Shown here piece after piece: positions 1 to 64,000 of a stretch of DNA of 64,000 nucleotides. The DNA is from Fenollaria massiliensis. GTDB taxonomy: Bacteria; Bacillota; Clostridia; Tissierellales; Peptoniphilaceae. The notes under the pieces are model-generated. The model saw only the letters and a program-made list of their open reading frames with translations. It was not told the origin of the DNA and did no database searches. The stretch's first letter is position 1; each line of letters opens with the position of its first letter. Position numbers and translations under genes: made by a program. The DNA lies in assembly GCF_000312505.2 (NCBI RefSeq), contig NZ_HG326224.1, forward strand, positions 248,001 through 312,000, written 5' to 3'.

Positions 1-341
1 CTCTTGTGATGATCTATGTTGATAATTTTTTTCGCAAATTTTAAATTATCTTCATTAAGAAGTCTTCTCTCATCAGCGCAATCAATTACTAAAAGCACAT
101 CGCACTCGCTCATGTCATCATCATAAAACTTTGTTTCTTCGATAAACTTGTATTTACTAGGAATATCATCAGGCTTAATTATATTTATAGTTTTATTTTT
201 ATATTTTTCTTTAAGTGAAAGATAAAGGCCAAGCGTTGACCCCATGTTGTCCCCGTCTGGAGATTTGTGAGAGATAATGTTTATGCTAGATGCATTTTCA
301 ACCGCTAGACCAATATCTTTTATACTGTTATTACTCTTCAT
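1..341 (-). CDS. nrnA: DHH-family phosphoesterase, NrnA-like, N-terminal part only
   Basis: The frame runs off the left window edge; only the first ~113 codons are present. Visible motifs are SHKSPDGD (about residues 24-31), VIDCAD and NIDHHK, which are DHH motifs I, II and III with their metal-binding Asp/His. Known role of the family: NrnA degrades short oligonucleotides (nanoRNA) and dephosphorylates pAp. The ATG at 341 overlaps the end of rbfA by 11 bases, so translation is probably coupled. The position after rbfA matches the usual Firmicutes nusA-infB operon. The DHHA1 C-terminal domain lies outside the window, so the exact subfamily is inferred from context. Confidence 0.85.
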   Translation of the reverse strand, partial: MKSNNSIKDIGLAVENASSINIISHKSPDGDNMGSTLGLYLSLKEKYKNKTINIIKPDDIPSKYKFIEETKFYDDDMSECDVLLVIDCADERRLLNEDNLKFAKKIINIDHHK

Positions 342-720
342 CTTCTTTTTGCTCTTCGTTTGTTTTTTCTTCGCTCTCTAAGTTTAATTTATTTAAAATC
401 TTTTGAATTTCTATACTATATTCAACGCTTTCATCAATTTTAAATCTAAGTTCAGGAACTTGTCTGATTTCTAAAACTTTTGCAAGACGTGATCTGATAT
501 AGCCCTTAGCATTTTCTAAGGCGCTTAAGGTATCTTCTTTAGTTTTTTGGCTGCCATAAATTGAGAAATATATAGTAGCCACAGAAGTATCATTAGATAG
601 CTCAACCTTAGATACGCTAGTCATTTGATCAATTCTAGGGTCCTTAAGTCCTTCGATTAGTAACTCAGAGATAATTCTTTGTATTTCAGATTGTACTCTA
701 TATAATCTTCTCTTGTCCAT
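331..720 (-). CDS. rbfA: Ribosome-binding factor A
   Basis: This 129-residue protein has the RbfA pattern: an N-terminal helix (MDKRRLYRVQSEIQRIISEL), a D-P-R segment near residue 28, beta strands around VSKVELSNDTSVATIYFS, and R-x-x-P-E-L-R-F near residues 87-93. RbfA is a KH-fold factor that binds free 30S subunits and helps 16S 5'-end maturation. The length is typical, with an acidic Glu-rich tail from about residue 115. It follows infB by 11 bases, the standard order. No internal promoter is evident. Confidence 0.95.
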   Translation of the reverse strand: MDKRRLYRVQSEIQRIISELLIEGLKDPRIDQMTSVSKVELSNDTSVATIYFSIYGSQKTKEDTLSALENAKGYIRSRLAKVLEIRQVPELRFKIDESVEYSIEIQKILNKLNLESEEKTNEEQKEDEE

Positions 721-731
721 AATATCACCTA

Positions 732-3008
732 TTAAGCCTTAACTTCTTCTATGATGTAGGCTTCCATTTCGTCGCCTTCCTTGATGTCATTATAATTTTC
801 AAGACCTAGACCAGCTTCATATCCAGTAGCTACTTCTTTAGCGTCATCTTTAAATCTCTTTAATGAAGAAATGCCTCCGTCATGAATAACCACATCGTCT
901 CTAAGAAGTCTTATACTTGAATTTCTTGTAATCTTTCCGTTGTCAACATAGATACCAGCAATGCTTTGTCCGTTAGGTAATCTAAATGTAGCACGTACAG
1001 TTGCTCTACCTAAAACAGTTTCCTTAGTCTTTGGCTTAAGCATACCCTTAACAGCGTTTTTGATATCATCTATGATGTCGTAAATAACTCTATATGTCTT
1101 AACTTCAATGCTTTCAGCGTTTGCTAAGTCCATCGCACCATTGTTTGGTCTTACGTTAAATCCTATGATAATGGCGTTTGATGCGCTAGCAAGCATTACG
1201 TCAGACTCACTGATTCCGCCTACACCGCTGTGTATAACGCTTACCTTAACTTCTTCGTTTGAAAGCTTTGTAAGTGATGAGGCGATGGCTTCGATTGAAC
1301 CCTTGTTGTCCGCCTTGATGATTACATTTAAGTCTTTTAGCTCGCCTTCTTTGATTCTGTCAAATAGATTGTCCAAAGAAACTTTTTGAGTAGCTGTAAT
1401 CATTTCTTCTCTTTGCTTTTCTTTTCTCATCTCAGCAATGGCTCTAGCCTTCTTTTCAGATTCAACTGCGTAGAAAAATTCGCCTGCTTCAGGAACTTCG
1501 CTTAAGCCCATAATCTTAACTGGTGTACTTGGTGTTGCCTTCATGATGCCCTTACCGTTATCATCAACCATAAGTCTAATTTTACCGCAAGATGTTCCTG
1601 ATACAACATAGTCGCCCTTCTTAAGAGTTCCTTTTTGTACTAGAACAGTCGCTGTAGGTCCTTGTCCTTTATCAAGTTGAGCTTCAATTACTGTACCCAT
1701 TGCTCTTCTATTAGGATTTGCCTTGATGTCTTCCATCTCAGCAACTAGAATAATCATTTCAAGTAGTTCATCTATATTGATTCTCTTCTTTGCAGATACT
1801 TCTACTGTAATAGTTGATCCACCCCATTTTTCTGGAAGTAAATCATTATCTGCTAGCTCTTGATATATTCTTTCAATATTTGCTTCTGGTCTATCTATCT
1901 TGTTAATAGCTACGATGATAGGTACGCCAGCTGCTTTACTGTGAGAGATGGCTTCCTTTGTTTGTGGCATGATACCATCATCTGCTGCGACAACTATTAC
2001 TGATATATCAGTGATTTGCGCTCCTCTAGCTCTCATTTGTGTAAAAGCTTCGTGGCCTGGTGTGTCTAGAAAAACTATTTTTTTGCCTTTAACATTGATG
2101 CTATAGGCACCAATTCTTTGAGTGATACCACCTGCTTCACCAGCTTGTACCTTAGTTTGTCTAATCGCATCAAGAAGTGATGTCTTACCATGATCAACGT
2201 GTCCCATAACTGTAACTACTGGTGGTCTAGTAACTAAAGTGTCTTCACTGTCTTCAAAATCAAGTTCTAGTGCTTCTTCTTCTGATTGAGGTACTTCTAA
2301 TTCAACTTTTACACCAAATTCATCGGCCATAAGTGAAGCTGTATCGAAGTCAATACTTTGGTTTTGATTAAGCATAAGTCCAAGCATTATAAGCTTAGTA
2401 ATTAATTGATTTACACCAACGCCAAGCTTTTCAGCAAGGTCCTTAACAACGATAGGATCAGTGATATAAACCACTTCATCTTTAGCTTTTTTAGCTTCTA
2501 CTTTTTCTTCTTTTACTTCTTGAGCTTTTTCTACGTTGTTTTTATTTTGCTTGTTTTTGTTCTTTTTATTTTTCTTATTTGATTGATTTTCTTCTTTATT
2601 ACCTTTATTTATATATTTTTCTTCTTTATTTTTATGCTTATTTTTATTCTTATTATCGGCACTATCCTTCTTGTCTTCATGTTTTGCCTCTTGTTTTGTT
2701 TCTTTCTTTAATTCTGGCTTATTAGCCTCATTTTTTGCGCCCTTATTTGTTTTATTAGCTTTTTTATCACTTGCTTTTTTATCTATTGTTTCACTTTCTT
2801 CTTTAATTTTGTGTATCTTTTTCTTTGGTTTTTCTTTGACAGCTATTTTATCTTCTTCTATAAAAAGATCTCTTATCATATTAGCTGTTTCTTCATCTAC
2901 ACCACTTAAGTGAGTCATTGGCGGTAGATTTAGTTCTTGGAGTTTATCTAGTAGTTCTTTTGTTTCCATATTCAATTCTTTCGCTAATTCGTAAACTCTT
3001 GTCTTCAT
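732..3008 (-). CDS. infB: Translation initiation factor IF-2
   Basis: This 758-residue protein has an IF2_N domain at about residues 1-52, a very Lys/Asn/Glu-rich linker at about 55-175, a second IF2_N-like segment at about 180-235, and the GTPase domain. The G1 motif GHVDHGKT lies at 269-276, G3 DTPGHE near 315, and G4 NKID near 369. The beta-barrel and C1/C2 domains follow and reach the end. IF-2 delivers initiator fMet-tRNA to the 30S subunit and promotes subunit joining. The gene lies 4 bases after rnpM and 11 before rbfA. The linker is low complexity and is the only unusual part. An L7Ae-like ylxQ gene, often found between ylxR and infB, is absent. Confidence 0.97.
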
Positions 3009-3012
3009 ATAA

Positions 3013-3273
3013 TCACTCCTTCTTTACATTTCTTAGCTCCTCTAAGGTTTCATTATCTATATTACATTTTAAAGATTTTTTAAATAAATTCTTTTCAATT
3101 GCATGATTAATGCATTCTTCGTTATTGCACACATAGCTTCCGCGGCCTTGTATTTTTTGATCTTTGTCAATAAATACGCCCTTCTCAGTCTTAGCTAGTC
3201 TAAGCATTTCATATTTATTGTGAAATGACCTGCATGCGACGCATTTTCTTTCGAAAGTTTTATTCTTCGTCAT
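3013..3273 (-). CDS. rnpM: YlxR/RnpM family RNA-binding protein (DUF448)
   Basis: This is a small basic protein with the YlxR signature: R-K-C-V-A-C-R near the N-terminus, then GRGSYVC and C-I-N-H-A-I. In Bacillus this family (RnpM) binds RNase P RNA and modulates its activity. I use the ATG at 3273 because it gives the usual start just before the RKCVACR motif; an upstream ATG at 3288 in the same frame would add five residues. The start overlaps the nusA 3' end by 14 bases, implying coupled translation. The nusA-rnpM-infB position is the standard one. Confidence 0.9.
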   Translation of the reverse strand: MTKNKTFERKCVACRSFHNKYEMLRLAKTEKGVFIDKDQKIQGRGSYVCNNEECINHAIEKNLFKKSLKCNIDNETLEELRNVKKE

Positions 3274-4387
3274 TTCTAAATAAATCAATTAATGAATCAT
3301 TTAATATTTCTTGATTGTCAGCATCATAGTACGGCTCACTTGTTGGTCCTGTAAATGTGCTAGGATCTTCTGGATGAATATCTATCTTCCAAGTAGTAAG
3401 TCTAGCAGCTAGTCTTACGTTTTGTCCTTGCTTGCCTATAGCTAAACTGATTTGTGAGTTAGGTACTATGGCGATGGCTGATTTTTCTTCTTCGTTTATT
3501 TCGCAGCTAACTACATCTGCTGGTGATAGAGCGTTCTTTATGAATATCTCTGGATTTTCATCATAGATAATTATATCTATCTTTTCTCCATTAAGCTCTT
3601 CAACGATTGAGTTAACTCTTTGACCCTTTTGTCCAACGCAAGCGCCTAGTGGATCTATGCTATCATCTTTTGCGTAAACAGCAATCTTTGATCTAGATCC
3701 TGCTTCTCTAGCGATTGAGTAGATATCGATAAGTCCTTCTGTTATTTCAGGCACTTCTAGTTCAAAAAGTCTTCTAACTAAGATAGCCTTTGCTCTTGAA
3801 AGAACTATTTGTGGTCCTTTACTAGTCTTTCTAATCTCTGATATAACTAGCTTTAATCTGTCTCCCATCTTATAGACTTCATTTGGGATTTGTTCGCTTG
3901 GCGGAATTATGCCTTCGACCTTGCCCATGTCTATGAAGATGTTTTTATTTGAGATTCTTTGGATTTGTCCTGTGATAATTTCGCCTTGTCTTACTATAAA
4001 TTCATCGTGAATTTTTTCTCTCTCGGCGTCCTTTATCTTTTGTATTACAACTTGTTTAGCTGTTTGAGCAGCTATTCTGCCATATTCCTTTGGAGCTTCT
4101 TCAAAATTAACTGTATCACCAACTTTATATTTGGAGCTAATTTTCTTAGCATCTTTTAAAGATATTTCATTGACATCGTCTTCAACTTCATCAACAACAG
4201 TTTTTTGCGAATAAAGTTTTATATCTCCTGTCTCTCTGTTGATGTCAACTACAACATTTTGCTCGGTTTGAAAATTCTTTCTAAAGCTTGATACTAATGC
4301 AGTCTCCAAAGCATCAAAAATAACATCTTTAGATATACCTTTGCTTTTTTCTAATTCGTCTAAAGCTTCTATAAACTCTTTGTTCAT
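3260..4387 (-). CDS. nusA: Transcription termination/antitermination factor NusA
   Basis: About 375 residues, the short Gram-positive form without the C-terminal acidic repeats of E. coli. Domains: the N-terminal RNA polymerase-binding domain (about 1-125), an S1 domain (about 130-200; GQIQRISNKNIFIDMGKVEG), then two KH domains (about 205-345; DPLGACVGQKGQRVNSI and SLAIGKQGQNVRLAARLT). NusA binds RNA polymerase and controls pausing and termination. Two ATGs are adjacent; the second (4387) is 4 bases from the Shine-Dalgarno AGGAGGG and is preferred over 4390. It lies between rimP and rnpM as usual. Confidence 0.96.
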   Translation of the reverse strand: MNKEFIEALDELEKSKGISKDVIFDALETALVSSFRKNFQTEQNVVVDINRETGDIKLYSQKTVVDEVEDDVNEISLKDAKKISSKYKVGDTVNFEEAPKEYGRIAAQTAKQVVIQKIKDAEREKIHDEFIVRQGEIITGQIQRISNKNIFIDMGKVEGIIPPSEQIPNEVYKMGDRLKLVISEIRKTSKGPQIVLSRAKAILVRRLFELEVPEITEGLIDIYSIAREAGSRSKIAVYAKDDSIDPLGACVGQKGQRVNSIVEELNGEKIDIIIYDENPEIFIKNALSPADVVSCEINEEEKSAIAIVPNSQISLAIGKQGQNVRLAARLTTWKIDIHPEDPSTFTGPTSEPYYDADNQEILNDSLIDLFRNDEE

Positions 4388-4396
4388 CATACCCTC

Positions 4397-4846
4397 CTAA
4401 AATTCTATAGCCTGCGTAAGTTTTTTTACATCGGCTCTTTTGATTTCAATAATTTTTCCATCACAATCAAGTGTGAATGATTCTTCATCGTATTTTTTAA
4501 GTATGCCTATGTGCTTTTCGTTATTTTTTAGTTTTGCATCGAGTTTTATGTCCATGTTTCTTCTAAAATCATCATCCGTCTTTATAGGTCTATCTATACC
4601 CGGAGATGATATTTCTAAATAATACTTGTCCTTGAGTTCTTTTTCTGCTTCAAAAATTGGATCTAGCTTTTCTGATGCCTCTTGAAGTAGGTCTATATCA
4701 AGACCATCCTTCTTGTATACAAATACAGTTACCGTCATCTCGCCTTTTTGTCTTGTAAAAGCAATATCAACTAGCTCTGCCTTTAAATCTTCAAGCGCCT
4801 TAGCTACACTTGGACTAAGTTTTTCTTTTAAACTTTTGTAATTCAT
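4397..4846 (-). CDS. rimP: Ribosome maturation factor RimP
   Basis: The 149-residue protein contains the RimP core GIDRPIKTDDDFRRN and the N-terminal domain with VFVYKKDGLDIDLLQEASE, plus a C-terminal Sm-like domain. RimP assists 30S subunit maturation. The frame can begin at a GTG at 4855, but AGGGG sits 8 bases before the ATG at 4846 and touches the GTG, so 4846 is chosen. It is first gene of the operon and follows the promoter at 4915-4943. Confidence 0.92.
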   Translation of the reverse strand: MNYKSLKEKLSPSVAKALEDLKAELVDIAFTRQKGEMTVTVFVYKKDGLDIDLLQEASEKLDPIFEAEKELKDKYYLEISSPGIDRPIKTDDDFRRNMDIKLDAKLKNNEKHIGILKKYDEESFTLDCDGKIIEIKRADVKKLTQAIEF

Positions 4847-4871
4847 ATCTCTCACCCCTCATTATAAAATA

Positions 4872-4891
4872 AAGAGTGGCGAGCCACTCTT
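4872..4891 (-). terminator. Hairpin with U-rich tail in the rimP leader
   Basis: Inverted repeat AAGAGTGGC / GCCACTCTT (9 bp, 2-base spacer), followed on the minus strand by an AT/U-rich stretch (TTATTTTATAAT). It lies downstream of rho and also downstream of the rimP promoter at 4915-4943. It could therefore end rho transcripts and also act as an attenuator in the rimP-nusA leader. The hairpin is seen directly; the attenuation role is inference. Confidence 0.6.
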
Positions 4892-4914
4892 CAATGCAAA
4901 ATATTACCTTATAT

Positions 4915-4943
4915 ATTATATCATATAATAAGACTATTTACAA
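4915..4943 (-). promoter_or_regulatory. Sigma-A promoter of the rimP-nusA-infB operon
   Basis: Minus-strand TTGTAA (4938-4943), a 17-base spacer, and TATAAT (4915-4920) preceded by an extended TGA. The -35 region overlaps a weak 6-bp hairpin (4932-4946) that may help end rho transcription. Confidence 0.75.
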
Positions 4944-4956
4944 GTCTTTTATAAAA

Positions 4957-6371
4957 TTAATCATTCTTAATTAAAGCTTTGTCTAAACTATTAACAAGTT
5001 CCTTATTAGATGATGTATTCGTCATGAATTTACGTAAATATTCAACCGCGTATTCATTTCCGTTCTTATTCATCAAGGCTCTAAACTTTCTTTGAATCTT
5101 TAAAGTTTTTTCATCTAATAATAATTCATCCTTCCTTGTGCCTGAATTTAATATGTCAATGGCTGGAAAGAGCCTCATGTTTGATAGGTCTCTATCAAGA
5201 TAGAGCTCCATGTTGCCAGTACCTTTAAATTCTTCGTAAATAACTTGATCCATCCTCGAGCCAGTATCAATCAAAGCAGTTGCTAGTATGCTTAGACTGC
5301 CTTTATCCTTGAAGTTTCTTGCCGCTCCAAAAAATTTCTTCGGTCCAAATAAAGCGCCTGGATCCAAACCTCCCGATAGCGATCTACCTGTTGGCGTTAT
5401 CATCATGTTATATGCTCTGGCAAGTCTTGTGATGCTATCAAGAAGTATAACTACATCCTTTTTATGCTCGACAAGTCTCTTTGCTCTCTCAAGCGTCATT
5501 TGTGATACCTTTATATGATTTTCAAGATCTTCGTCAAAAGTCGAGTAAATCACATCGCCATTGATGCTTCTCTTAAGATCGGTAACTTCTTCTGGTCTTT
5601 CATCAATTAAAAGAACTATAAGTTTTATCTCTGGATGATTTATGTTAATGGCATTGGCAATCTTTTTGATTAAAGTAGTCTTACCAGCCTTTGGCGGCGC
5701 AACGATAAGTCCTCTTTGTCCCTTGCCTATAGGTGAGATTAAATCAATAAACCTTGTAGATAGTTCATCTTTAGTCGTTTCAAGCTTAATAAGCTCATCT
5801 GGATACTCTGGAACCAAATCATCAAAGTCCGCTCTCTTAAAGCAAGTATCAAGACTATCTCCATTGACCTTATTGATATAAACTACGGCATTCTTAGAAT
5901 TTTCTTCATTTGATTCGTCTTTTTTTCTGACCTTGCCAGTGATTTCGTCGCCTTGTCTTAATAAAAACTTTTTTATATAAGTTGGCGAAACATAATAATC
6001 ATTGTCGCTTTGTGAATAATTTTCTCTTCTTAAAAATCCAAAACCATCTGGAAGTATCTCTAAGATGCCTGTTACTTCAACCGTTTCAATACCATCTATA
6101 GAGTTATCTTTAGTTGTTTTTGAATCAGTTTTTTCTTCTTTTGATTTATTTTTTTCAATGTTTGCGCTATTATTATTAATTTTTCAAAAAATTCATCCAA
6201 ATTCTTACATGACTTAAAAGCATCCTCATCATGATTTGTGCGGATGCTCTTAAGAATATATTCAATAAGCTCAAGTTTTTTTAACTTAGTAAAGTTTTTT
6301 AGCCCATAGTTTTTAGCAAAATTTTGTAGCTCTACTAATTTATAATCATCTAAGTGATTATCTACAATCAT
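4957..6371 (-). CDS. rho: Transcription termination factor Rho, split by an apparent frameshift
   Basis: Two frames together make one Rho. The N-terminal part (6371 to about 6187) is a Rho_N-like helical domain. The rest, open from 6183 to 4957, carries an acidic/basic linker, the cold-shock RNA-binding domain ([16 protein letters not shown]), and the ATPase domain with Walker [10 protein letters not shown], Walker B-like [10 protein letters not shown] and the R-loop region. Reading one frame then the other needs a -1 shift near GAAAAATTA (about 6180-6187); one extra A in the A5 run would restore a single frame. The ATG at 6371 overlaps the glpX stop (ATGA), supporting that start. Rho is a hexameric RNA helicase that ends transcription; a second hypothetical start at TTG 5817 would lack the RNA-binding domain. 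Sequencing error, real mutation and recoding are all possible; I favour error. Confidence 0.85.
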
Positions 6372-7336
6372 TTAGCGTACTCCGGCTTTTTATCTAGTAT
6401 ATGAGTTGCTTTGATAAATCTAATTGTGCCTGTTTCAGCTCTTAGTACTAGTGTTTCTGTCTCACAAACGTTTTTCTTGATAAATTTAACTCCATCAAGT
6501 AATTCGCCGTGTGATACACCTGTTGCTGAGAAAGCAATTTCATCGCCTTTAACAAGATCGTCAAGATGAAGTATTTTATCTGGATTTATGCCCATCTTGA
6601 TACATCTTTCTTTTTCTTTCTCATCTTTTGGTAAAAGTTTACCTTGCATTTCGCCGCCCATGCACTTAAGTGCTGCTGCAGCTAAAACGCCCTCAGGTGC
6701 ACCACCACTACCAAGAAGCATATCAACGTTAGTATCTTCAAAGCAAGTTTGTATTGCAGCGATAACGTCGCCATCATTAATAAATTTAATTCTAGCTCCA
6801 TTGTCCCTAAGCTCTTTAACTATAGCATCGTGTCTTGGTCTGTTTAGCATAACTACAGTTGTTTCAGAAACTTCTTTGTTAAGTGCCTTAGCAACTGCTT
6901 TTAAATTTTCTGTAACAGACTTTTCTATATCAACAACGCCCTTAGCCTTAGGTCCAACAGCAATTTTATTCATATACATGTCAGGAGCATGTAAAAGACA
7001 GCCAGCTGGTGCAACGGCTACAACTGATATAGCGTTTGGCATACCATTGGCAATTGAGTTTGTTCCATCTAGTGGGTCTACAGCTATGTCAACTTTAATT
7101 GCTCCGTCCTTGCGATCACCAATCTTTTCGCCTATATATAGCATAGGCGCTTCATCAATCTCGCCCTCGCCTATAACTACAGTACCGTCTATGTCAACAG
7201 TATCGAACATTCTTCTCATAGCTTCAACTGCAGCTCCGTCAGCAGCGTTCTTTTCGCCTCTTCCAAGCCATGGAGCAGAGCTTAATGCAGCTGCTTCAGT
7301 AACTCTGGCTAAATTCATTACTAAATTTCTATCCAT
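6368..7336 (-). CDS. glpX: Class II fructose-1,6-bisphosphatase
   Basis: 322 residues, normal for GlpX. Metal and substrate motifs are [11 protein letters not shown] (57-67) and DPLDGTNS (87-94), followed by a [17 protein letters not shown] segment typical of GlpX. It hydrolyses fructose 1,6-bisphosphate to fructose 6-phosphate in gluconeogenesis. It sits between a transaldolase-type gene and rho, with 9 bases before it and a 4-base overlap after it, so it is part of a sugar-phosphate operon. Confidence 0.95.
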
Positions 7337-7345
7337 AATTCTCTC

Positions 7346-7987
7346 CTATTTAACACTTTCCCAATCTTTTAAAAATCTTTCTATACCACTATCTGTTAAT
7401 GGGTGGTGAAGCATTTGTTTAAATACCTTATATGGCACTGTAGCTATGTCACATCCTAGTCTAGCGCATTCAACTACATGCATTGGATGTCTTACAGATG
7501 CTGCTATAACTTCAGTATCATAATCATAGTTATCAAATATATCCATGATTTCTTCGATTAAATTAAGTCCGTCTGTTGATATATCATCAAGTCTACCTAA
7601 GAATGGGCTTACATAGCTAGCTCCAGCTTTTGCAGCTAGAAGTGCTTGTGTTGAAGTAAATACAAGTGTTACGTTTGTCTTTATGCCCATAGCGTGTAAT
7701 TCTTTAACAGCTATAAGTCCTTCTTCAGTCATAGGTACTTTTATAATGATGTTTTTGTGTATCTTAGCAAGTTCTTTTGCTTCTTCTACCATCTCATCAT
7801 GTTTAAGTGAAACAACTTCTGCAGATATAGGTCCATCTACAATGCCAGTTATTTCAGTAACAACTTCTTTAAAATCTCTTTTTTCTTTAGCGATAAGGCT
7901 TGGGTTTGTAGTAACTCCATCAACTACTCCCCAATTAGCGATCTCTCTAATTTCATTAACATTAGCTGTATCAATAAATAGTTTCAT
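7346..7987 (-). CDS. fsa: Transaldolase-like protein (fructose-6-phosphate aldolase family)
   Basis: A compact 213-residue TIM-barrel of the short TalC/FSA type: [10 protein letters not shown] start, GVTTNPSL at 24-31, and the Schiff-base Lys83 in IIKVPMT. Members either act as transaldolase in the pentose phosphate pathway or as fructose-6-phosphate aldolase; sequence alone does not separate these. A GGAGGAAAT Shine-Dalgarno precedes the ATG. It is directly upstream of glpX, which also handles fructose phosphates. I therefore see transaldolase function as the likelier role but use the general family name. Confidence 0.9.
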
Positions 7988-7995
7988 ATTTCCTC

Positions 7996-8799
7996 CTATA
8001 GCCTAATCTTTGCTATCAATCTAAAGCCGTCAACAATCTCTTCGTCTTCAGCTAGTTCCCACATGTTTTTGTCATTTCTCATAAGCAGCATACTTCTTAA
8101 GTAGTACATCATGATACCTGCGTCTACATATGATGGCTTTCCATTGTTATCGTCAATATATAGATAAACATAGCTTCCTTTTATTACAAATCTCCATGGT
8201 TGAAGGTTTGATGTTGATGGTGCAAATCTTGCATAATAGAAAACATCGTCTAAACCTAAATTTTCAAGCATTTCTATATCCATGCTGTTAGCAAAACTGC
8301 CATCGAAAACGATTTCTTCAACTGGTTTTCTTTCAGAATATTTATCAAGGTCGAATGGGTTTGATGGTTTTTCATATCCAATAGCTAGAACGAAGTCTGA
8401 ATTGTTTGCATACATATCAAAAACTTCTCTCTTTTTATCTTCGGATACGCCAAATAAATCAACCCAGCAAGTAGCAATGTCAAGACCATGTAGCTTTGTG
8501 ATTAAACTTTCTGTGTAATAACTTTGCAAGATCATTGATTTTGCTGAGTCATCGCTTCTATTGATAACGATATAGTGAGGTGATTTAATCATAACACCTG
8601 AGTAGCCAGCGTGACCATCTAAAGCTTCGTAAACCATCTTTCCGTCCTTAACAATGTTAAAGCTTACAGAGCTTTGTCCATCTTCCTTAGATGTTTCAGA
8701 GCATATAGCTTTGATTTTAACAAGTGTATCATCGCTTAGCGGCTTAAGTTTAAAATCTCTCACTGATTTTCTAGTTTTTAGAAAATTATTCATTAACAA
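7996..8799 (-). CDS. Nitroreductase-family flavoprotein
   Basis: 267 residues with nitroreductase-family features: R-K-S-V-R-D-F near the N-terminus (FMN phosphate contact), a central [15 protein letters not shown] segment near residue 190, and a C-terminal conserved patch. The region is an internally duplicated-looking nitroreductase domain (two half-domains). Substrate is unknown. A TTG start at 8799 lies 7 bases after AAGGGGGAG; the next ATG (8793) is 13 bases away, so TTG is preferred. It is first in the operon with fsa, glpX and rho. Confidence 0.8.
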
Positions 8800-8848
8800 A
8801 ATATATCTCCCCCTTAAAATAATATGTAAAATTATGACTTACGGTTTT

Positions 8849-8877
8849 ATTATACCACATGTGGACTTACTTAGCAA
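8849..8877 (-). promoter_or_regulatory. Promoter of the nitroreductase-fsa-glpX-rho operon
   Basis: Minus-strand TTGCTA (8872-8877), 17-base spacer, TATAAT (8849-8854). It lies in the divergent region shared with the helicase gene on the plus strand. Confidence 0.7.
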
Positions 8878-8924
8878 ACCTTTATTTTTCTTTAAATTTG
8901 TTATATAATATCTATGGTGATTAA

Positions 8925-10733
8925 ATGAAATTAAATCCAAATCAGCTCGAAGCATCTAGACATGATAAAGGCCCCGCCCTTGTCCTAGCTGTTCCTGGCT
9001 CTGGCAAAACTACTGTTATAGTGAATCGTATTAAATATCTTATCGAAGATAAAGGCATTAGCCCATATAAGATTCTTGCTATAACCTTTGCTAAGTCCCA
9101 GCAGCTTGATATGCAAAGAAGAATACTTGAAGCGCTTGACGAAAATTATTCAAAAGAGGTCGGCGTTTTAACCATTCATGCCCTGTCATACAAGATTATT
9201 AGAGAGTTTGAGAGATATAAAAAAATTAAATACACCCTGCTTGATGTTGAAAATGCACCTAAATCGAGAAATATTCTTAGAAAGATATATGTGGATAAGC
9301 TAAAAAATTATCCAAGCGAAGAAGATTTAGATCAAATACAATCTATACTTGGCTATATTAAAAACACCAACGAAGACTATATCGATGCCGATGGTCCTTA
9401 TGAATACAAGGTCGTGGTCGATGATTTTGAAGCTTATAAAAAGAAAAAGCGTCTCATAGATTTTGATGATATGCTTGTTATGGCAAATGATTTACTTGAA
9501 AAAGATAGACATATTATTTCAAAATTTAAGGACAAATACGAATACATCCTTCTTGATGAGGGCCAAGATACCTCGTCCATACAATTTATGGTACTTGATA
9601 AGCTTATTAATAAAGATAATAATTTTTTCGTTGTTGCTGATGATGACCAATCTATATATAGGTTTAGAGGCGCTTGCCCTGAGAGGATACTAAATTTTGA
9701 AAAGCATTATAAAGGCGCCCACATCTATAGGCTTAGTGAAAATTATAGGTCTACGCCAAGCATAATCACTGCTTCTAATAGACTGATTAGAAATAATAAG
9801 CTAAGATATGTAAAAGAATTAAATGCGTCTAAAAAAGGAAGTGCTCCTGTCAATGTGAAACTCTTTGGCAAAGACCTCGACGAGTACCGCTATATAGCAA
9901 AGTACTTGAAGGATGCGTCTGGCACTGTAGCTATTTTATATAGAAATAATATTTCTCAAATACCGCTTGCTGAATACTTAGAGCGCTACATGATTAATTT
10001 TACTTCTTATGATAAAAAAGATAGATTTTTTAGTCACTGGATTATTGAAGACATCTTTGATATATATAATTTTTCTCAAAATATGAATGACGCTAGTCTA
10101 TTTAGAAAAATTTATTATAAAATTAAAGGCTATTTATCTAAGCAAGACATAAATGAGATATACACTTTAACAGATGTCGATGTCCTAAAGACCTTATATA
10201 AATCTGAGGCTATTCAAAGCTATAAAAAAGATTATATTCTTGAGCTTATGAAAGATTTCAAAAGCATAAAAAAGATGAAGCCTTCAAGTATCATTGATTA
10301 TATTGAAAATGATATGAATTATAGAGGCTACTTAAGGACTAAGGGCCGTGACAACAGTGAGTCCTTCAACAAACTACTTACTATGCTCTACTTTTTAAAG
10401 CAAATTGCTCTCTATACTAAAAATATGGATGAGCTTAAATTAAGGCTCAATGTTTTGAAAAATAAAATCTATAGCCAAAATGAATCGAATGTGATTTTAT
10501 CAACTATACATGGCGCTAAAGGTCTTGAGTTTGACACAGTGTTTTTGATTGATATAGTTGATGATGAAATACCTGGCTCAAATAATGCGAGCGATGCCGA
10601 GTTTGAAGAAGAAAGAAGAATTTTCTACGTTGGAATGACTAGGGCTAAAGAAAACTTAAATATCTTTGCTTTTAAAGAGAGAAATAACACGGACTACGAT
10701 ATAAGTCCATTTATAAATGAAATTAAGGGCTAA
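8925..10733 (+). CDS. UvrD/PcrA-like superfamily 1 DNA helicase
   Basis: 602 residues, shorter than PcrA (~720). SF1A motifs are visible in order: Q-motif N-Q-L-E-A, Walker A PGSGKTT (24-30), Walker B DEGQDTS (about 211), QSIYRFRGA (about 242), N-Y-R-S motif, THGAKGLEFD-type motif (about 527) and VGMTRAKENL (about 569). The second Walker B residue is DEGQD instead of the usual DEXQD form, which still fits. A 3'-5' helicase role in DNA repair or replication restart is expected of the family. It is a single plus-strand gene ended by its own terminator. Short 2B and C-terminal regions mean it is probably a UvrD-like paralogue and not PcrA itself. Confidence 0.9.
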   Translation: MKLNPNQLEASRHDKGPALVLAVPGSGKTTVIVNRIKYLIEDKGISPYKILAITFAKSQQLDMQRRILEALDENYSKEVGVLTIHALSYKIIREFERYKKIKYTLLDVENAPKSRNILRKIYVDKLKNYPSEEDLDQIQSILGYIKNTNEDYIDADGPYEYKVVVDDFEAYKKKKRLIDFDDMLVMANDLLEKDRHIISKFKDKYEYILLDEGQDTSSIQFMVLDKLINKDNNFFVVADDDQSIYRFRGACPERILNFEKHYKGAHIYRLSENYRSTPSIITASNRLIRNNKLRYVKELNASKKGSAPVNVKLFGKDLDEYRYIAKYLKDASGTVAILYRNNISQIPLAEYLERYMINFTSYDKKDRFFSHWIIEDIFDIYNFSQNMNDASLFRKIYYKIKGYLSKQDINEIYTLTDVDVLKTLYKSEAIQSYKKDYILELMKDFKSIKKMKPSSIIDYIENDMNYRGYLRTKGRDNSESFNKLLTMLYFLKQIALYTKNMDELKLRLNVLKNKIYSQNESNVILSTIHGAKGLEFDTVFLIDIVDDEIPGSNNASDAEFEEERRIFYVGMTRAKENLNIFAFKERNNTDYDISPFINEIKG

Positions 10734-10743
10734 CGCCATAAGA

Positions 10744-10778
10744 AAAGGTCAAAGCAAAAACTTTGACCTTTCTTTTTT
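10744..10778 (+). terminator. Intrinsic terminator of the helicase gene
   Basis: AAAGGTCAAAG (10744-10754), loop CAAAAA, CTTTGACCTTT (10761-10771), then CTTTTTT. An 11-bp stem with a U tail. Confidence 0.9.
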
Positions 10779-11166
10779 AATTAATTTGTTTACGGCTTCC
10801 ATCGCTGTTGAAAGTCGCTTTTAGTTTTAGATTTACATAAAGTATCGAGCCTAGCATTAGAACTACTTGTACTAGCATAAGTATTATGACTAAGTTTCCT
10901 GTGTAGTCCTTGTCATTACTGTAAAGCAGGAATAATATAACAAGGCTAAGAGAAAGCAATCTTCTTCCTAAGTTTATCCAAACTATTGGAAAAAGTTTTT
11001 GTGCATAGTCCCAAGTCTCTTTGTTCGTCATAGAAAGTTTAGTTCTAAAGCCTATGGCTATGTTTGGCTCTTTGCTCGGAAATTTTTTATAAATCTTTCC
11101 CGCTACGATAAGTACAAGTGGGATAAAAGCCGTGGATATCAGCATAATTAACTTGTATAAAAACAT
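10777..11166 (-). CDS. SdpI/YhfL-family membrane protein
   Basis: 129 residues with about three hydrophobic segments (near 5-22, 60-80 and 90-112). The motif G-F-R-T-K-x-S-M-x-N-K-E-T-W-D-Y-A is the conserved SdpI-family signature. Members include Bacillus SdpI, which gives immunity to the SdpC toxin, but most are of unknown role; no sdpC-like gene is visible nearby. A GTG at 11178 in the same frame lies inside the Shine-Dalgarno-like GGGGGTGGG, so the ATG at 11166 is preferred. Convergent with the helicase gene. Confidence 0.75.
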   Translation of the reverse strand: MFLYKLIMLISTAFIPLVLIVAGKIYKKFPSKEPNIAIGFRTKLSMTNKETWDYAQKLFPIVWINLGRRLLSLSLVILFLLYSNDKDYTGNLVIILMLVQVVLMLGSILYVNLKLKATFNSDGSRKQIN

Positions 11167-11206
11167 GTACTTACCCACCCCCTATAAATTCTTTGACTAA
11201 TTTAGG

Positions 11207-12070
11207 CTAAAAATCTCCATCATCATAATCATCATCTGTCTTTTTTGCTTTTTTCTTCTTTATTGTACTTTTCTTTGAAGACATCTTCATTAAAACAAAG
11301 TAAGCAGCTACTACTAATAAAACTACTAGTATAAGTATGATTATTAGCTTAACTGGGCTCTTTTTATCAGATTTTTTAGCTTCTACTGGCTTAAATAATG
11401 GCACTTGATCAGTCTTATATGGCTCGCCTTTCTTAAGATTTTCAACAGTTAATTCCATATCAGCTATCTTATTTTGCTTAATTTGCTCATAGACATCTTT
11501 TGTTTCAAGTATTGCATCTTCGGCCTTTGTATTATTTTTTATTCTATCATTTAATAAATCAACTGCTATCGCCTTATTGACCTTGCCTTCGCTTGCAAGT
11601 AGTATGCTTGGTTTGCTTGTTTGATCAATGCTTAGATATCTAACATTACTCATGTTTTTTGATTTAACTAAAGTTATGGCTTCAAGCAGTCCATCACTGA
11701 TGTCTGAATATGTCTCAACTATAAGTCCCTTATTTGATTTGACTAGTCCAACTTGCATAAATGGTCCAATCTTGTCCTTTATTATCATAATGGCGTTTCC
11801 TTTATTGACAAAGGAATCTTCTAAAGTCTTGTTAGCATTATTAAATAAGTACTCTGTAGAAAGATTATAAACTGGTATTACATATCCAACTAAGTCTTCT
11901 CTTTCGTTGTTTTCTTCTTTCATCTTATTGTTTATGACTAAGTTAAGTCTTTCTACTTCTGCATCATTTAGCACATAGCCATTCGGCACGCTAACTTTAA
12001 GATCAGCAGCATAAGCTACGTTCGTAAACATAAGTAATAATATTAATAAAAAACATACTTTCCTTTTCAT
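11207..12070 (-). CDS. Exported membrane-anchored protein, possible TPM-like domain
   Basis: 287 residues. Signal peptide at 1-21 (ending A-Y-A-A), an extracytoplasmic domain at about 25-235, one transmembrane helix near 240-262, then a Lys-rich and Asp-rich tail. The domain begins D-L-K-V-S-V-P-N-G-Y-V-L-N-D-A-E-V-E-R-L-N, which resembles the start of TPM (YgcG-type) domains. I cannot show a catalytic motif, so the domain call is weak. AAAGGAGG precedes the ATG. Next gene on the minus strand is the SdpI-like protein; no clear functional link. Confidence 0.6.
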   Translation of the reverse strand: MKRKVCFLLILLLMFTNVAYAADLKVSVPNGYVLNDAEVERLNLVINNKMKEENNEREDLVGYVIPVYNLSTEYLFNNANKTLEDSFVNKGNAIMIIKDKIGPFMQVGLVKSNKGLIVETYSDISDGLLEAITLVKSKNMSNVRYLSIDQTSKPSILLASEGKVNKAIAVDLLNDRIKNNTKAEDAILETKDVYEQIKQNKIADMELTVENLKKGEPYKTDQVPLFKPVEAKKSDKKSPVKLIIILILVVLLVVAAYFVLMKMSSKKSTIKKKKAKKTDDDYDDGDF

Positions 12071-12178
12071 AAGAAAACCTCCTTTATTCTTATTCTTTAT
12101 TTACCCTTAAGCACGTTAAACTAAACAAGAACTAAAAATTTTATCTACATCTCATAAAATATTTTCTTAAATAAATAT

Positions 12179-12202
12179 CCCCCGGCCTAGCCGGGGGTTT
12201 TT
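12179..12202. repeat. Right-end palindrome of the IS200-like element
   Basis: Stem CCCCCGGC (12179-12186), loop CTA, stem GCCGGGGG (12190-12197), then TTTTT. Same layout as the left-end hairpin. Confidence 0.75.
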
Positions 12203-12307
12203 CTCATGCGGCCCAAAGGGCCTGTATTACTAGCCACGCCTCAAGGACGTTGGTTAATCTGTCACTTGCAAATTATACTAGCTACCCTTTAAAAGGGTCT
12301 AATTGTA

Positions 12308-12741
12308 TCAAAATGTCAGCTGTTCACTAAGCTGGTCTTGTTTCAATTGATTTTGTATATACTCTTGTATGATTTTTGTATTTTTTCCTGCTGTATCTAC
12401 ATAATAACCTCTACACCAAAATTGACGTCCTCTGTACTTATATTTTAAATTGCCCCATTTTTCATAAATCATTATACTGCTTTTTCCTTTAAAGAAATCC
12501 CCATGAAGCTTGATACTGCTAATTTGGGTGGTATTTCTACCAACATGTGTACATGATCTGGGCAAACTTCTGCTTCTATTATATTAACTTCTTTCCAACT
12601 ACATAATTCTCTTAAAATTTGTCCTATTTCAAGTCTTTTATCTCCAAAAAATTCTTTCCTTCTATACTTGGGTGCAAACACTATGTGGTATTTGCAATTC
12701 CATTTAGTATGTGATAAACTATGTGTGTCATTCAATGACAT
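12308..12741 (-). pseudogene. tnpA: IS200-type transposase TnpA, frameshifted
   Basis: The 5' frame (12741 to about 12505) starts MSLNDTHSLSHTKWNCKYHI and contains CPDHVHMLVEIPP, with the HUH motif His-x-His. The 3' frame (to 12308) continues with KGKSSIMIYEKWGNLKYKY, FWCRGYYVDTAG (conserved Tyr region) and EYIQNQL. Together they form a standard Y1 transposase of about 145 residues. The frames meet near M-G / F-F-K-G-K (about 12500), where the shift is -1 or +2; the local G4 and T3 runs are one base each too long to give the expected M-G-F-L-K-G-K. So the element is probably inactive unless the break is a read error. Confidence 0.8.
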
Positions 12742-12749
12742 TTTTAATT

Positions 12750-12812
12750 CCTCCCTTATTTGATTTTATATTGCAATTGACAGATTACAATTATATTATA
12801 TCAATAGGGAGG
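12750..12812 (-). promoter_or_regulatory. Possible Shine-Dalgarno-sequestering hairpin upstream of tnpA
   Basis: On the minus strand CCTCCCTATTGAT is followed after ~35 bases by ATCAAATAAGGGAGG, which contains the tnpA Shine-Dalgarno. The arms pair over about 10-13 bases. In IS200 a leader hairpin of this kind hides the ribosome site and keeps transposase low. Pairing is seen directly; function is by analogy. Confidence 0.55.
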
Positions 12813-12850
12813 TTTTTTTGTTTGTTTATCACCGCTAAAGCTAAACTGAA

Positions 12851-12869
12851 CCCCCAGTCTAACTGGGGG
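12851..12869. repeat. Left-end palindrome of the IS200-like element
   Basis: Stem CCCCCAGT (12851-12858), loop CTA, stem ACTGGGGG (12862-12869), followed by TTTTC on the plus strand. Matches the right-end palindrome in form. Confidence 0.75.
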
Positions 12870-12875
12870 TTTTCT

Positions 12876-12910
12876 AATACAAAAATAAAGCTACGATTAC
12901 TCGTAGCTTT
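12876..12910 (-). terminator. Terminator of the opp operon
   Basis: Minus-strand hairpin from AAAGCTACGA / TCGTAGCTTT (10-bp arms at 12887-12896 and 12901-12910) with a U-rich tail (ATTTTTG) towards 12876. It follows the small membrane protein gene. Confidence 0.85.
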
Positions 12911-12915
12911 ACTCT

Positions 12916-13122
12916 TTATCTTGGTCTAGTTAATATTAAAATTATAATCAAAACTATAAAGATTGGTCCGAATACTTTGGCTGCCGCTAAAAACATAGCA
13001 GCAAAATCACCTTTTTCAGTTTTTTCTTGCTCTGTATGAATTAAATTACCTTTTTCATCATACTTGCCAGATTTTTTCTTTAGTTCTTCGAACGAACGAT
13101 CAATTTTCTTTTGAAAAAACAT
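12916..13122 (-). CDS. Small single-helix membrane protein at the end of the opp operon
   Basis: 68 residues: a charged, soluble-looking N-terminal half (about 1-38) and one hydrophobic segment near 44-65 ending in T-R-P-R. The ATG shares one base with the oppF stop (TAATG), so translation is coupled. Family not recognised. The charged N-terminus and the position suggest an accessory subunit for the peptide transporter, which is inference. The terminator at 12887-12910 follows it. Confidence 0.65.
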   Translation of the reverse strand: MFFQKKIDRSFEELKKKSGKYDEKGNLIHTEQEKTEKGDFAAMFLAAAKVFGPIFIVLIIILILTRPR

Positions 13123-14540
13123 TATTTATCCAAATTTAGCTTATGATGACATGCAACAAAGTGTCCAGGTCTTACTTCTTCAAATACTGGAACAACAGTT
13201 TTACACTCTTCAGTAGCATATTTACATCTAGTATGGAACTTACAGCCCTTAGGTGGATTGATAGGACTTGGTATATCTCCTTCTAGAATTTGAATTTCTT
13301 TCTTAGAATCAGTAGTTGGTATTGCGCCTAAAAGTGCTTCTGTATATGGATGCACTGGTCTAGCGTATAACTCCTTAGAATCAGCAAATTCAACTATATT
13401 TCCTAAGTACATTACACCTACCTTATCAGAAATGTATTTAATAACTGACAAGTCATGTGATATGAATAGATATGTTAGGTTTTCTTTTTCTTTTAAATCA
13501 ATCAACAAGTTAATAATTTGTGATTGAATAGATACGTCTAGAGCTGATACTGCTTCGTCGCAAACGATGAAGTCTGGCTTTAAAGCAACACTTCTAGCGA
13601 TACCAATTCTTTGTCTTTGACCGCCAGAGAATTGGTGAGGATATCTGTGAATAAAGTAATGAGCTAGACCGCAGTCTTGCATAACCTTTACAACGTAATC
13701 TTGTAGAGCCTTATCTTTTTGTTTGTAGATATCGTGAGCTACTAAACCTTCAGATATAATTTGACCTACAGTCATACGAGGGTTAAGTGATGAATATGGG
13801 TCTTGGAAGATAAGTTGCATATCTTTTCTTAAGTGTCTCATCTCTTCATATTCAAGTTCAGCTAGGTTTACACCAGCATCTCTATATCCCTCAGCTTTTT
13901 CGTATTCAGCATGTCCCTTAACTTCTTCTCTAAGAGAATCAAGTTTTGCTTCAACATTTTTTAATTCGCTCTCAGATGCTGAATCTTCTTTTCCATCTTT
14001 CTTAGCAAGAAATATTTTGTTATTTAATTCTTGTTCCTTTGAAAGTAATGATTTAACTTCACTTTCATTGTCATGATATATTAAAGCTCCAGCTATTTGT
14101 GCAAGGTCTTTGTAAAGAAGTTTATATTGCTTTTCAGCCTCTCTAAGCTTATTTAAAGCTTCGCCCTTTTCCTTGCCTTCAGCAAGTGCTTCATAAGCAG
14201 AAGTATCCTTTTCAATCTCAGCTTTAAGCTCTTTTAATTTATTCTTATGGCTAGCGAAACCATTTATTAATTTATATACATACTTAGGGTTAACTTCCCA
14301 TCTTGTTCTTCCGTAATAAATAGTTCTACCGTCAGTTTGTTTGTATAATTGTAGTAATGTTCTTCCGAAAGTAGATTTACCGCAGCCAGATTCACCAACT
14401 AAGCCGATAGTTTCTCCCTTGTAAATATCCAATGAGATATCATCATTAGCCTTTACATATTTAACTTCCTTGCCTACTTTTTGTACAGGGAAGTATTGTT
14501 TTAAGTTTTGTATTCTAAATAGTAATTCTCTATTTTCCAT
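13122..14540 (-). CDS. oppF: Oligopeptide ABC transporter ATPase OppF-like, with a long helical insert
   Basis: 472 residues, against about 310-330 for typical OppF. Walker A GESGCGKST lies at 49-57 and the Q-loop IFQDP at 244-248; the normal gap is about 40 residues, so about 150 extra residues (about 79-232) are inserted. The insert is Lys/Glu/Leu-rich and looks like two or three long helices, probably coiled coil. The signature SGGQRQR, Walker B, D-loop and H-loop follow, and the C-terminal oligopeptide-transporter motif with C-x-F-H-x-R-C-x-Y-A-T-E-E-C is present. The ATPase powers peptide uptake with OppD. The gene ends 1 base into the small membrane gene and overlaps oppD by 11 bases. 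Confidence 0.92.
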   Translation of the reverse strand: MENRELLFRIQNLKQYFPVQKVGKEVKYVKANDDISLDIYKGETIGLVGESGCGKSTFGRTLLQLYKQTDGRTIYYGRTRWEVNPKYVYKLINGFASHKNKLKELKAEIEKDTSAYEALAEGKEKGEALNKLREAEKQYKLLYKDLAQIAGALIYHDNESEVKSLLSKEQELNNKIFLAKKDGKEDSASESELKNVEAKLDSLREEVKGHAEYEKAEGYRDAGVNLAELEYEEMRHLRKDMQLIFQDPYSSLNPRMTVGQIISEGLVAHDIYKQKDKALQDYVVKVMQDCGLAHYFIHRYPHQFSGGQRQRIGIARSVALKPDFIVCDEAVSALDVSIQSQIINLLIDLKEKENLTYLFISHDLSVIKYISDKVGVMYLGNIVEFADSKELYARPVHPYTEALLGAIPTTDSKKEIQILEGDIPSPINPPKGCKFHTRCKYATEECKTVVPVFEEVRPGHFVACHHKLNLDK

Positions 14541-15525
14541 CGGATCTTACCCCCTTTTCAGGATAGAAACATCTTACTTCATGATTGTCATCTACTTTAA
14601 CTAAATCTGGTTGATAGTTATCACACTTTTCAGTTCTATATTTACATCTAGGAGCAAATTTACAGCCCTTAGGTAAATTTAGTGGATGTGGAACAGCTCC
14701 AGGTATTGCATCTAGCTTCATGCCTTGAGGAGTATCCAATCTTGGTATAGATACCATAAGTCCTTCTGTATATGGATGCATGAATTTACTCTTACCTTCG
14801 AAGATAATATCTCTTGGTGCTTTTTCAACTACTTGACCACAATACATAACAGCAACGTCATCTGCCATTTGGTTAATAACGCCAAGGTCATGAGTGATAA
14901 ATAATATTGAAGTACCGATTCTCTTCTTAAGATCATTCATTAATCTAAGTATTTGAGCTTGAATAGTAACGTCAAGAGCAGTTGTTGGCTCGTCAGCTAT
15001 AAGAAGCTTAGGAACACAAGCAAGTGCCATGGCAATCATAACTCTTTGTCTCATACCACCTGATAATTGGTGAGGATATTGTTTAGCAACAGTCTCTGGA
15101 TTTGGTATCTTAACCATGCTAAGCATTTCAACAACTTTTTCAGCTGCTTCTTTCTTGTTCATTCCTTGGTGAATAATGAACGGTTCACTAACTTGTCTTT
15201 CAACAGTAAATACTGGGTTTAGTGAAGTCATTGGCTCTTGGAATATAACAGAAACATCATTACCTCTGATATGACCCATTTTGTTCTTAGGTATATCAGT
15301 AATATTTTCTCCGTTAAACCAAATTTCACCACTGTCAATATATCCATTACCATCAAGTAGTTTAATGATACTCATGGCAGAAACACTCTTACCACTACCA
15401 CTTTCTCCTACTACTCCTAATGTTTTACCTTGTTCTACTGAATAGGAAACGCCATTAACAGCTTTGATTATTCCCTTTTTTGTTGTAAAAAAGGTATGCA
15501 AGTCTTTTAATTCTAATAATGCCAT
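14530..15525 (-). CDS. oppD: Oligopeptide ABC transporter ATPase OppD-like
   Basis: 331 residues, normal length. Walker [10 protein letters not shown]-loop [10 protein letters not shown], signature LSGGMRQR and Walker B LLIADEP are present, as is the C-terminal Cys motif ([16 protein letters not shown]) typical of Opp/Dpp ATPases, which may bind an Fe-S cluster in related proteins. It pairs with OppF in peptide import. It overlaps oppF by 11 bases and follows oppC by 12. No insert here, unlike OppF. Confidence 0.95.
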
Positions 15526-15537
15526 TAATCTTACCTC

Positions 15538-17373
15538 CTATCTTTCAGCTGATCTAGGGTCGATAGCATCTCTTAGGCCATCACCTATTAAGTTAATACA
15601 AATTACACAAACACCTAGTATGATAGAAGGGAATACCCATCTCCACCAGTATCTTTGAATAATTATAGAGTTGTTAGCACCGTTAAGCATATTACCCCAA
15701 GTTGGATATGGTGCTGGAACACCAAAGCCAAGGAATGATAGTGATGCTTCAGTAAGCATACTTGATGCGAATGATAGTGTAGCATTAACTATAATTATAG
15801 ATATAGTGTTTGGTAATATATGTTTAAATATAATATTCTTTTCTTTAATACCTAGTGATCTTGCAGCAACAACATACTCTTGCTCTCTAATTGAAAGTAC
15901 TTGAGCACGAACAAGTCTTTGAAGTCCAGTCCAAGATAGTAAACCAAGTATAATCATGATCATAAAGATCTTTTGGTCTGCAGTCATTGTTTGGCCAACA
16001 AGTGCTGATAATATCATCGCAAATGGTAGGAATGGTAGTGAACCTATCATTTCAGCAACCCTTTGTAATACGTTATCAACCCAGCCTCCAACGAAGCCTG
16101 AAATACCACCAACGATTACGCCGATGATAGTCGAGATTATAACTGCGATAGCACCTATAGTCATAGATTTTCTACCGCCGTTAAGAATTCTGTTCCAGAT
16201 ATCTCTGCCTAGGTCATCAGTACCTAATAAGTAACCTTTGTGACCATAGCTATATACCTTTCCAGATTGATCAACAACATGTGTTTGATAGAAACCAGTA
16301 TAAACTTTATCTACCTTTTTACCTCTAAGTTCTTGAGGCACATTAAGTTGTCCTAATGAGTTAGAACCCCATTCAATGATAGTATCATCTTTTAACTTAG
16401 CAAGATATGAATATCTTTGTCCATATATATTCTTAACCTTACCTTGTATATCTTCAGGAACGTCCCACTCACCAGTTGTAGTTGGGTTACCCCACATATA
16501 AATCTTGCCTGATTCTCCTACAGCTACAAATGTATTGTATGAAGAAGCAAGGTCAACAACTTTTTCATTAATTTCAGGTATCTTAGATAAACCTGACTCT
16601 TGTGCACCTAAGTGAACAACTTTGCCGTCTTTTGTTATAGCGCATGCTGTATTAGGGTTTGGAACTATCTTAGCAATATTTCCTTTATATTCATGACCTT
16701 CTTTGTAGTCATTAACGCCCATGTTACCCCAAGCGTATGTGTCTCCATCTTCATCTAAAGCATAAGAAACTTGGTCTGAAGCAGCGATATCAACAATTTT
16801 TGTTCCAAGCAATTCTGCTGGTGCCTTAGCTTGTTGTAGTCTGTTATTACCCCAGCCAAGAACTTTACCATCATCAGTAAGAGCTATTACATGGTCAGTA
16901 CCACAAGCTACTTTAATGATGTTTTTTCCAGCCTTCTTTACTTCTTTAGGTATTTTTCTAATATCAACCTTTTTGGAGATATTAGTTTTGCCCCAAACAA
17001 AAATCTTACCATTCTCATCAACAGCAGCACTAAATGTAGATCCAACACTAAGTGTCTTGATATTCTTAAGTCCATTTGGCAACGGAAGTATATCGAAACC
17101 TGGAGCTATGTTAGCTTGTGTTGTTTCAACATATGATAAGTCTAAAGGATTAAATAAAGGTCCTATCAATACTAATAAGAATATACCAAAGAAAATGAAA
17201 AATGCAGTCATTGCTACCTTATTTGAAAGGAATACGTTTAATATGGTTCTAAAAGGAGTTTGAATGTCATCCTCAACCATAACGTCTTTTTTCTTTTTCT
17301 TGAATAAACTAAATCCTTTTTTCTTTGGAGGTATTTGGTTTGTTTCTTTTAAGTCTTTTTTATCTTTTTCCAT
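15538..17373 (-). CDS. oppC: Peptide ABC transporter permease OppC with an inserted RCC1-like propeller
   Basis: 611 residues, about twice a normal OppC (~300). The N-terminus is basic and cytoplasmic (1-50), the first membrane helix is at about 54-72, and the ABC permease core begins at about 384 with GTDDLGRDIWNR, then five further helices including the EAA-like loop AARSLGIKEKNIIFKHILPN. Between them, about 102-380, are seven units each built as ...G-K-I/V-Y-x-W-G..., the RCC1 blade pattern (blade tips near 128, 175, 216, 256, 295, 336 and 378). So the outer loop after the first helix has become a complete propeller. The frame is continuous across both junctions. Its binding partner is unknown; peptide binding, cell-surface docking or OppA contact are guesses. 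Confidence 0.93.
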   Translation of the reverse strand: MEKDKKDLKETNQIPPKKKGFSLFKKKKKDVMVEDDIQTPFRTILNVFLSNKVAMTAFFIFFGIFLLVLIGPLFNPLDLSYVETTQANIAPGFDILPLPNGLKNIKTLSVGSTFSAAVDENGKIFVWGKTNISKKVDIRKIPKEVKKAGKNIIKVACGTDHVIALTDDGKVLGWGNNRLQQAKAPAELLGTKIVDIAASDQVSYALDEDGDTYAWGNMGVNDYKEGHEYKGNIAKIVPNPNTACAITKDGKVVHLGAQESGLSKIPEINEKVVDLASSYNTFVAVGESGKIYMWGNPTTTGEWDVPEDIQGKVKNIYGQRYSYLAKLKDDTIIEWGSNSLGQLNVPQELRGKKVDKVYTGFYQTHVVDQSGKVYSYGHKGYLLGTDDLGRDIWNRILNGGRKSMTIGAIAVIISTIIGVIVGGISGFVGGWVDNVLQRVAEMIGSLPFLPFAMILSALVGQTMTADQKIFMIMIILGLLSWTGLQRLVRAQVLSIREQEYVVAARSLGIKEKNIIFKHILPNTISIIIVNATLSFASSMLTEASLSFLGFGVPAPYPTWGNMLNGANNSIIIQRYWWRWVFPSIILGVCVICINLIGDGLRDAIDPRSAER

Positions 17374-17382
17374 TGTAACCTC

Positions 17383-18369
17383 CTAATTTTCTACTCTAAC
17401 TCTAGGGTCAACTAAGCCGTATGTCAAGTCAGTAACTAAGTTTCCGATAAGAGTTATTATTATATAGAATAACTGAATTGCAAGTGCTAAGTCATAGTCC
17501 TTTTTGTTTAAAGCATCTATGTAGAACTTACCCATACCATTTAAATTAAACATTGACTCAATAATTAGTGATCCAGAGAATATACTCATAAACCAGCCAA
17601 CAATTAGTGTAACTACTGGTAAAAGTGCATTTCTCCATGCGTGTGAATAAATTACAGCTTTTTCCTTTAAGCCCTTTGCTCTTGCAGTCTTAATATAATC
17701 CATGCTTAATGCGTCATCCATAGCAGCTCTGACATATCTTGTCATACCGCCAAGTGAGCCAACTGTCATGATTATTAGAGGAAGTGCAATGTGCTTAAAG
17801 ATATCAAGTGTATCCTTAATACCTGTATAATTCTTACCTGCAGTTCTCATACCACTTACTGGGAACCATTGTAACTTAACACTAAAGACATATATAAACA
17901 ATAGTGCTGTGATAAATACTGGTATAGAATAACCTATAACAGTTAATACCTGTGTTACTTGGTCGAAAACTGAGTTCTTTTTAACGGCACACGCTATACC
18001 TAAAGGTATAGTAATGCCTAGACCTATAATTATTGCAAAAATATTAATAAATATAGTAAGTTTTAAAGGTTCTTGTACAACGTTTACAACCTTGTCTTTA
18101 TATACTCTTGAGTCTCCTAGGTCACCTTGTAGTAGTCTACCAAGCCATTTACCGTATCTAACTATCATAGGATCATCAAGACCATATTGTTTTCTTAAGT
18201 CTTTGTATCTCTTATTGTACTCTTCAACTTTTAATTGTGCCTTCATTGGTTCAAGCTCTGCTCTAGCCGGGTCAGAAGGTATCATATTATATAAGAAGAA
18301 AAGTAAAATAGACATAACAAAGAATACGAATACCATGTAAAGTATTCTTTTTATAACATATTTTCCCAT
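17383..18369 (-). CDS. oppB: Oligopeptide ABC transporter permease OppB-like
   Basis: About 328 residues with six hydrophobic segments, the N-terminal YVIKRILYMVFVFF helix and the conserved permease loop Y-I-K-T-A-R-A-K-G-L-K-E-K-A-V. The frame extends upstream to 18426, but AAGGTGG lies just before three ATGs; 18369 has 6 bases spacing and is chosen. Normal length for OppB, without inserts. It forms the channel with OppC. It is 9 bases before oppC and 82 after oppA, with a hairpin between. Confidence 0.93.
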   Translation of the reverse strand: MGKYVIKRILYMVFVFFVMSILLFFLYNMIPSDPARAELEPMKAQLKVEEYNKRYKDLRKQYGLDDPMIVRYGKWLGRLLQGDLGDSRVYKDKVVNVVQEPLKLTIFINIFAIIIGLGITIPLGIACAVKKNSVFDQVTQVLTVIGYSIPVFITALLFIYVFSVKLQWFPVSGMRTAGKNYTGIKDTLDIFKHIALPLIIMTVGSLGGMTRYVRAAMDDALSMDYIKTARAKGLKEKAVIYSHAWRNALLPVVTLIVGWFMSIFSGSLIIESMFNLNGMGKFYIDALNKKDYDLALAIQLFYIIITLIGNLVTDLTYGLVDPRVRVEN

Positions 18370-18397
18370 CATCATCCACCTTATCTGTATTTTTATA

Positions 18398-18421
18398 GAA
18401 GGCAATATTTCTATTGCCTTC
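18398..18421 (-). promoter_or_regulatory. Intercistronic hairpin between oppA and oppB
   Basis: GAAGGCAATA / TATTGCCTTC with loop TTTC, 10-bp stem, no U tract. A hairpin here without a terminator tail could stabilise or partly stop the oppA message, giving more binding protein than permease. Stem seen; role inferred. Confidence 0.6.
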
Positions 18422-18451
18422 CACAAAATGTTTTTTTAATTCTAATGTTTA

Positions 18452-20401
18452 CTATTCTGTTACCCAAGCATCTAGTATAGTTGCTGTTAATCCCTTCATT
18501 TCTGAAGTTACCCAATGTTTAAGTTTAGCATTGTAGAAGTCATGGTATTGGTTAGAATATAGAGGTAGGTCAGGAAGTAATTCGTTCCATCTAACTATGA
18601 ACTTAACGAAGTTGTCCTTGAATGCGTCTCTTTGATCTGGAGCAACCATAACCATGTCTGTAGCAGTTTTTTCTAGCTCTTTATCGAAGATGAAGTTAGT
18701 GTTGTAACCCATCTTAATCATTTCTTCTTTTGTTGAGTAATCATATTTTCTATCATACCATGGAGTAAAGCCTGAAGCTAGGTTGAACATGTTATATGTT
18801 GGAACTCCATATTTAGCATCTTGTGATGCGTCTCTGTATAACCAGTTTAGTAATTCGTCAAAGCTCATTGCGTCTCTTTGAATCTTGATACCTGCTTTTA
18901 CAAGGTCAGGGTTTTCAGCTAGTTTAACAACTAGTAGGTCAGATACTTCGTTGTTTTCAGTAGATGCCCATTTGATTTCAAGTGGCATTAACTTACCGTC
19001 ATCCATCTTCTTGTATCTGATTCCGTCGCCTTCTTTAAATTCAGCGCCTGATTCGTTTAGAGTGAATCCAGCTTTTTCTAGTAATTCTACAGCCTTAGCT
19101 GGGTCGTATGGATAAGAGTTAAGCTTTTCTTCAAGTTCTTTCTTTGTTTCTTGATAGAACCATTGAGCAGTACCATAAGGTCCGTTTACAACAGAACCAT
19201 ATCCGCCTGTAAATTGTTTAGCGAAATCGTTTCTGTCTAGTAAGTAAGCAAGTGCTTGTCTTACTTCTGGGAATTGAGTTGGTCCAACGTCGCAAGAGAA
19301 TGCGATCTCACCATAACCAGCTCTTGGATAGTCAGTGTAAGCAAAGCCTTCGCCTTCTGTTAAGTCCATACCAGCGTTGATTGTCTTACCATCACCGATT
19401 TTATTGATTATATCAACACCACCAGTTTTTAAGTCGTCGATTTGAGTAGCTTGAGTTATCTTTTTAAGAATAACTTTTGAAATTAGAGGTTTTCTACCAA
19501 CTCTATCTCCTTGGAAGTTAGGGTTGATAACCATTGTTGCTAATTGTTGTGCTTCGTCGTATTTTTCTAACATATATGGACCGCTTGAAGGTAGAGTCTT
19601 TTTATCTCTTGCAGCTTTAACTGCGTTTTTGAACTCTTCAGTATTAATATCTTCAACAAAGTAACATCCATCGCCGTCATCTTTAATGTCTACATCTTTG
19701 CCTAACCAAAATTCTAGATCTTCTGGGCTTGATGCAACAGAGTTTAATTCATAGAAATATGGTGTGTTATTAGGATTAATTGTTGCTGAGAAAGTGTAAT
19801 CATCAATTAGATGAAGACCAGCAAATTCTTTAGTTTCTCCCTTACTAAATGCATCGTAACCAACTAGGTCGATACCTGCTGTGTTTTTACCTTTACATAA
19901 GTCTGGTCCAATAAGTTTTGAACTCCATAGCATAGTTGCTGCTACATAGTTCTTTGCTGTGATTTCTTTACCGTCAGCAAATTTAAGACCTTGTTTGATT
20001 GTGAATGTGTAAGTTTTTGACTTATCTTCGTTTTCTTTAGTGTCATACTTTTCAACGATTGAGTCGTCAATTACGTATTCACCTTCATCAGTTTGATCAA
20101 CTGTACCGTAGCCTTGAACTAAACGTCTAACGTCAGCATCTGATGCGTTGTTTTGCCATACTCCTGAGAAGTCTCCACTCATTTCAGTAGTAGTACCAAT
20201 GATTAATTGGCCACTTGGCTCAGTTGGTCTTTCAGCTGTTTCGTCATCTGCTGGTTCTTCAGCATTTTCGTCATCAGCTGGTGCTTCTGTTTCAGTATCA
20301 TTTTCTGCTGGTTCATCAGTCTTCTTACCGCATGCGAATGCGAAAGCTGATAATACCATAGAAAGTACTAATAAAAACACTAATGTCTTTTTAAGTTTCA
20401 T
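18452..20401 (-). CDS. oppA: Oligopeptide ABC transporter substrate-binding lipoprotein OppA-like
   Basis: 649 residues. Lipoprotein signal peptide ending A-F-A-C (Cys24), an acidic linker rich in Asp/Glu/Pro/Ala at about 27-62, then a large SBP_bac_5 domain (TEMSGDFSGVWQNNASDADV, YTFTIKQGLKFADGKEIT, LPSSGPYMLEKYD, VRQALAYLLDRNDFAKQF). Larger than many OppA (~550). It binds peptides at the outer face and hands them to OppBC. AAGGGGG lies 7 bases before the ATG. First gene of the operon. Confidence 0.95.
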   Translation of the reverse strand: MKLKKTLVFLLVLSMVLSAFAFACGKKTDEPAENDTETEAPADDENAEEPADDETAERPTEPSGQLIIGTTTEMSGDFSGVWQNNASDADVRRLVQGYGTVDQTDEGEYVIDDSIVEKYDTKENEDKSKTYTFTIKQGLKFADGKEITAKNYVAATMLWSSKLIGPDLCKGKNTAGIDLVGYDAFSKGETKEFAGLHLIDDYTFSATINPNNTPYFYELNSVASSPEDLEFWLGKDVDIKDDGDGCYFVEDINTEEFKNAVKAARDKKTLPSSGPYMLEKYDEAQQLATMVINPNFQGDRVGRKPLISKVILKKITQATQIDDLKTGGVDIINKIGDGKTINAGMDLTEGEGFAYTDYPRAGYGEIAFSCDVGPTQFPEVRQALAYLLDRNDFAKQFTGGYGSVVNGPYGTAQWFYQETKKELEEKLNSYPYDPAKAVELLEKAGFTLNESGAEFKEGDGIRYKKMDDGKLMPLEIKWASTENNEVSDLLVVKLAENPDLVKAGIKIQRDAMSFDELLNWLYRDASQDAKYGVPTYNMFNLASGFTPWYDRKYDYSTKEEMIKMGYNTNFIFDKELEKTATDMVMVAPDQRDAFKDNFVKFIVRWNELLPDLPLYSNQYHDFYNAKLKHWVTSEMKGLTATILDAWVTE

Positions 20402-20453
20402 TAATATTCCCCCTTAAAATTTTTTCATATAATAACGGCTATATGTTACATAT

Positions 20454-20482
20454 ATATTACACTATTTTTTATAAAAATGCAA
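20454..20482 (-). promoter_or_regulatory. Likely promoter of the opp operon
   Basis: Minus-strand TTGCAT (20477-20482), 17-base spacer, TAATAT (20454-20459). The -10 matches consensus at four of six positions, so it is a moderate call. It lies between deoC and oppA. Confidence 0.55.
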
Positions 20483-20533
20483 GCTTTATTTCTAAAAATT
20501 CATATTTAGATTTATGTTTTAAATAAAAAAATT

Positions 20534-21181
20534 TTAATTTTCTTTATAATTTATTATGTCTAAACCGTGTGAAGTGCCGATAACATCAGCACCTGCGCTA
20601 ATGAATTCAATCGCAGTTTTATAATCAGAAATTCCTCCGGAGGCTTTTATTTTTATTTTCTCTCCAAAATTTTCTTTTATAAATTTTATGTCTTCTAAAT
20701 TTGCTCCGGACTTCGTAAAACCTGTTGATGTTTTCACAAAGTCAGCCCCTTCTTTTACTAAAATATTTGTTATAAAATATATATCTTCCTTGTTAAGAAA
20801 GGATGTTTCTATAATAAATTTGATTATATGGTCTTTACAAGCTTCTCTTAAACAATTTACCTCTTTACTCAGATATTCATAGTCTCTCATCTTGATTCTT
20901 CCGATATTCGAAACAATATCCAAATCGTTTGCTCCATTTTTAATCGCATCTTTTGTTTCAAATATTTTTGATTCAGTCGTAGCATAACCGTTAGGAAATG
21001 CTATCACTGTACTTAAGTAAATATTTTGCAAGTTTTTACGAGCAACTTGCAAAAATGAGGGTGCTATGCATAGTGATCTGAAATTATATTTTCTTTGCTC
21101 TTCTACAAGCTTTATAATATCAGACTCACTTGCGTCTTGTTTTAAATTGGTTTGATCTAAAAATTTAGCTATATCTAACAT
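20534..21181 (-). CDS. deoC: Deoxyribose-phosphate aldolase
   Basis: 215 residues, typical. Catalytic residues: Schiff-base Lys150 in FVKTSTGF, proton-relay Lys179 in KIKASGGI and Asp88 in DLDIV. Splits 2-deoxyribose 5-phosphate to acetaldehyde and glyceraldehyde 3-phosphate in nucleoside salvage. It ends a minus-strand operon after the DUF1461-like gene (9-base gap). No deoD or pyrimidine phosphorylase gene in the window. Confidence 0.93.
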   Translation of the reverse strand: MLDIAKFLDQTNLKQDASESDIIKLVEEQRKYNFRSLCIAPSFLQVARKNLQNIYLSTVIAFPNGYATTESKIFETKDAIKNGANDLDIVSNIGRIKMRDYEYLSKEVNCLREACKDHIIKFIIETSFLNKEDIYFITNILVKEGADFVKTSTGFTKSGANLEDIKFIKENFGEKIKIKASGGISDYKTAIEFISAGADVIGTSHGLDIINYKEN

Positions 21182-21190
21182 TTATGAATT

Positions 21191-21865
21191 TTATACTCCC
21201 TTCTTCTCCATTTTACTACTACATCTCGCTACATAGTAAAAGCTACAAATATGAATAACGAATATCGATATTGTATAATAAGCCAAGATTTTTATAAAGC
21301 CACTTATAAAAAATTCTTCTGGCATTAGTCTTATTAGTAGGTCTGTGCTTGGGTCGAGCTGCCATAGTTGATTATTAAAGAATATCTCATGAAATTTTAC
21401 GAAGGCTCCAGAAAAGTCTGTTAAATATAGAGCTCCAAAAATTATTGGCACTAAGTATCCTATAAACAAGGTATTTCTTAGCTCTTTAAACTTAAATACG
21501 TTAATCTTTTTCCATGCGTATAAGAGTATTATAAGTAAAGTTATTGCTGCAGCTATAATTTTAATAATGTTTAGTACTTTATATATATGTCTTACGTCTC
21601 TCATGTGGCTTATTTCTTTTTCGTTTAAGCCAATTAAGCTTAGGTGCTCATCAGCATTTTGGCCTCTTAGGTAGCCTGCTATAACTTTTGAAGCGACTAA
21701 GACTTCTTCCTCTGATCTATCGATATAATCAAAATCATCTAAGTGCTTTGCGTTCATATAAACAGCGTTTTCGTCATAGGAAACTGTTTGAATTGCTTGA
21801 CATAATATAAGTGCTATTATATTAAGGGTTAATATAATAGCAACTGATAATTTAATATTCTTCAT
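21191..21865 (-). CDS. DUF1461/TIGR01906-like integral membrane protein
   Basis: 224 residues. One N-terminal membrane helix (about 5-25), an outer domain, then three more helices (about 90-112, 127-148 and 190-215). Features seen in the family are Y-L-R-G, E-I-S-H-M-R-D-V and F-H-E-I-F-F-N-N-Q-L-W with a following P-E-E-F-F. Family function is not established. It lies 1 base before yebC's stop. Assignment rests on remembered family features. Confidence 0.7.
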   Translation of the reverse strand: MKNIKLSVAIILTLNIIALILCQAIQTVSYDENAVYMNAKHLDDFDYIDRSEEEVLVASKVIAGYLRGQNADEHLSLIGLNEKEISHMRDVRHIYKVLNIIKIIAAAITLLIILLYAWKKINVFKFKELRNTLFIGYLVPIIFGALYLTDFSGAFVKFHEIFFNNQLWQLDPSTDLLIRLMPEEFFISGFIKILAYYTISIFVIHICSFYYVARCSSKMEKKGV

Positions 21866-21866
21866 T

Positions 21867-22589
21867 TTAATCTTCTAAGTTATGTGAAACGCTTTGAACG
21901 TCGTCTGATTCTTCAAGGTCGTCAACCATCTTCTCAAACTTAATAGCTTGTTCTTCGTCAAGTTTTACTGTTGTTTGAGGTATGTTTGCTATGTCAAAGT
22001 CACTTAGCTTGTAGCCTCTGTCTTTTAGTCCTTCTACTACCTTGTTAAAATCTTCAACAGATGTGTAAATTTCATAGCCTTCTTCAAATGCTTTAAAATC
22101 TTCTGCACCTAAGTCGATTGCGTCCATTGTTAATGTGTCTTCATCAACTGAATCATCTTTTTCTATAGCGATAAAGCCTTTTTTATCAAATAGATATGAT
22201 ACGCAGCCTGTTGTTCCCAAGTTTCCGCCGTGTTTATCAAAGGCGTGTCTTACGTCTGAAGCTGTTCTGTTTCTATTGTCTGTTAAGCAGTCAACGATAA
22301 CAGCAACACCGCCGACACCGTATCCTTCATATACAACGTTTTCATAGTTTGCATCGCCTTCTCCGCCTTCACCTTTTTTGATAGCTCTTTCAATGTTGTC
22401 GTTTGGCATGTTCTCAGCCTTAGCTTTTTCTATCGCTGATTTAAGTGATGGGTTAAACTCCGGATTTGATCCTCCTTCTTTAACCGCTACAGTGATGTAT
22501 CTAGCAAGTTTTGTAAATACTGAGGCTCTTCTTTGGTCTTCTTTACCTTTCTTAGCCTTTATTGTTTTCCATTTTGAATGTCCTGACAT
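21867..22589 (-). CDS. yebC: YebC/PmpR-family translation/transcription factor
   Basis: 240 residues, starting MSGHSKWKTIKAKKG with the usual N-terminal basic helix, then R-A-S-V-F-T-K-L-A-R and G-G-N-L-G-T-T-G-C-V. Family members were called transcription regulators and recent work links some to easing ribosome stalls at proline-rich stretches. It lies before nadE in the operon (10-base gap). Confidence 0.95.
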   Translation of the reverse strand: MSGHSKWKTIKAKKGKEDQRRASVFTKLARYITVAVKEGGSNPEFNPSLKSAIEKAKAENMPNDNIERAIKKGEGGEGDANYENVVYEGYGVGGVAVIVDCLTDNRNRTASDVRHAFDKHGGNLGTTGCVSYLFDKKGFIAIEKDDSVDEDTLTMDAIDLGAEDFKAFEEGYEIYTSVEDFNKVVEGLKDRGYKLSDFDIANIPQTTVKLDEEQAIKFEKMVDDLEESDDVQSVSHNLED

Positions 22590-22599
22590 TTTATTCCTC

Positions 22600-23325
22600 C
22601 TAATATATGTTTTTAAAATAATCTATATCCGATCTTTTATGTTTGGTTGAATTATATAGCTTTTTTATTCTTTCTTCTTTTTCTTTGGCAATGGCCTCGC
22701 CTTCGAAATATTTTTCAATATCATCGTAAGAAACGCCTAATTCGTCCTCATCGCTCTGACCTTTCCAAAGTCCTGCCGATGGTTTTTTGTTTATTATCTC
22801 ATCTGGCACGCCTAAAACTTTGGCGATTTCATAAACTTCTCTTTTATAAAAATCTCTTAATAAATATATATCGCATGCGCTATCTGCCCACTTAGTGAAG
22901 TAGCCGACTAAGTACTCACTTTTGTTTGATGAGCCAAGTACCATGTATGATAAATTTTGTCCATACAGATATAAATTTGTCATCCTAAGTCTTGGTTTTA
23001 TATTTGATAAACTCATCTTAGAAAAGTCATCTGCCTTAGCACTTTTAACAAAATCATCATAAGTACTTGTTAGATCAACCCTTGCAGTTTTTATGCCAAG
23101 CTTATCTGCGACTAATTTCGCATCTACTTCGTCTTCTTCAAGTGAGTGTATCGGCATGACTATAGCTAAGTGATCATCGCCAAAAGCAAGTTTTGCAAGG
23201 CCTGCGACAACTGCTGAATCGACTCCACCTGAAAGCCCGAAAACCGCTCCTTTTAAACCAGTTTTATCCCTTTTATCTCTTAGCCAAGATACCATGTCTT
23301 GAACTATTTTTTCATAATCTTTCAA
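22600..23325 (-). CDS. nadE: NH3-dependent NAD+ synthetase
   Basis: 241 residues, no glutaminase domain, so ammonia is the nitrogen source. PP-loop motif SGGVDSAV at 32-39. Adenylates nicotinic acid adenine dinucleotide and amidates it to NAD+. Starts with TTG at 23325, directly after the yigZ stop (23326), so coupled; no strong Shine-Dalgarno is near it. Confidence 0.92.
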   Translation of the reverse strand: MKDYEKIVQDMVSWLRDKRDKTGLKGAVFGLSGGVDSAVVAGLAKLAFGDDHLAIVMPIHSLEEDEVDAKLVADKLGIKTARVDLTSTYDDFVKSAKADDFSKMSLSNIKPRLRMTNLYLYGQNLSYMVLGSSNKSEYLVGYFTKWADSACDIYLLRDFYKREVYEIAKVLGVPDEIINKKPSAGLWKGQSDEDELGVSYDDIEKYFEGEAIAKEKEERIKKLYNSTKHKRSDIDYFKNIY

Positions 23326-23976
23326 TTATTTCACAATCCTTTTATCAATATGCGCCTTTATATATTCATCTGCAAACTCATAATCAAGCTCGCGATTAGA
23401 AAGATTTTTAAGCGTTTCTAAAAGTTCTTCGCTGTCCTCTTCCTTTATGTATATGTCCGCACTAATATTTTCCATGTATTCTAAATTATCTAAATCATAA
23501 ACTGTATGTGATAAATAGTTTTTAATTTTGTCAAATTCTGCGTATGGAAAAGTCAGTTTATACTTAAGAAAGCTGCCATAGTCATAAATTTGGCCTTCAA
23601 TGCTCTTCTTAAACGCGCCTGAGTAAGCTCTTACAAGGCCTCCAACGCCTAACTTAATGCCTCCAAAGTATCCAGTCACAACGCAGACGATATTTGAAAG
23701 TCCCTCCATCTCCATAACTGAAAGTATGGGTCTTGCAGATGAACCTTGTGGCTCGCCGTCTTCATCGTAGCGCTTTGTAGGAATATTACTATTAATAATA
23801 TAAGCGCTAACGTTATGAGTCGCGTCCTTGTATTTATCTTTCATCTCGTTAATGAAGGCTATAGCCTCTTCCTCGCTCAGAACATGCTTTGTGTTTGCTA
23901 TGAACTTTGATTTATTTATCAGATCCTCGGCGCTTACTTGCTCCAGGACCGATCTATACTCTTTATTCGCACACAT
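23326..23976 (-). CDS. yigZ: YigZ/IMPACT-family protein
   Basis: 216 residues. The UPF0029 N-terminal domain with K-S-K-F-I-A-N-T near residue 20, a G-E-P-Q-G-S-S-A-R-P-I segment near 70, and C-V-V-T-R-Y-like G-Y-F-G-G-I-K-L-G near 100. A DUF1949-like C-terminus follows. Function uncertain; it is found with translation genes. It overlaps hflX by 14 bases. Confidence 0.9.
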   Translation of the reverse strand: MCANKEYRSVLEQVSAEDLINKSKFIANTKHVLSEEEAIAFINEMKDKYKDATHNVSAYIINSNIPTKRYDEDGEPQGSSARPILSVMEMEGLSNIVCVVTGYFGGIKLGVGGLVRAYSGAFKKSIEGQIYDYGSFLKYKLTFPYAEFDKIKNYLSHTVYDLDNLEYMENISADIYIKEEDSEELLETLKNLSNRELDYEFADEYIKAHIDKRIVK

Positions 23977-25207
23977 ATTCTTTATATTTATTGTAATCTT
24001 TTTGAGAAAGCTTCACTTTTATGTACATCGAAGCTTCGTCATACTTTGTAACTTCTACAGCATAGCTCTTTTTAAGCCTATCGATGATGGCACTATCCTT
24101 AAAAGCAAGCCTCATAGTTACCTCTTTATAATCCTCTTTAATGATTGCCTCTATCTTATCAATAAGTTTTTTTACATCGTCATCATTTTTTGCTGATATA
24201 TAAATTGTATCTTCAGCATCTTTTAAGGATGATCTTCTATGCTCATCAAGTTTATCTACCTTATTATATACCCTTAAAACTTTTTTGTCCATAAGTCCTA
24301 AAGACTTCATTAAATCAAGTGTAGTCTCAATTTGTAGATGCATGTTCTCATCAGATATATCTACCACGTGTAAAATTAAATCCGCATATTTTAACTCTTC
24401 TAGAGTGCCTTTAAATGCTTCAACTAGCTTAGTTGGTAAATTTGATACAAAGCCAACAGTGTCTGAGGCAATAAATTCAGAGCCAGATGAAAATTTTATC
24501 TGTCTAACAAAAGTTTGAAGTGTGGCAAATAACATATCCTTTGCCAAAACTTCCTTAGCACCGCTCTCAGATAACCTAATCATGCTGTTTAATATAGTAG
24601 ATTTACCGCAGTTAGTGTAACCGATGATGCTCACATAAGGAACATCGCTTTCATTTCTTTTTTTAGAAATATTGTCCCTTGATTTTTGAGCTTCCTTTAA
24701 TTTATTTTTAATTCTATCAATTTGCTCTTGTATGTGACGTCTGTCAGTTTCAAGTTTTTGCTCACCGGGTCCTCTAGTGCCGATGCCGCCTCCCTCTCTT
24801 GATAGATAATTATTCATACCAACAAGTCTTGGCAGTCTATATGATAGCTGAGCAAGCTCCACTTGTAGTTTCGCTTCAACAGTTTCAGCCCTTAGAGCAA
24901 ATATATCAAGTATAAGATTAGTCCTATCGACCACTTTTATATCGAGTTCGTCCTCTAAGTTTCTTGTTTGAACGCCGCTTAGCTCGTCATTAACAACAAG
25001 TAAGTCAATATCATTCGCTTCTATAAGCGTTTTTATCTCGTCAAGCTTACCCTTGCCCATATAGTAACGAGGGTTTAAAACGTCCTTACTTTGTTTCACT
25101 CTGACAATGGCCTCAGCATCGCACGCTTCAAGAAGCGCCTCAAGCTCATCAAGATACTCATCAGTCTTTGAATCAAATTCAATTGTATATATAATTGCTC
25201 TCTCCAT
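23963..25207 (-). CDS. hflX: Ribosome-associated GTPase HflX
   Basis: 414 residues. The N-terminal HflX domain (about 1-185) with G-T-R-G-P-G-E-Q-K-L near 140, then the GTPase domain with GYTNCGKST, DTVGF and NKVD. Binds 50S ribosomes and splits or rescues ribosomes, linked to heat stress in some species. The frame can be extended to 25252, but this lies in the promoter; the ATG at 25207 has AAGAGGTG upstream. Leads the operon hflX-yigZ-nadE-yebC-DUF1461-deoC. Confidence 0.95.
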   Translation of the reverse strand: MERAIIYTIEFDSKTDEYLDELEALLEACDAEAIVRVKQSKDVLNPRYYMGKGKLDEIKTLIEANDIDLLVVNDELSGVQTRNLEDELDIKVVDRTNLILDIFALRAETVEAKLQVELAQLSYRLPRLVGMNNYLSREGGGIGTRGPGEQKLETDRRHIQEQIDRIKNKLKEAQKSRDNISKKRNESDVPYVSIIGYTNCGKSTILNSMIRLSESGAKEVLAKDMLFATLQTFVRQIKFSSGSEFIASDTVGFVSNLPTKLVEAFKGTLEELKYADLILHVVDISDENMHLQIETTLDLMKSLGLMDKKVLRVYNKVDKLDEHRRSSLKDAEDTIYISAKNDDDVKKLIDKIEAIIKEDYKEVTMRLAFKDSAIIDRLKKSYAVEVTKYDEASMYIKVKLSQKDYNKYKEYVCE

Positions 25208-25223
25208 ATAGCACCTCTTTGTA

Positions 25224-25252
25224 ATTATATCAAAGCCTGTGTTAAATGTCAA
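25224..25252 (-). promoter_or_regulatory. Consensus promoter of the hflX operon
   Basis: Minus-strand TTGACA (25247-25252), exactly 17 bases, then TATAAT (25224-25229) with an extended TGA. A perfect sigma-A match, just after a terminator-like hairpin. Confidence 0.9.
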
Positions 25253-25272
25253 AATATTTATTGTATATAAAA

Positions 25273-25303
25273 TAGCGTAGACATAATTAATTCATCTACG
25301 CTA
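25273..25303 (-). terminator. Hairpin at the end of the short leftover frame
   Basis: TAGCGTAGA / TCTACGCTA (9-bp arms at 25273-25281 and 25295-25303). The stop codon of the 25296-25421 frame lies inside it and an AT-rich tail follows on the minus strand. Confidence 0.5.
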
Positions 25304-25421
25304 ATGTTTTTAAATGTTTTAGTTTTTTATTTTTTTCAATCATTTGTTTATATAGTTTCATAAGCTCAGCAACACACTCCGACTCACTCATCTTCCTCCA
25401 GTCAAAGCCGTATGCTTCCAT
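25296..25421 (-). pseudogene. Short 41-residue frame, likely gene remnant
   Basis: Frame starting at an ATG at 25421: M-E-A-Y-G-F-D-W-R-K-M-S-E-S-E, then a helical Lys-rich tail ending K-T-L-A. An in-frame stop lies just upstream (before G-K-A-V). Looks like the C-terminal end of a longer helical protein whose start is gone. Family not recognised. Its place on the edge of the accessory block fits decay. Confidence 0.4.
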
Positions 25422-25591
25422 AACTGCCTTGCCTTAAACTATTCAGAATGGATATTATTTAATACCTATAAATTAGAGTAAAAATAACGCTATTTGCACC
25501 CTTTTGTTTTAAAACATTAAAAAGTATCCAATAAAAAAAGACGGCATTTCTACTGTCTTAAATAACATCTTTTATATCTTAACTTTTAGCA

Positions 25592-26482
25592 CTATTGGCT
25601 AATCAAATCATAAAATGTCAATTCATCTATAATGTCTATATCATTACCTTCTAGTTTTAATTTTTCAGCCTTCTTATGTTTTGATGACTTCTCACCTTTA
25701 AGTATTGCATTATAATCGTTATCTCCAAGTATTAAGTAATTAGTTTTATTATTCACGCCACTATCAAGTATTCCTCCTAAATTAACAATTATCTGCATAG
25801 CATCTTTTCTTAACATCTTCTCTAGCTTTCCTGTAAATACAACATGCCTATTGTAAAAAAAGTTGTCTTCATCTATTTCAACTACATCTGGCGTTATTGA
25901 GTTTATATCAAATTTAGTCCTTTTAGTTTTCCATAGATCATTAATAGCAATGTTGTTTTCACTCATGTGTATTTTAATACAATCATAAAGTTCCTTTGTT
26001 GAAACGCAATCTGAAATAGAGCGATGCTCATTATTGTGTAGATTTAAATATTTTGTCATATCAGAAAGTCTATGATGCTTCAAATCTGGATACAACTTTC
26101 TAGAGAATTGCATTGTATCCATGTATTTATTATCAAGCTCTGTTTTAAGGCCACAATTTAAAAACCTAATATCAAAAGATGTGTTATGACCAATAATTAT
26201 ATCGCCTCCAATAAAGTTTAGTAATTTATCTTTAATATCCAATATAGATGGCATGCCTATAAGCATATCATTAGTAATGCCTGTTAGAGAAGTTATAAAA
26301 TCATCAACTTCATATTTTGGTTTAATTAGTTGTGAATATTTTTCTACTATTTCATTATTTCTAACTCTTAACACACCTACTTCTATAATTTCATCATAAT
26401 AAGATGATAAACCTGTTGTTTCTGTATCTATCACACAATAATTGTCTATTATTTCTTTTGTATAATTTTTATTGCTTGGCAT
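25592..26482 (-). CDS. 3'-5' exonuclease with C-terminal BRCT domain
   Basis: 296 residues. DnaQ-like exonuclease (about 10-185): Exo I D-T-E-T-T-G near 18-23, a later IGHNTSFDIRF (Exo II) near 97, and H-R-S-I-S-D (Exo III, His/Asp) near 150. BRCT (about 215-296): H-V-V-F-T-G-K-L near 217 and N-L-G-G-I-L-D-S-G-V. Similar two-domain proteins are common in Firmicutes and often occur in accessory regions. Acts presumably on DNA 3' ends; role not known. Has its own extended -10 promoter. Confidence 0.85.
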   Translation of the reverse strand: MPSNKNYTKEIIDNYCVIDTETTGLSSYYDEIIEVGVLRVRNNEIVEKYSQLIKPKYEVDDFITSLTGITNDMLIGMPSILDIKDKLLNFIGGDIIIGHNTSFDIRFLNCGLKTELDNKYMDTMQFSRKLYPDLKHHRLSDMTKYLNLHNNEHRSISDCVSTKELYDCIKIHMSENNIAINDLWKTKRTKFDINSITPDVVEIDEDNFFYNRHVVFTGKLEKMLRKDAMQIIVNLGGILDSGVNNKTNYLILGDNDYNAILKGEKSSKHKKAEKLKLEGNDIDIIDELTFYDLISQ

Positions 26483-26515
26483 AAAATCACTCCTTTAATA
26501 TCAAAGTTTACATTT

Positions 26516-26524
26516 ATTATACCA
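26516..26524 (-). promoter_or_regulatory. Extended -10 promoter of the exonuclease-BRCT gene
   Basis: Minus-strand TGG TATAAT (26516-26524), then AAAGGAGTG about 12 bases before the ATG at 26482. No good -35. Confidence 0.6.
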
Positions 26525-26587
26525 TATAAATAGACTTGATGAATATATACTAATATAACAACGAAAGGATTTAGAAGAAAACAAAAT

Positions 26588-26619
26588 GGATGCCACCTAC
26601 TTTATATAGGCTAGCATCC
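26588..26619 (-). terminator. Terminator of the ECF/ABC cluster
   Basis: Minus-strand GGATGC / GCATCC outer arms with inner CCTA / TAGG pairing, then a T-rich tail (ATTTTGTTTT). Lies about 200 bases after the last gene at 26819. Confidence 0.65.
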
Positions 26620-26818
26620 ACGAATGTAAACCAAGTATTAACGTGTCCAGTTTTTTTTGGTACACATCACTTGGCTAAAGTCCTCTAAAATGAAAGAAAC
26701 ATGCTCTTTGTACATATCTTAAATTTGATTTTTTATGATAATCACCAGTAGAAATTAAACAACAGATGTAAATTAACTCCATTATTTAATCCATTTTTCC
26801 CTCACAAATAAATATTGA

Positions 26819-27403
26819 TTAAATCACTCCGGCTTTTTCAAAATGTTTTTTAAGTATTCTTGTTGCAATAAAAGCTCCTATGCAAGCAAGAATAAAAGTT
26901 ATCAAACCAAAGCATACTGCCCACGAAACTTTGAAATAAGATAATGCTTCATTTATTTGCGCTTCGCTCATTTTCCATTTTGTTGCTCTTTCCACAAAAG
27001 AAGCAGTTCCGAATAAAATCACAGGAATTACTGTTCCTAAAAAATCTGCTAATGCAAATGTCCCATATCCAATAATCATTCGTCCCTTGCTCTCATAATT
27101 TCCTATAATCAAATCACATATAATTCCACCGATTACAGCAAAGACTGCATGAGGCAAATGTCCTCCTGACAACGCAATTAAACCAAGAAGCGTTCCTGAT
27201 ATTGTAAATACGCCCTTCTTTTTAACTTTCACAGCCATAAGAATATAAACGGTGGCAGCTACCATAAAGCTAACTCCTGAAGCAATAAATCCTCCAACAA
27301 CTGTTGTTGCCATAGCAAATGCAACTGCCATGTATATGACAATTCCAATTGCATTAAAAATTCCGATTGTAATAAAATCACGACCATTTAATTTGTTTTT
27401 CAT
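26819..27403 (-). CDS. ECF transporter S component, MptD/Trep_Strep type
   Basis: 194 residues with five or six hydrophobic segments and the short linker K-V-K-K-K-G-V-F-T-I. It resembles the Trep_Strep (TIGR02185) S-component family. S components bind the transported small molecule in the membrane and dock on an EcfT/EcfA module; the ligand here is not known. Last gene of the cluster and 10 bases downstream of ecfT. Confidence 0.75.
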   Translation of the reverse strand: MKNKLNGRDFITIGIFNAIGIVIYMAVAFAMATTVVGGFIASGVSFMVAATVYILMAVKVKKKGVFTISGTLLGLIALSGGHLPHAVFAVIGGIICDLIIGNYESKGRMIIGYGTFALADFLGTVIPVILFGTASFVERATKWKMSEAQINEALSYFKVSWAVCFGLITFILACIGAFIATRILKKHFEKAGVI

Positions 27404-27413
27404 AAAATTCCTC

Positions 27414-28117
27414 CTAATAAATTCTCTGTATTACTATCATTAGAGCAATCATAAAAGCTCCTAATAGTCCAATAGTTAAGTCTGCACATCTAAACTGCAA
27501 TTCTGTTAATGTTACCCTGTTCTCATCACTATCAAGTCCTCTAATGAGTGCTGAAGCTGACAATTCATCTGAAATCTTAATCATTCTCATTAAAAGCGGA
27601 ACAAGTGTATATTCAATGTATTTAATTGGGTGTAGCAATGGAAAAAATCTACTTGTTACAATTCCTCGAATCTTCATATTCTCTTTTAATGCCTTGAGTT
27701 CTATTTTTATAGTTGGTACAAACCTAAGCAAAACACTAAAAGGTATACCAATGCTTCTTGGTACTTTCATTCTATTTAATGCTTCAAGCATTTCACTTAC
27801 ACTTGTAGTCTTTGTTATATATCCACCAAACATAGCAATTAAGGTCATTCTTGATGCAAAGTAAATAAACATATATATTGCAAATACGATGCTTGCTTCA
27901 GAAAACTTGCTAATCCCTAACTCTATGCAGTATAAAAGCACAAAAAACAAGATAAAGCGTAACGCCCTTTTCCACATACTGCTATATACATACAAAAAAA
28001 AGGCAAAAACAATTAGAAAAAAAGTAGAATTGTATCGCTTATAAAAAAGCTCGTAAATCCAACAATTGGAAGTAGAGTAAGCTTTATTCTCGGATCAATG
28101 GTTTTTCTATCTGCCAA
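27414..28117 (-). CDS. ecfT: ECF transporter T component, frameshifted at a T run
   Basis: Read as one protein of about 235 residues: an N-terminal part (D-R-K-T-I-D-P-R-I-K-L-T-L-L) from a TTG start at 28117, 7 bases after AGAGGAGG, then a long C-terminal part (L-Y-V-Y-S-S-M-W-K-R-A-L-R-F) with the T-component coupling helices (P-R-S-I-G-I-P and A-S-A-L-I-R-G-L). The break is at a T7 run (plus-strand A7 at 28017-28023); T8 would give one frame. It overlaps the ATPase gene end by 11 bases. A single missing base is more likely a read error than loss, since both halves keep coding character. Confidence 0.8.
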
Positions 28118-29624
28118 GCTTACTACCTCCTCTCATCTTGTCTAATATGAGAAATTTATTACTTTCACTCATATCTAAAACAGTTTCTATTTTTCCATCT
28201 CCCATTACCCATAGCTTGCTCACCGTGTTTGCTAAAAACTCAAAATCATGACTTATTACCAAAACTGTTGTCCCATTTTTTAATTGTTCTTCAATCAATT
28301 TTGCCACCGAAAGCATTGAGTCTTTATCACAACCTGATGTTGGTTCATCATAGATGAAAACTTTTGCCTGTTTCATCATTCCACAAGCTATTGTCAGTCT
28401 TTGTTTTTCTCCTCTTGATAAAGCAAACGGATGCTTATCAATGTATTTGTCTAAGCCAAGTACACTCAAAATAGACTTTGCCTTTTGAGTATTTTCTTTT
28501 TTATCTTTACTTGAAATACCAAGTAGCATTTCATCAAGTACACTTTCCGAAAACAACTGATAGTCTGAATCTTGAAAGACAAAATATGACATATCCATTA
28601 AATCTTTATGATTAAGCGACTTATCTTTTCCCGCCCATATTGTTCCCTCTTTTATCTTCTCAAGTCCTGAAATCACTCTTGCAAAGGTGGTTTTCCCGGT
28701 ACCATTTAAGCCTATAAGACCAATGGCTTTTCCACACTCCATATTGAAATCAAGATGATTTAAGATGTACTTGTTTTGTTTCTTTCCACCCTTAGCTACA
28801 TTCGGATAGCAAAATCTCAAGCCTTTTCCGTTGATACTTTCATCATTTAATTGATATGAATCTTTCTTCTCACTTATCCTGTATTCTTCTAATTCAAGAG
28901 TTCTTAGTCCATTTTCATCCCAAAACTCCCCTTCAAGACGGATAACTTCTTCCCGACTCAAGTCCTGTGCAATCTCTCCATCTTTCACCAAAAGAAAACG
29001 ATCAAATAAAGATTTTACATAGTACAAACGATGCTCAATTAGAACAACTGTTGTTCCTTTTTTCTTTAATTTCTCCAAAATTAAAAACAGGTCAAATGTT
29101 GCTTTCATATCCAAATTTGCTGAAGGTTCATCTAAAATTAAAACTTTCGGATTCATCGCATAGATGCTTGCAATAGCTATCTTTTGTTTCTGTCCGCTTG
29201 ATAATTCAAAAACAGATTTTCCTTTTAGTTCCTCAATATCCAGCTCTGCATATACCTCTTCTACTCTCTGTTTGATTTCCTCTCTTGATTTACAAATCGT
29301 TTGAAGACCAAAAGCTATTTCTTCATCTGTAGTTGTCGTAAAAAACTGACTTCTTGGATCTTGAAATACAGTCCCTACAATATGCCCTATTTCATGAAGT
29401 AATAATTTGCTTATATCTTTTCCTGACACAAAGGCTTTTCCTTGCATTTTGCCTTTATAATAATGCGGAATAAGACCATTCATTACACTTCCAAGAGTGC
29501 TTTTACCACTTCCACTTTTCCCTGAAATTAAAATAAATTCACCTTTTTTAATTTCAAGATTGATATTTTTTAAAGCAGTTCGCCCATCTTCCCATTCATA
29601 AGAAACATCTTTTAAGAAAATCAT
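28107..29624 (-). CDS. ECF-type ATPase with two fused ABC domains
   Basis: 505 residues carrying two complete nucleotide-binding domains, so it acts like EcfA1-EcfA2 in one chain. First half: Walker A SGKSGSGKST, signature LSSGQKQK, Walker B LILDEPS. Second half: Walker A GLNGTGKTT, signature LSRGEKQR, FIYDEPT. The ATG at 29624 follows GAGGT by 6 bases; an earlier start (29651) would reach into the upstream gene. It energises the S/T pair in this cluster. Three bases separate it from the exporter-like gene upstream. Confidence 0.9.
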   Translation of the reverse strand: MIFLKDVSYEWEDGRTALKNINLEIKKGEFILISGKSGSGKSTLGSVMNGLIPHYYKGKMQGKAFVSGKDISKLLLHEIGHIVGTVFQDPRSQFFTTTTDEEIAFGLQTICKSREEIKQRVEEVYAELDIEELKGKSVFELSSGQKQKIAIASIYAMNPKVLILDEPSANLDMKATFDLFLILEKLKKKGTTVVLIEHRLYYVKSLFDRFLLVKDGEIAQDLSREEVIRLEGEFWDENGLRTLELEEYRISEKKDSYQLNDESINGKGLRFCYPNVAKGGKKQNKYILNHLDFNMECGKAIGLIGLNGTGKTTFARVISGLEKIKEGTIWAGKDKSLNHKDLMDMSYFVFQDSDYQLFSESVLDEMLLGISSKDKKENTQKAKSILSVLGLDKYIDKHPFALSRGEKQRLTIACGMMKQAKVFIYDEPTSGCDKDSMLSVAKLIEEQLKNGTTVLVISHDFEFLANTVSKLWVMGDGKIETVLDMSESNKFLILDKMRGGSKLGR

Positions 29625-29626
29625 GA

Positions 29627-31336
29627 TTATACCTCGTACTGAGCTTTCCATAATTTTGTGTAGTAACCATCTTTCTCAAGAAGTTCCCCATGCTTTCCTT
29701 TTTCAAGTAAATTTCCTTTTTGAAATACGAGAATTTGGTCAGCTTTTTGAATTGTTTTTAAATGATGAGCCACTACAAGTACAGTTCTATTCTTTGCGAG
29801 TTCTGTAATGGCATCTTGTATCAAAGATTCATTTACAGGATCAACATTACTTGTCATTTCATCAAGAATTAAAATAGGTGCGTCCTTTAGAAAAGCTCTT
29901 GCAATAGATATTCTTTGTCTTTGTCCGCCTGATAAAATCCCACCATTTTCTCCAATATCAGTTTCATAACCTTTTGGTAAACTCATAATGAAATCATGTA
30001 TCCTTGCTTTCTTTGCAGCTTCAATGATTTCTTCTTTCGTTGCTCCTTTTTTACCTACCTTGATGTTTTCTTCAATGGTATTATCAAACAACTGAACATT
30101 TTGCATGACAATACTAATACGATCTAAAAGCTCATCATAAGGAATATCCCTTATATCAGTTCCTCCGAGTGTAATTTTTCCTTTATGCACATCATAAAAT
30201 CTTAAAAGCAAGTTGGTTATAGTAGTCTTTCCACTACCTGATTCTCCAACTAAGGCTGTCATTGTTTTTTCAGCAATAGAAAAGCTCAATTTTTCCATTT
30301 TAAATTCATCTTTTTCATAGGAAAAATCTATGTTTTCAAAAGCTATATCATTATCTTTCGGAACAATTCCATTCACTTTGTCCGGGATTACATCTGCATA
30401 TAAAATTCTTGAAAGTCTTTCGTAACTATCTACCGCCGAAACATAGTACATATAGTGTTGTTCCATAGAAGCGAATGGCTTATAAAACTCTTTTGAAATT
30501 ACTGCAAAGATAATAAAATTAAGTACATCAAGATTTCCCTTTACAACAAATATTGTTCCTGCAATTAAAAGAACTAAATATCCAATATCCAGTAAAAACC
30601 CAAATATAGATAATTGTTTTGCCTTGAATCTTGAAGCTGATTTACTTGTTTCTCCAAACTTCTTTGTTTTATTCATAAGCTCATAATCCAAGCTCTTATT
30701 GTTTGAAAAACTCTTTAATACAGGTATTCCTCTCACATATTCAACAAATAGGCTAACCATATCAAGAAGTGCTGAGTTATTCTGATTCTCTATTTTTTCA
30801 GATTGCTTAATTGTCAGATATAGAAAGATAAGTGCAATCGGAACAGATACAGCCATTAGAATAGCAAGTTTTAAATCAATACTTGCAAGACCAATAAATA
30901 CGACTGCACCTATCAAAAAATCGCCAAACATTCTTGACCACATGTGTCCTACAACAAGTGACATATTATCAACATCTTTGTGTAAAATTGTATTTATTTC
31001 CCCAAGTCGTTCATTGGTATAAAATCCTAAGCTGAATTTTTTCAATTTAATAATCATGCGTTCTCTTATTTGCTGAACAATATCAAAACCTGCACTATGC
31101 TTTTTCATATCTGCGACCATATTACAAATACCTTTGAACACTACAAGTAATCCAATCGCAATAAAATATTTATATAGGCTTGCTAAGCTCGTTCCTCCAA
31201 AGATTTGGAACAGTATAGAAAATACGATAACAATCATGGCTATGGAGCTGAGTCCATAAAGGGCAAAGAATACACTTGATATAATCAAATCTCTCTTGCC
31301 GGTTTTTGTTAGTAGTTTTAACATTTCTCTAAACAT
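29627..31336 (-). CDS. ABC exporter-type half-transporter, second of a pair
   Basis: 569 residues. A six-helix ABC_membrane domain (about 1-310) and an ATPase (about 330-569): Walker A GESGSGKTT, Q-loop VMQNVQLFDNT, LSGGQRQR signature, Walker B ILILDEMTS. The Walker B glutamate is present (DE). It overlaps the first half-transporter by 8 bases, so the two probably form a heterodimer. Direction of transport is not settled: linked ECF genes suggest uptake, as seen for some siderophore or haem systems, but the fold is exporter-like. Confidence 0.85.
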   Translation of the reverse strand: MFREMLKLLTKTGKRDLIISSVFFALYGLSSIAMIVIVFSILFQIFGGTSLASLYKYFIAIGLLVVFKGICNMVADMKKHSAGFDIVQQIRERMIIKLKKFSLGFYTNERLGEINTILHKDVDNMSLVVGHMWSRMFGDFLIGAVVFIGLASIDLKLAILMAVSVPIALIFLYLTIKQSEKIENQNNSALLDMVSLFVEYVRGIPVLKSFSNNKSLDYELMNKTKKFGETSKSASRFKAKQLSIFGFLLDIGYLVLLIAGTIFVVKGNLDVLNFIIFAVISKEFYKPFASMEQHYMYYVSAVDSYERLSRILYADVIPDKVNGIVPKDNDIAFENIDFSYEKDEFKMEKLSFSIAEKTMTALVGESGSGKTTITNLLLRFYDVHKGKITLGGTDIRDIPYDELLDRISIVMQNVQLFDNTIEENIKVGKKGATKEEIIEAAKKARIHDFIMSLPKGYETDIGENGGILSGGQRQRISIARAFLKDAPILILDEMTSNVDPVNESLIQDAITELAKNRTVLVVAHHLKTIQKADQILVFQKGNLLEKGKHGELLEKDGYYTKLWKAQYEV

Positions 31337-33068
31337 TTTCTGTTACCACCTCTTTCAAATTCCATCTATCTACCTTGTTCTGTGCTTCAACCATATCCTT
31401 ATAAAAATCACATCTTTTCATCAGCTCTTCATGGCTTCCTGCATCAAGAACAACGCCCTTATCCATAACTATAATTTGGTCTGAATCTCTAATCGTATTT
31501 AGATGATGAGCAATTGTAATGATAGTTTTATCCTTACTTAAATCATCAATCGCTTCACCGATTAGTCTTTCATTTTCACTATCAACAGCTGCCATTGCCT
31601 CATCTAATATTAAAATCGGTGCATTTTTAAGTATCATTCTCGCAATTGATATTCTTTGTTTTTCTCCACCGGATAACTTAACTCCCATTTCACCTACTCG
31701 TGTTTCATATCCATTTGGCAACGCTGAAATAAAATCATGGCATCTTGCTTTTTTAGCTGCTTCTATGACTTCTTCTTTTGTTGCATTTAGTTTTCCGATT
31801 GCTATATTTTCAAAAATGCTTAAATCAAAAAGGATAACTTCCTGTTGCACACTACCAATCAGCATTGATATATTTTCCCCGCTATATTCTTTTATATCCT
31901 TTCCATTTATTAGTATTTGTCCTTCGTCTGCATCCCAAAATCCCATAAGCAAATTAGATACAGTACTTTTCCCGCAACCACTTGCTCCTACAAAGGCATT
32001 CAAACTATTTTTCTTAAACGTCAAATTGATATTTTTAAGCTGAAAGCCATCTTTTCCATATGCAAAATTCACATCTTTAAATTCTATGTTTCCAAATTCT
32101 AAACCTTGTTCTGTATTTTTGTTTGGAAGCGGAACTGTTAAAACTTTTCCTATAGACTTTAATGCTTCCTTAAACACAATAGAAAAATGTTGCAATGTTG
32201 CAGTCTTACTTATTGATGCAGTAAAAGCAGATGATAAAATTATTGAAAGAATAAAATTAGGTGTTGTAATATTCCCATGATAAAGAAAGATACTTCCCAA
32301 AATCATGACAATTACCACTCCAATTTCCATAAATATGTCAATGAGTCCCATTGGGATTGTAACCATCCCCATGCTCTTTTTAACCCAGTAAACATATTCT
32401 CTTGCCGTTTTTAATGTTCTTTCACTTATCTCCTCTTCTTTAGCAAAAGCCTTAATAACAGAAATATTTTTTACATATTCCATTAGCTCTTCTCTCATCT
32501 TTTTTTCGTGGTTAAAATAAATAGCAAAGTTTTTATCCATTGTTTTCTGTGAAAGAACTTTTACCAAATACATAAGTGGAGCTCCGGCAATCATTCCAAG
32601 AGCAAGACGCCAATCCACAAAAATCATAGCTACAAAAATAATGGTAGGTAGAAGTGTAACTGACATTATTTCAGGAAGACCATGGGCAAGGTATACTTCC
32701 ACTTGTTCCACATCATGCTGAACAATGTTGGTAAGCTCACCTGTATTATGTTCTTTAAAAAATCCTAAACTTAGTTTTTTTAGATGATCAATAATATCTA
32801 ACCTAAGTTCTGTTAATTTTTCGTATGCTTTCTCATGAGCAACCTTTGTTGCAAAATAGTAAAAAACACCTTTTAACACAAATGATATAAAGATTCCAAA
32901 AAATACATACTTTAAATTGCCTTCGTTAATATTGTTTGTGATTAAAGAACTAATCAAATATACAAGTAAGATTTGTGGTATCAAATCAAATACTATTTTT
33001 AAAGCAAGAAGTGAATTGGATAAACCATTTTTCCCTATCACTTTTTTCCTTAATTCTTTTTCTGGCAT
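31329..33068 (-). CDS. ABC exporter-type half-transporter, first of a pair
   Basis: 579 residues; six membrane helices then ATPase with Walker A GASGCGKST, LSGGEKQR signature and ILILDEAMA. The ATG at 33068 follows AAAGGAGC by 7 bases; a TTG further up (33086) is less likely. Forms a pair with the next gene. It begins the cluster and has the operator-like palindrome at 33095-33118 right upstream. Confidence 0.85.
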   Translation of the reverse strand: MPEKELRKKVIGKNGLSNSLLALKIVFDLIPQILLVYLISSLITNNINEGNLKYVFFGIFISFVLKGVFYYFATKVAHEKAYEKLTELRLDIIDHLKKLSLGFFKEHNTGELTNIVQHDVEQVEVYLAHGLPEIMSVTLLPTIIFVAMIFVDWRLALGMIAGAPLMYLVKVLSQKTMDKNFAIYFNHEKKMREELMEYVKNISVIKAFAKEEEISERTLKTAREYVYWVKKSMGMVTIPMGLIDIFMEIGVVIVMILGSIFLYHGNITTPNFILSIILSSAFTASISKTATLQHFSIVFKEALKSIGKVLTVPLPNKNTEQGLEFGNIEFKDVNFAYGKDGFQLKNINLTFKKNSLNAFVGASGCGKSTVSNLLMGFWDADEGQILINGKDIKEYSGENISMLIGSVQQEVILFDLSIFENIAIGKLNATKEEVIEAAKKARCHDFISALPNGYETRVGEMGVKLSGGEKQRISIARMILKNAPILILDEAMAAVDSENERLIGEAIDDLSKDKTIITIAHHLNTIRDSDQIIVMDKGVVLDAGSHEELMKRCDFYKDMVEAQNKVDRWNLKEVVTENV

Positions 33069-33094
33069 GAACAACGCTCCTTTCAAAATTGAAT

Positions 33095-33118
33095 AATATT
33101 GAATTTTAATTCAGTATT
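33095..33118. promoter_or_regulatory. Palindromic operator-like site before the transporter cluster
   Basis: AATATTGAATT-TT-AATTCAGTATT: 11-base half-sites, one mismatch. The same half-sites flank the tetR promoter (33765-33812), suggesting a shared repressor. A poor TATTAT -10 lies close. Sites are seen; TetR binding is inferred. Confidence 0.65.
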
Positions 33119-33171
33119 AAGGTTTAAAGTAAGACTTTGCTGATTACGCAAAGTCTATTCTTTAGTGCTCA

Positions 33172-33744
33172 TTATAGGGATTCCACTCCCTTGTAATAAC
33201 ACTTTGCAATAAGTTTTAGCATATCTTTTGCCCACTTTTCACTTTGATAATGCCTTGCTATTTCAAGAAGCCCCTCTGTAAAGTTACTGGCTAAAATATG
33301 GGCAAGCATTGGATCATATTCTTTTTCTGATTGTCTTTTTAGGCTCACTTCAATATGAATCTGCATTTGCGATATAAGTTTTTGTTTTGCTTCTGTATGC
33401 TTTGTACCTGAGCTTTTATCCATTAAAATAATTAACTTCTTACGCTCTTTTAAAAGTTCATGAATATAATTCTCGCCGACTTCATCAAACCTTTCAGAAG
33501 CAGAGCCTTTTTCCAAAGATTCTTCCTCATTAAAAGCTGACTCAAAATTTATATAAACAGAACTTACCACTGCATCAAACAAAACCTCCTTATTTTTGAA
33601 ATAGGTATAGATGAGTGCCACAGGTATATTCGCTTCTTTTGCAATTTCTGTTAATTTGGCACCTCTATAATCCTTTTTATAAAATACTTTTTCTGCTGAT
33701 TCGAGTATTCTATTTCTAACTTCTTCTTTTAATACTTGTGCCAT
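33172..33744 (-). CDS. TetR-family repressor of the transporter cluster
   Basis: 190 residues. The N-terminal helix-turn-helix (about 8-55) reads I-L-E-S-A-E-K-V-F-Y-K-K-D-Y-R-G-A-K-L-T-E-I-A-K-E-A-N-I-P with Y-T-Y-F-K-N-K-E after it, standard TetR. The C-terminal ligand-binding part is unspecific. It sits just before the transporters and its own promoter and the cluster promoter share half-sites, so autoregulation and cluster control are likely. Ligand unknown. Confidence 0.9.
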   Translation of the reverse strand: MAQVLKEEVRNRILESAEKVFYKKDYRGAKLTEIAKEANIPVALIYTYFKNKEVLFDAVVSSVYINFESAFNEEESLEKGSASERFDEVGENYIHELLKERKKLIILMDKSSGTKHTEAKQKLISQMQIHIEVSLKRQSEKEYDPMLAHILASNFTEGLLEIARHYQSEKWAKDMLKLIAKCYYKGVESL

Positions 33745-33764
33745 ATCACACCTCTTTCGAATGA

Positions 33765-33812
33765 AATACTGAATTTCAATTTAATAATAAATCTAAATTC
33801 AATATTTGTCAA
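33765..33812 (-). promoter_or_regulatory. tetR promoter flanked by operator half-sites
   Basis: Minus-strand TTGACA (33807-33812), 17-base spacer, TATTAT (33784-33789). AATATTGAATT (in the spacer, 33796-33806) and AATTCAGTATT (33765-33775) form an inverted pair spanning the -10, matching the 33095-33118 palindrome halves. Confidence 0.75.
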
Positions 33813-33829
33813 GAGTTATAGTAGAAAAT

Positions 33830-33850
33830 CATACTTAAGTATGATATAAT
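33830..33850 (+). promoter_or_regulatory. Palindrome with an extended -10 on the plus strand
   Basis: Perfect palindrome CATACTTAAGTATG (33830-33843) abutting TATAAT (33845-33850) with upstream TGA. It points to the nested inverted repeat at 33900-33992 and no protein gene. No good -35 was seen, so it is tentative. Confidence 0.4.
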
Positions 33851-33899
33851 TGTTAGTGATTTTATATATGCTTAATGCTGTTCTTATACTATTGGTATA

Positions 33900-33992
33900 T
33901 GAGCAAGCACAGTAAGTGTAGGGATACTCACAAAAAAATTAATGGAGCAGACCTTTTATGAGATGCATAGTTCCATTAGGCTCATTTGCTCA
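33900..33992. repeat. Nested inverted repeats, possible structured RNA or terminator
   Basis: Outer arms TGAGCAA (33900-33906) / TTGCTCA (33986-33992), inner arms TAATGGA (33940-33946) / TCCATTA (33972-33978), and a small AGTGT / ATACT stem near 33916-33929. On the minus strand the inner stem is followed by ATTTTTTT, so it may end the 33993-34106 frame; on the plus strand it could be a small RNA. Confidence 0.4.
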
Positions 33993-34106
33993 CTATTTAA
34001 TTATTTCATTTGCCTTTTTCTGTATCTCATAATAATCATATCCTTTTCCTGCCCATTTCTCTGCAAATTCTTTTGCTCTTTTCCTTTGCTCTCTTTGTGT
34101 TAACAT
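33993..34106 (-). CDS. Small 37-residue protein, unknown
   Basis: M-L-T-Q-R-E-Q-R-K-R-A-K-E-F-A-E-K-W-A-G-K-G then D-Y-Y-E-I-Q-K-K-A-N-E-I-I-K. A good Shine-Dalgarno (AGAGGTGG, 3 bases before the ATG) argues for a real translated frame. The first part resembles the start of DNA methyltransferases of restriction systems (R-x-x-A-x-E-F-A-E-x-W-x-G-K-G-Y), so it could be a fragment of one. Function unknown. Confidence 0.5.
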   Translation of the reverse strand: MLTQREQRKRAKEFAEKWAGKGYDYYEIQKKANEIIK

Positions 34107-34189
34107 AATCCACCTCTATAAGTAATTAATATTATTAAGTTTATTATATCATAAATCTTTTCTTATTATAATATATAAATAAATTATCT

Positions 34190-34843
34190 TTATTTATCAT
34201 CAAGCCTATATATCCACGTCTCTGTAATCTCATCTACACCGCCATTAAATAGATTTTTCAAATGCATGGCGCTTTGGTCTACATCATCTGCTTCGAAAAA
34301 TATTTCTTCGTAATCATTAAAAAGTTTTTCGCAAAGGCTTTTAAAAAATTCATCCGCCTTATATAAATCGCTTGTGTAAACATAGGCAATTTCATTATCT
34401 TCTACAAAGGCGAGACTCATGCTTCTTTCATCGTTATAATAAAGTTCTTTTGTTAAAATTTCTTTAAATTCGTCAAAATCAACGCTTAGTGGATTGATGC
34501 TCTCATGTGTTTTTTTATAATAATCAAAATATATCTTTGCTAATTCATCGTAAATTGCCTCACCTTCTTTTGCGTGAAGAAGTTTTAGCCCCGAGATATC
34601 TTTTAAAAGCATATCACTTTTTCTTACTGTCATGCTATAGCAAACTCTTACCCTATTAAAACCATGTTCTTGAATAAAATTTCTCTTTTCTGTCTCACTA
34701 CCATCTATCATCATTTGCAAGGGTGCATGATTTTCTTTGCTAATCGTTTTAAATGTATCTGTATTAATATTTTTCATATCTTCAAGATCAAATTCTAGAT
34801 ATATATTTTGATTATGAAAATGATTTTTATATGTGTTTATCAT
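34190..34843 (-). CDS. GNAT-like protein of unknown function
   Basis: 217 residues. The central part (I-A-Y-V-Y-T-S-D-L, F-F-E-A-D-D, E-I-T-E-T-W-I-Y-R-L) resembles acetyltransferase strands, but the acetyl-CoA loop (R/Q-x-x-G-x-G/A) is not visible. No helices long enough for a membrane. Tagged GNAT-like only; may be a degenerate member. Alone between the accessory block and the PBP gene on the opposite strand. Confidence 0.5.
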   Translation of the reverse strand: MINTYKNHFHNQNIYLEFDLEDMKNINTDTFKTISKENHAPLQMMIDGSETEKRNFIQEHGFNRVRVCYSMTVRKSDMLLKDISGLKLLHAKEGEAIYDELAKIYFDYYKKTHESINPLSVDFDEFKEILTKELYYNDERSMSLAFVEDNEIAYVYTSDLYKADEFFKSLCEKLFNDYEEIFFEADDVDQSAMHLKNLFNGGVDEITETWIYRLDDK

Positions 34844-34932
34844 ATATTTCCTCCTAAATTAATAAATATTATATCATAAAGACGATAATTATATTAATAT
34901 TTTATTAAAATATATACTAAAATCTCTTATAT

Positions 34933-34942
34933 GTGGTATAAT
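34933..34942 (+). promoter_or_regulatory. Extended -10 promoter of the PBP gene
   Basis: TATAAT at 34937-34942 with TGG directly before it. -35 is not clear. Overlaps any start upstream of 34973, which excludes 34931. Confidence 0.65.
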
Positions 34943-34972
34943 ACAAGTATACTTAATATTAGGAGTGATAAT

Positions 34973-37909
34973 ATGTCTAATAATAAATATAGAAGAAAGC
35001 CGAGGTTTACGCTGAAAAAGCTTTTGGTCATCACGCTGATGACTGTGCTTATATCCTTAACTTTATTTGCTGGCAGCGTGGGGCTTGCTTTTGTTAATAT
35101 ACTTACTACTGCCCCTGAGATTGATCCATACTCAATTAACAGCGGTTTTGAAGAAACTTCTCTTATCTTTGATAAGGATAAGAATTTACTAGAAAAGGTA
35201 GAGACTGCTGAATACAGAACTTTTGTTAAATTAAATAAGGTACCTCAATATTTGAAGGATGCCTTTATAAGTATTGAAGACGAAAGATTTTATGAGCACC
35301 CTGGCGTTGACCCTAAGGGTATTTTGTCATCGCTTTATGAAAATTTTAAGGCTGGTGGCGTTGTTCGTGGTGCTTCAACTATAACTCAGCAGCTAATTAA
35401 AAACACATTTTTATCTAATGAACAAACTCTTACAAGAAAACTTAAAGAAATTTATCTAGCTCTTAACTTAGAGACAAAACTTAGCAAGGATCAAATTCTT
35501 GAGTCTTATCTAAATATGATTTCTTTAGGACAAAACTCATACGGTGTTCAAGAGGCTTCAAGAACATATTTCTCTAAGAATGTTGACGAGATCAATATCG
35601 CTCAAGCTGCTCTACTTGCTGGCATTGTAAAGGGTCCTAACATCTATCAACCGTTCTACAGGGTTAGTCCTCTTAAGTTTGATGAGGCTACTATGAGAAA
35701 GATTGGTGAGACTGAAATTTTAGGCGAAAAATATATTCTTGTATTTAACACAAAATCTGTTCAAAGACAAAAAGTTATACTTAAAAAGATGCTTGAACTT
35801 GGCAAGATTAATAAAGCTGAATACGATGAAGCAATAAATTTTGATGTTGTAGCAAGCTTAAAGCCAAGTGCAAAGAAAGAAGCCGAAATTACAAGCTATG
35901 CGACTGATTATGTTAAGAATCAAGTTGTTGAAGACCTCATGGAAAAGTATCAAATCACTAAGCAAAAGGCTCAAGAAAGATTATTTACAGGCGGTTTAAG
36001 AATATACTCAACCATTGATACAAAAGTACAAAAGAATCTTGACGAGGTCAATAGGAATTTTAATGGGATACTTTTAGGCGATCTTAAAAGATACAAAGCT
36101 CCTCTACTTGTTGATAGAAACTTAGATAAAGGCGGTAATATCGTTGATAAAGATGGCAATTTAGTTTATTACAAAAAAGAAAATCTACTTACTGACGATG
36201 GTTATCTATTTATTCCAAAGGGTGAGTTTAGTATAAATGCCAACGGTGACTTAGCGATTACTAGCTCAAGAATATTGGCATATAAAAAATCAACTGACAT
36301 ACAAGATTACTATACTATTGATGGTTCGAAAAACCTTCTAACTCATAGAGTCGGTGGTCTTGCAGTTCCTGATGCATATTATTTAAGACAAGCAAGACAC
36401 AGCCTTATCATAAAAGCTGAATTTTTTGAAAAGAACGATAAATTCTACAAAGTTAATGAAACTGGAAACTTATTTATAAATCCAGAATATTTCTATAATA
36501 ATAAAACTGGTTTGGTTCAGCCGCAATCAGCAACTGTGATTATGGATTACAAAACTGGTCACATCGTTGCGATGATTGGTGGACGTGATGTAAAGGGTTC
36601 AAGAATTTTAAATAGAGCAACTGACACAGCTAGACAGCCGGGCTCATCTATGAAACCACTTGCGGTATACTTACCTGCTCTTGACAATGGCTTTACTGCT
36701 GCCTCACCTATACTTGATATACCGATGATTACAGCTGATGGAAAGGTATGGCCAAACAACGTTTATACTGGTTTTAAAGGTATCACAACTCTTAGAGAAT
36801 CACTAATCTACTCCATAAACGTAAGCTCTGCTAGAACTTTGAAAAAGATTGGTATACCAACATCAATAAAATATTTGAAAAAATTAGGTATAATAAATGA
36901 AGAAAATCCTTCTAAGGATAATTTTGTTCAAGCGAGTGAAAATAAAACTCACAACGATGAAAACCTTGCTTCTTTAGCTCTTGGTGGTATGACAAAGGGT
37001 GTTAGCCCTCTTGATATGACTGCTGCCTACAGCGCTATCGCAAACGATGGTGTTTATAATGAACCGATTATTTACACTAAAGTTTTAGACAAAGACGGAA
37101 ACATTGTTCTTGAAAAAGAAGCTAAGCAAAGAAGGGTTGTTAGCCCACAAATTGCTTATGTAATGAAGGATATACTTAGATCGACTGCTTATGAACACAC
37201 TGGCAAAAACGCCATCATAAAAGGTCAAGCAAGTGCTGGTAAAACTGGTACAACTGACTACAATGCTGACTTCTGGTTCGTTGGCTTCACTAATTACTAT
37301 GCAGCAGCCACTTGGATGGGTAATGACTCACCAAAGATTACCATAACTCAAAACTCGTGGTTAGCAGCAAAACTTTGGGGCCACATAATGACGAAAATTC
37401 ATCAAGACAAAGAAAGCAAACCTCAATTTGCTCAGCCAGATGGCATAGTAAAGGCTTATGTATGTACTAAATCTGGTAAAAAACCAAATCAATTTTGTTC
37501 ATCTGACCCAAGAGGCGTCGTCAGAGAGGAGATATTTGCTAAAGGAACTGAGCCTACTGAAACTTGTAATGTGCACGTAGCCTTAGAAGTTAACTCATCA
37601 AACAATAAGCTAGCAACTGAATTTACTCCAGAGGAGCTAAAAATTACTAAGGTCTTCACTGCTCTAAATCCTGCTTATAAGCCTTCCGAACACAACGGTA
37701 TTTTGCCAAAAGACTACAGTTACTACCCTCCAGTTCAATCAGATACTCAAGAAGATTTGAATAATTATAATCAAGAACATGGCATTGATCTTAACGAAGA
37801 AGGCACTAACTGGAACGATGTCATAACAGATTTGATTAATCCAGAGAAAAAAGATGATAAAAAAGAAGAAAAGAAAAATGATGATAATGAGGTAAAAATA
37901 TTACCATAG
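34973..37909 (+). CDS. Class A penicillin-binding protein
   Basis: 978 residues. Membrane helix about 17-41; GT51 transglycosylase with E102-D-E-R-F-Y and STITQQ; then a long intermediate region (about 380-510) rich in Asp/Lys/Tyr not seen in short PBPs; transpeptidase with S558-S-M-K561, S614-I-N and K757-TGTT. Final ~100 residues are Cys/Lys/Asn-rich (C-T-K-S-G-K-K-P). Makes and cross-links peptidoglycan outside the cell. ATG 34973 follows AGGAGTG by 5 bases. Terminator at 37923. Confidence 0.93.
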   Translation: MSNNKYRRKPRFTLKKLLVITLMTVLISLTLFAGSVGLAFVNILTTAPEIDPYSINSGFEETSLIFDKDKNLLEKVETAEYRTFVKLNKVPQYLKDAFISIEDERFYEHPGVDPKGILSSLYENFKAGGVVRGASTITQQLIKNTFLSNEQTLTRKLKEIYLALNLETKLSKDQILESYLNMISLGQNSYGVQEASRTYFSKNVDEINIAQAALLAGIVKGPNIYQPFYRVSPLKFDEATMRKIGETEILGEKYILVFNTKSVQRQKVILKKMLELGKINKAEYDEAINFDVVASLKPSAKKEAEITSYATDYVKNQVVEDLMEKYQITKQKAQERLFTGGLRIYSTIDTKVQKNLDEVNRNFNGILLGDLKRYKAPLLVDRNLDKGGNIVDKDGNLVYYKKENLLTDDGYLFIPKGEFSINANGDLAITSSRILAYKKSTDIQDYYTIDGSKNLLTHRVGGLAVPDAYYLRQARHSLIIKAEFFEKNDKFYKVNETGNLFINPEYFYNNKTGLVQPQSATVIMDYKTGHIVAMIGGRDVKGSRILNRATDTARQPGSSMKPLAVYLPALDNGFTAASPILDIPMITADGKVWPNNVYTGFKGITTLRESLIYSINVSSARTLKKIGIPTSIKYLKKLGIINEENPSKDNFVQASENKTHNDENLASLALGGMTKGVSPLDMTAAYSAIANDGVYNEPIIYTKVLDKDGNIVLEKEAKQRRVVSPQIAYVMKDILRSTAYEHTGKNAIIKGQASAGKTGTTDYNADFWFVGFTNYYAAATWMGNDSPKITITQNSWLAAKLWGHIMTKIHQDKESKPQFAQPDGIVKAYVCTKSGKKPNQFCSSDPRGVVREEIFAKGTEPTETCNVHVALEVNSSNNKLATEFTPEELKITKVFTALNPAYKPSEHNGILPKDYSYYPPVQSDTQEDLNNYNQEHGIDLNEEGTNWNDVITDLINPEKKDDKKEEKKNDDNEVKILP

Positions 37910-37922
37910 ATTAAAATAGATA

Positions 37923-37952
37923 AACAAGGCTTAATTTAGGCCTTGTTTTTTT
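37923..37952 (+). terminator. Terminator of the PBP gene
   Basis: AACAAGGC (37923-37930) / GCCTTGTT (37940-37947), followed by five Ts. Confidence 0.85.
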
Positions 37953-38057
37953 AATCTATACTTTTGCCTTTTTATATAAAAAGTTACAATGATAATACAT
38001 TAAAATTTTGGGTATAATTTAGTATGAAAGAATTAATTTTATAAAGGAGATGGGCTT

Positions 38058-38576
38058 ATGAATAGTGAGAAATCATTAAGAAAATATTGGCTAGTACTTG
38101 CAATAGTGCTGATTGTTGCTGCGATAGCTATATATTTTATATCAAAATCAAATAAAATAGATTATGCTAGAGTTTCGAAGGAGATGAAAGACTTTGCCTC
38201 ACTTGAAGAGCCAAGCATAGAGAAATTTATAAAGAATGGCTACGTAGACATTACTGAGCCGCTTGAACATGATGCTGGTATTGATCTTAGAAATAGTCTT
38301 GGAGGACCAAGTGTATATGTAAAAACTGTAAGAGTCGATGATAGCGGTACTTACTACGGCACTATATACTGGAAAAACAGAGACGAATATAAACTTGCAA
38401 AGCAAGAATTTTCTACAGACAATAAAGATAGAATAAGTATATATGATGCAAATCCAGTAGCCTTAAAGGAAATATTAACAAAAGAAGAAGATGGGTTAAA
38501 CAAGGTATATGCAGTCACTATGGCAGTAAATCAAGATGTGACTAGCGAAGAAATATATCTTTTCTCGTTTAAATAA
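38058..38576 (+). CDS. Membrane-anchored extracellular protein, unknown
   Basis: 172 residues: a short basic N-terminus, one membrane helix at about 9-28 and a soluble outer part with no recognised domain. AAAGGAG lies before the ATG and a TATAAT box at 38013-38018. Not lipoprotein-like (no Cys). Ends just before a bidirectional terminator shared with folD. Confidence 0.6.
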   Translation: MNSEKSLRKYWLVLAIVLIVAAIAIYFISKSNKIDYARVSKEMKDFASLEEPSIEKFIKNGYVDITEPLEHDAGIDLRNSLGGPSVYVKTVRVDDSGTYYGTIYWKNRDEYKLAKQEFSTDNKDRISIYDANPVALKEILTKEEDGLNKVYAVTMAVNQDVTSEEIYLFSFK

Positions 38577-38594
38577 TTTAATCTGCATATGAAA

Positions 38595-38626
38595 AAGTGC
38601 TAAGCATAAAATTTTGCTTAGCACTT
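38595..38626. terminator. Bidirectional terminator between the membrane protein gene and folD
   Basis: AAGTGCTAAGCA (38595-38606) / TGCTTAGCACTT (38615-38626), 12-bp stem, AT-rich flanks on both sides. Tails are not pure U, so it is moderate. Confidence 0.75.
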
Positions 38627-38636
38627 ATTATTTATC

Positions 38637-39491
38637 CTACTTTTTATTTAGTTTTTCTACTGCTCTTAATACTTGGTTTAAAAGTATTGTAGTTGTTATG
38701 CTACCTACTCCACCTGGTACTGGAGTTATCTTTGCTACGTAATCAACTAGAGCATCGTAATCAGCGTCGCCACTAATCTTGCCTTCCTTATCCATACTTA
38801 CACCAACGTCTATAACTATAGAGTCTTCATTGAAATATGATTTGTCAAGCATCTTCGCTCTGCCAAGCGCTGTGAATACTACATCAGCACTCTTACAAAC
38901 AGCTTTTAAATCCTTTGTCTTTGAGTGACAGATAGTAACTGTGGCATTTTCATTTAGTAGCATCATAGCAAGTGGCTTACCAACTACCATGGAACGGTTG
39001 ATTATGGCAACATTCTTGCCTTGGTAATCATATCCAGTTCTTCCTAAAATTTCAACAGCTGCTCTTGGTGTAGCTGGTTCAAAGCTATCTTTCTTTCCTT
39101 CAAATATAGCTTCAAGATTAATTGGGTTCATGCAGTCAATATCCTTATCTGGATTGATAAAATTAACAACTCTTTCTGCATCAATTTGTTTAGGAAGTGG
39201 TCTAAACACAAGTATACCATGTATCTTAGTATCATTATTTAGCTTATCCATAAGCGCAAGAAGCTCTTCAGTTGTTGATTCTCTAGGTATATTAAATACT
39301 TCTGAATCAATGTTTAAGCTCGCACTAACCTTAAGTATTGCTTTTTCGTATGATATATCGCTTGGGTCCTCGCCTAGTCTAACTACGGCAATCTTTGGAG
39401 CAATGCCTTTCGCACGAAAAGCCTCAATCTTCTTAGTCATGTCAGCCTTAATCATGTCTGCAACTGGTTTACCTTTTAATATTTCTGTCAT
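38637..39491 (-). CDS. folD: Methylenetetrahydrofolate dehydrogenase/cyclohydrolase
   Basis: 284 residues, normal length. Catalytic Tyr-Lys region Y-E-K-A-I-L-K near 50-56, G-R-S-x-V-V-G-K-P-like N-R-S-M-V-V-G-K-P (about 165-173) and P-G-G-V-G-S-I-T (near C-terminus). Interconverts 5,10-methylene- and 10-formyl-THF in one-carbon metabolism. Single gene, AAGGAGG before the ATG. Confidence 0.95.
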   Translation of the reverse strand: MTEILKGKPVADMIKADMTKKIEAFRAKGIAPKIAVVRLGEDPSDISYEKAILKVSASLNIDSEVFNIPRESTTEELLALMDKLNNDTKIHGILVFRPLPKQIDAERVVNFINPDKDIDCMNPINLEAIFEGKKDSFEPATPRAAVEILGRTGYDYQGKNVAIINRSMVVGKPLAMMLLNENATVTICHSKTKDLKAVCKSADVVFTALGRAKMLDKSYFNEDSIVIDVGVSMDKEGKISGDADYDALVDYVAKITPVPGGVGSITTTILLNQVLRAVEKLNKK

Positions 39492-39603
39492 ATTAACCTC
39501 CTTATGATATAAATTTTTCTTATATTAAAAATATTTATTATTCATTTACTTAATACATTCATACCCAAATCACAATAATTTTAATACCATATTATATTTT
39601 TAT

Positions 39604-39631
39604 AAAAAAAGAGGAGACATCTCATCTCCCC
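39604..39631 (-). terminator. Terminator of the scf-secDF operon
   Basis: Minus strand GGGGAGA / TCTCCTC (arms at 39625-39631 and 39611-39617; one G-U pair) with a seven-T tail ending near 39604. Confidence 0.85.
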
Positions 39632-39644
39632 TTATATAAATTAA

Positions 39645-40526
39645 TTAAGCTCTTTTGTTTTTTGCGCCGTGACCAAAGTTCTTTTCAAGTAATCCCCATG
39701 TGTATGGTGCGATGAATGTAGATGATAACATACCTTCAATGATACCAACAAGTAGTGGAATACAAAGTGCCTCGATTACGTGACCACCTAGAACGTATAG
39801 AACAACAACTGCGATAAGTGTTGTAATTGTTGTTAATACTGTTCTTCTGAATGTTGAGTTAAGTGATGACTCAATAAGCTCAGCATTATCCATCCTTGGA
39901 TGCATTCTCTTGTTTTCTCTGAATCTATCAAAGATAACTATAGTTGCGTTGATTGAATAACCTACGATAGTTAGTGCTGCTGCGATTAGTGATGAATCGA
40001 TTTGTAGATTAAAGATTCCGTATGCGGATACTATAACTAAAACGTCGACGATTAGAGCAAATACGGCTGCAACACCATATTTCCATTCAAATCTAAATGT
40101 TATATAGATAAGCATTAAGATTGATGCGATAATGATGGATATAACAGCTTTTTGTCTAATTTCTCTACTGATTGATGGACCAGTAGTTGTATCTTCGATA
40201 TTGTTTCTGTCAACCTTGTATTCTTCTTCAAATGCACGGCTGATTTGATTCTTTTGCTCGTTTGTTAAAGCAAGTGTAGACTTGATAACGATAGTTTCTT
40301 TGTTAGCACCAGCATAAACAACGCTTGCGCCCTTATCAACTTTACCTACTATGTCATAAACTTTTGCTTCTTCAATAAATTGTCCAGCATTAACTCTCAT
40401 GATAGTACCACCTGAGAAGTCGATACCGTAGTTAAAACCATGAATGCAGAATCCTATGATACCTGCGATGATAACTATAAATGGTATTGGAGCAAAAAAC
40501 TTTTTCAATTTGTTAAAATTAATCAT
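39645..40526 (-). CDS. secF: Protein translocase subunit SecF
   Basis: 293 residues. Six helices, an outer domain after the first and the SecF motif F-D-R-F-R-E-N (about 200) plus G-Y-S-I-N-A. Works with SecD and the proton gradient to aid export and membrane-protein release. 9 bases after secD. Confidence 0.95.
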   Translation of the reverse strand: MINFNKLKKFFAPIPFIVIIAGIIGFCIHGFNYGIDFSGGTIMRVNAGQFIEEAKVYDIVGKVDKGASVVYAGANKETIVIKSTLALTNEQKNQISRAFEEEYKVDRNNIEDTTTGPSISREIRQKAVISIIIASILMLIYITFRFEWKYGVAAVFALIVDVLVIVSAYGIFNLQIDSSLIAAALTIVGYSINATIVIFDRFRENKRMHPRMDNAELIESSLNSTFRRTVLTTITTLIAVVVLYVLGGHVIEALCIPLLVGIIEGMLSSTFIAPYTWGLLEKNFGHGAKNKRA

Positions 40527-40535
40527 ATTTACCTC

Positions 40536-41813
40536 CTATGCTCCATATGCCTTTTTATTTTCATTAGATGTTATTTGAGCAAAGTTCTTTAGTAAGAATT
40601 TTGTCAATACAACTGCTGTCAATAATGAAATTACTATACCTATGATAAGTGTAATACCAAAACCTCTGATTGAACCGATACCATAAACATAAAGTACAAC
40701 ACCAGCTATGATAGTTGTGATGTTTGAGTCCATGATAGTTGCGATGGCTTTCTTAAAGCCTGCATCAACAGCTGATCTTACTGTCTTACCATTGATTAAT
40801 TCTTCTCTAATTCTTTCATATATAATACAGTTAGCATCTACTGCCATACCTATTGATAATAGTAAACCGCATATGCCTGGTAATGATAACTTGATATGGA
40901 ATACTATAAATGCTAGTAAAACTAATAGTGTATACGCAATTAATGAAATTGATGCTACTAGACCTGGAATCTTATATACTACGATTAATAGTAAACTTAT
41001 TAAAAGTATTGATATAAGTATAGCCATCATTGAGTTATGGAAAGCGTCGATACCTAGTGAAGCTCCGATGATTTCTGATCTTACTTCTTTAAGTTCGATA
41101 GGAAGTGCACCGGCTCTGATTAGTGTAGCTAATTTTGATGCTTCTTCTACTGAAAATCCCTTTGAACCGCCTTCGATGATTGGCTTACCATCTGTAATTG
41201 GTGAATTTTGTACTATAGGTGCAGAAATTACTTCACCGTCTAGAACTATCTTTAAGATTTTCTTTTCAGGAACTGTTTCATTATAAAGCTTTGTTGTTGC
41301 TTCAGCGAATTTCTTTGTTCCTTCTTCGTCAAACTCCATTGAAACAACTGGTGTTGACTTACCTAAGTTATCTTGTGTATAAACAACTTTTGATTCTTTA
41401 ATGTTTTTACCTGTTAAAATTACATTGTTATCTGGATCGATAAATTGTAATTGAGCTGTTTTACCTATTGTTTCGATAGCGTCTTGTGCATTTTTAGCAC
41501 CAGCTAGTTCGATTGAGATTCTGTTTGAACCTTCGATAGATATGTTTGGTTCAGAAATTCCTAAACCGTCAACTCTTTGTTGAATAATTGCCTTGGATTG
41601 TTCCATAGCCTTGCTAAGCTCTTCTCCTGTTTTGTCTGTATCAGCTTCAAGAAGTACATATACCCCACCAGCTAAGTCAAGACCTAAGTTGATAGAATCT
41701 TTAGCGCTCTTAATTTGATATCCAGCAAAATCAAAGCCGAATACAGCTACTAATCCGAAGCAGGCAATTAAAATGACTGTTATCACAATCTTAAGTGTGC
41801 TTAACTTTTTCAT
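40536..41813 (-). CDS. secD: Protein translocase subunit SecD
   Basis: 425 residues, a short SecD of the Firmicutes type. L-G-L-D-L-A-G-G near 42-49, then an outer P1 domain, and six helices with A-V-D-A-N-C-I-I-Y-E-R-I near 320. Pairs with SecF. It follows the SCIFF maturase gene by 9 bases, so SCIFF and SecDF share a transcript here. Confidence 0.95.
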   Translation of the reverse strand: MKKLSTLKIVITVILIACFGLVAVFGFDFAGYQIKSAKDSINLGLDLAGGVYVLLEADTDKTGEELSKAMEQSKAIIQQRVDGLGISEPNISIEGSNRISIELAGAKNAQDAIETIGKTAQLQFIDPDNNVILTGKNIKESKVVYTQDNLGKSTPVVSMEFDEEGTKKFAEATTKLYNETVPEKKILKIVLDGEVISAPIVQNSPITDGKPIIEGGSKGFSVEEASKLATLIRAGALPIELKEVRSEIIGASLGIDAFHNSMMAILISILLISLLLIVVYKIPGLVASISLIAYTLLVLLAFIVFHIKLSLPGICGLLLSIGMAVDANCIIYERIREELINGKTVRSAVDAGFKKAIATIMDSNITTIIAGVVLYVYGIGSIRGFGITLIIGIVISLLTAVVLTKFLLKNFAQITSNENKKAYGA

Positions 41814-41822
41814 TTTGGCCTC

Positions 41823-43178
41823 CTAATCTAAATTTGCAATAACTGAGATTGCACATTCTATTCTTTTTCTTTCTAATTCACAGCCTATCTCAAATACACC
41901 GTTTATGTCGCCTGTATTGTAGTATGAATTAGCATGACAGCCTCCTGAACAATAGAATTTTGCCCAGCATTCTTGGCAGTCTTTTTTATTAAATACGTTT
42001 GATTTTTTAAATTCTTCTCTTAAATCAGTTTTGGTAACGCCTTCAAAAACATTACCAACTTTAAATTGTTCTTCGCCTACAAACTGATGACAAGGATAAA
42101 GGTCTCCCTTTGGCGTTACAGCAAGATATTCGCATCCTGCTCCGCATCCTATTGCTCTTTTGATTAAGCATGGTCCTTGATCAAGGTCTATCATAAAATG
42201 GAAGAATAGAAAATCATCATCTTTTTTCTTAATCTTGATGTATTCTTTTGATAATTTTTCATACTCTTTCTTAATTCTCTCTACATGTTCTGGTCTTATG
42301 GCATAAGGTTCTTTTTGGTCTGTTACAACCGGTTCCATAGATGTCTTTTTAAAACCGTTTCTGTAGAAATCCAATACGTCTTCTGAAAAATCTAAGTTTT
42401 CTGATGTAAACGTACCTCTAATGTAATAGTCCTTATCGCCTCTTTTTTTAATAAAGCGTTTAATCTTTGGAACGATTATATCATAAGAACCTTTTCCATT
42501 AGTAGTTGGACGCATCTCATCGTTAACAGATTTTCTACCGTCTATACTTAGAACTACGTTTGACATATTTTCATTTAAATAATCAATAATTTCATCGTTT
42601 AATAAAACACAGTTTGTAGTTAAAGTGAATCTAAAATTCTTATTGTATTCTTTTTCTAAACTTCTTCCGTAAGTAACAAGCTCCTTAACAACATCAAAGT
42701 TCATTAGTGGTTCTCCTCCAAAGAAGTCAACCTCTAAATTTCTTCTATTGCCAGAGTTTTGTACTAAAAACTCTAAAGCTTTCTTACCTACTTCTACGCT
42801 CATAAGCTCTCTTTTGCCTTTAAAATCGCCTTGTGACGCAAAACAATACTTGCATCTTAGGTTACAGTCATGTGAAACATGTAGGCAAAGAGCCTTTACT
42901 ATGTTGTATTTACTCAAGTCCAACTGAGTTGCCTCTATAGGCTCAGTAAATAACAACTCTTCTTTGTGTAATTCTTCTACTTCCTTAAAAGCAGTTTTAA
43001 TATCACAAGCTTCATACTTAGTAGATAATGCCTTAACAGCTTCATCTAAGCCCTTAGACATGTAATCAACTAAGTCGTATATAATCTCATCTACTACGTG
43101 TACAGCACCACTATATATGTCTAAGATTACATACTTATCATTTAGATAGAACTTATGTATTAAATTAGTATCGTACAT
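41823..43178 (-). CDS. scfB: Radical SAM SCIFF peptide maturase
   Basis: 451 residues. An N-terminal peptide-binding (RRE-like) part (about 1-85), the radical SAM motif C-N-L-R-C-K-Y-C with Cys 105-109-112, and a C-terminal SPASM region with G-C-G-A-G-C, C-H-Q-F-V-G-E-E-Q and C-Q-E-C-W-A-K-F-Y-C-S-G-G-C. Known maturases of this kind install thioether (sulfur-to-carbon) links in SCIFF. ATG at 43178 is chosen over TTG 43181. The peptide gene lies 6 bases before it. Confidence 0.93.
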   Translation of the reverse strand: MYDTNLIHKFYLNDKYVILDIYSGAVHVVDEIIYDLVDYMSKGLDEAVKALSTKYEACDIKTAFKEVEELHKEELLFTEPIEATQLDLSKYNIVKALCLHVSHDCNLRCKYCFASQGDFKGKRELMSVEVGKKALEFLVQNSGNRRNLEVDFFGGEPLMNFDVVKELVTYGRSLEKEYNKNFRFTLTTNCVLLNDEIIDYLNENMSNVVLSIDGRKSVNDEMRPTTNGKGSYDIIVPKIKRFIKKRGDKDYYIRGTFTSENLDFSEDVLDFYRNGFKKTSMEPVVTDQKEPYAIRPEHVERIKKEYEKLSKEYIKIKKKDDDFLFFHFMIDLDQGPCLIKRAIGCGAGCEYLAVTPKGDLYPCHQFVGEEQFKVGNVFEGVTKTDLREEFKKSNVFNKKDCQECWAKFYCSGGCHANSYYNTGDINGVFEIGCELERKRIECAISVIANLD

Positions 43179-43184
43179 CAAAGT

Positions 43185-43337
43185 CTATTTATGATTTTTC
43201 TTATTTTCGCACTTTTGGTTACCAACTGTACAAGATGTCTTACAAGCTGATTGACATGAAGTTTGGCATTCGCCGCATCCGCCGTGCTTAGCTGTTTTTA
43301 ATAAGTTTCTTTTGCTTAAAGTTTTTACAAATTTCAT
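43185..43337 (-). CDS. scfA: SCIFF peptide precursor (six Cys in forty-five residues)
   Basis: 50 residues: a leader M-K-F-V-K-T-L-S-K-R-N-L-L-K-T-A-K-H, then G-G-C-G-E-C-Q-T-S-C with Cys at 21, 24, 28, 32, 36 and 43, the classical SCIFF spacing, and a Lys-rich tail. SCIFF is modified to a ranthipeptide with thioethers; ranthipeptides may act as signals. The ATG at 43337 follows GGGAGG by 5 bases; a longer frame to 43385 would cover the promoter. Next gene is the maturase. Confidence 0.95.
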   Translation of the reverse strand: MKFVKTLSKRNLLKTAKHGGCGECQTSCQSACKTSCTVGNQKCENKKNHK

Positions 43338-43358
43338 AATATCCTCCCTTTTATATAA

Positions 43359-43387
43359 AATATACTGTGAGCTAAGGCTCATCACAA
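43359..43387 (-). promoter_or_regulatory. scfA promoter with a palindrome in the spacer
   Basis: Minus-strand TTGTGA (43382-43387), 17 bases, TATATT (43359-43364). The spacer contains TGAGC-CTTA-GCTCA, a 5-bp inverted repeat, a possible operator. The -35 abuts the yqeY terminator tail. Confidence 0.65.
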
Positions 43388-43414
43388 GAAAAAACCGATG
43401 CTATTTTGCACCGG
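43388..43414 (-). terminator. Terminator of the rpsU-yqeY transcript
   Basis: Minus strand CCGGTGC (43408-43414) / GCATCGG (43395-43401), then TTTTTTC. The stop codon of yqeY overlaps it. Confidence 0.8.
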
Positions 43415-43850
43415 CTAGATATTCTTTAACAAGATTTGTAACTAATGATCCATCTGCCCTGCCCTTAACTTTTGACATCATAGTCTTCATGACTAAGCCA
43501 AAATTTGTTTTATTGTCTCCAAGTTCTTCGCAAGTATCTATAATCATAGTTTTTATCTCTTCTTCAGAAAGTTCCTTTGGTACGTACTCCATAAGAATTT
43601 CTATTTCTTTTTTAGTTTGTTCAACTAAATCTGCTCTATGGCCTTGTTCAAACTCAGCTATAGCGCCTTTCTTTTCCTTTATTTGCTTTTGTATTATTGC
43701 TATAATGTCTTGGTCACTTAGTTCTTTTCTTTGGTCAACTTCAACTTGCTTTATAGCTGAATTAACCATCATGATAGTGTTTTTAATGATTGTATCTTTA
43801 TTTTTCATAGATTCTATATATCTACTTTTTAGTTCGTTTTTAAGGGACAT
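43401..43850 (-). CDS. yqeY: YqeY/GatB-like domain protein
   Basis: 149 residues, all helical with K-N-E-L-K-S-R-Y and R-K-E-L-S-D-Q-D-I-I-A-I-I-Q-K-Q near the start, and A-D-G-S-L-V-T-N-L-V-K-E-Y-L at the end, like the tail of GatB. Family role is unclear; often next to rpsU. Two adjacent ATGs; 43850 is preferred since AAGGTG is 4 bases away. Confidence 0.92.
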   Translation of the reverse strand: MSLKNELKSRYIESMKNKDTIIKNTIMMVNSAIKQVEVDQRKELSDQDIIAIIQKQIKEKKGAIAEFEQGHRADLVEQTKKEIEILMEYVPKELSEEEIKTMIIDTCEELGDNKTNFGLVMKTMMSKVKGRADGSLVTNLVKEYLAGAK

Positions 43851-43883
43851 CATACACCTTCTATCTTTACAAATAAATTTAAA

Positions 43884-44066
43884 TTAAAACTTTTGATGTT
43901 TTTTCCTTCTTGCTGCTTCAGATTTTAGTTTACGTCTTACGCTTGGTTTTTCATAGTGTTCTCTTTTTCTAACTTCTCCTAAGACGCCTGATCTTGCGCA
44001 TGATCTTTTGAATCTCTTAAGTGCATTATCAAGTGATTCGTCTTCTCTAACTCTTATTTCTGTCAT
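43884..44066 (-). CDS. rpsU: Ribosomal protein S21
   Basis: 60 residues, very basic, [12 protein letters not shown] near 10-21. 30S protein near the mRNA exit of the ribosome. Directly upstream of yqeY as usual. Confidence 0.97.
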
Positions 44067-44183
44067 AGTATCCCTCCCCTCATAAAACAGTTACTATCAT
44101 TTATGACTAAGTTACAAATATTATACAACAAAATTAAAGCTTTTTCAAGGTTTTTTTAATCTTTTTTGCTAATTTTCTTGTTT

Positions 44184-44522
44184 TTAACCTGCTGGCCAAT
44201 TAAGCTTTCTGCCGCCAATTAAATGCATGTGTAAATGTTTTACGCTTTGTTGACCGTCTTCACCTGTATTGATGACTAGTCTATAACCATTGTCAAGGCC
44301 CATAGTCTTAGCTATATCCTTAACTTTTAGCATCATGTGAGAAATTACTTCTTCATCGCCTTCTTTTAAATCATCAAGGGATGAGATATGCTTTTTGGGT
44401 ATCATAAGCACATGAACTGGGCATGTTGGGTTGATATCTTTAAAGCAAAGCATCATGTCGTCTTCGTAAATTTTTTCAGAAGGAATGCTTCCTTCTATGA
44501 TCTTACAAAATAAACAATCCAT
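44184..44522 (-). CDS. hinT: HIT-family nucleotide hydrolase (HinT-like)
   Basis: 112 residues, C-L-F-C-K-I-I-E-G-S-I-P-S and the histidine triad H-L-H-M-H-L near 97-102. Hydrolyses nucleoside phosphoramidates. Fourth gene after dnaJ; 4 bases after mtaB. No clear terminator before the rpsU promoter region. Confidence 0.95.
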   Translation of the reverse strand: MDCLFCKIIEGSIPSEKIYEDDMMLCFKDINPTCPVHVLMIPKKHISSLDDLKEGDEEVISHMMLKVKDIAKTMGLDNGYRLVINTGEDGQQSVKHLHMHLIGGRKLNWPAG

Positions 44523-44526
44523 AAAA

Positions 44527-45810
44527 TCAAATCCTTTCTACTAATATTCCGTCTCTAAATTTTTCTACTGCCTTTACTTTCATTATTTGGTTATGAAGAT
44601 TTTCATCTGTCTTAAGATAAGCTCTGATGTAATTTGATGTGTAGCCTTCAAAGTATTCATCTTTTTTCTCTTCAAACAAAACTTCAAATTCATCGCCAAT
44701 AAATTTATTTATAAATATATGTCTCGAGGCTTCTTGATACTCTTCTAAAATTTCTGCTCTGTCTTTTTTTACGCTCTCAGCAATTTGTCCTTTCATATCG
44801 TAAGCTTTTGTGCCTTTACGCCTTGAATATCTAAAAACATGAACCTTTAAGAAATTAACTTTTTTCACTATGTCAATGGACTCTTTAAAATCTTCATCAT
44901 CTTCCTGTGGGAAACCAACGATAATGTCTGTAGTTATGGCAGAGTCCGGCATTGCCTTATATATCTTACTTGTATTTTCAATATAATCTTCTCTCGTGTA
45001 TTTTCTGTTCATTAGCTTAAGCACTTTATTTGAGCCGCTTTGTAAGGATAAATGGAACTGGTGCTGCAAGTGCTTTAGTTTGGCTAATCTTTCTACTGTT
45101 TCATCTTTTAATAATTTTGGCTGAATCGAACCAAGTCTCACTCTTTCAACGCCTGGCACTTCATCTATCATTTCTAATAATTTTATTAGGTCGATGTCAT
45201 TATCTTCATAATCAGTTATCTGTATGCCTGTGATAACAAATTCTTTGTAGCCATCTTTAGCAAGCGTTTCTATCTCTTTAATGATGCTATCCGCCTTTCT
45301 CGAGCGCACTCTTCCTCTTGCATATGGAATTATGCAATATGAGCAAAAATTATTACATCCATCTTCTATTTTAATAAAGGCTCTAGTGCTATCGAAATTT
45401 TTATCAAAAAGAAGCTCTTCATAATTTTTGTCAATATTATCCTCAACATAATTTTTCTTTTCGCCAAGGTTTAAATATTCTTCTAAGTAGTCAGCTATCT
45501 TGTTTCTACCTTGTGTGCCGACTATGATGTCCGCTATATCCATCTCTTCTATCTCTTTAGAATTAATCTGACTATAGCAGCCACAAATAATTATTATAGC
45601 ATCTGGATTTTTCTTCTTGACTTTAGATATCATCTGCCTTGACTTTGAATCCGACTTATTTGTCACAGTACAAGTATTTATCACATAGACATCGATATCG
45701 TCAAAATCTTCCTTGACCTCATAGCCTCTTTGCTCGAAAGAATTTTTTATCGCTTGAGCTTCATATAAATTTACTTTGCAGCCCAAATTTTGTACATAAA
45801 CCTTCATCAT
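44527..45810 (-). CDS. mtaB: tRNA (t6A37) methylthiotransferase MtaB
   Basis: 427 residues. Cys motif N-L-G-C-K-V-N (about 8-14), second C-G-C-Y-S-Q segment near 77, the radical SAM C-N-N-F-C-S-Y-C (about 152-159) and a TRAM domain at the end. Makes ms2t6A at tRNA position 37. ATGA overlap with rsmE. Confidence 0.93.
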   Translation of the reverse strand: MMKVYVQNLGCKVNLYEAQAIKNSFEQRGYEVKEDFDDIDVYVINTCTVTNKSDSKSRQMISKVKKKNPDAIIIICGCYSQINSKEIEEMDIADIIVGTQGRNKIADYLEEYLNLGEKKNYVEDNIDKNYEELLFDKNFDSTRAFIKIEDGCNNFCSYCIIPYARGRVRSRKADSIIKEIETLAKDGYKEFVITGIQITDYEDNDIDLIKLLEMIDEVPGVERVRLGSIQPKLLKDETVERLAKLKHLQHQFHLSLQSGSNKVLKLMNRKYTREDYIENTSKIYKAMPDSAITTDIIVGFPQEDDEDFKESIDIVKKVNFLKVHVFRYSRRKGTKAYDMKGQIAESVKKDRAEILEEYQEASRHIFINKFIGDEFEVLFEEKKDEYFEGYTSNYIRAYLKTDENLHNQIMKVKAVEKFRDGILVERI

Positions 45811-46535
45811 AAAAGACCACTTCCGTTAAATTCGTAGTAAAGCATAGTAAGCAGCGCAATTGGCGCTGTTTCTGCTCTAAGTATTCTCTTTCCCAGGCTA
45901 ATGGATTTGTAGCCAAATTTCTTAAGCTCATCTATTTCACCTATATCGAAGCCGCCCTCAGGTCCTACGACGATGGCGATATTCTTTTTGTCTTTGATAT
46001 CATAATTTTTTATGCTATTATCAAGTTCATATTCATAAGCAATTAAAACTAGATCAAAGCCATCTAAAATTTCTTTTGCTTCGCTAAGCTTCATCGCATC
46101 AGATACAGATGGTATAAACTCGCGCTTTGACTGCATCGCCGCTGCCTTTGCAATATTTTTATATCTTTCCAGTTTTTTATCTTTTATATCTTTTTTCTTT
46201 ACAATTGACCTCTTAGTCTCTATAGGAACTATGCTATAAACACCCATTTCTATAGCTTTTTGTATGATAAAGTCCATCTTATCAGACTTTACCAGACTTT
46301 GGAATAAGCTTATTTTTAGCTCAGACTCATATTTTTCTTTTATTACAGAAATTATCTTAAGACTCAGTTCATTCTTTGAATATGAGTTAAGAACAGCGAT
46401 ATAGCCAGCGGCATCAATATAAACTTCAACTTCTTCGTCATCTTTTATTCTCAAGACGTCTTTAAAGTGCTTTATATCTTCCTTTGCTAAATATAAAAGA
46501 TTTTCAGCTCTTTTTTCTGCGAAAAATCTATGCAT
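45807..46535 (-). CDS. rsmE: 16S rRNA m3U1498 methyltransferase
   Basis: 242 residues, SPOUT-type knot with G-P-E-G-G-F near 194-199 and L-G-K-R-I-L-R-A-E-T-A-P near the end. Methylates U1498 of 16S rRNA. 8-base overlap with prmA. Confidence 0.95.
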   Translation of the reverse strand: MHRFFAEKRAENLLYLAKEDIKHFKDVLRIKDDEEVEVYIDAAGYIAVLNSYSKNELSLKIISVIKEKYESELKISLFQSLVKSDKMDFIIQKAIEMGVYSIVPIETKRSIVKKKDIKDKKLERYKNIAKAAAMQSKREFIPSVSDAMKLSEAKEILDGFDLVLIAYEYELDNSIKNYDIKDKKNIAIVVGPEGGFDIGEIDELKKFGYKSISLGKRILRAETAPIALLTMLYYEFNGSGLL

Positions 46536-47439
46536 GTTTAGCTACGATTGAAGTCCATTCGTTTAGGTCTTCGACGTTTAATATCTCAAATCCATTGGCT
46601 TCAAGTGAATCGATAACCATGGCGGACTTAACTTTTAAAATTCCTGAAGAAATGAAAATTCCGTTCTTGTTCAAAAATTTGTGTAAATCACCTGTCATTG
46701 TAACTATAACTTCTGCAAGTATATTTGAAACGACTATATCATACTTGTCTTTAACCTTTGAAAGAAGGTCTCCGACTATGAATTCAGCGTTTTTAACTTC
46801 ATTTAATTTTTTGTTTTCATTGGCGATGTATACGCTCATCGGATCTATATCAACGCCTAAAACTTCGCTAGCGCCTAGCTTTGACGCTGCAATCGATAGT
46901 ATGCCGCTACCTGTACCTATGTCTAGAACTTTCATTCCTGGCTTCATGTGCTCTTCAAGCTTCTTTATGCAAAGTGATGTTGTCTCGTGTGAGCCAGTTC
47001 CAAATGCCATGCCAGGCTCTAGCTTTATGATTTCTTCTCCATCTTTCTTTTCATACTCTTCCCAAGTTGGCACTATGACTATAGTTTTGTTTGGTTTTAA
47101 AACCTTGAAGAATTTCTTCCAATTATTCTTCCAATCGCTATCGTCAATTATTTCCTTAGAAAATTCTCCGCCAATTTCTTCAATGTAAGACTTAATTTTG
47201 GCTTCTCTTTCATCATTGTCAGAGATATCGTCTAGGTATATGGTAAATCTAATAAAACCTTTTTCTAATTTTATAAGGTCATCATCGTATAGGTCCCAAG
47301 CATTTTGTCTTTCTTGGAAAATCTTTAAATCTTCTGGATCTTCAATCGCCATATTGTCAATGCCTAAGTCTGATAAGAAAATTTCGACTCTTTCTTCATT
47401 TTCTTTTTTAAATTTTAATTTAATTTCTCTAAAATTCAT
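46528..47439 (-). CDS. prmA: Ribosomal protein L11 methyltransferase
   Basis: 303 residues. SAM motif V-L-D-I-G-T-G-S-G-I-L (about 168-178) and F-G-T-G-S-H-E-T-T (about 146-154). N-terminal substrate domain is normal. Follows dnaJ by 8 bases. Confidence 0.95.
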   Translation of the reverse strand: MNFREIKLKFKKENEERVEIFLSDLGIDNMAIEDPEDLKIFQERQNAWDLYDDDLIKLEKGFIRFTIYLDDISDNDEREAKIKSYIEEIGGEFSKEIIDDSDWKNNWKKFFKVLKPNKTIVIVPTWEEYEKKDGEEIIKLEPGMAFGTGSHETTSLCIKKLEEHMKPGMKVLDIGTGSGILSIAASKLGASEVLGVDIDPMSVYIANENKKLNEVKNAEFIVGDLLSKVKDKYDIVVSNILAEVIVTMTGDLHKFLNKNGIFISSGILKVKSAMVIDSLEANGFEILNVEDLNEWTSIVAKHA

Positions 47440-47447
47440 ATTAACTC

Positions 47448-48572
47448 CTAAAATTTTTCTTTTATTTTTTCAAAAATATTTTTCTTCTTTGGTTCGTAAT
47501 CAAAATTCATGTCTTTAAAGTGCTTTATTAATGAGTCTTTTTGCTCTTCATTCAAATTCTTTGGCACATCAACCTTGACTACAACGTATAAATCGCATCT
47601 ATAATTCTTGTGTAGTGGATATAGTCCCTTGCCTGCAATTTTAAACTTCGTATGACTCTGAGTTCCCTCAGGTATAGTTAATTTAACCTTGCCATCAAGC
47701 GTATCAACTTCAATTTGGTCACCTAAAACCGCTTGTAAATAATTTATGCTAACGCTTGTGTATAAATTATCGCCGCTTCTTTTGAATTTATTATTCTCTC
47801 TAATGTCTACGTAAACGTTTAAATCACCGTTTGGTCCGCCATTCTTACCAACACTTCCTTCGCCTCTTATGCTGATGACGCTATCTTCACGAACGCCCTT
47901 TGGCACCTTAACAAGTATTTTTTTCTTTTTCTTTTCAGTTCCATTGCCATGGCAATGTGGGCATTCTTCAGTAATTATCTCGCCTGTACCGTGACAGTCA
48001 GGGCAAACTTCAGTTTGAACGAATACGCCAAAAGCTGTTCTTCTCTCTCTTCTAACGCTTCCTCTGCCAAAACAAGTCTTGCAAGTCTTTTTGCTATCCT
48101 TATCTTTTGCTCCGCTTCCGTGGCAATGTGAGCACTCTTCGACTCTCTCTATCTCAATCTCTCTTTGAGTTCCATTTAAAACATCTTCTAGATCTATAGT
48201 AAGATTATATCTTACGTCCTCGCCATACATTGGACGTTTGCTTTGCGCAGCACCTGATGAAAAGCCGCCAAAACCGCCTCCAAAAATATCAAAGATATCA
48301 CTAAATATATCCTCAGAAAAACCGCCGTAGCCACCAGCTCCTGTGCCTCCATTTTGAAACATCGATTCGCCGTATGTATCATATTGCTTTCTCTTCTCAG
48401 CGTTGCCTAAAACTTCATAAGCGGCAGATATCTCCTTAAATCTTGCTTCAGCCTCTGCATCTCCTGGATTTAGGTCTGGATGATATTTTTTAGCAAGCTT
48501 CCTATATTGAGTTTTTATCTCAGCTTCAGTCGCAGTTGATTCTATCTCTAAAACTTCGTATAAATCTTTCAA
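47448..48572 (-). CDS. dnaJ: Chaperone DnaJ
   Basis: 374 residues. J domain with H31-P-D33, Gly/Phe-rich stretch (about 75-110), four zinc repeats C-x-x-C-x-G-x-G (near 140-205) and C-terminal substrate domains. Starts with TTG at 48572, AAAGGGTG 6 bases upstream. Helper of DnaK. It is not in the CIRCE operon: a terminator and own -10 separate it from dnaK. Confidence 0.95.
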   Translation of the reverse strand: MKDLYEVLEIESTATEAEIKTQYRKLAKKYHPDLNPGDAEAEARFKEISAAYEVLGNAEKRKQYDTYGESMFQNGGTGAGGYGGFSEDIFSDIFDIFGGGFGGFSSGAAQSKRPMYGEDVRYNLTIDLEDVLNGTQREIEIERVEECSHCHGSGAKDKDSKKTCKTCFGRGSVRRERRTAFGVFVQTEVCPDCHGTGEIITEECPHCHGNGTEKKKKKILVKVPKGVREDSVISIRGEGSVGKNGGPNGDLNVYVDIRENNKFKRSGDNLYTSVSINYLQAVLGDQIEVDTLDGKVKLTIPEGTQSHTKFKIAGKGLYPLHKNYRCDLYVVVKVDVPKNLNEEQKDSLIKHFKDMNFDYEPKKKNIFEKIKEKF

Positions 48573-48618
48573 AACTTACACCCTTTCTAAAATGTAAAAT
48601 ATTTTTCATATACATTAT

Positions 48619-48624
48619 ATTATA
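48619..48624 (-). promoter_or_regulatory. -10 box before dnaJ
   Basis: Minus-strand TATAAT (48619-48624) preceded by TTGG; weak TTTATT -35. No CIRCE here. Confidence 0.5.
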
Positions 48625-48674
48625 CCAAAAATGTGAGAAAAATAAAAGCCTAATGAAATTCTTTTATTTTATGT

Positions 48675-48710
48675 AAAAAAAGAAGAATGAAGCTTTTCTC
48701 CATTCTTCTT
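48675..48710 (-). terminator. Terminator of hrcA-grpE-dnaK
   Basis: AAGAAGAATG (48680-48689) / CATTCTTCTT (48701-48710), then a T-run on the minus strand. Confidence 0.85.
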
Positions 48711-48728
48711 AATCAAAATCTAATAAAT

Positions 48729-51122
<2,394 letters not shown>

Positions 51123-51132
51123 CTAATCCCTC

Positions 51133-52143
51133 CTAAAATAAATCATCCATATAAAAATCATCAAATATAGAAAGAACTTTTTTGTAATCAATTCTCATTG
51201 GTGCGATTAAACCAAAAGTAACTTCATTATCCAAGATGTTTACATTCTTAAGAACTAAGGCAATATTATCAAATATGTCGATATCATTCTCATTACCTAT
51301 CTTAATAACAAGATCTTTATCCAAATTTTCGCTCTCAAGTAAATTTAGTAAGCCCTTTTTGTCTTCGAGAAGCTCGATTAATTCTTTTGCCTTATCAAAA
51401 TTTGAATACTCTGGATAATTTAAAATCTTATTTATTCCTTCTAGGAATATGCTATTCGCATTATTCTTTTCGTCTTTTTGTGAAAACTTTTCTAAAACGC
51501 TATCTAAAATGCTTCTGTATTTAAGAAGGCTGTCCTTTTCATATTTAAGTGTGTTGAAATCAACCGAATTTATGGACTTGCCTGCTAAATTCTTATTTAA
51601 AATCTCTTTAAAATAATTAAGTTCTTCTTCATTTATATCTTCCTTAAGCGTTATCAACGTCTTGTCAATGGCAAAGTCTTCATATACAAAGATGGCAAGA
51701 ATTTTATTTTCATCAACTTTTAAAAGCTCCAAGCTCTTTAACTTTGTATCGCCGCTCTTCCTTATATAAGCAAGTGATGTAAAATCAGTTAAGCTTGACA
51801 AAACTTTTGACATCTTTCCTATCATACTATCTAAGTTCTTTGACTTGTCCTTTATATCATCTAAGAAAAATTTCTTTTCTGATGAAGATAATTTTTCGAA
51901 GTCTTTTTGAAGTACCATGTCAACATACAAGCGATATGCCTTTTGCGATGGCACTCTTCCGCTAGAAAGATGAGTTTTGATTAAGTAGCCCGCTTCTTCA
52001 AGGTCTTGCATCTCATTTCTAATAGTTGCTGAGCTAAGGCCAATGGAGTCATCTTTGGCAACAAGTCTTGAGCCAACCGGTTCACCAGTTTCATTGTATG
52101 AGCTAATTATAGCTTTTAAAATCTTTAATTTTCTCTCATCCAA
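51133..52143 (-). CDS. hrcA: Heat-shock repressor HrcA
   Basis: 336 residues from a TTG at 52143, placed 5 bases after AAGGTG(ATC); an ATG at 52158 has no Shine-Dalgarno and a GTG at 52173 is inside the CIRCE. N-terminal winged-helix with I-G-L-S-S-A-T-I-R-N-E-M-Q-D-L near 45-60, then the GAF-like dimer domain. Binds CIRCE; GroEL usually helps its folding. First gene of the operon. Confidence 0.93.
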   Translation of the reverse strand: MDERKLKILKAIISSYNETGEPVGSRLVAKDDSIGLSSATIRNEMQDLEEAGYLIKTHLSSGRVPSQKAYRLYVDMVLQKDFEKLSSSEKKFFLDDIKDKSKNLDSMIGKMSKVLSSLTDFTSLAYIRKSGDTKLKSLELLKVDENKILAIFVYEDFAIDKTLITLKEDINEEELNYFKEILNKNLAGKSINSVDFNTLKYEKDSLLKYRSILDSVLEKFSQKDEKNNANSIFLEGINKILNYPEYSNFDKAKELIELLEDKKGLLNLLESENLDKDLVIKIGNENDIDIFDNIALVLKNVNILDNEVTFGLIAPMRIDYKKVLSIFDDFYMDDLF

Positions 52144-52166
52144 TTGATCACCTTCCATCGTTTTTG

Positions 52167-52193
52167 TTAGCACTCTTACTCGGTGAGTGCTAA
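52167..52193. promoter_or_regulatory. CIRCE operator
   Basis: TTAGCACTC-9 bases-GAGTGCTAA, perfect match to the CIRCE consensus, directly after the -10 of the hrcA promoter. Target of HrcA. Confidence 0.97.
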
Positions 52194-52203
52194 CTCTATT
52201 TCT

Positions 52204-52231
52204 ATTATACCCAAAATAATAAAAAAATCAA
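52204..52231 (-). promoter_or_regulatory. hrcA-grpE-dnaK promoter
   Basis: Minus-strand TTGATT (52226-52231), 16 bases, TATAAT (52204-52209). CIRCE is 10 bases downstream. Confidence 0.8.
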
Positions 52232-52290
52232 GCTTTTTTCAAAAATATTTACTTTTTTTTAAAATTTTTGCAAAATTTTTCCTAAAAGCA

Positions 52291-52318
52291 TAAAAAAAGA
52301 ACGATAAAATCGCCTTTT
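52291..52318 (-). terminator. Terminator of the lepB-lepA-hemW-HD operon
   Basis: AAGG-CGAT with ATCG-TTCTT across a TTT loop (one bulge), then a T-run. Stem is short, so moderate. Confidence 0.6.
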
Positions 52319-52903
52319 CTATAGATATTTATTTTTATAGCCAAGCTCATCATTTATTTCTGATAAAAATTCTTTCATAAAGCTATCTCTTTTTTGGGCG
52401 AGTCTTTTTGCTTCGTCAGTGTTCATCATGTCTTTTAATAATAATAGCTTTTCATCGAAATGCTTTAATGAGTCTTCTATACCACGTTCATGTTTACCGC
52501 TATACATAAAGGTTCTAGCGATGCCTATAGCTCCTATCGCATCAAGCCTATCAGCATCTTGAACTATGCATGCTTCAAGTGTTTTTGGCTTAGTTCCCTT
52601 GTTCTTTGTAAATGAAACTGAATTGATTATCTCAACAATATCTTCAATTGCTTCACTATCAAAATCATTTTCAACTAAAAATTTTCTTGCGTTTTCATTA
52701 TTTTTATTATTAAATAACTTATGATCGTCGACGTCATGAAGCAAAGCGCCAAGATCTACATATAGCTCATTGCATTCATAAGCTTTTCTTATTAAAGATG
52801 CATTATTATAAACTCTCAGGCTGTGATCTGCGCCGTGACCGTCTGAGTTGCCATTAAAAATATTTTCTAGGTACTCAATCGCTTTTTTATTTATATCAAT
52901 CAT
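52319..52903 (-). CDS. HD-domain phosphohydrolase
   Basis: 194 residues. H-G-A-D-H near residue 23, L-L-H-D-V-D-D-H near 53 and a later D-A-D-R-L near 116, all metal-binding in HD hydrolases. Similar in layout to YedJ-type proteins. Substrate not known. Last gene before the terminator, 9 bases after hemW. Confidence 0.8.
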   Translation of the reverse strand: MIDINKKAIEYLENIFNGNSDGHGADHSLRVYNNASLIRKAYECNELYVDLGALLHDVDDHKLFNNKNNENARKFLVENDFDSEAIEDIVEIINSVSFTKNKGTKPKTLEACIVQDADRLDAIGAIGIARTFMYSGKHERGIEDSLKHFDEKLLLLKDMMNTDEAKRLAQKRDSFMKEFLSEINDELGYKNKYL

Positions 52904-52912
52904 AGCCTCTCC

Positions 52913-54037
52913 TTATACAAAAAGTATTTCTACTTGGTTAGCAAGGTCCCTGCCAAGCTCTGTGTAAAAATATCTTCCGCCATCTTTTTTTAATAGTTTT
53001 TCATCTGTGGCTTTTTTTAATTCTTCCTTATATATATCTTCAAAATCTATATCGTATTTTTTATTGATCTCGTCTATAATTATGCCTTCATTTGTCCTTA
53101 ATTTAAAAATTATATACTCAGCTATTTTATCTTCTTTACTTAAAATTTCTTCATCGTGATAAATATTTTTCTTCACATAGTCAAAGTACTCGTTAAATGT
53201 GCTCGCATTAAAAAATCTTTTGTTTTTAATAAATGAGTGCGCCGCCATGCCAAGGCCTAGGTACTCATCCATAGACCAGTACTTGTAATTATGCCTTGAG
53301 TAGCGATTGTCCTTAGCAAAGTTTGAGATCTCATATTGCTTGTAGCCAAGTTTTTCCAAGTGCTCGCTTGCTTTTCTATATATGAGCCTATCAGTCACTT
53401 GATCATTCACTCTATAAACGCCTCTGTCGACCAAAGCACTAAGTTTAGTCCCTTCCTCAAGTATAAGTGAATAAAGCGATATGTGCGAGGCGCCTAGTTC
53501 CTTTGCTATGTCAATGGAATCGATTACATCTGATAAAGTTTCTGTTGGCAGTGAAAAAATAAAATCAAGACTAAGATTGTCAAAATATTTTTTTGCTAAT
53601 TTAATTTTTTCTCTCGCTTCTTCACCTGTATGAAGCCTACCAATAATTCTAAGTAGTCTATCGTTAAAGCTTTGCACCCCTATAGAAATTCTGTTTATTC
53701 CTAAATTTTTATAAGCTATTAATTTTTCTTCGCTTATTGAGTTTGGATTTGTTTCTATGGTAAATTCATAATTTTCATCTAGGTTTATAGCCTCACGTAA
53801 ACTATAAACAAGACGAGTAATTTCACTTGCGCTTAATAAAGATGGCGTGCCTCCACCTATAAATATAGTATCGACAGTATAATTTTTTAATAGCTCTTTA
53901 TTATTTTTTATCTCTAATAATAAATTTTCTACATAATCCTTCATTCTGTCTTGATTAAAAATAGAAGATGTAAAATCGCAATATTTACATCTTCTTTCAC
54001 AGAAAGGAATATGTATATATATTCCTAATTTATTCAT
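52913..54037 (-). CDS. hemW: HemW-like radical SAM protein
   Basis: 374 residues. C13-x3-C17-x2-C20 (F-C-E-R-R-C-K-Y-C), G-G-G-T-P-S-L near 63 and the HemN C-terminal domain. HemW proteins are thought to be haem chaperones, not coproporphyrinogen oxidases; no haem genes are seen here. Stop/start contact with lepA. Confidence 0.88.
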   Translation of the reverse strand: MNKLGIYIHIPFCERRCKYCDFTSSIFNQDRMKDYVENLLLEIKNNKELLKNYTVDTIFIGGGTPSLLSASEITRLVYSLREAINLDENYEFTIETNPNSISEEKLIAYKNLGINRISIGVQSFNDRLLRIIGRLHTGEEAREKIKLAKKYFDNLSLDFIFSLPTETLSDVIDSIDIAKELGASHISLYSLILEEGTKLSALVDRGVYRVNDQVTDRLIYRKASEHLEKLGYKQYEISNFAKDNRYSRHNYKYWSMDEYLGLGMAAHSFIKNKRFFNASTFNEYFDYVKKNIYHDEEILSKEDKIAEYIIFKLRTNEGIIIDEINKKYDIDFEDIYKEELKKATDEKLLKKDGGRYFYTELGRDLANQVEILFV

Positions 54038-55842
54038 TATTTCTTTTCCTTGTACTTCAATACTGATAGGAAGGCCTCTTGTGGTAGTTCTACTGAGCCA
54101 ATTTGGCGCATCCTCTTCTTACCTTCTTTTTGCTTTTCAAGTAATTTTTTCTTTCTTGAAATATCGCCGCCGTAGCACTTCGCAAGAACGTCTTTTCTAA
54201 GCGCTTTGATAGTTTCTCTCGCTATAATCTTTGAGCCGATGGCTGCTTGTAAAGGTATTTGGAATTGATGTCTTGGTATAACGTCCTTTAGTCCCTCAAC
54301 AATTGATCTACTTCTTTCATAAGCGTTTGACTCGTGAAGTATCAAGCTGAAAGCGTCGATAAGGTCTCCGTTGATAAGTATATCGACCTTAACAAGCTCA
54401 CTTCTTTGATAGCCTGAGATTTCGTAGTCAAGCGATGCATAGCCCTTTGTATTAGATTTAAGTGCATCAAAGAAGTCATATATAACCTCATTTAGTGGCA
54501 TTTTATAGTGAAGTGTAACCCTTGTTTGATCAAGATATTCCATATTTATAAATTCACCACGCCTATTTTGACAAATATCCATGATGGCGCCGACATATTC
54601 CTTTGGAGTCATGATCTCAGCGTTAACAACTGGCTCTTCCATGTAATCAATTTCACTTGGGTCAGGAAGATTGGATGGATTTTGTATAAATATCGTCGAA
54701 CCATCTTTTTTATGAACTTCATAAATAACTGATGGTGCAGTTGTGATTATATTTAAATTAAATTCTCTTTCAAGTCTTTCAGTAATTATCTCCATGTGAA
54801 GTAATCCTAAGAAGCCGCATCTAAAGCCAAAGCCTAAGGCAACTGAATTTTCTGCTTCAAAAACAAGTGATGCATCATTAACTTGAAGTTTTTCAAGAGC
54901 CTCTCTAACGCTGTTAAAATCTTCGCCCTCTGCTGGATATATACCGCAGTAAACCATTGGCACAACTTTTTTGTATCCGCTAAGTGGCTCAGCAGTTGGA
55001 TTATCAAGATAAGTGATAGTATCACCAACTCTTGCGTCCTTCACATTTTTAATCTGTGCAGTGAAATAACCTACTTCGCCTGCTTCAAGAGTTTCTTTCT
55101 TTAATAAAGATGTGTTATTTACGCCAACTTCATCAACTTCAAATACAGAGCCTGTCTGCATCATCTTAATCTTTGTGCCTTTTTTAATAACGCCATCGAA
55201 AACTCTGATGTAGCAGATAACACCTCTGTAAGCATCATATATTGAGTCAAATATAAGCGCCTTAAGTGGCTTGTTCTTGTCACCATTTGGTGGTGGAACA
55301 TTTTTAACGATGTCCTCTAAAACATCTTCTATGTTAAGTCCGCTCTTTGCGCTGATTAGAGGCGCTTCAGTCGTGTCAAGGCCTATGATGTCTTCAATCT
55401 CTTCCTTAACTTCATCTGGTCTTGCGCTTGGTAAATCCATCTTATTAATAACAGGAAGTATCTCCAAATCTTGGTCTATAGCTAAGTACACGTTTGATAA
55501 CGTTTGCGCTTCAACGCCTTGAGTTGCGTCAACAACAAGTACTGCGCCTTCACAAGCCTTAAGTGACCTACTTACTTCGTAGTTAAAATCGACGTGGCCA
55601 GGAGTGTCTATCAAGTTAAAAATATAGTCCTGTCCATCTTTCGCCTTATAAATCAAGCGTATCGCCTTTAATTTAATTGTTATTCCTCTTTCTCTTTCAA
55701 GATCCATGCTATCCAAAACTTGTGATTGCATCTCTCTTTGAGTAAGTAATCCAGTCTTTTCAATGATTCTATCTGCCAAAGTAGATTTACCGTGGTCGAT
55801 GTGCGCTATGATTGAAAAGTTACGTATATATTTTTGATCCAT
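54037..55842 (-). CDS. lepA: Elongation factor 4 (LepA)
   Basis: 601 residues. G1 A-H-I-D-H-G-K-S near 13-20, D-T-P-G-H-V-D near 80, N-K-M-D near 134 and a C-terminal LepA domain with R-R-G-E-F-I. Ribosome GTPase tied to translation fidelity. 9 bases after lepB. Confidence 0.97.
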
Positions 55843-55851
55843 CTTATCATC

Positions 55852-56499
55852 CTATCTAAATAATTTTAATTTATTCAAAGGCCAAAATCTAAATAAGGCC
55901 TTACCTTGTAAATATGACTTCTTTATCGGTCCGAAGCTTCTTGAGTCGTAGGAGTTACCTCCCTCTCTATTGTCCCCCATAACAAAGTATGAGTCATCCG
56001 GTACAACCCAATGATTGCCATTTTGCTCACTAGTTTTTCTGTCTAAATACGGTTCGTCGAGCTTATCGCCATTGACATAAACATCTCCATCAATTATGTC
56101 TATAACATCACCTGGAAGACCGATTAATCTCTTGATATAGTGGTCACCGTTAGTTTTTTCGCCCCTAATAACAACAATTTCTTGTCTCTTTGGCTCCTTG
56201 AAGTACTTAAATAGCTTCCATTCGAAGACCCTATCGCCTGTATGTAGAGTCGGCTCCATCGATATGCCCTCAACCCTTGTTAGAGCAAAAACAAAGTTTA
56301 CTAAAAATAAAGTGATGGCGACTGTCACTACTATTGAGAATATCCACGACTTGATGTCATCTTGTTTTGCCTTAGCCATCGCCTCTGCAGCTTCTAATAC
56401 TTCATTTTCACTAGCTGCTTTTGCTTTTTCATTTATATCAATATTTTCATTTATATCAATATTTTCATTTATATTATTATCATTAAAATTGTTCTCCAT
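55852..56499 (-). CDS. lepB: Signal peptidase I
   Basis: 215 residues. The catalytic pair is S80 (G-I-S-M-E-P-T) and K123 (H-Y-I-K-R). One membrane helix at about 51-73. The N-terminal ~50 residues are acidic and Asn-rich with repeated N-I-D-I-N-E, then E-A-A-E-A-M-A-K-A helical. Removes Sec signal peptides. ATG 56499 follows AAAGGAGG; a longer frame (56538) covers the promoter. Confidence 0.93.
   Translation of the reverse strand: MENNFNDNNINENIDINENIDINEKAKAASENEVLEAAEAMAKAKQDDIKSWIFSIVVTVAITLFLVNFVFALTRVEGISMEPTLHTGDRVFEWKLFKYFKEPKRQEIVVIRGEKTNGDHYIKRLIGLPGDVIDIIDGDVYVNGDKLDEPYLDRKTSEQNGNHWVVPDDSYFVMGDNREGGNSYDSRSFGPIKKSYLQGKALFRFWPLNKLKLFR
56428..56475. repeat. 18-base tandem repeat inside the lepB N-terminus
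   Basis: TTCATTTATATCAATATT twice (56428-56445, 56446-56463), then a third partial copy; on the coding strand it gives N-I-D-I-N-E units. Confidence 0.85.
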
Positions 56500-56517
56500 A
56501 AAAAAACCTCCTTTATA

Positions 56518-56547
56518 ATTATAACATATTTTGACCATGAATTACAA
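56518..56547 (-). promoter_or_regulatory. lepB operon promoter
   Basis: Minus-strand TTGTAA (56542-56547), 18 bases, TATAAT (56518-56523). Overlaps the longer possible lepB frame, excluding it. Confidence 0.6.
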
Positions 56548-56591
56548 AGAATGATGAAAATTTTTATTATTATGCAAGTAGTCTCAGTTTA

Positions 56592-56600
56592 TGTTATAAT
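56592..56600 (+). promoter_or_regulatory. Extended -10 before the FemAB gene
   Basis: TGT then TATAAT (56595-56600), plus strand, divergent from lepB. Confidence 0.55.
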
Positions 56601-56641
56601 ATTTATAGATTAGTAATTATAGAAAGAAGTTGATAAATTAG

Positions 56642-57634
56642 ATGTCAATATTAAATTTAAACGATGCAAATGAAATAAAAAGATACGATGAGTTCCTTAA
56701 AAACTCTAAATATAGTTTTTTGACTCAAGACAGAGCGTGGGCGAAAATTAAAAATAATTGGTCTGAAGACTATGTTTATTTAGAAAATAATGGTGAGATA
56801 GTTGCTGCTATGAGCATACTATCTATCAAGGCAATAGATGGAAAGTGGCTTCTTTATGCCAATCGCGGACCTGTCTGCGATATATATGATAAAGATACTG
56901 TATTAGCCTTAGTAGATGAAGCGAAAAAATTAGATAAGTTTAAAGACACATTTTTATTAAGATTTGACCCAGCCATTGCCTATGATGATAAACTTACCCG
57001 TTTATATAAGGATACAGAATTAAAAATAAGAACGAGAGGCGCTGATGAACACAGCTTTATTCAGCCAAGAAGGAATGCCATCATAGATATAAGTAAAAGT
57101 GAGGACGATGTTTTAGCAGGCTTCCACTCAAAAACGCGCTACAACATACGCCTAAGCTACAGAAAAGGCGTTACTACAAGGATTTCACAAAGTGATGAGG
57201 ACCTAAATACCTTCTTCGAAGAAACTAAGGTTATGGCTGAGCGTAACGGCATCACATACAGACCAAAGGATTATTTCAAGAGACTTATAGATAATTACGA
57301 CGCTAAGATATTTTTATCAGACTATGAAGGAACTCCTCTATCGAGCGCAATACTCATTATGTATAAGGAATACGCTTGGTATATGTATGGCGCTTCAAAC
57401 AATCTTCACAGAAATTTTATGCCAAACTATCAAATGCAGTGGGAAATGATTAAGTATGCGAAGGAGCATGGCGCTAAGAAATATGATTTCGGCGGCATTT
57501 TTAAGCTTGACGATGAAGATGGTCTATATAGATTCAAAAGAGGTTTCTTAAACGAAGAAGACTTTACCGAGTTTATAGGTGAGTTTGACTTAGTTTTAGA
57601 TGAAGAAGCATATAAAAAATATTTAGAAAAATAA
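56642..57634 (+). CDS. FemAB-family peptidoglycan aminoacyltransferase
   Basis: 330 residues with two GNAT-like halves and Y-D-F-G-G-I-F near 280, a FemABX hallmark. R-N-A-I-I-D-I-S near 141 and S-A-I-L-I-M-Y near 240. Such enzymes add amino acids from tRNA to the lipid II side chain to build cross-bridges; no FemAB coiled coil is seen, so the short type. Which residue is added is unknown. Fits the PBP and amidase in the region. Confidence 0.85.
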   Translation: MSILNLNDANEIKRYDEFLKNSKYSFLTQDRAWAKIKNNWSEDYVYLENNGEIVAAMSILSIKAIDGKWLLYANRGPVCDIYDKDTVLALVDEAKKLDKFKDTFLLRFDPAIAYDDKLTRLYKDTELKIRTRGADEHSFIQPRRNAIIDISKSEDDVLAGFHSKTRYNIRLSYRKGVTTRISQSDEDLNTFFEETKVMAERNGITYRPKDYFKRLIDNYDAKIFLSDYEGTPLSSAILIMYKEYAWYMYGASNNLHRNFMPNYQMQWEMIKYAKEHGAKKYDFGGIFKLDDEDGLYRFKRGFLNEEDFTEFIGEFDLVLDEEAYKKYLEK

Positions 57635-57646
57635 TTTTTTCATTAA

Positions 57647-57680
57647 AAAGCTCTTCTCACATCAACATGAGAAGAGCTTT
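57647..57680. terminator. Bidirectional terminator between femX and pepA
   Basis: AAAGCTCTTCTCA / TGAGAAGAGCTTT, 13-bp stem, T-rich on the plus side and T-run on the minus side. Confidence 0.9.
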
Positions 57681-57701
57681 ATTTTTATCTAAACAAATAT
57701 T

Positions 57702-59147
57702 TTAGCAAGTATGTTCAGAATTTATTAAATAATAAAGTGTCTTAACTGGAACGCCAGTTGAGCCTTTTTTGTATTGAGCAAAGTCCTTTGAAGTATCTGA
57801 AGTTCCCGCTATGTCCATGTGTATCCATGGAGTTCCTTCCTTAACAAAGTTTTCAAGGAACATACCAGCTGTGATCATACCAGCGCCGCCAGGTACTGAA
57901 TTAAGTAAATCAGTCATAGTTCCCTTAACCATGTCTTTGTACTCATCGTCATTAGGCATTACCCATAGCTTTTCATCAGCTTTTTTAGATGCTTCGTTCA
58001 TTTCATTCATAAACTCATCGTTATTTGTTACAACTCCAGTTCTATATGAACCAAGTGCAACTACACAAGCGCCTGTAAGTGTAGCTAAATCAACTACTCT
58101 GTCAGCTTTAAGCTTGTCACATGCATAGTAGATAGCATCAGCAAGAGTAAGTCTACCCTCAGCGTCAGTATTAGCTACTTCTATAGTCTTGCCAGACATT
58201 GATCCGATTAAGTCGCCAGTCTTATAAGCTTTGCCAGAAATTAAGTTTTCGCATGAAGCAACGACTGCTACAACGTTCTTCTTAACTTTGTTCTTTGCAA
58301 TAGCGTGCATTGCGCCTATAACTGCACCTGCTCCGCCCATGTCCATGTGCATTGTAGCCATGCCTTGTGGATGCTTGATGCAATATCCGCCTGAGTCATA
58401 TGTTAAGCCCTTACCAACAAGTGCAGTAAGTTTATCGCCTGCTTCACCATTCATATATTTCATAACAATTAGCTTAGGCTCTTTGTCTGAACCAACTGCA
58501 ACTGCTAAGAATGCCTTCATACCAAGTTCTTCTATCTCTTTTTTGCCATAAATTTCAACAGTAACTCCAAGCGGCTCAAGGTCTTCCTTAGCTCTATTAG
58601 CTAAAACTTCTGGATACATGTCAATTGCTGGTGTATTGACTAAATCCTTTGTTAGTGAATATCCTTCGGCAATGTTAAGAGCCTCTTCAACAGCTTCCTT
58701 AGCCTTATCTTTCTTGTTCTCAATAACTTCTATATTTATAGTTCCAAGCTTTGTTGGCTTATTATCATCAGATAAATATTTATCAAAATCATAGTCAAAG
58801 CATGCAAGGCCATCAACTATAGCTTTCATAGTAGTCTTGTAGCAAAGACCATCAAGCTTTTTATTGAAAATGATGTTTGCGTCTTTAATCTTGTACTTTC
58901 TAAGTGCCTTAGCTAATTCAAAGAAAGCTACTATAATTTTCTTTGTAGTGATCTCATTCTTTTTACCAAGACCAAGATAAATTATTTCATCTTCGCCAAG
59001 CTTTGCAAATACTTCGCTAGCCTTACCTGTAAAGTATTCTTTTTCTACTAGAGCATCAAGCCCTACTGATTTTTCAAAAAAATCTCTTTCATCTTCAAAT
59101 ACTGGTAATACCTTGATACCATTTTTTTCATTTAGTGTAATTTTCAT
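57702..59147 (-). CDS. pepA: Leucyl aminopeptidase (M17)
   Basis: 481 residues. C-terminal catalytic part: V-G-K-G-L-T-Y-D-S-G-G (about 240-250), D-M-G-G-A-G-A-V, and N-T-D-A-E-G-R-L, the M17 metal and Arg motif. N-terminal macrodomain-like part (1-150). Cleaves N-terminal residues from peptides, maybe those brought in by Opp. TAATG contact with the RdgB-HD gene. Confidence 0.93.
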   Translation of the reverse strand: MKITLNEKNGIKVLPVFEDERDFFEKSVGLDALVEKEYFTGKASEVFAKLGEDEIIYLGLGKKNEITTKKIIVAFFELAKALRKYKIKDANIIFNKKLDGLCYKTTMKAIVDGLACFDYDFDKYLSDDNKPTKLGTINIEVIENKKDKAKEAVEEALNIAEGYSLTKDLVNTPAIDMYPEVLANRAKEDLEPLGVTVEIYGKKEIEELGMKAFLAVAVGSDKEPKLIVMKYMNGEAGDKLTALVGKGLTYDSGGYCIKHPQGMATMHMDMGGAGAVIGAMHAIAKNKVKKNVVAVVASCENLISGKAYKTGDLIGSMSGKTIEVANTDAEGRLTLADAIYYACDKLKADRVVDLATLTGACVVALGSYRTGVVTNNDEFMNEMNEASKKADEKLWVMPNDDEYKDMVKGTMTDLLNSVPGGAGMITAGMFLENFVKEGTPWIHMDIAGTSDTSKDFAQYKKGSTGVPVKTLYYLINSEHTC

Positions 59148-60313
59148 TAAATCATCTCCTCTTTCTTAAATTGACTTTCTACATAATCCAAAACAAAATC
59201 ATACATTTCGTCTGAATATATCTTTATAGGTGCCATCCTCTTAAGAACGGCTTCCTTTGTTATCTTGTGATCTTGCCAAGAGTGCGAGTTAAATGCAAAA
59301 TGCATCAAAAGTGGTTGAAACCTATCAAGAGCATTCGCGTATTTTGCTTCATTTGTCTCAGCCGCCTCAAACTCTTCCCAATATTTTCTAAGCTCAGCGC
59401 CTAATGAATCAAGCTTTGAATATAATTTATCAGCCGCAGCACTCTCTCTTTGCTTCTTGCTCTCATTGCCCTTAGTGTCGTAGCAATATGTGTCGCCAGC
59501 GTATATCTCAATCAAATCATGATACAAAAGTAATACCGCCGTTTTATTTGCATCAACCTCAAACTTGCCCATGTTCTTAAAAACCGGCGCAAGAACTGCC
59601 GCATGAAAACTGTGTTCAGCATCATTCTCTCTTCGTGAGCCATCAGCAATCTTATTTACTCTGAAAATATTTTTCATCTCATCAAGCGTCAAAGCAAAGT
59701 CTACTTTTTTATATAGTTCCTTATGTTTTTCTTCAAGTAAGATCTTTTCCTTAATATCTTCTAAAGCTCTTTTTCTGTGCGAAAACTTATTTTTCTCTTC
59801 AGTACCTATCTCAGCATAAGTCTTGTCATGACCCTTTGGTAAAAAGAGTGGATCGTAGCCAAAACCACCTGTGCCTCTGTATTCATAAAGTATCTCACCA
59901 TCGACATTGCCATGTCCATAAAAAACTTTATTGTCTTCATCTATAAAACAGATGACACTCTTGAAGTGAGCTGTTCTGTCTCTTCCCTCAAGATTTTTGA
60001 GTAAAAGATCGTTGTTCTTATGGTCATCACCGTGCTCGCCAGCGTAACGAGCCGAATAAATGCCTGGCTCGCCATAAAGTCCATCGCAGAAAAGGCCTGA
60101 GTCGTCGCTAATAACAGCGCAGTCCACCATATCACGAAGAGCCTTCGCCTTGATGTAGGCATTCTCCTCTAATGTAGTGCCTGTCTCATCGACATCGAAA
60201 TCATCTATGCCAGCCTCTTTTTTAGAAAGAACTTCGTAACCTAGCTCGTGAAATATTAATTTAATCTCTTTTAATTTGTTTTGATTGTTTGTTGAAACAA
60301 TAACTTTTTTCAT
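59147..60313 (-). CDS. rdgB: Non-canonical purine NTP pyrophosphatase (RdgB) fused to an HD domain
   Basis: 388 residues. RdgB part (1-195): S-T-N-N-Q-N-K-L (7-14), S-D-D-S-G-L (69-74, D70), F-G-Y-D-P (151-155), S-H-R (178-180); it removes dITP/XTP. HD part (205-388): E-H-S near 233-235, L-Y-H-D-L-I-E near 263-269 (H265, D266), later A-N-A-L-D-R-F near 330; pattern like 5'-nucleotidase YfbR (HD_3). The fusion could join NTP cleaning to nucleoside monophosphate dephosphorylation. Overlap with pepA. Confidence 0.92.
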   Translation of the reverse strand: MKKVIVSTNNQNKLKEIKLIFHELGYEVLSKKEAGIDDFDVDETGTTLEENAYIKAKALRDMVDCAVISDDSGLFCDGLYGEPGIYSARYAGEHGDDHKNNDLLLKNLEGRDRTAHFKSVICFIDEDNKVFYGHGNVDGEILYEYRGTGGFGYDPLFLPKGHDKTYAEIGTEEKNKFSHRKRALEDIKEKILLEEKHKELYKKVDFALTLDEMKNIFRVNKIADGSRRENDAEHSFHAAVLAPVFKNMGKFEVDANKTAVLLLYHDLIEIYAGDTYCYDTKGNESKKQRESAAADKLYSKLDSLGAELRKYWEEFEAAETNEAKYANALDRFQPLLMHFAFNSHSWQDHKITKEAVLKRMAPIKIYSDEMYDFVLDYVESQFKKEEMI

Positions 60314-60322
60314 AAATAACCT

Positions 60323-62155
60323 CTAATAATAATTGTTCAAATAATCTACGATGCCGTTAAATAAACCATCAACCATCTTATCAAGGTAGGCTTGGCTCTT
60401 TAAAAGTGCTAGCCCCTTCTTACTCGATAAGAATTCCATCTCAAGCAGAGCCGCCGGCATGTTCGTATTTCTTGTAACAACGTAGGCGCCTTCTTTAAGA
60501 CCGCGTCCCTTGTTGCCAACAAGTTCGCCAACAGCATTTAAAATGCAATTTGCAAATTCAGTTTGCTTTCTAGTCTTGTTCTTATGCTTTGCTTCACTCG
60601 AGTAAAGAACCTCAAAGCCAGATGCAGCTGGTGAATCAGCAACATTCGCATGAATACTTATAAATACATCTGCGTTAACACTATTAGCCATCTTGGCTCT
60701 TTCGAAAATATCAACATATTCATCGATAGTATCATTAGTTTTCATGACATTGTAGCCTGCAGCCTTAAGTTTTGCCTCCAAAGCTCTAGCAACTATCGGA
60801 ATAAAGTCAACTTCACTAGAACCATCAATCTTTGATACTCCTCCTGGGTCCTTTCCTCCATGACCCGGGTCAATCATGATTAGATAATCAGATGGCTTGC
60901 TATTAACTATCCTACTTAGTCTTAGACTATAGTCAGCGTCCCTGTCATCACTTTTTTCTACAAGTGCATTTCTCACTAGATTTATGGTGAATGTATATCC
61001 ATTGGCCGCTTTTTCAATCACAAGCGAGCTTATAAATGGATCCTTAAATTTCTCAGTGCCAGTCTCTATATCTTTATTAGTCTCAACGCTCATGGTAATA
61101 GTTTTTCTTAAATCATCATAAGTATGCTCAGAGACCCTTCCCTCAGTATTTTTTATAGCAAAATTTCTGCCATCGTATGAATAAAAGCTCTTCATCGATT
61201 TTTTGATATAAAATACAAGTCCATCGTTCGTTTCATCAATTTGATAATCTATGGCGCTATCTTCAAGATCCATAACTATCCTAACATTCTTATCAGACTT
61301 AGATGTGTCATTGTCAGCGAATTGACTCGCTCTAATGCCTTTGATGCCATTCATTACAATACTGTATTCCCTATAAAGCTCTGGATCATCAAAGATTGCT
61401 TTTTCAAAATCAAGTACAAGCCTATCTGGATTATCAAGCTTAGTCACTTTGTACTTGCCCTTTAAGCCTTGGAATAAGACCGCGTCTTTGTCATTATATC
61501 TAGTTAAAACTACATTCGTTAGATGAGCATAGCCATCCGGATTTGGTTTTATGCTTGGATTGCCATTTGCATTAGGATTTGGTTTTATCGCATCATTGTC
61601 AGGCTTGATTTGATCAGGCTCTTCCTCGCCGCTCGGTAAGATAATAACATCATTTGTATCCTCTTCTATAATCGTATTTGTATTGATTATGGCAGTTTGA
61701 GATTTATTGTTCCATGATACATCATAGCCAAAAAGCTCAGATATAAGTCTTAGAGGAACATAAGTTCTTGCACTCCCACCACTAACTCTAACAAGTCTTG
61801 GTGTATAAGCCTTTTCAATAGCTTTTTCAGCGCCGTTAATAGTCGCCACAGCCTTGTCTATAGTCAAGACTATGCTCTTATCAGCCAAAGATATAGTAGC
61901 CGCTTGATTTTTGCTGTTCCAATCAACACTCGCGCCAAAAGTTTCAGATAAGAATCTGATTGGAACAAGAGTCCTCTTTTGATAGATAAAACTTGGCATC
62001 TCCTTACTTACCTTGTTTTCTCCATCTACCTTTACATTGATTAATGTTGCCTTATAATTTTTATTTGATATCTTTATATTAACGTTTTTTGCATAAGCAC
62101 TTTTTGTAGTAAAAACGCAAAAAATAAAAATCAGTCCTAAAATAATTTTTTTCAT
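60323..62155 (-). CDS. N-acetylmuramoyl-L-alanine amidase with copper-amine-oxidase-like N-terminal domains
   Basis: 610 residues from ATG 62155 (AGGAGG, 7 bases). Signal peptide 1-22, then a Cu_amine_oxidN1 pair with L-V-P-I-R-F-L-S-E-T-F and Y-V-P-L-R-L-I-S-E-L-F, a Asn/Pro linker, an AMIN-like part, then Amidase_3 with D-P-G-H-G-G near 427, S-I-H-A-N near 500 and L-E-M-E-F near 575. Zinc amidase cutting peptide from MurNAc. 9 bases upstream of rdgB. Confidence 0.92.
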   Translation of the reverse strand: MKKIILGLIFIFCVFTTKSAYAKNVNIKISNKNYKATLINVKVDGENKVSKEMPSFIYQKRTLVPIRFLSETFGASVDWNSKNQAATISLADKSIVLTIDKAVATINGAEKAIEKAYTPRLVRVSGGSARTYVPLRLISELFGYDVSWNNKSQTAIINTNTIIEEDTNDVIILPSGEEEPDQIKPDNDAIKPNPNANGNPSIKPNPDGYAHLTNVVLTRYNDKDAVLFQGLKGKYKVTKLDNPDRLVLDFEKAIFDDPELYREYSIVMNGIKGIRASQFADNDTSKSDKNVRIVMDLEDSAIDYQIDETNDGLVFYIKKSMKSFYSYDGRNFAIKNTEGRVSEHTYDDLRKTITMSVETNKDIETGTEKFKDPFISSLVIEKAANGYTFTINLVRNALVEKSDDRDADYSLRLSRIVNSKPSDYLIMIDPGHGGKDPGGVSKIDGSSEVDFIPIVARALEAKLKAAGYNVMKTNDTIDEYVDIFERAKMANSVNADVFISIHANVADSPAASGFEVLYSSEAKHKNKTRKQTEFANCILNAVGELVGNKGRGLKEGAYVVTRNTNMPAALLEMEFLSSKKGLALLKSQAYLDKMVDGLFNGIVDYLNNYY

Positions 62156-62315
62156 AGCTATGCCTCCTATTAATATGTTAACATCAATGAGAGTAAATTG
62201 CAAGCATTTACGTATACTGTTACATAAATTTAATAAATTAAATTGCTTATATTAAATAATTTTAAATTATTATCCTCTTGCAATTATTTTTCTTTCAAAA
62301 TTATCAATCACAAGG

Positions 62316-62347
62316 CATAAAAAAGACACATCTTCCAATGTGCCTTT
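62316..62347 (-). terminator. Terminator of gatAB
   Basis: Minus-strand AAAGGCACAT / ATGTGTCTTT (62338-62347 and 62322-62331) plus T-run; a 10-bp stem with one G-U pair. Confidence 0.85.
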
Positions 62348-62359
62348 CATGTTATACTA

Positions 62360-63787
62360 TTAATTTAGTTTTTTATTTAATAATTCGTTTATGATTTGTG
62401 GATTGCCCTTGCCCTTCATCTCTTTCATTACTTGACCAACTAAGAAACCAAAGGCTCTCGACTTGCCATTCTTAAAGTCTTCGATTGATTGTGGGTTTGC
62501 TTCAAGAACTTTATCAACTACTGCTTCTATAGCTCCTTCGTCTGTTACTTGAACTAATCCAAGTCTCTTTACGATTGCTTCAGGATCTTCTGGCGCCTTG
62601 AACATCTCTTGTAAAACTTTCTTTCCAGCGTTATTATTAATCTTATTTGTCTTAACAAGTGTAAGTAGTTTTTCAAGGTCATTTATTGCAAATGGCATTT
62701 GATCTATGCTCTTGTTATCTTCTTTAAGTCTTCTTAGTACATCGCCTAATAGCCAGTTAAGCGCTATAGCGTTGTCGCCAACTTTCTTTGCAAGCTCTTC
62801 GTAATAATTTGCAAGGCTCACATCAAGGCTAAGTGTCTTAGCATCGTCTTTGCTAATGCCATAGTCTTTCATTAGTCTAGTGATTTTTTCATCTGGAAGC
62901 TCTGGCATTTCTTTTCTAACTGCGTCTATCATTTCGTCAGGTATATCCATTGGCGGAATATCGCCATCTGGTGCGTATCTATAGTCATTTGCCTTAATTT
63001 TTTCTCTCATCAAGATGGATTCGCCCTTAAGTTCATCCCATCTCCTTGTTTCTTTCTTAGTGTTTTCGCCTTTTTCAAGAAGTGCGATATGTCTTGATAC
63101 TTCAAATTCTATGGCTTTTTCAACACCTCTGAATGAACCGATATTTTTAATTTCTGAAATATTTGTCTTAACTCCAGTTTCTGTGTCGGCCACATTGACA
63201 TTAACATCGCATCTTAGTGAACCTTCTTCCATCTTACCATCAGAAACGCCTAGATAAATAACTGTTGCCTTAAGTTTTTCCAAAAATTCTCTCGCTTCTT
63301 TAGCTGAGTTCATGTCTGGATAAGTAACTATCTCTATAAGAGGGACGCCGCTTCTGTTGTAGTCAAGAAGTGTTTCGCCTTTATCAGTGTGAAGTGACTT
63401 ACCTGTATCTTCTTCGACGTGTATTCTGATTAATCTAATCTTTTTGTCATTGCCATCTTCATCCTCGATATTTATATTACCTTCGTAGCATAAAGGAAGC
63501 TCATCTTGTGTTATTTGGTAGCCTTTAACAAGGTCTGCGTAGAAATAGCTCTTTCTATCGAATCTAGTGTGCTGATGAATTTTGCAGTTCATAGCAAGTC
63601 CTGCCTTGATTGCGAAATTGATTGCCTCTTTATTAACTTGTGGCAAAGCTCCTGGAAGTCCTAGACATATAGGACAAACATTGGTGTTTGCTTCTTCACC
63701 AAATTCATTCTTACAATGACAGAACATCTTTGTCTTTGTCTTTAGCTCGACGTGTATCTCAAGCCCGATTATAGTTTTATAAGCCAT
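62360..63787 (-). CDS. gatB: Asp-tRNA(Asn)/Glu-tRNA(Gln) amidotransferase subunit B
   Basis: 475 residues. G-L-E-I-H-V-E-L-K-T near 8, zinc-type C-x-C pair near 23-40 (C-H-C and C-P-I-C), and a C-terminal YqeY-like helical domain. Forms Gln-tRNA and/or Asn-tRNA with GatA and GatC. ATG follows directly after the gatA stop. Confidence 0.97.
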   Translation of the reverse strand: MAYKTIIGLEIHVELKTKTKMFCHCKNEFGEEANTNVCPICLGLPGALPQVNKEAINFAIKAGLAMNCKIHQHTRFDRKSYFYADLVKGYQITQDELPLCYEGNINIEDEDGNDKKIRLIRIHVEEDTGKSLHTDKGETLLDYNRSGVPLIEIVTYPDMNSAKEAREFLEKLKATVIYLGVSDGKMEEGSLRCDVNVNVADTETGVKTNISEIKNIGSFRGVEKAIEFEVSRHIALLEKGENTKKETRRWDELKGESILMREKIKANDYRYAPDGDIPPMDIPDEMIDAVRKEMPELPDEKITRLMKDYGISKDDAKTLSLDVSLANYYEELAKKVGDNAIALNWLLGDVLRRLKEDNKSIDQMPFAINDLEKLLTLVKTNKINNNAGKKVLQEMFKAPEDPEAIVKRLGLVQVTDEGAIEAVVDKVLEANPQSIEDFKNGKSRAFGFLVGQVMKEMKGKGNPQIINELLNKKLN

Positions 63788-64000
63788 CTACTTCACCAAC
63801 CCTTCATAAGCATAAGCAATCTTGATAAGTTTGTTGTCTTCTAAGTTATCGCATATAAATTCCATGCCTGAATTTAATATATGTTCTTTAGTGCTTGGAA
63901 CGGATATGCCGCAGTTGCCTGCTATATTAACTGGCACTGTGTATTTGTCTGCGTTATACATCTTGATTGGATCGTTGATATTTGTTCCAATTTCAAATGG
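63788..64000 (-). CDS. gatA: Amidotransferase subunit A, C-terminal end only
   Basis: The last 70 codons are in the window: P-F-E-I-G-T-N-I-N-D-P and V-N-I-A-G-N-C-G-I-S-V-P, typical of GatA's amidase end. The rest lies beyond the right edge. Ends directly before gatB. Confidence 0.93.
   Translation of the reverse strand, partial: PFEIGTNINDPIKMYNADKYTVPVNIAGNCGISVPSTKEHILNSGMEFICDNLEDNKLIKIAYAYEGLVK

Follow-up and report, generated by a model that had tools for sequence, protein, structure and literature searches.

A predicted RCC1/BLIP-II-type propeller within the OppC permease of a peptide importer subfamily from anaerobic Bacillota

The OppC permease encoded by an opp operon of Fenollaria massiliensis contains a large insert after its first membrane helix, and domain models together with structure prediction support a seven-bladed propeller of the RCC1/BLIP-II type, with three strands per blade, over residues ~92-383. 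Propeller-bearing OppC proteins are a widespread subfamily in anaerobic Bacillota. The arrangement is apparently undescribed, both of its parts coming from known families. Domain databases presumably list both Pfam domains in one protein already. Searches of open-access full texts, a body of literature that leaves most subscription journals and all preprints outside, returned no description of an RCC1 propeller in a peptide permease, in agreement with the original prediction for this DNA, which had called the arrangement undescribed. Some of these searches gave other papers, which appear from their titles to be unrelated. The carrier genera combined with transport gave, in open-access texts, no RCC1 among the matches listed. 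A survey of repetitive propellers names the RCC1/BLIP-II group, and in the portion of that survey available neither "permease" nor "transporter" occurs (PMC9218822).

The propeller-bearing OppC and its operon

The window, that is the whole stretch of 64,000 nucleotides analysed, encodes OppA, OppB, OppC, OppD and OppF on its minus strand (Table 1). By eye, the oppB product keeps a DppB-like TM1-TM2 region, and OppD and OppF keep cysteines corresponding to those that hold [4Fe-4S] clusters in DppD and DppF, as described in the available part of the report on that importer (PMC12136057). Between oppF and the next gene of at least 100 aa lies a perfect GC stem of eight pairs with T-rich tails (12179-12197), terminator-like on both strands. 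A terminator scan gave 8 sites versus 4.6 in shuffles, and a promoter scan gave fewer sites than shuffles.

Table 1. Features of the opp operon, in window positions
Feature	Position	Strand	Description
oppF, ATPase	13122..14540	-	472 aa; ABC_tran, oligo_HPY; internal helical insert
Predicted helical insert of OppF	13923..14258	-	Residues ~95-206, four long helices; AlphaFold2 pLDDT 85-97 by ten-residue blocks
oppD, ATPase	14530..15525	-	ABC_tran, oligo_HPY
oppC with inserted propeller	15538..17373	-	611 aa; OppC_N, RCC1_2, RCC1 and BPD_transp_1 in one frame
BPD_transp_1 permease core of OppC with presumed EAA-type loop	15553..16122	-	Residues 418-607; Pfam
GTDDLGRD signature of OppC, after the insert	16201..16224	-	Residues 384-391
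Insert with linkers	16225..17112	-	OppC residues 88-383; alignment of 10 relatives
Seven predicted three-stranded blades	16243..17061	-	OppC residues 105-377; AlphaFold2/DSSP strands; BLIP-II fold match
Presumed TM helix 1 of OppC	17152..17220	-	Residues 52-74; helix in AlphaFold2/DSSP model
oppB	17383..18426	-	Listed with a TTG start, though the real one may be an ATG further on; BPD_transp_1, BPD_transp_1_N
oppA, substrate-binding protein	18452..20401	-	649 aa; SBP_bac_5 (6e-41); lipobox-like N-terminus by eye

By family membership this OppC is an oligopeptide-type permease, and oligopeptide transport is its predicted function. Pfam places OppC_N at residues 39-91 (30.2 bits, cut-off 23.9) and BPD_transp_1 at the C-terminal core (114.3 bits, cut-off 26.4), while the top NCBIfam model, Opp4C (NF045476), scores 308.6 bits, under its curated cut-off of 350. 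From the family we take residues 52-74 to be a membrane helix, and known family topology presumably places the TM1-TM2 loop on the outer side. The coupling loop of the permease core reads AARSLGIKEKNIIFKHILP, which we take to be the EAA-type loop; a strict pattern for this loop failed in 27 of 79 relatives, the family consensus of which is still AAxAMG. The genome of the window also encodes two ordinary OppC/DppC proteins without an insert and one more distant homologue.

The insert matches RCC1_2 (PF13540) in four stretches with 106.5 bits against a cut-off of 22, and RCC1 (PF00415) with 27.3 bits against 21.7; the whole-domain model WD40_RLD (PF25390) reaches 142.2 bits (E 3.4e-41), just below its cut-off of 150. 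The seven blade cores, each of 24 residues, share a mean mutual identity of 29% (range 17-50%), and their mean pairwise score of 29.3 is reached by none of 1000 shuffles of the insert (shuffle maximum 4.2). A chance resemblance among the repeats is ruled out by the Pfam scores and these shuffles. The seven RCC1-like blades of the original prediction are thus borne out, as are its coordinates, 16234-17070 on the minus strand corresponding to residues 102-380 of the 611-residue frame (15538-17373, minus strand). The string G-K-I/V-x-x-W/Y-G said to end each unit is exact in four of the seven (GKIFVWG, GKVLGWG, GKIYMWG, GKVYSYG), whereas blades 3, 4 and 6 deviate from it (GDTYAWG, GKVVHLG, DTIIEWG). 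Nucleotide direct repeats within the insert amount to one short pair, so that, with a blade identity of only 29%, the blades look old rather than newly amplified.

An AlphaFold2 model of OppC built from 80 aligned sequences has a mean pLDDT of 87.5. Across residues 91-380 the ten-residue blocks range from 88 to 97, a confident propeller, and DSSP assigns seven strand triplets between residues 105 and 377. The model can be laid over E. coli OppC (8z21; Z 30.6, rmsd 1.9, 277 of 278 residues, model residues 37-606) and over BLIP-II (3qi0_C; Z 29.9, rmsd 2.1, 257 residues, 25% identity, model residues 92-368), the top match among RCC1-type folds. UVR8 and other RCC1 domains are the next PDB matches, and Foldseek concurs. 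These fold matches, the model and the family models all support the proposed seven-bladed ring in the outer loop between TM1 and GTDDLGRD. The extent given then, residues 102-380, lies within the domain but is slightly short, since the BLIP-II alignments start at residue 92; residues 92-104 probably make up the rest of the last blade and thereby shut the ring.

Each half of the protein thus has well-known relatives. E. coli OppBCDF (8z21) and M. tuberculosis OppABCD (8j5q) share the OppC_N and BPD_transp_1 families and the oppABCDF order, but their OppC subunits, judged by chain length, are without the ~290-residue insert between TM1 and GTD..GRD. BLIP-II (3qi0, 1jtd), a secreted Streptomyces inhibitor of class A beta-lactamases, likewise has seven blades, which according to the available text consist of three strands only (PMC6121496); it is a free protein, whereas the OppC propeller is built into a permease and is likened to it by fold alone. 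UVR8, HERC2, RPGR and RCC1 show the same propeller fold (Z about 22-27) and the same position of a motif in the turn between strands A and B, but are eukaryotic, with propeller chains longer than that of OppC. To our knowledge, UVR8 and the other RCC1-like domains are not part of a membrane permease.

Distribution, origin and selection

With the insert as query (E <= 1e-6), 14 of 61 genomes (the window's own and 60 relatives) gave a match. Ten of these, the own genome included, have propeller and permease in one frame, and the other four comprise three RCC1 proteins of different make-up and a frame of 455 aa (G044). Both other searched genomes of the genus carry the fusion, which is present in other genera and families as well. 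Within the order 70 of 249 genomes match at E <= 1e-10; by table count, which considers the propeller and frame length only, 63 of the 249 have a whole propeller in a frame of 605-670 aa, the remaining matches being six weaker partial hits and a fragment (G226). Matches are found in 11 of 291 genomes sampled from the class (E <= 1e-50, frames of 609-654 aa) and in 22 of 398 from the phylum (E <= 1e-25), 14 of which cover the whole insert; the order, class and phylum samples overlap.

The GTDB genome collection, scanned with two short peptide patterns, yielded 108 relatives, the best 80 of which were kept. All 80 of these best loci have propeller and permease in one frame (that of L095 lies at a contig start), so that RCC1 and OppC domains do occur in one protein across Bacillota, as the original prediction had asked; all 80 are Bacillota by title, and the titles include Fenollaria timonensis, Anaerococcus, Roseburia, Hungatella, Anaerosporobacter, Anaeromassilibacillus, Solobacterium, Erysipelothrix, Christensenella and Clostridium sp. 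Cult1. Frames of 560 aa or more number 79, and all but two of these (L091 and L092), hence 77, contain G[TSEA]D..GRD. OppB precedes OppC in 79 of the best 80 loci and OppD follows it in 79, with OppA found in 71 and OppF in 72; missing opp neighbours fall at contig ends, as far as the locus table shows. The recurrence of the fusion in the genus, in other genera and families and at all of these loci leads us to reject an assembly join at the edges of the insert, and an artefact of assembly or gene prediction is barely conceivable, given that independent genomes share both the frame and its junctions and that nothing was found in its favour.

Beyond these genomes, plasmids gave one distant match, to an Ig-like repeat protein, and a viral structure library gave many RCC1 proteins of giant viruses and phages, with no permease among the named ones in the top 50 matches. 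Three loci from related genomes (L012, L013, L015) encode other RCC1 proteins: by eye, one is anchored in the membrane, another is secreted and the third is fused to a subtilase-like domain.

The same outer loop of OppC holds other additions. In L148 (168-1922) and L150 (4561-6330) it carries a different insert of ~270 residues, with no RCC1 match and no Pfam match at cut-off, and in L158-L164 it carries inserts of ~50-90 residues, seemingly not all of one kind by eye and likewise without an RCC1 match. The TM1-TM2 loop of OppC can thus be regarded as a site of domain addition, and the propeller is among the largest inserts seen there. Many ordinary OppC proteins have a short loop ending like PPS..H..GTD..GRD, and the propeller falls between the two halves of this motif.

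The propeller was probably inserted once. Permease trees were built from only the part after the insert. A quick tree of 98 rows (65 with the propeller, a thinned set of 58 of 79 plus others, and 33 without) needs one change, with support 94. In a careful tree (64 propeller, 30 others), which excludes the long branches L151, L147 and L021 and the incomplete L052, the propeller OppCs stand on one side of one branch (100/99), and one change is needed in 100% of 200 bootstrap trees. Two independent insertions are accordingly not favoured, even with only 28-31% identity between Fenollaria-type and Anaerococcus-type inserts; the tree is unrooted, and the reverse change is formally open. L147 (about 4922-5956), an OppC without a propeller, adjoined the propeller group in the quick tree. 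None of the comparison OppCs, most of which were found by permease similarity and some of which neighbour propeller operons, belongs to the propeller group. No loss of the propeller was seen in the sampled clade, although, with propeller rows picked up through the insert itself, losses may have escaped notice.

Purifying selection acts on the insert. The three pairs formed by the window and the two other genomes of the genus give it dN/dS values of 0.10, 0.08 and 0.14; identity to the window within the genus is 91-92% for the insert and 100% for the permease part, which has zero amino-acid changes among the three. Synonymous divergence between the window and F. timonensis is uneven along the operon. 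Compared with L026, the window's oppC shows ~0.3-0.6 synonymous differences per site across the half that encodes the N-terminus and the propeller, and 0.1-0.2 across the permease half; recombination or codon constraint may account for this.

A predicted helical insert in OppF

OppF of the window also carries an insert, predicted with confidence to be a helical domain; without it, the protein superimposes on E. coli OppF (8z21_D) over 319 of 328 residues (Z 40.8, rmsd 1.9). In 23 aligned OppFs the extra stretch lies between the Walker A motif and the Q-loop. Among propeller operons, 60 of 72 OppFs are 450 aa or longer. None of the OppFs at 22 comparison loci is that long; two of these are cut (L020, L021), which leaves 0 of 20 uncut comparison OppFs. 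Among the 12 shorter OppFs of propeller operons, two are cut by a contig end (L042, L076) and ten are uncut, with 337-426 aa. On the permease tree, with 68 labelled rows, the long OppF needs four changes, one of which may stem from the cut L042. OppF of L147 has 402 aa, its extra residues lying near the N-terminus, a different place from the insert of propeller operons. We propose that the helical insert is a separate addition that is usually co-inherited with the propeller. A widespread subfamily of one apparent origin, usually with this second insert, goes beyond what the original prediction had claimed.

The two inserts could together form a sensor-transporter, in which the outer propeller and the inner OppF domain would report peptide supply to the cell or gate the ATPase. 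The association of long OppF with propeller operons, and the placing of a confident helical domain between the Walker A motif and the Q-loop, speak for such a function. We nevertheless consider it unlikely: the ten operons with uncut short OppF keep their propeller, so that the two inserts are not obligate partners, and both may simply descend from one ancestor.

OppA is also longer in propeller operons, with several extra segments and a median of 659 aa (71 loci) as compared to 586 in ten comparison operons, cut frames included; the latter are few and were chosen by permease similarity.

Possible roles of the propeller

Our preferred reading, to which we assign a probability of roughly 0.4, draws on the E. 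coli dipeptide importer DppABCDF. There, according to the part of the report available (PMC12136057), DppB has an outer TM1-TM2 scoop reaching into the cleft of DppA, and DppC is different from DppB in this region. The scoop, made of a pair of short helices plus a loop, belongs to the B subunit, whereas here a propeller occupies the corresponding outer region of the C subunit. By analogy, the propeller would be a module for docking OppA or sealing the mouth of the importer, its site being the pseudo-symmetric counterpart of the scoop region. Two short tethers would hold it outside the membrane, and, to judge from the order of the strands (B antiparallel to A, C parallel to A), they would leave it on the face formed by the A-B turns, which should therefore look toward the membrane. 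This face would pack against OppB/OppC and a lobe of docked OppA, and the packing would recruit and orient OppA and help to close the outer mouth while the peptide is handed over.

In a propeller alignment of about 28 effective sequences, the relative entropy of the A-B turns is 2.6-3.9 in blades 6, 7, 1, 2 and 3 and 1.5-1.6 in blades 4 and 5, while that of the B-C turns is 2.1-2.8. The A-B turns hold the best conserved turn residues family-wide, above all in blade 7, beside the tethers, where the motif [FYWH][FYWH]xN[YF] is found in 71 of 80 rows. This motif counts in favour of docking, as does the longer OppA, the length of which may differ for substrate reasons. In UVR8, the tryptophans of GWRHT, at the end of strand A and in the A-B turn, lie at the dimer surface, as stated in the accessible text (PMC9546227). 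Against docking, part of the contrast in the A-B turns is the usual Gly/His of RCC1 repeats, and conservation is low in the turns of blades 4 and 5. The window itself is among the nine of 80 rows without the blade-7 motif, reading FYQTH, and also departs from the family in having S322 and Y376 at positions that are mostly His and Trp in the others. Furthermore, OppB keeps its scoop-like region, which leaves no obvious need for a further hold on OppA. On balance the pattern suggests that in most of the family the propeller makes a conserved contact with the transporter side, OppA and the outer mouth being the simplest candidates. Among the roles put forward in the original prediction, namely holding OppA, capturing peptides or touching host or wall material, we therefore prefer the first, on indirect grounds.

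A possible, if doubtful, alternative is that the propeller acts as a receptor for ligands from outside, or captures them, for example long peptides, a secreted protein (perhaps a peptidase) or a wall or host glycoprotein. It would then deliver the substrate, or whatever supplies it, to the importer, in a manner comparable to the binding of a partner protein by BLIP-II. BLIP-II, the closest RCC1-type fold, is a tight protein binder, and aromatic A-B turns occur there too in the alignments; the lower identity of the insert than of the permease within the genus also fits a receptor. By strand order, however, the conserved turns would lie on the tethered rather than the exposed side. Clustering of the open reading frames across the 80 loci yielded no partner gene, but was dominated by frames overlapping the opp genes and carries no weight either way. 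Joining such a receptor to the OppF domain as an inner regulator would give many anaerobic Bacillota a novel type of importer with two matched modules, a ligand-gated transporter-receptor in which recognition of an outside partner is coupled to the ATPase or to signalling; we regard this combination as improbable. It is about equally improbable that the propeller is a tolerated structural spacer without a specific partner, in a loop that accepts many kinds of insert. The other inserts of L148, L150 and L158-L164 and the deviation of the window's own turns from the family consensus would fit a spacer, but the low dN/dS of the insert (0.08-0.14), the turns conserved family-wide and the lack of any loss in the sampled clade argue against it.

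The DppB scoop is a small outer addition as described in the sections available (PMC12136057), whereas here a whole seven-bladed propeller has become fixed in the permease. Should the propeller grip OppA, importers with seemingly lipid-anchored binding proteins would have a docking device as an integral part of the permease. Should it bind something else, peptide uptake would be tied to an outside partner in anaerobes including Roseburia and Anaerococcus.
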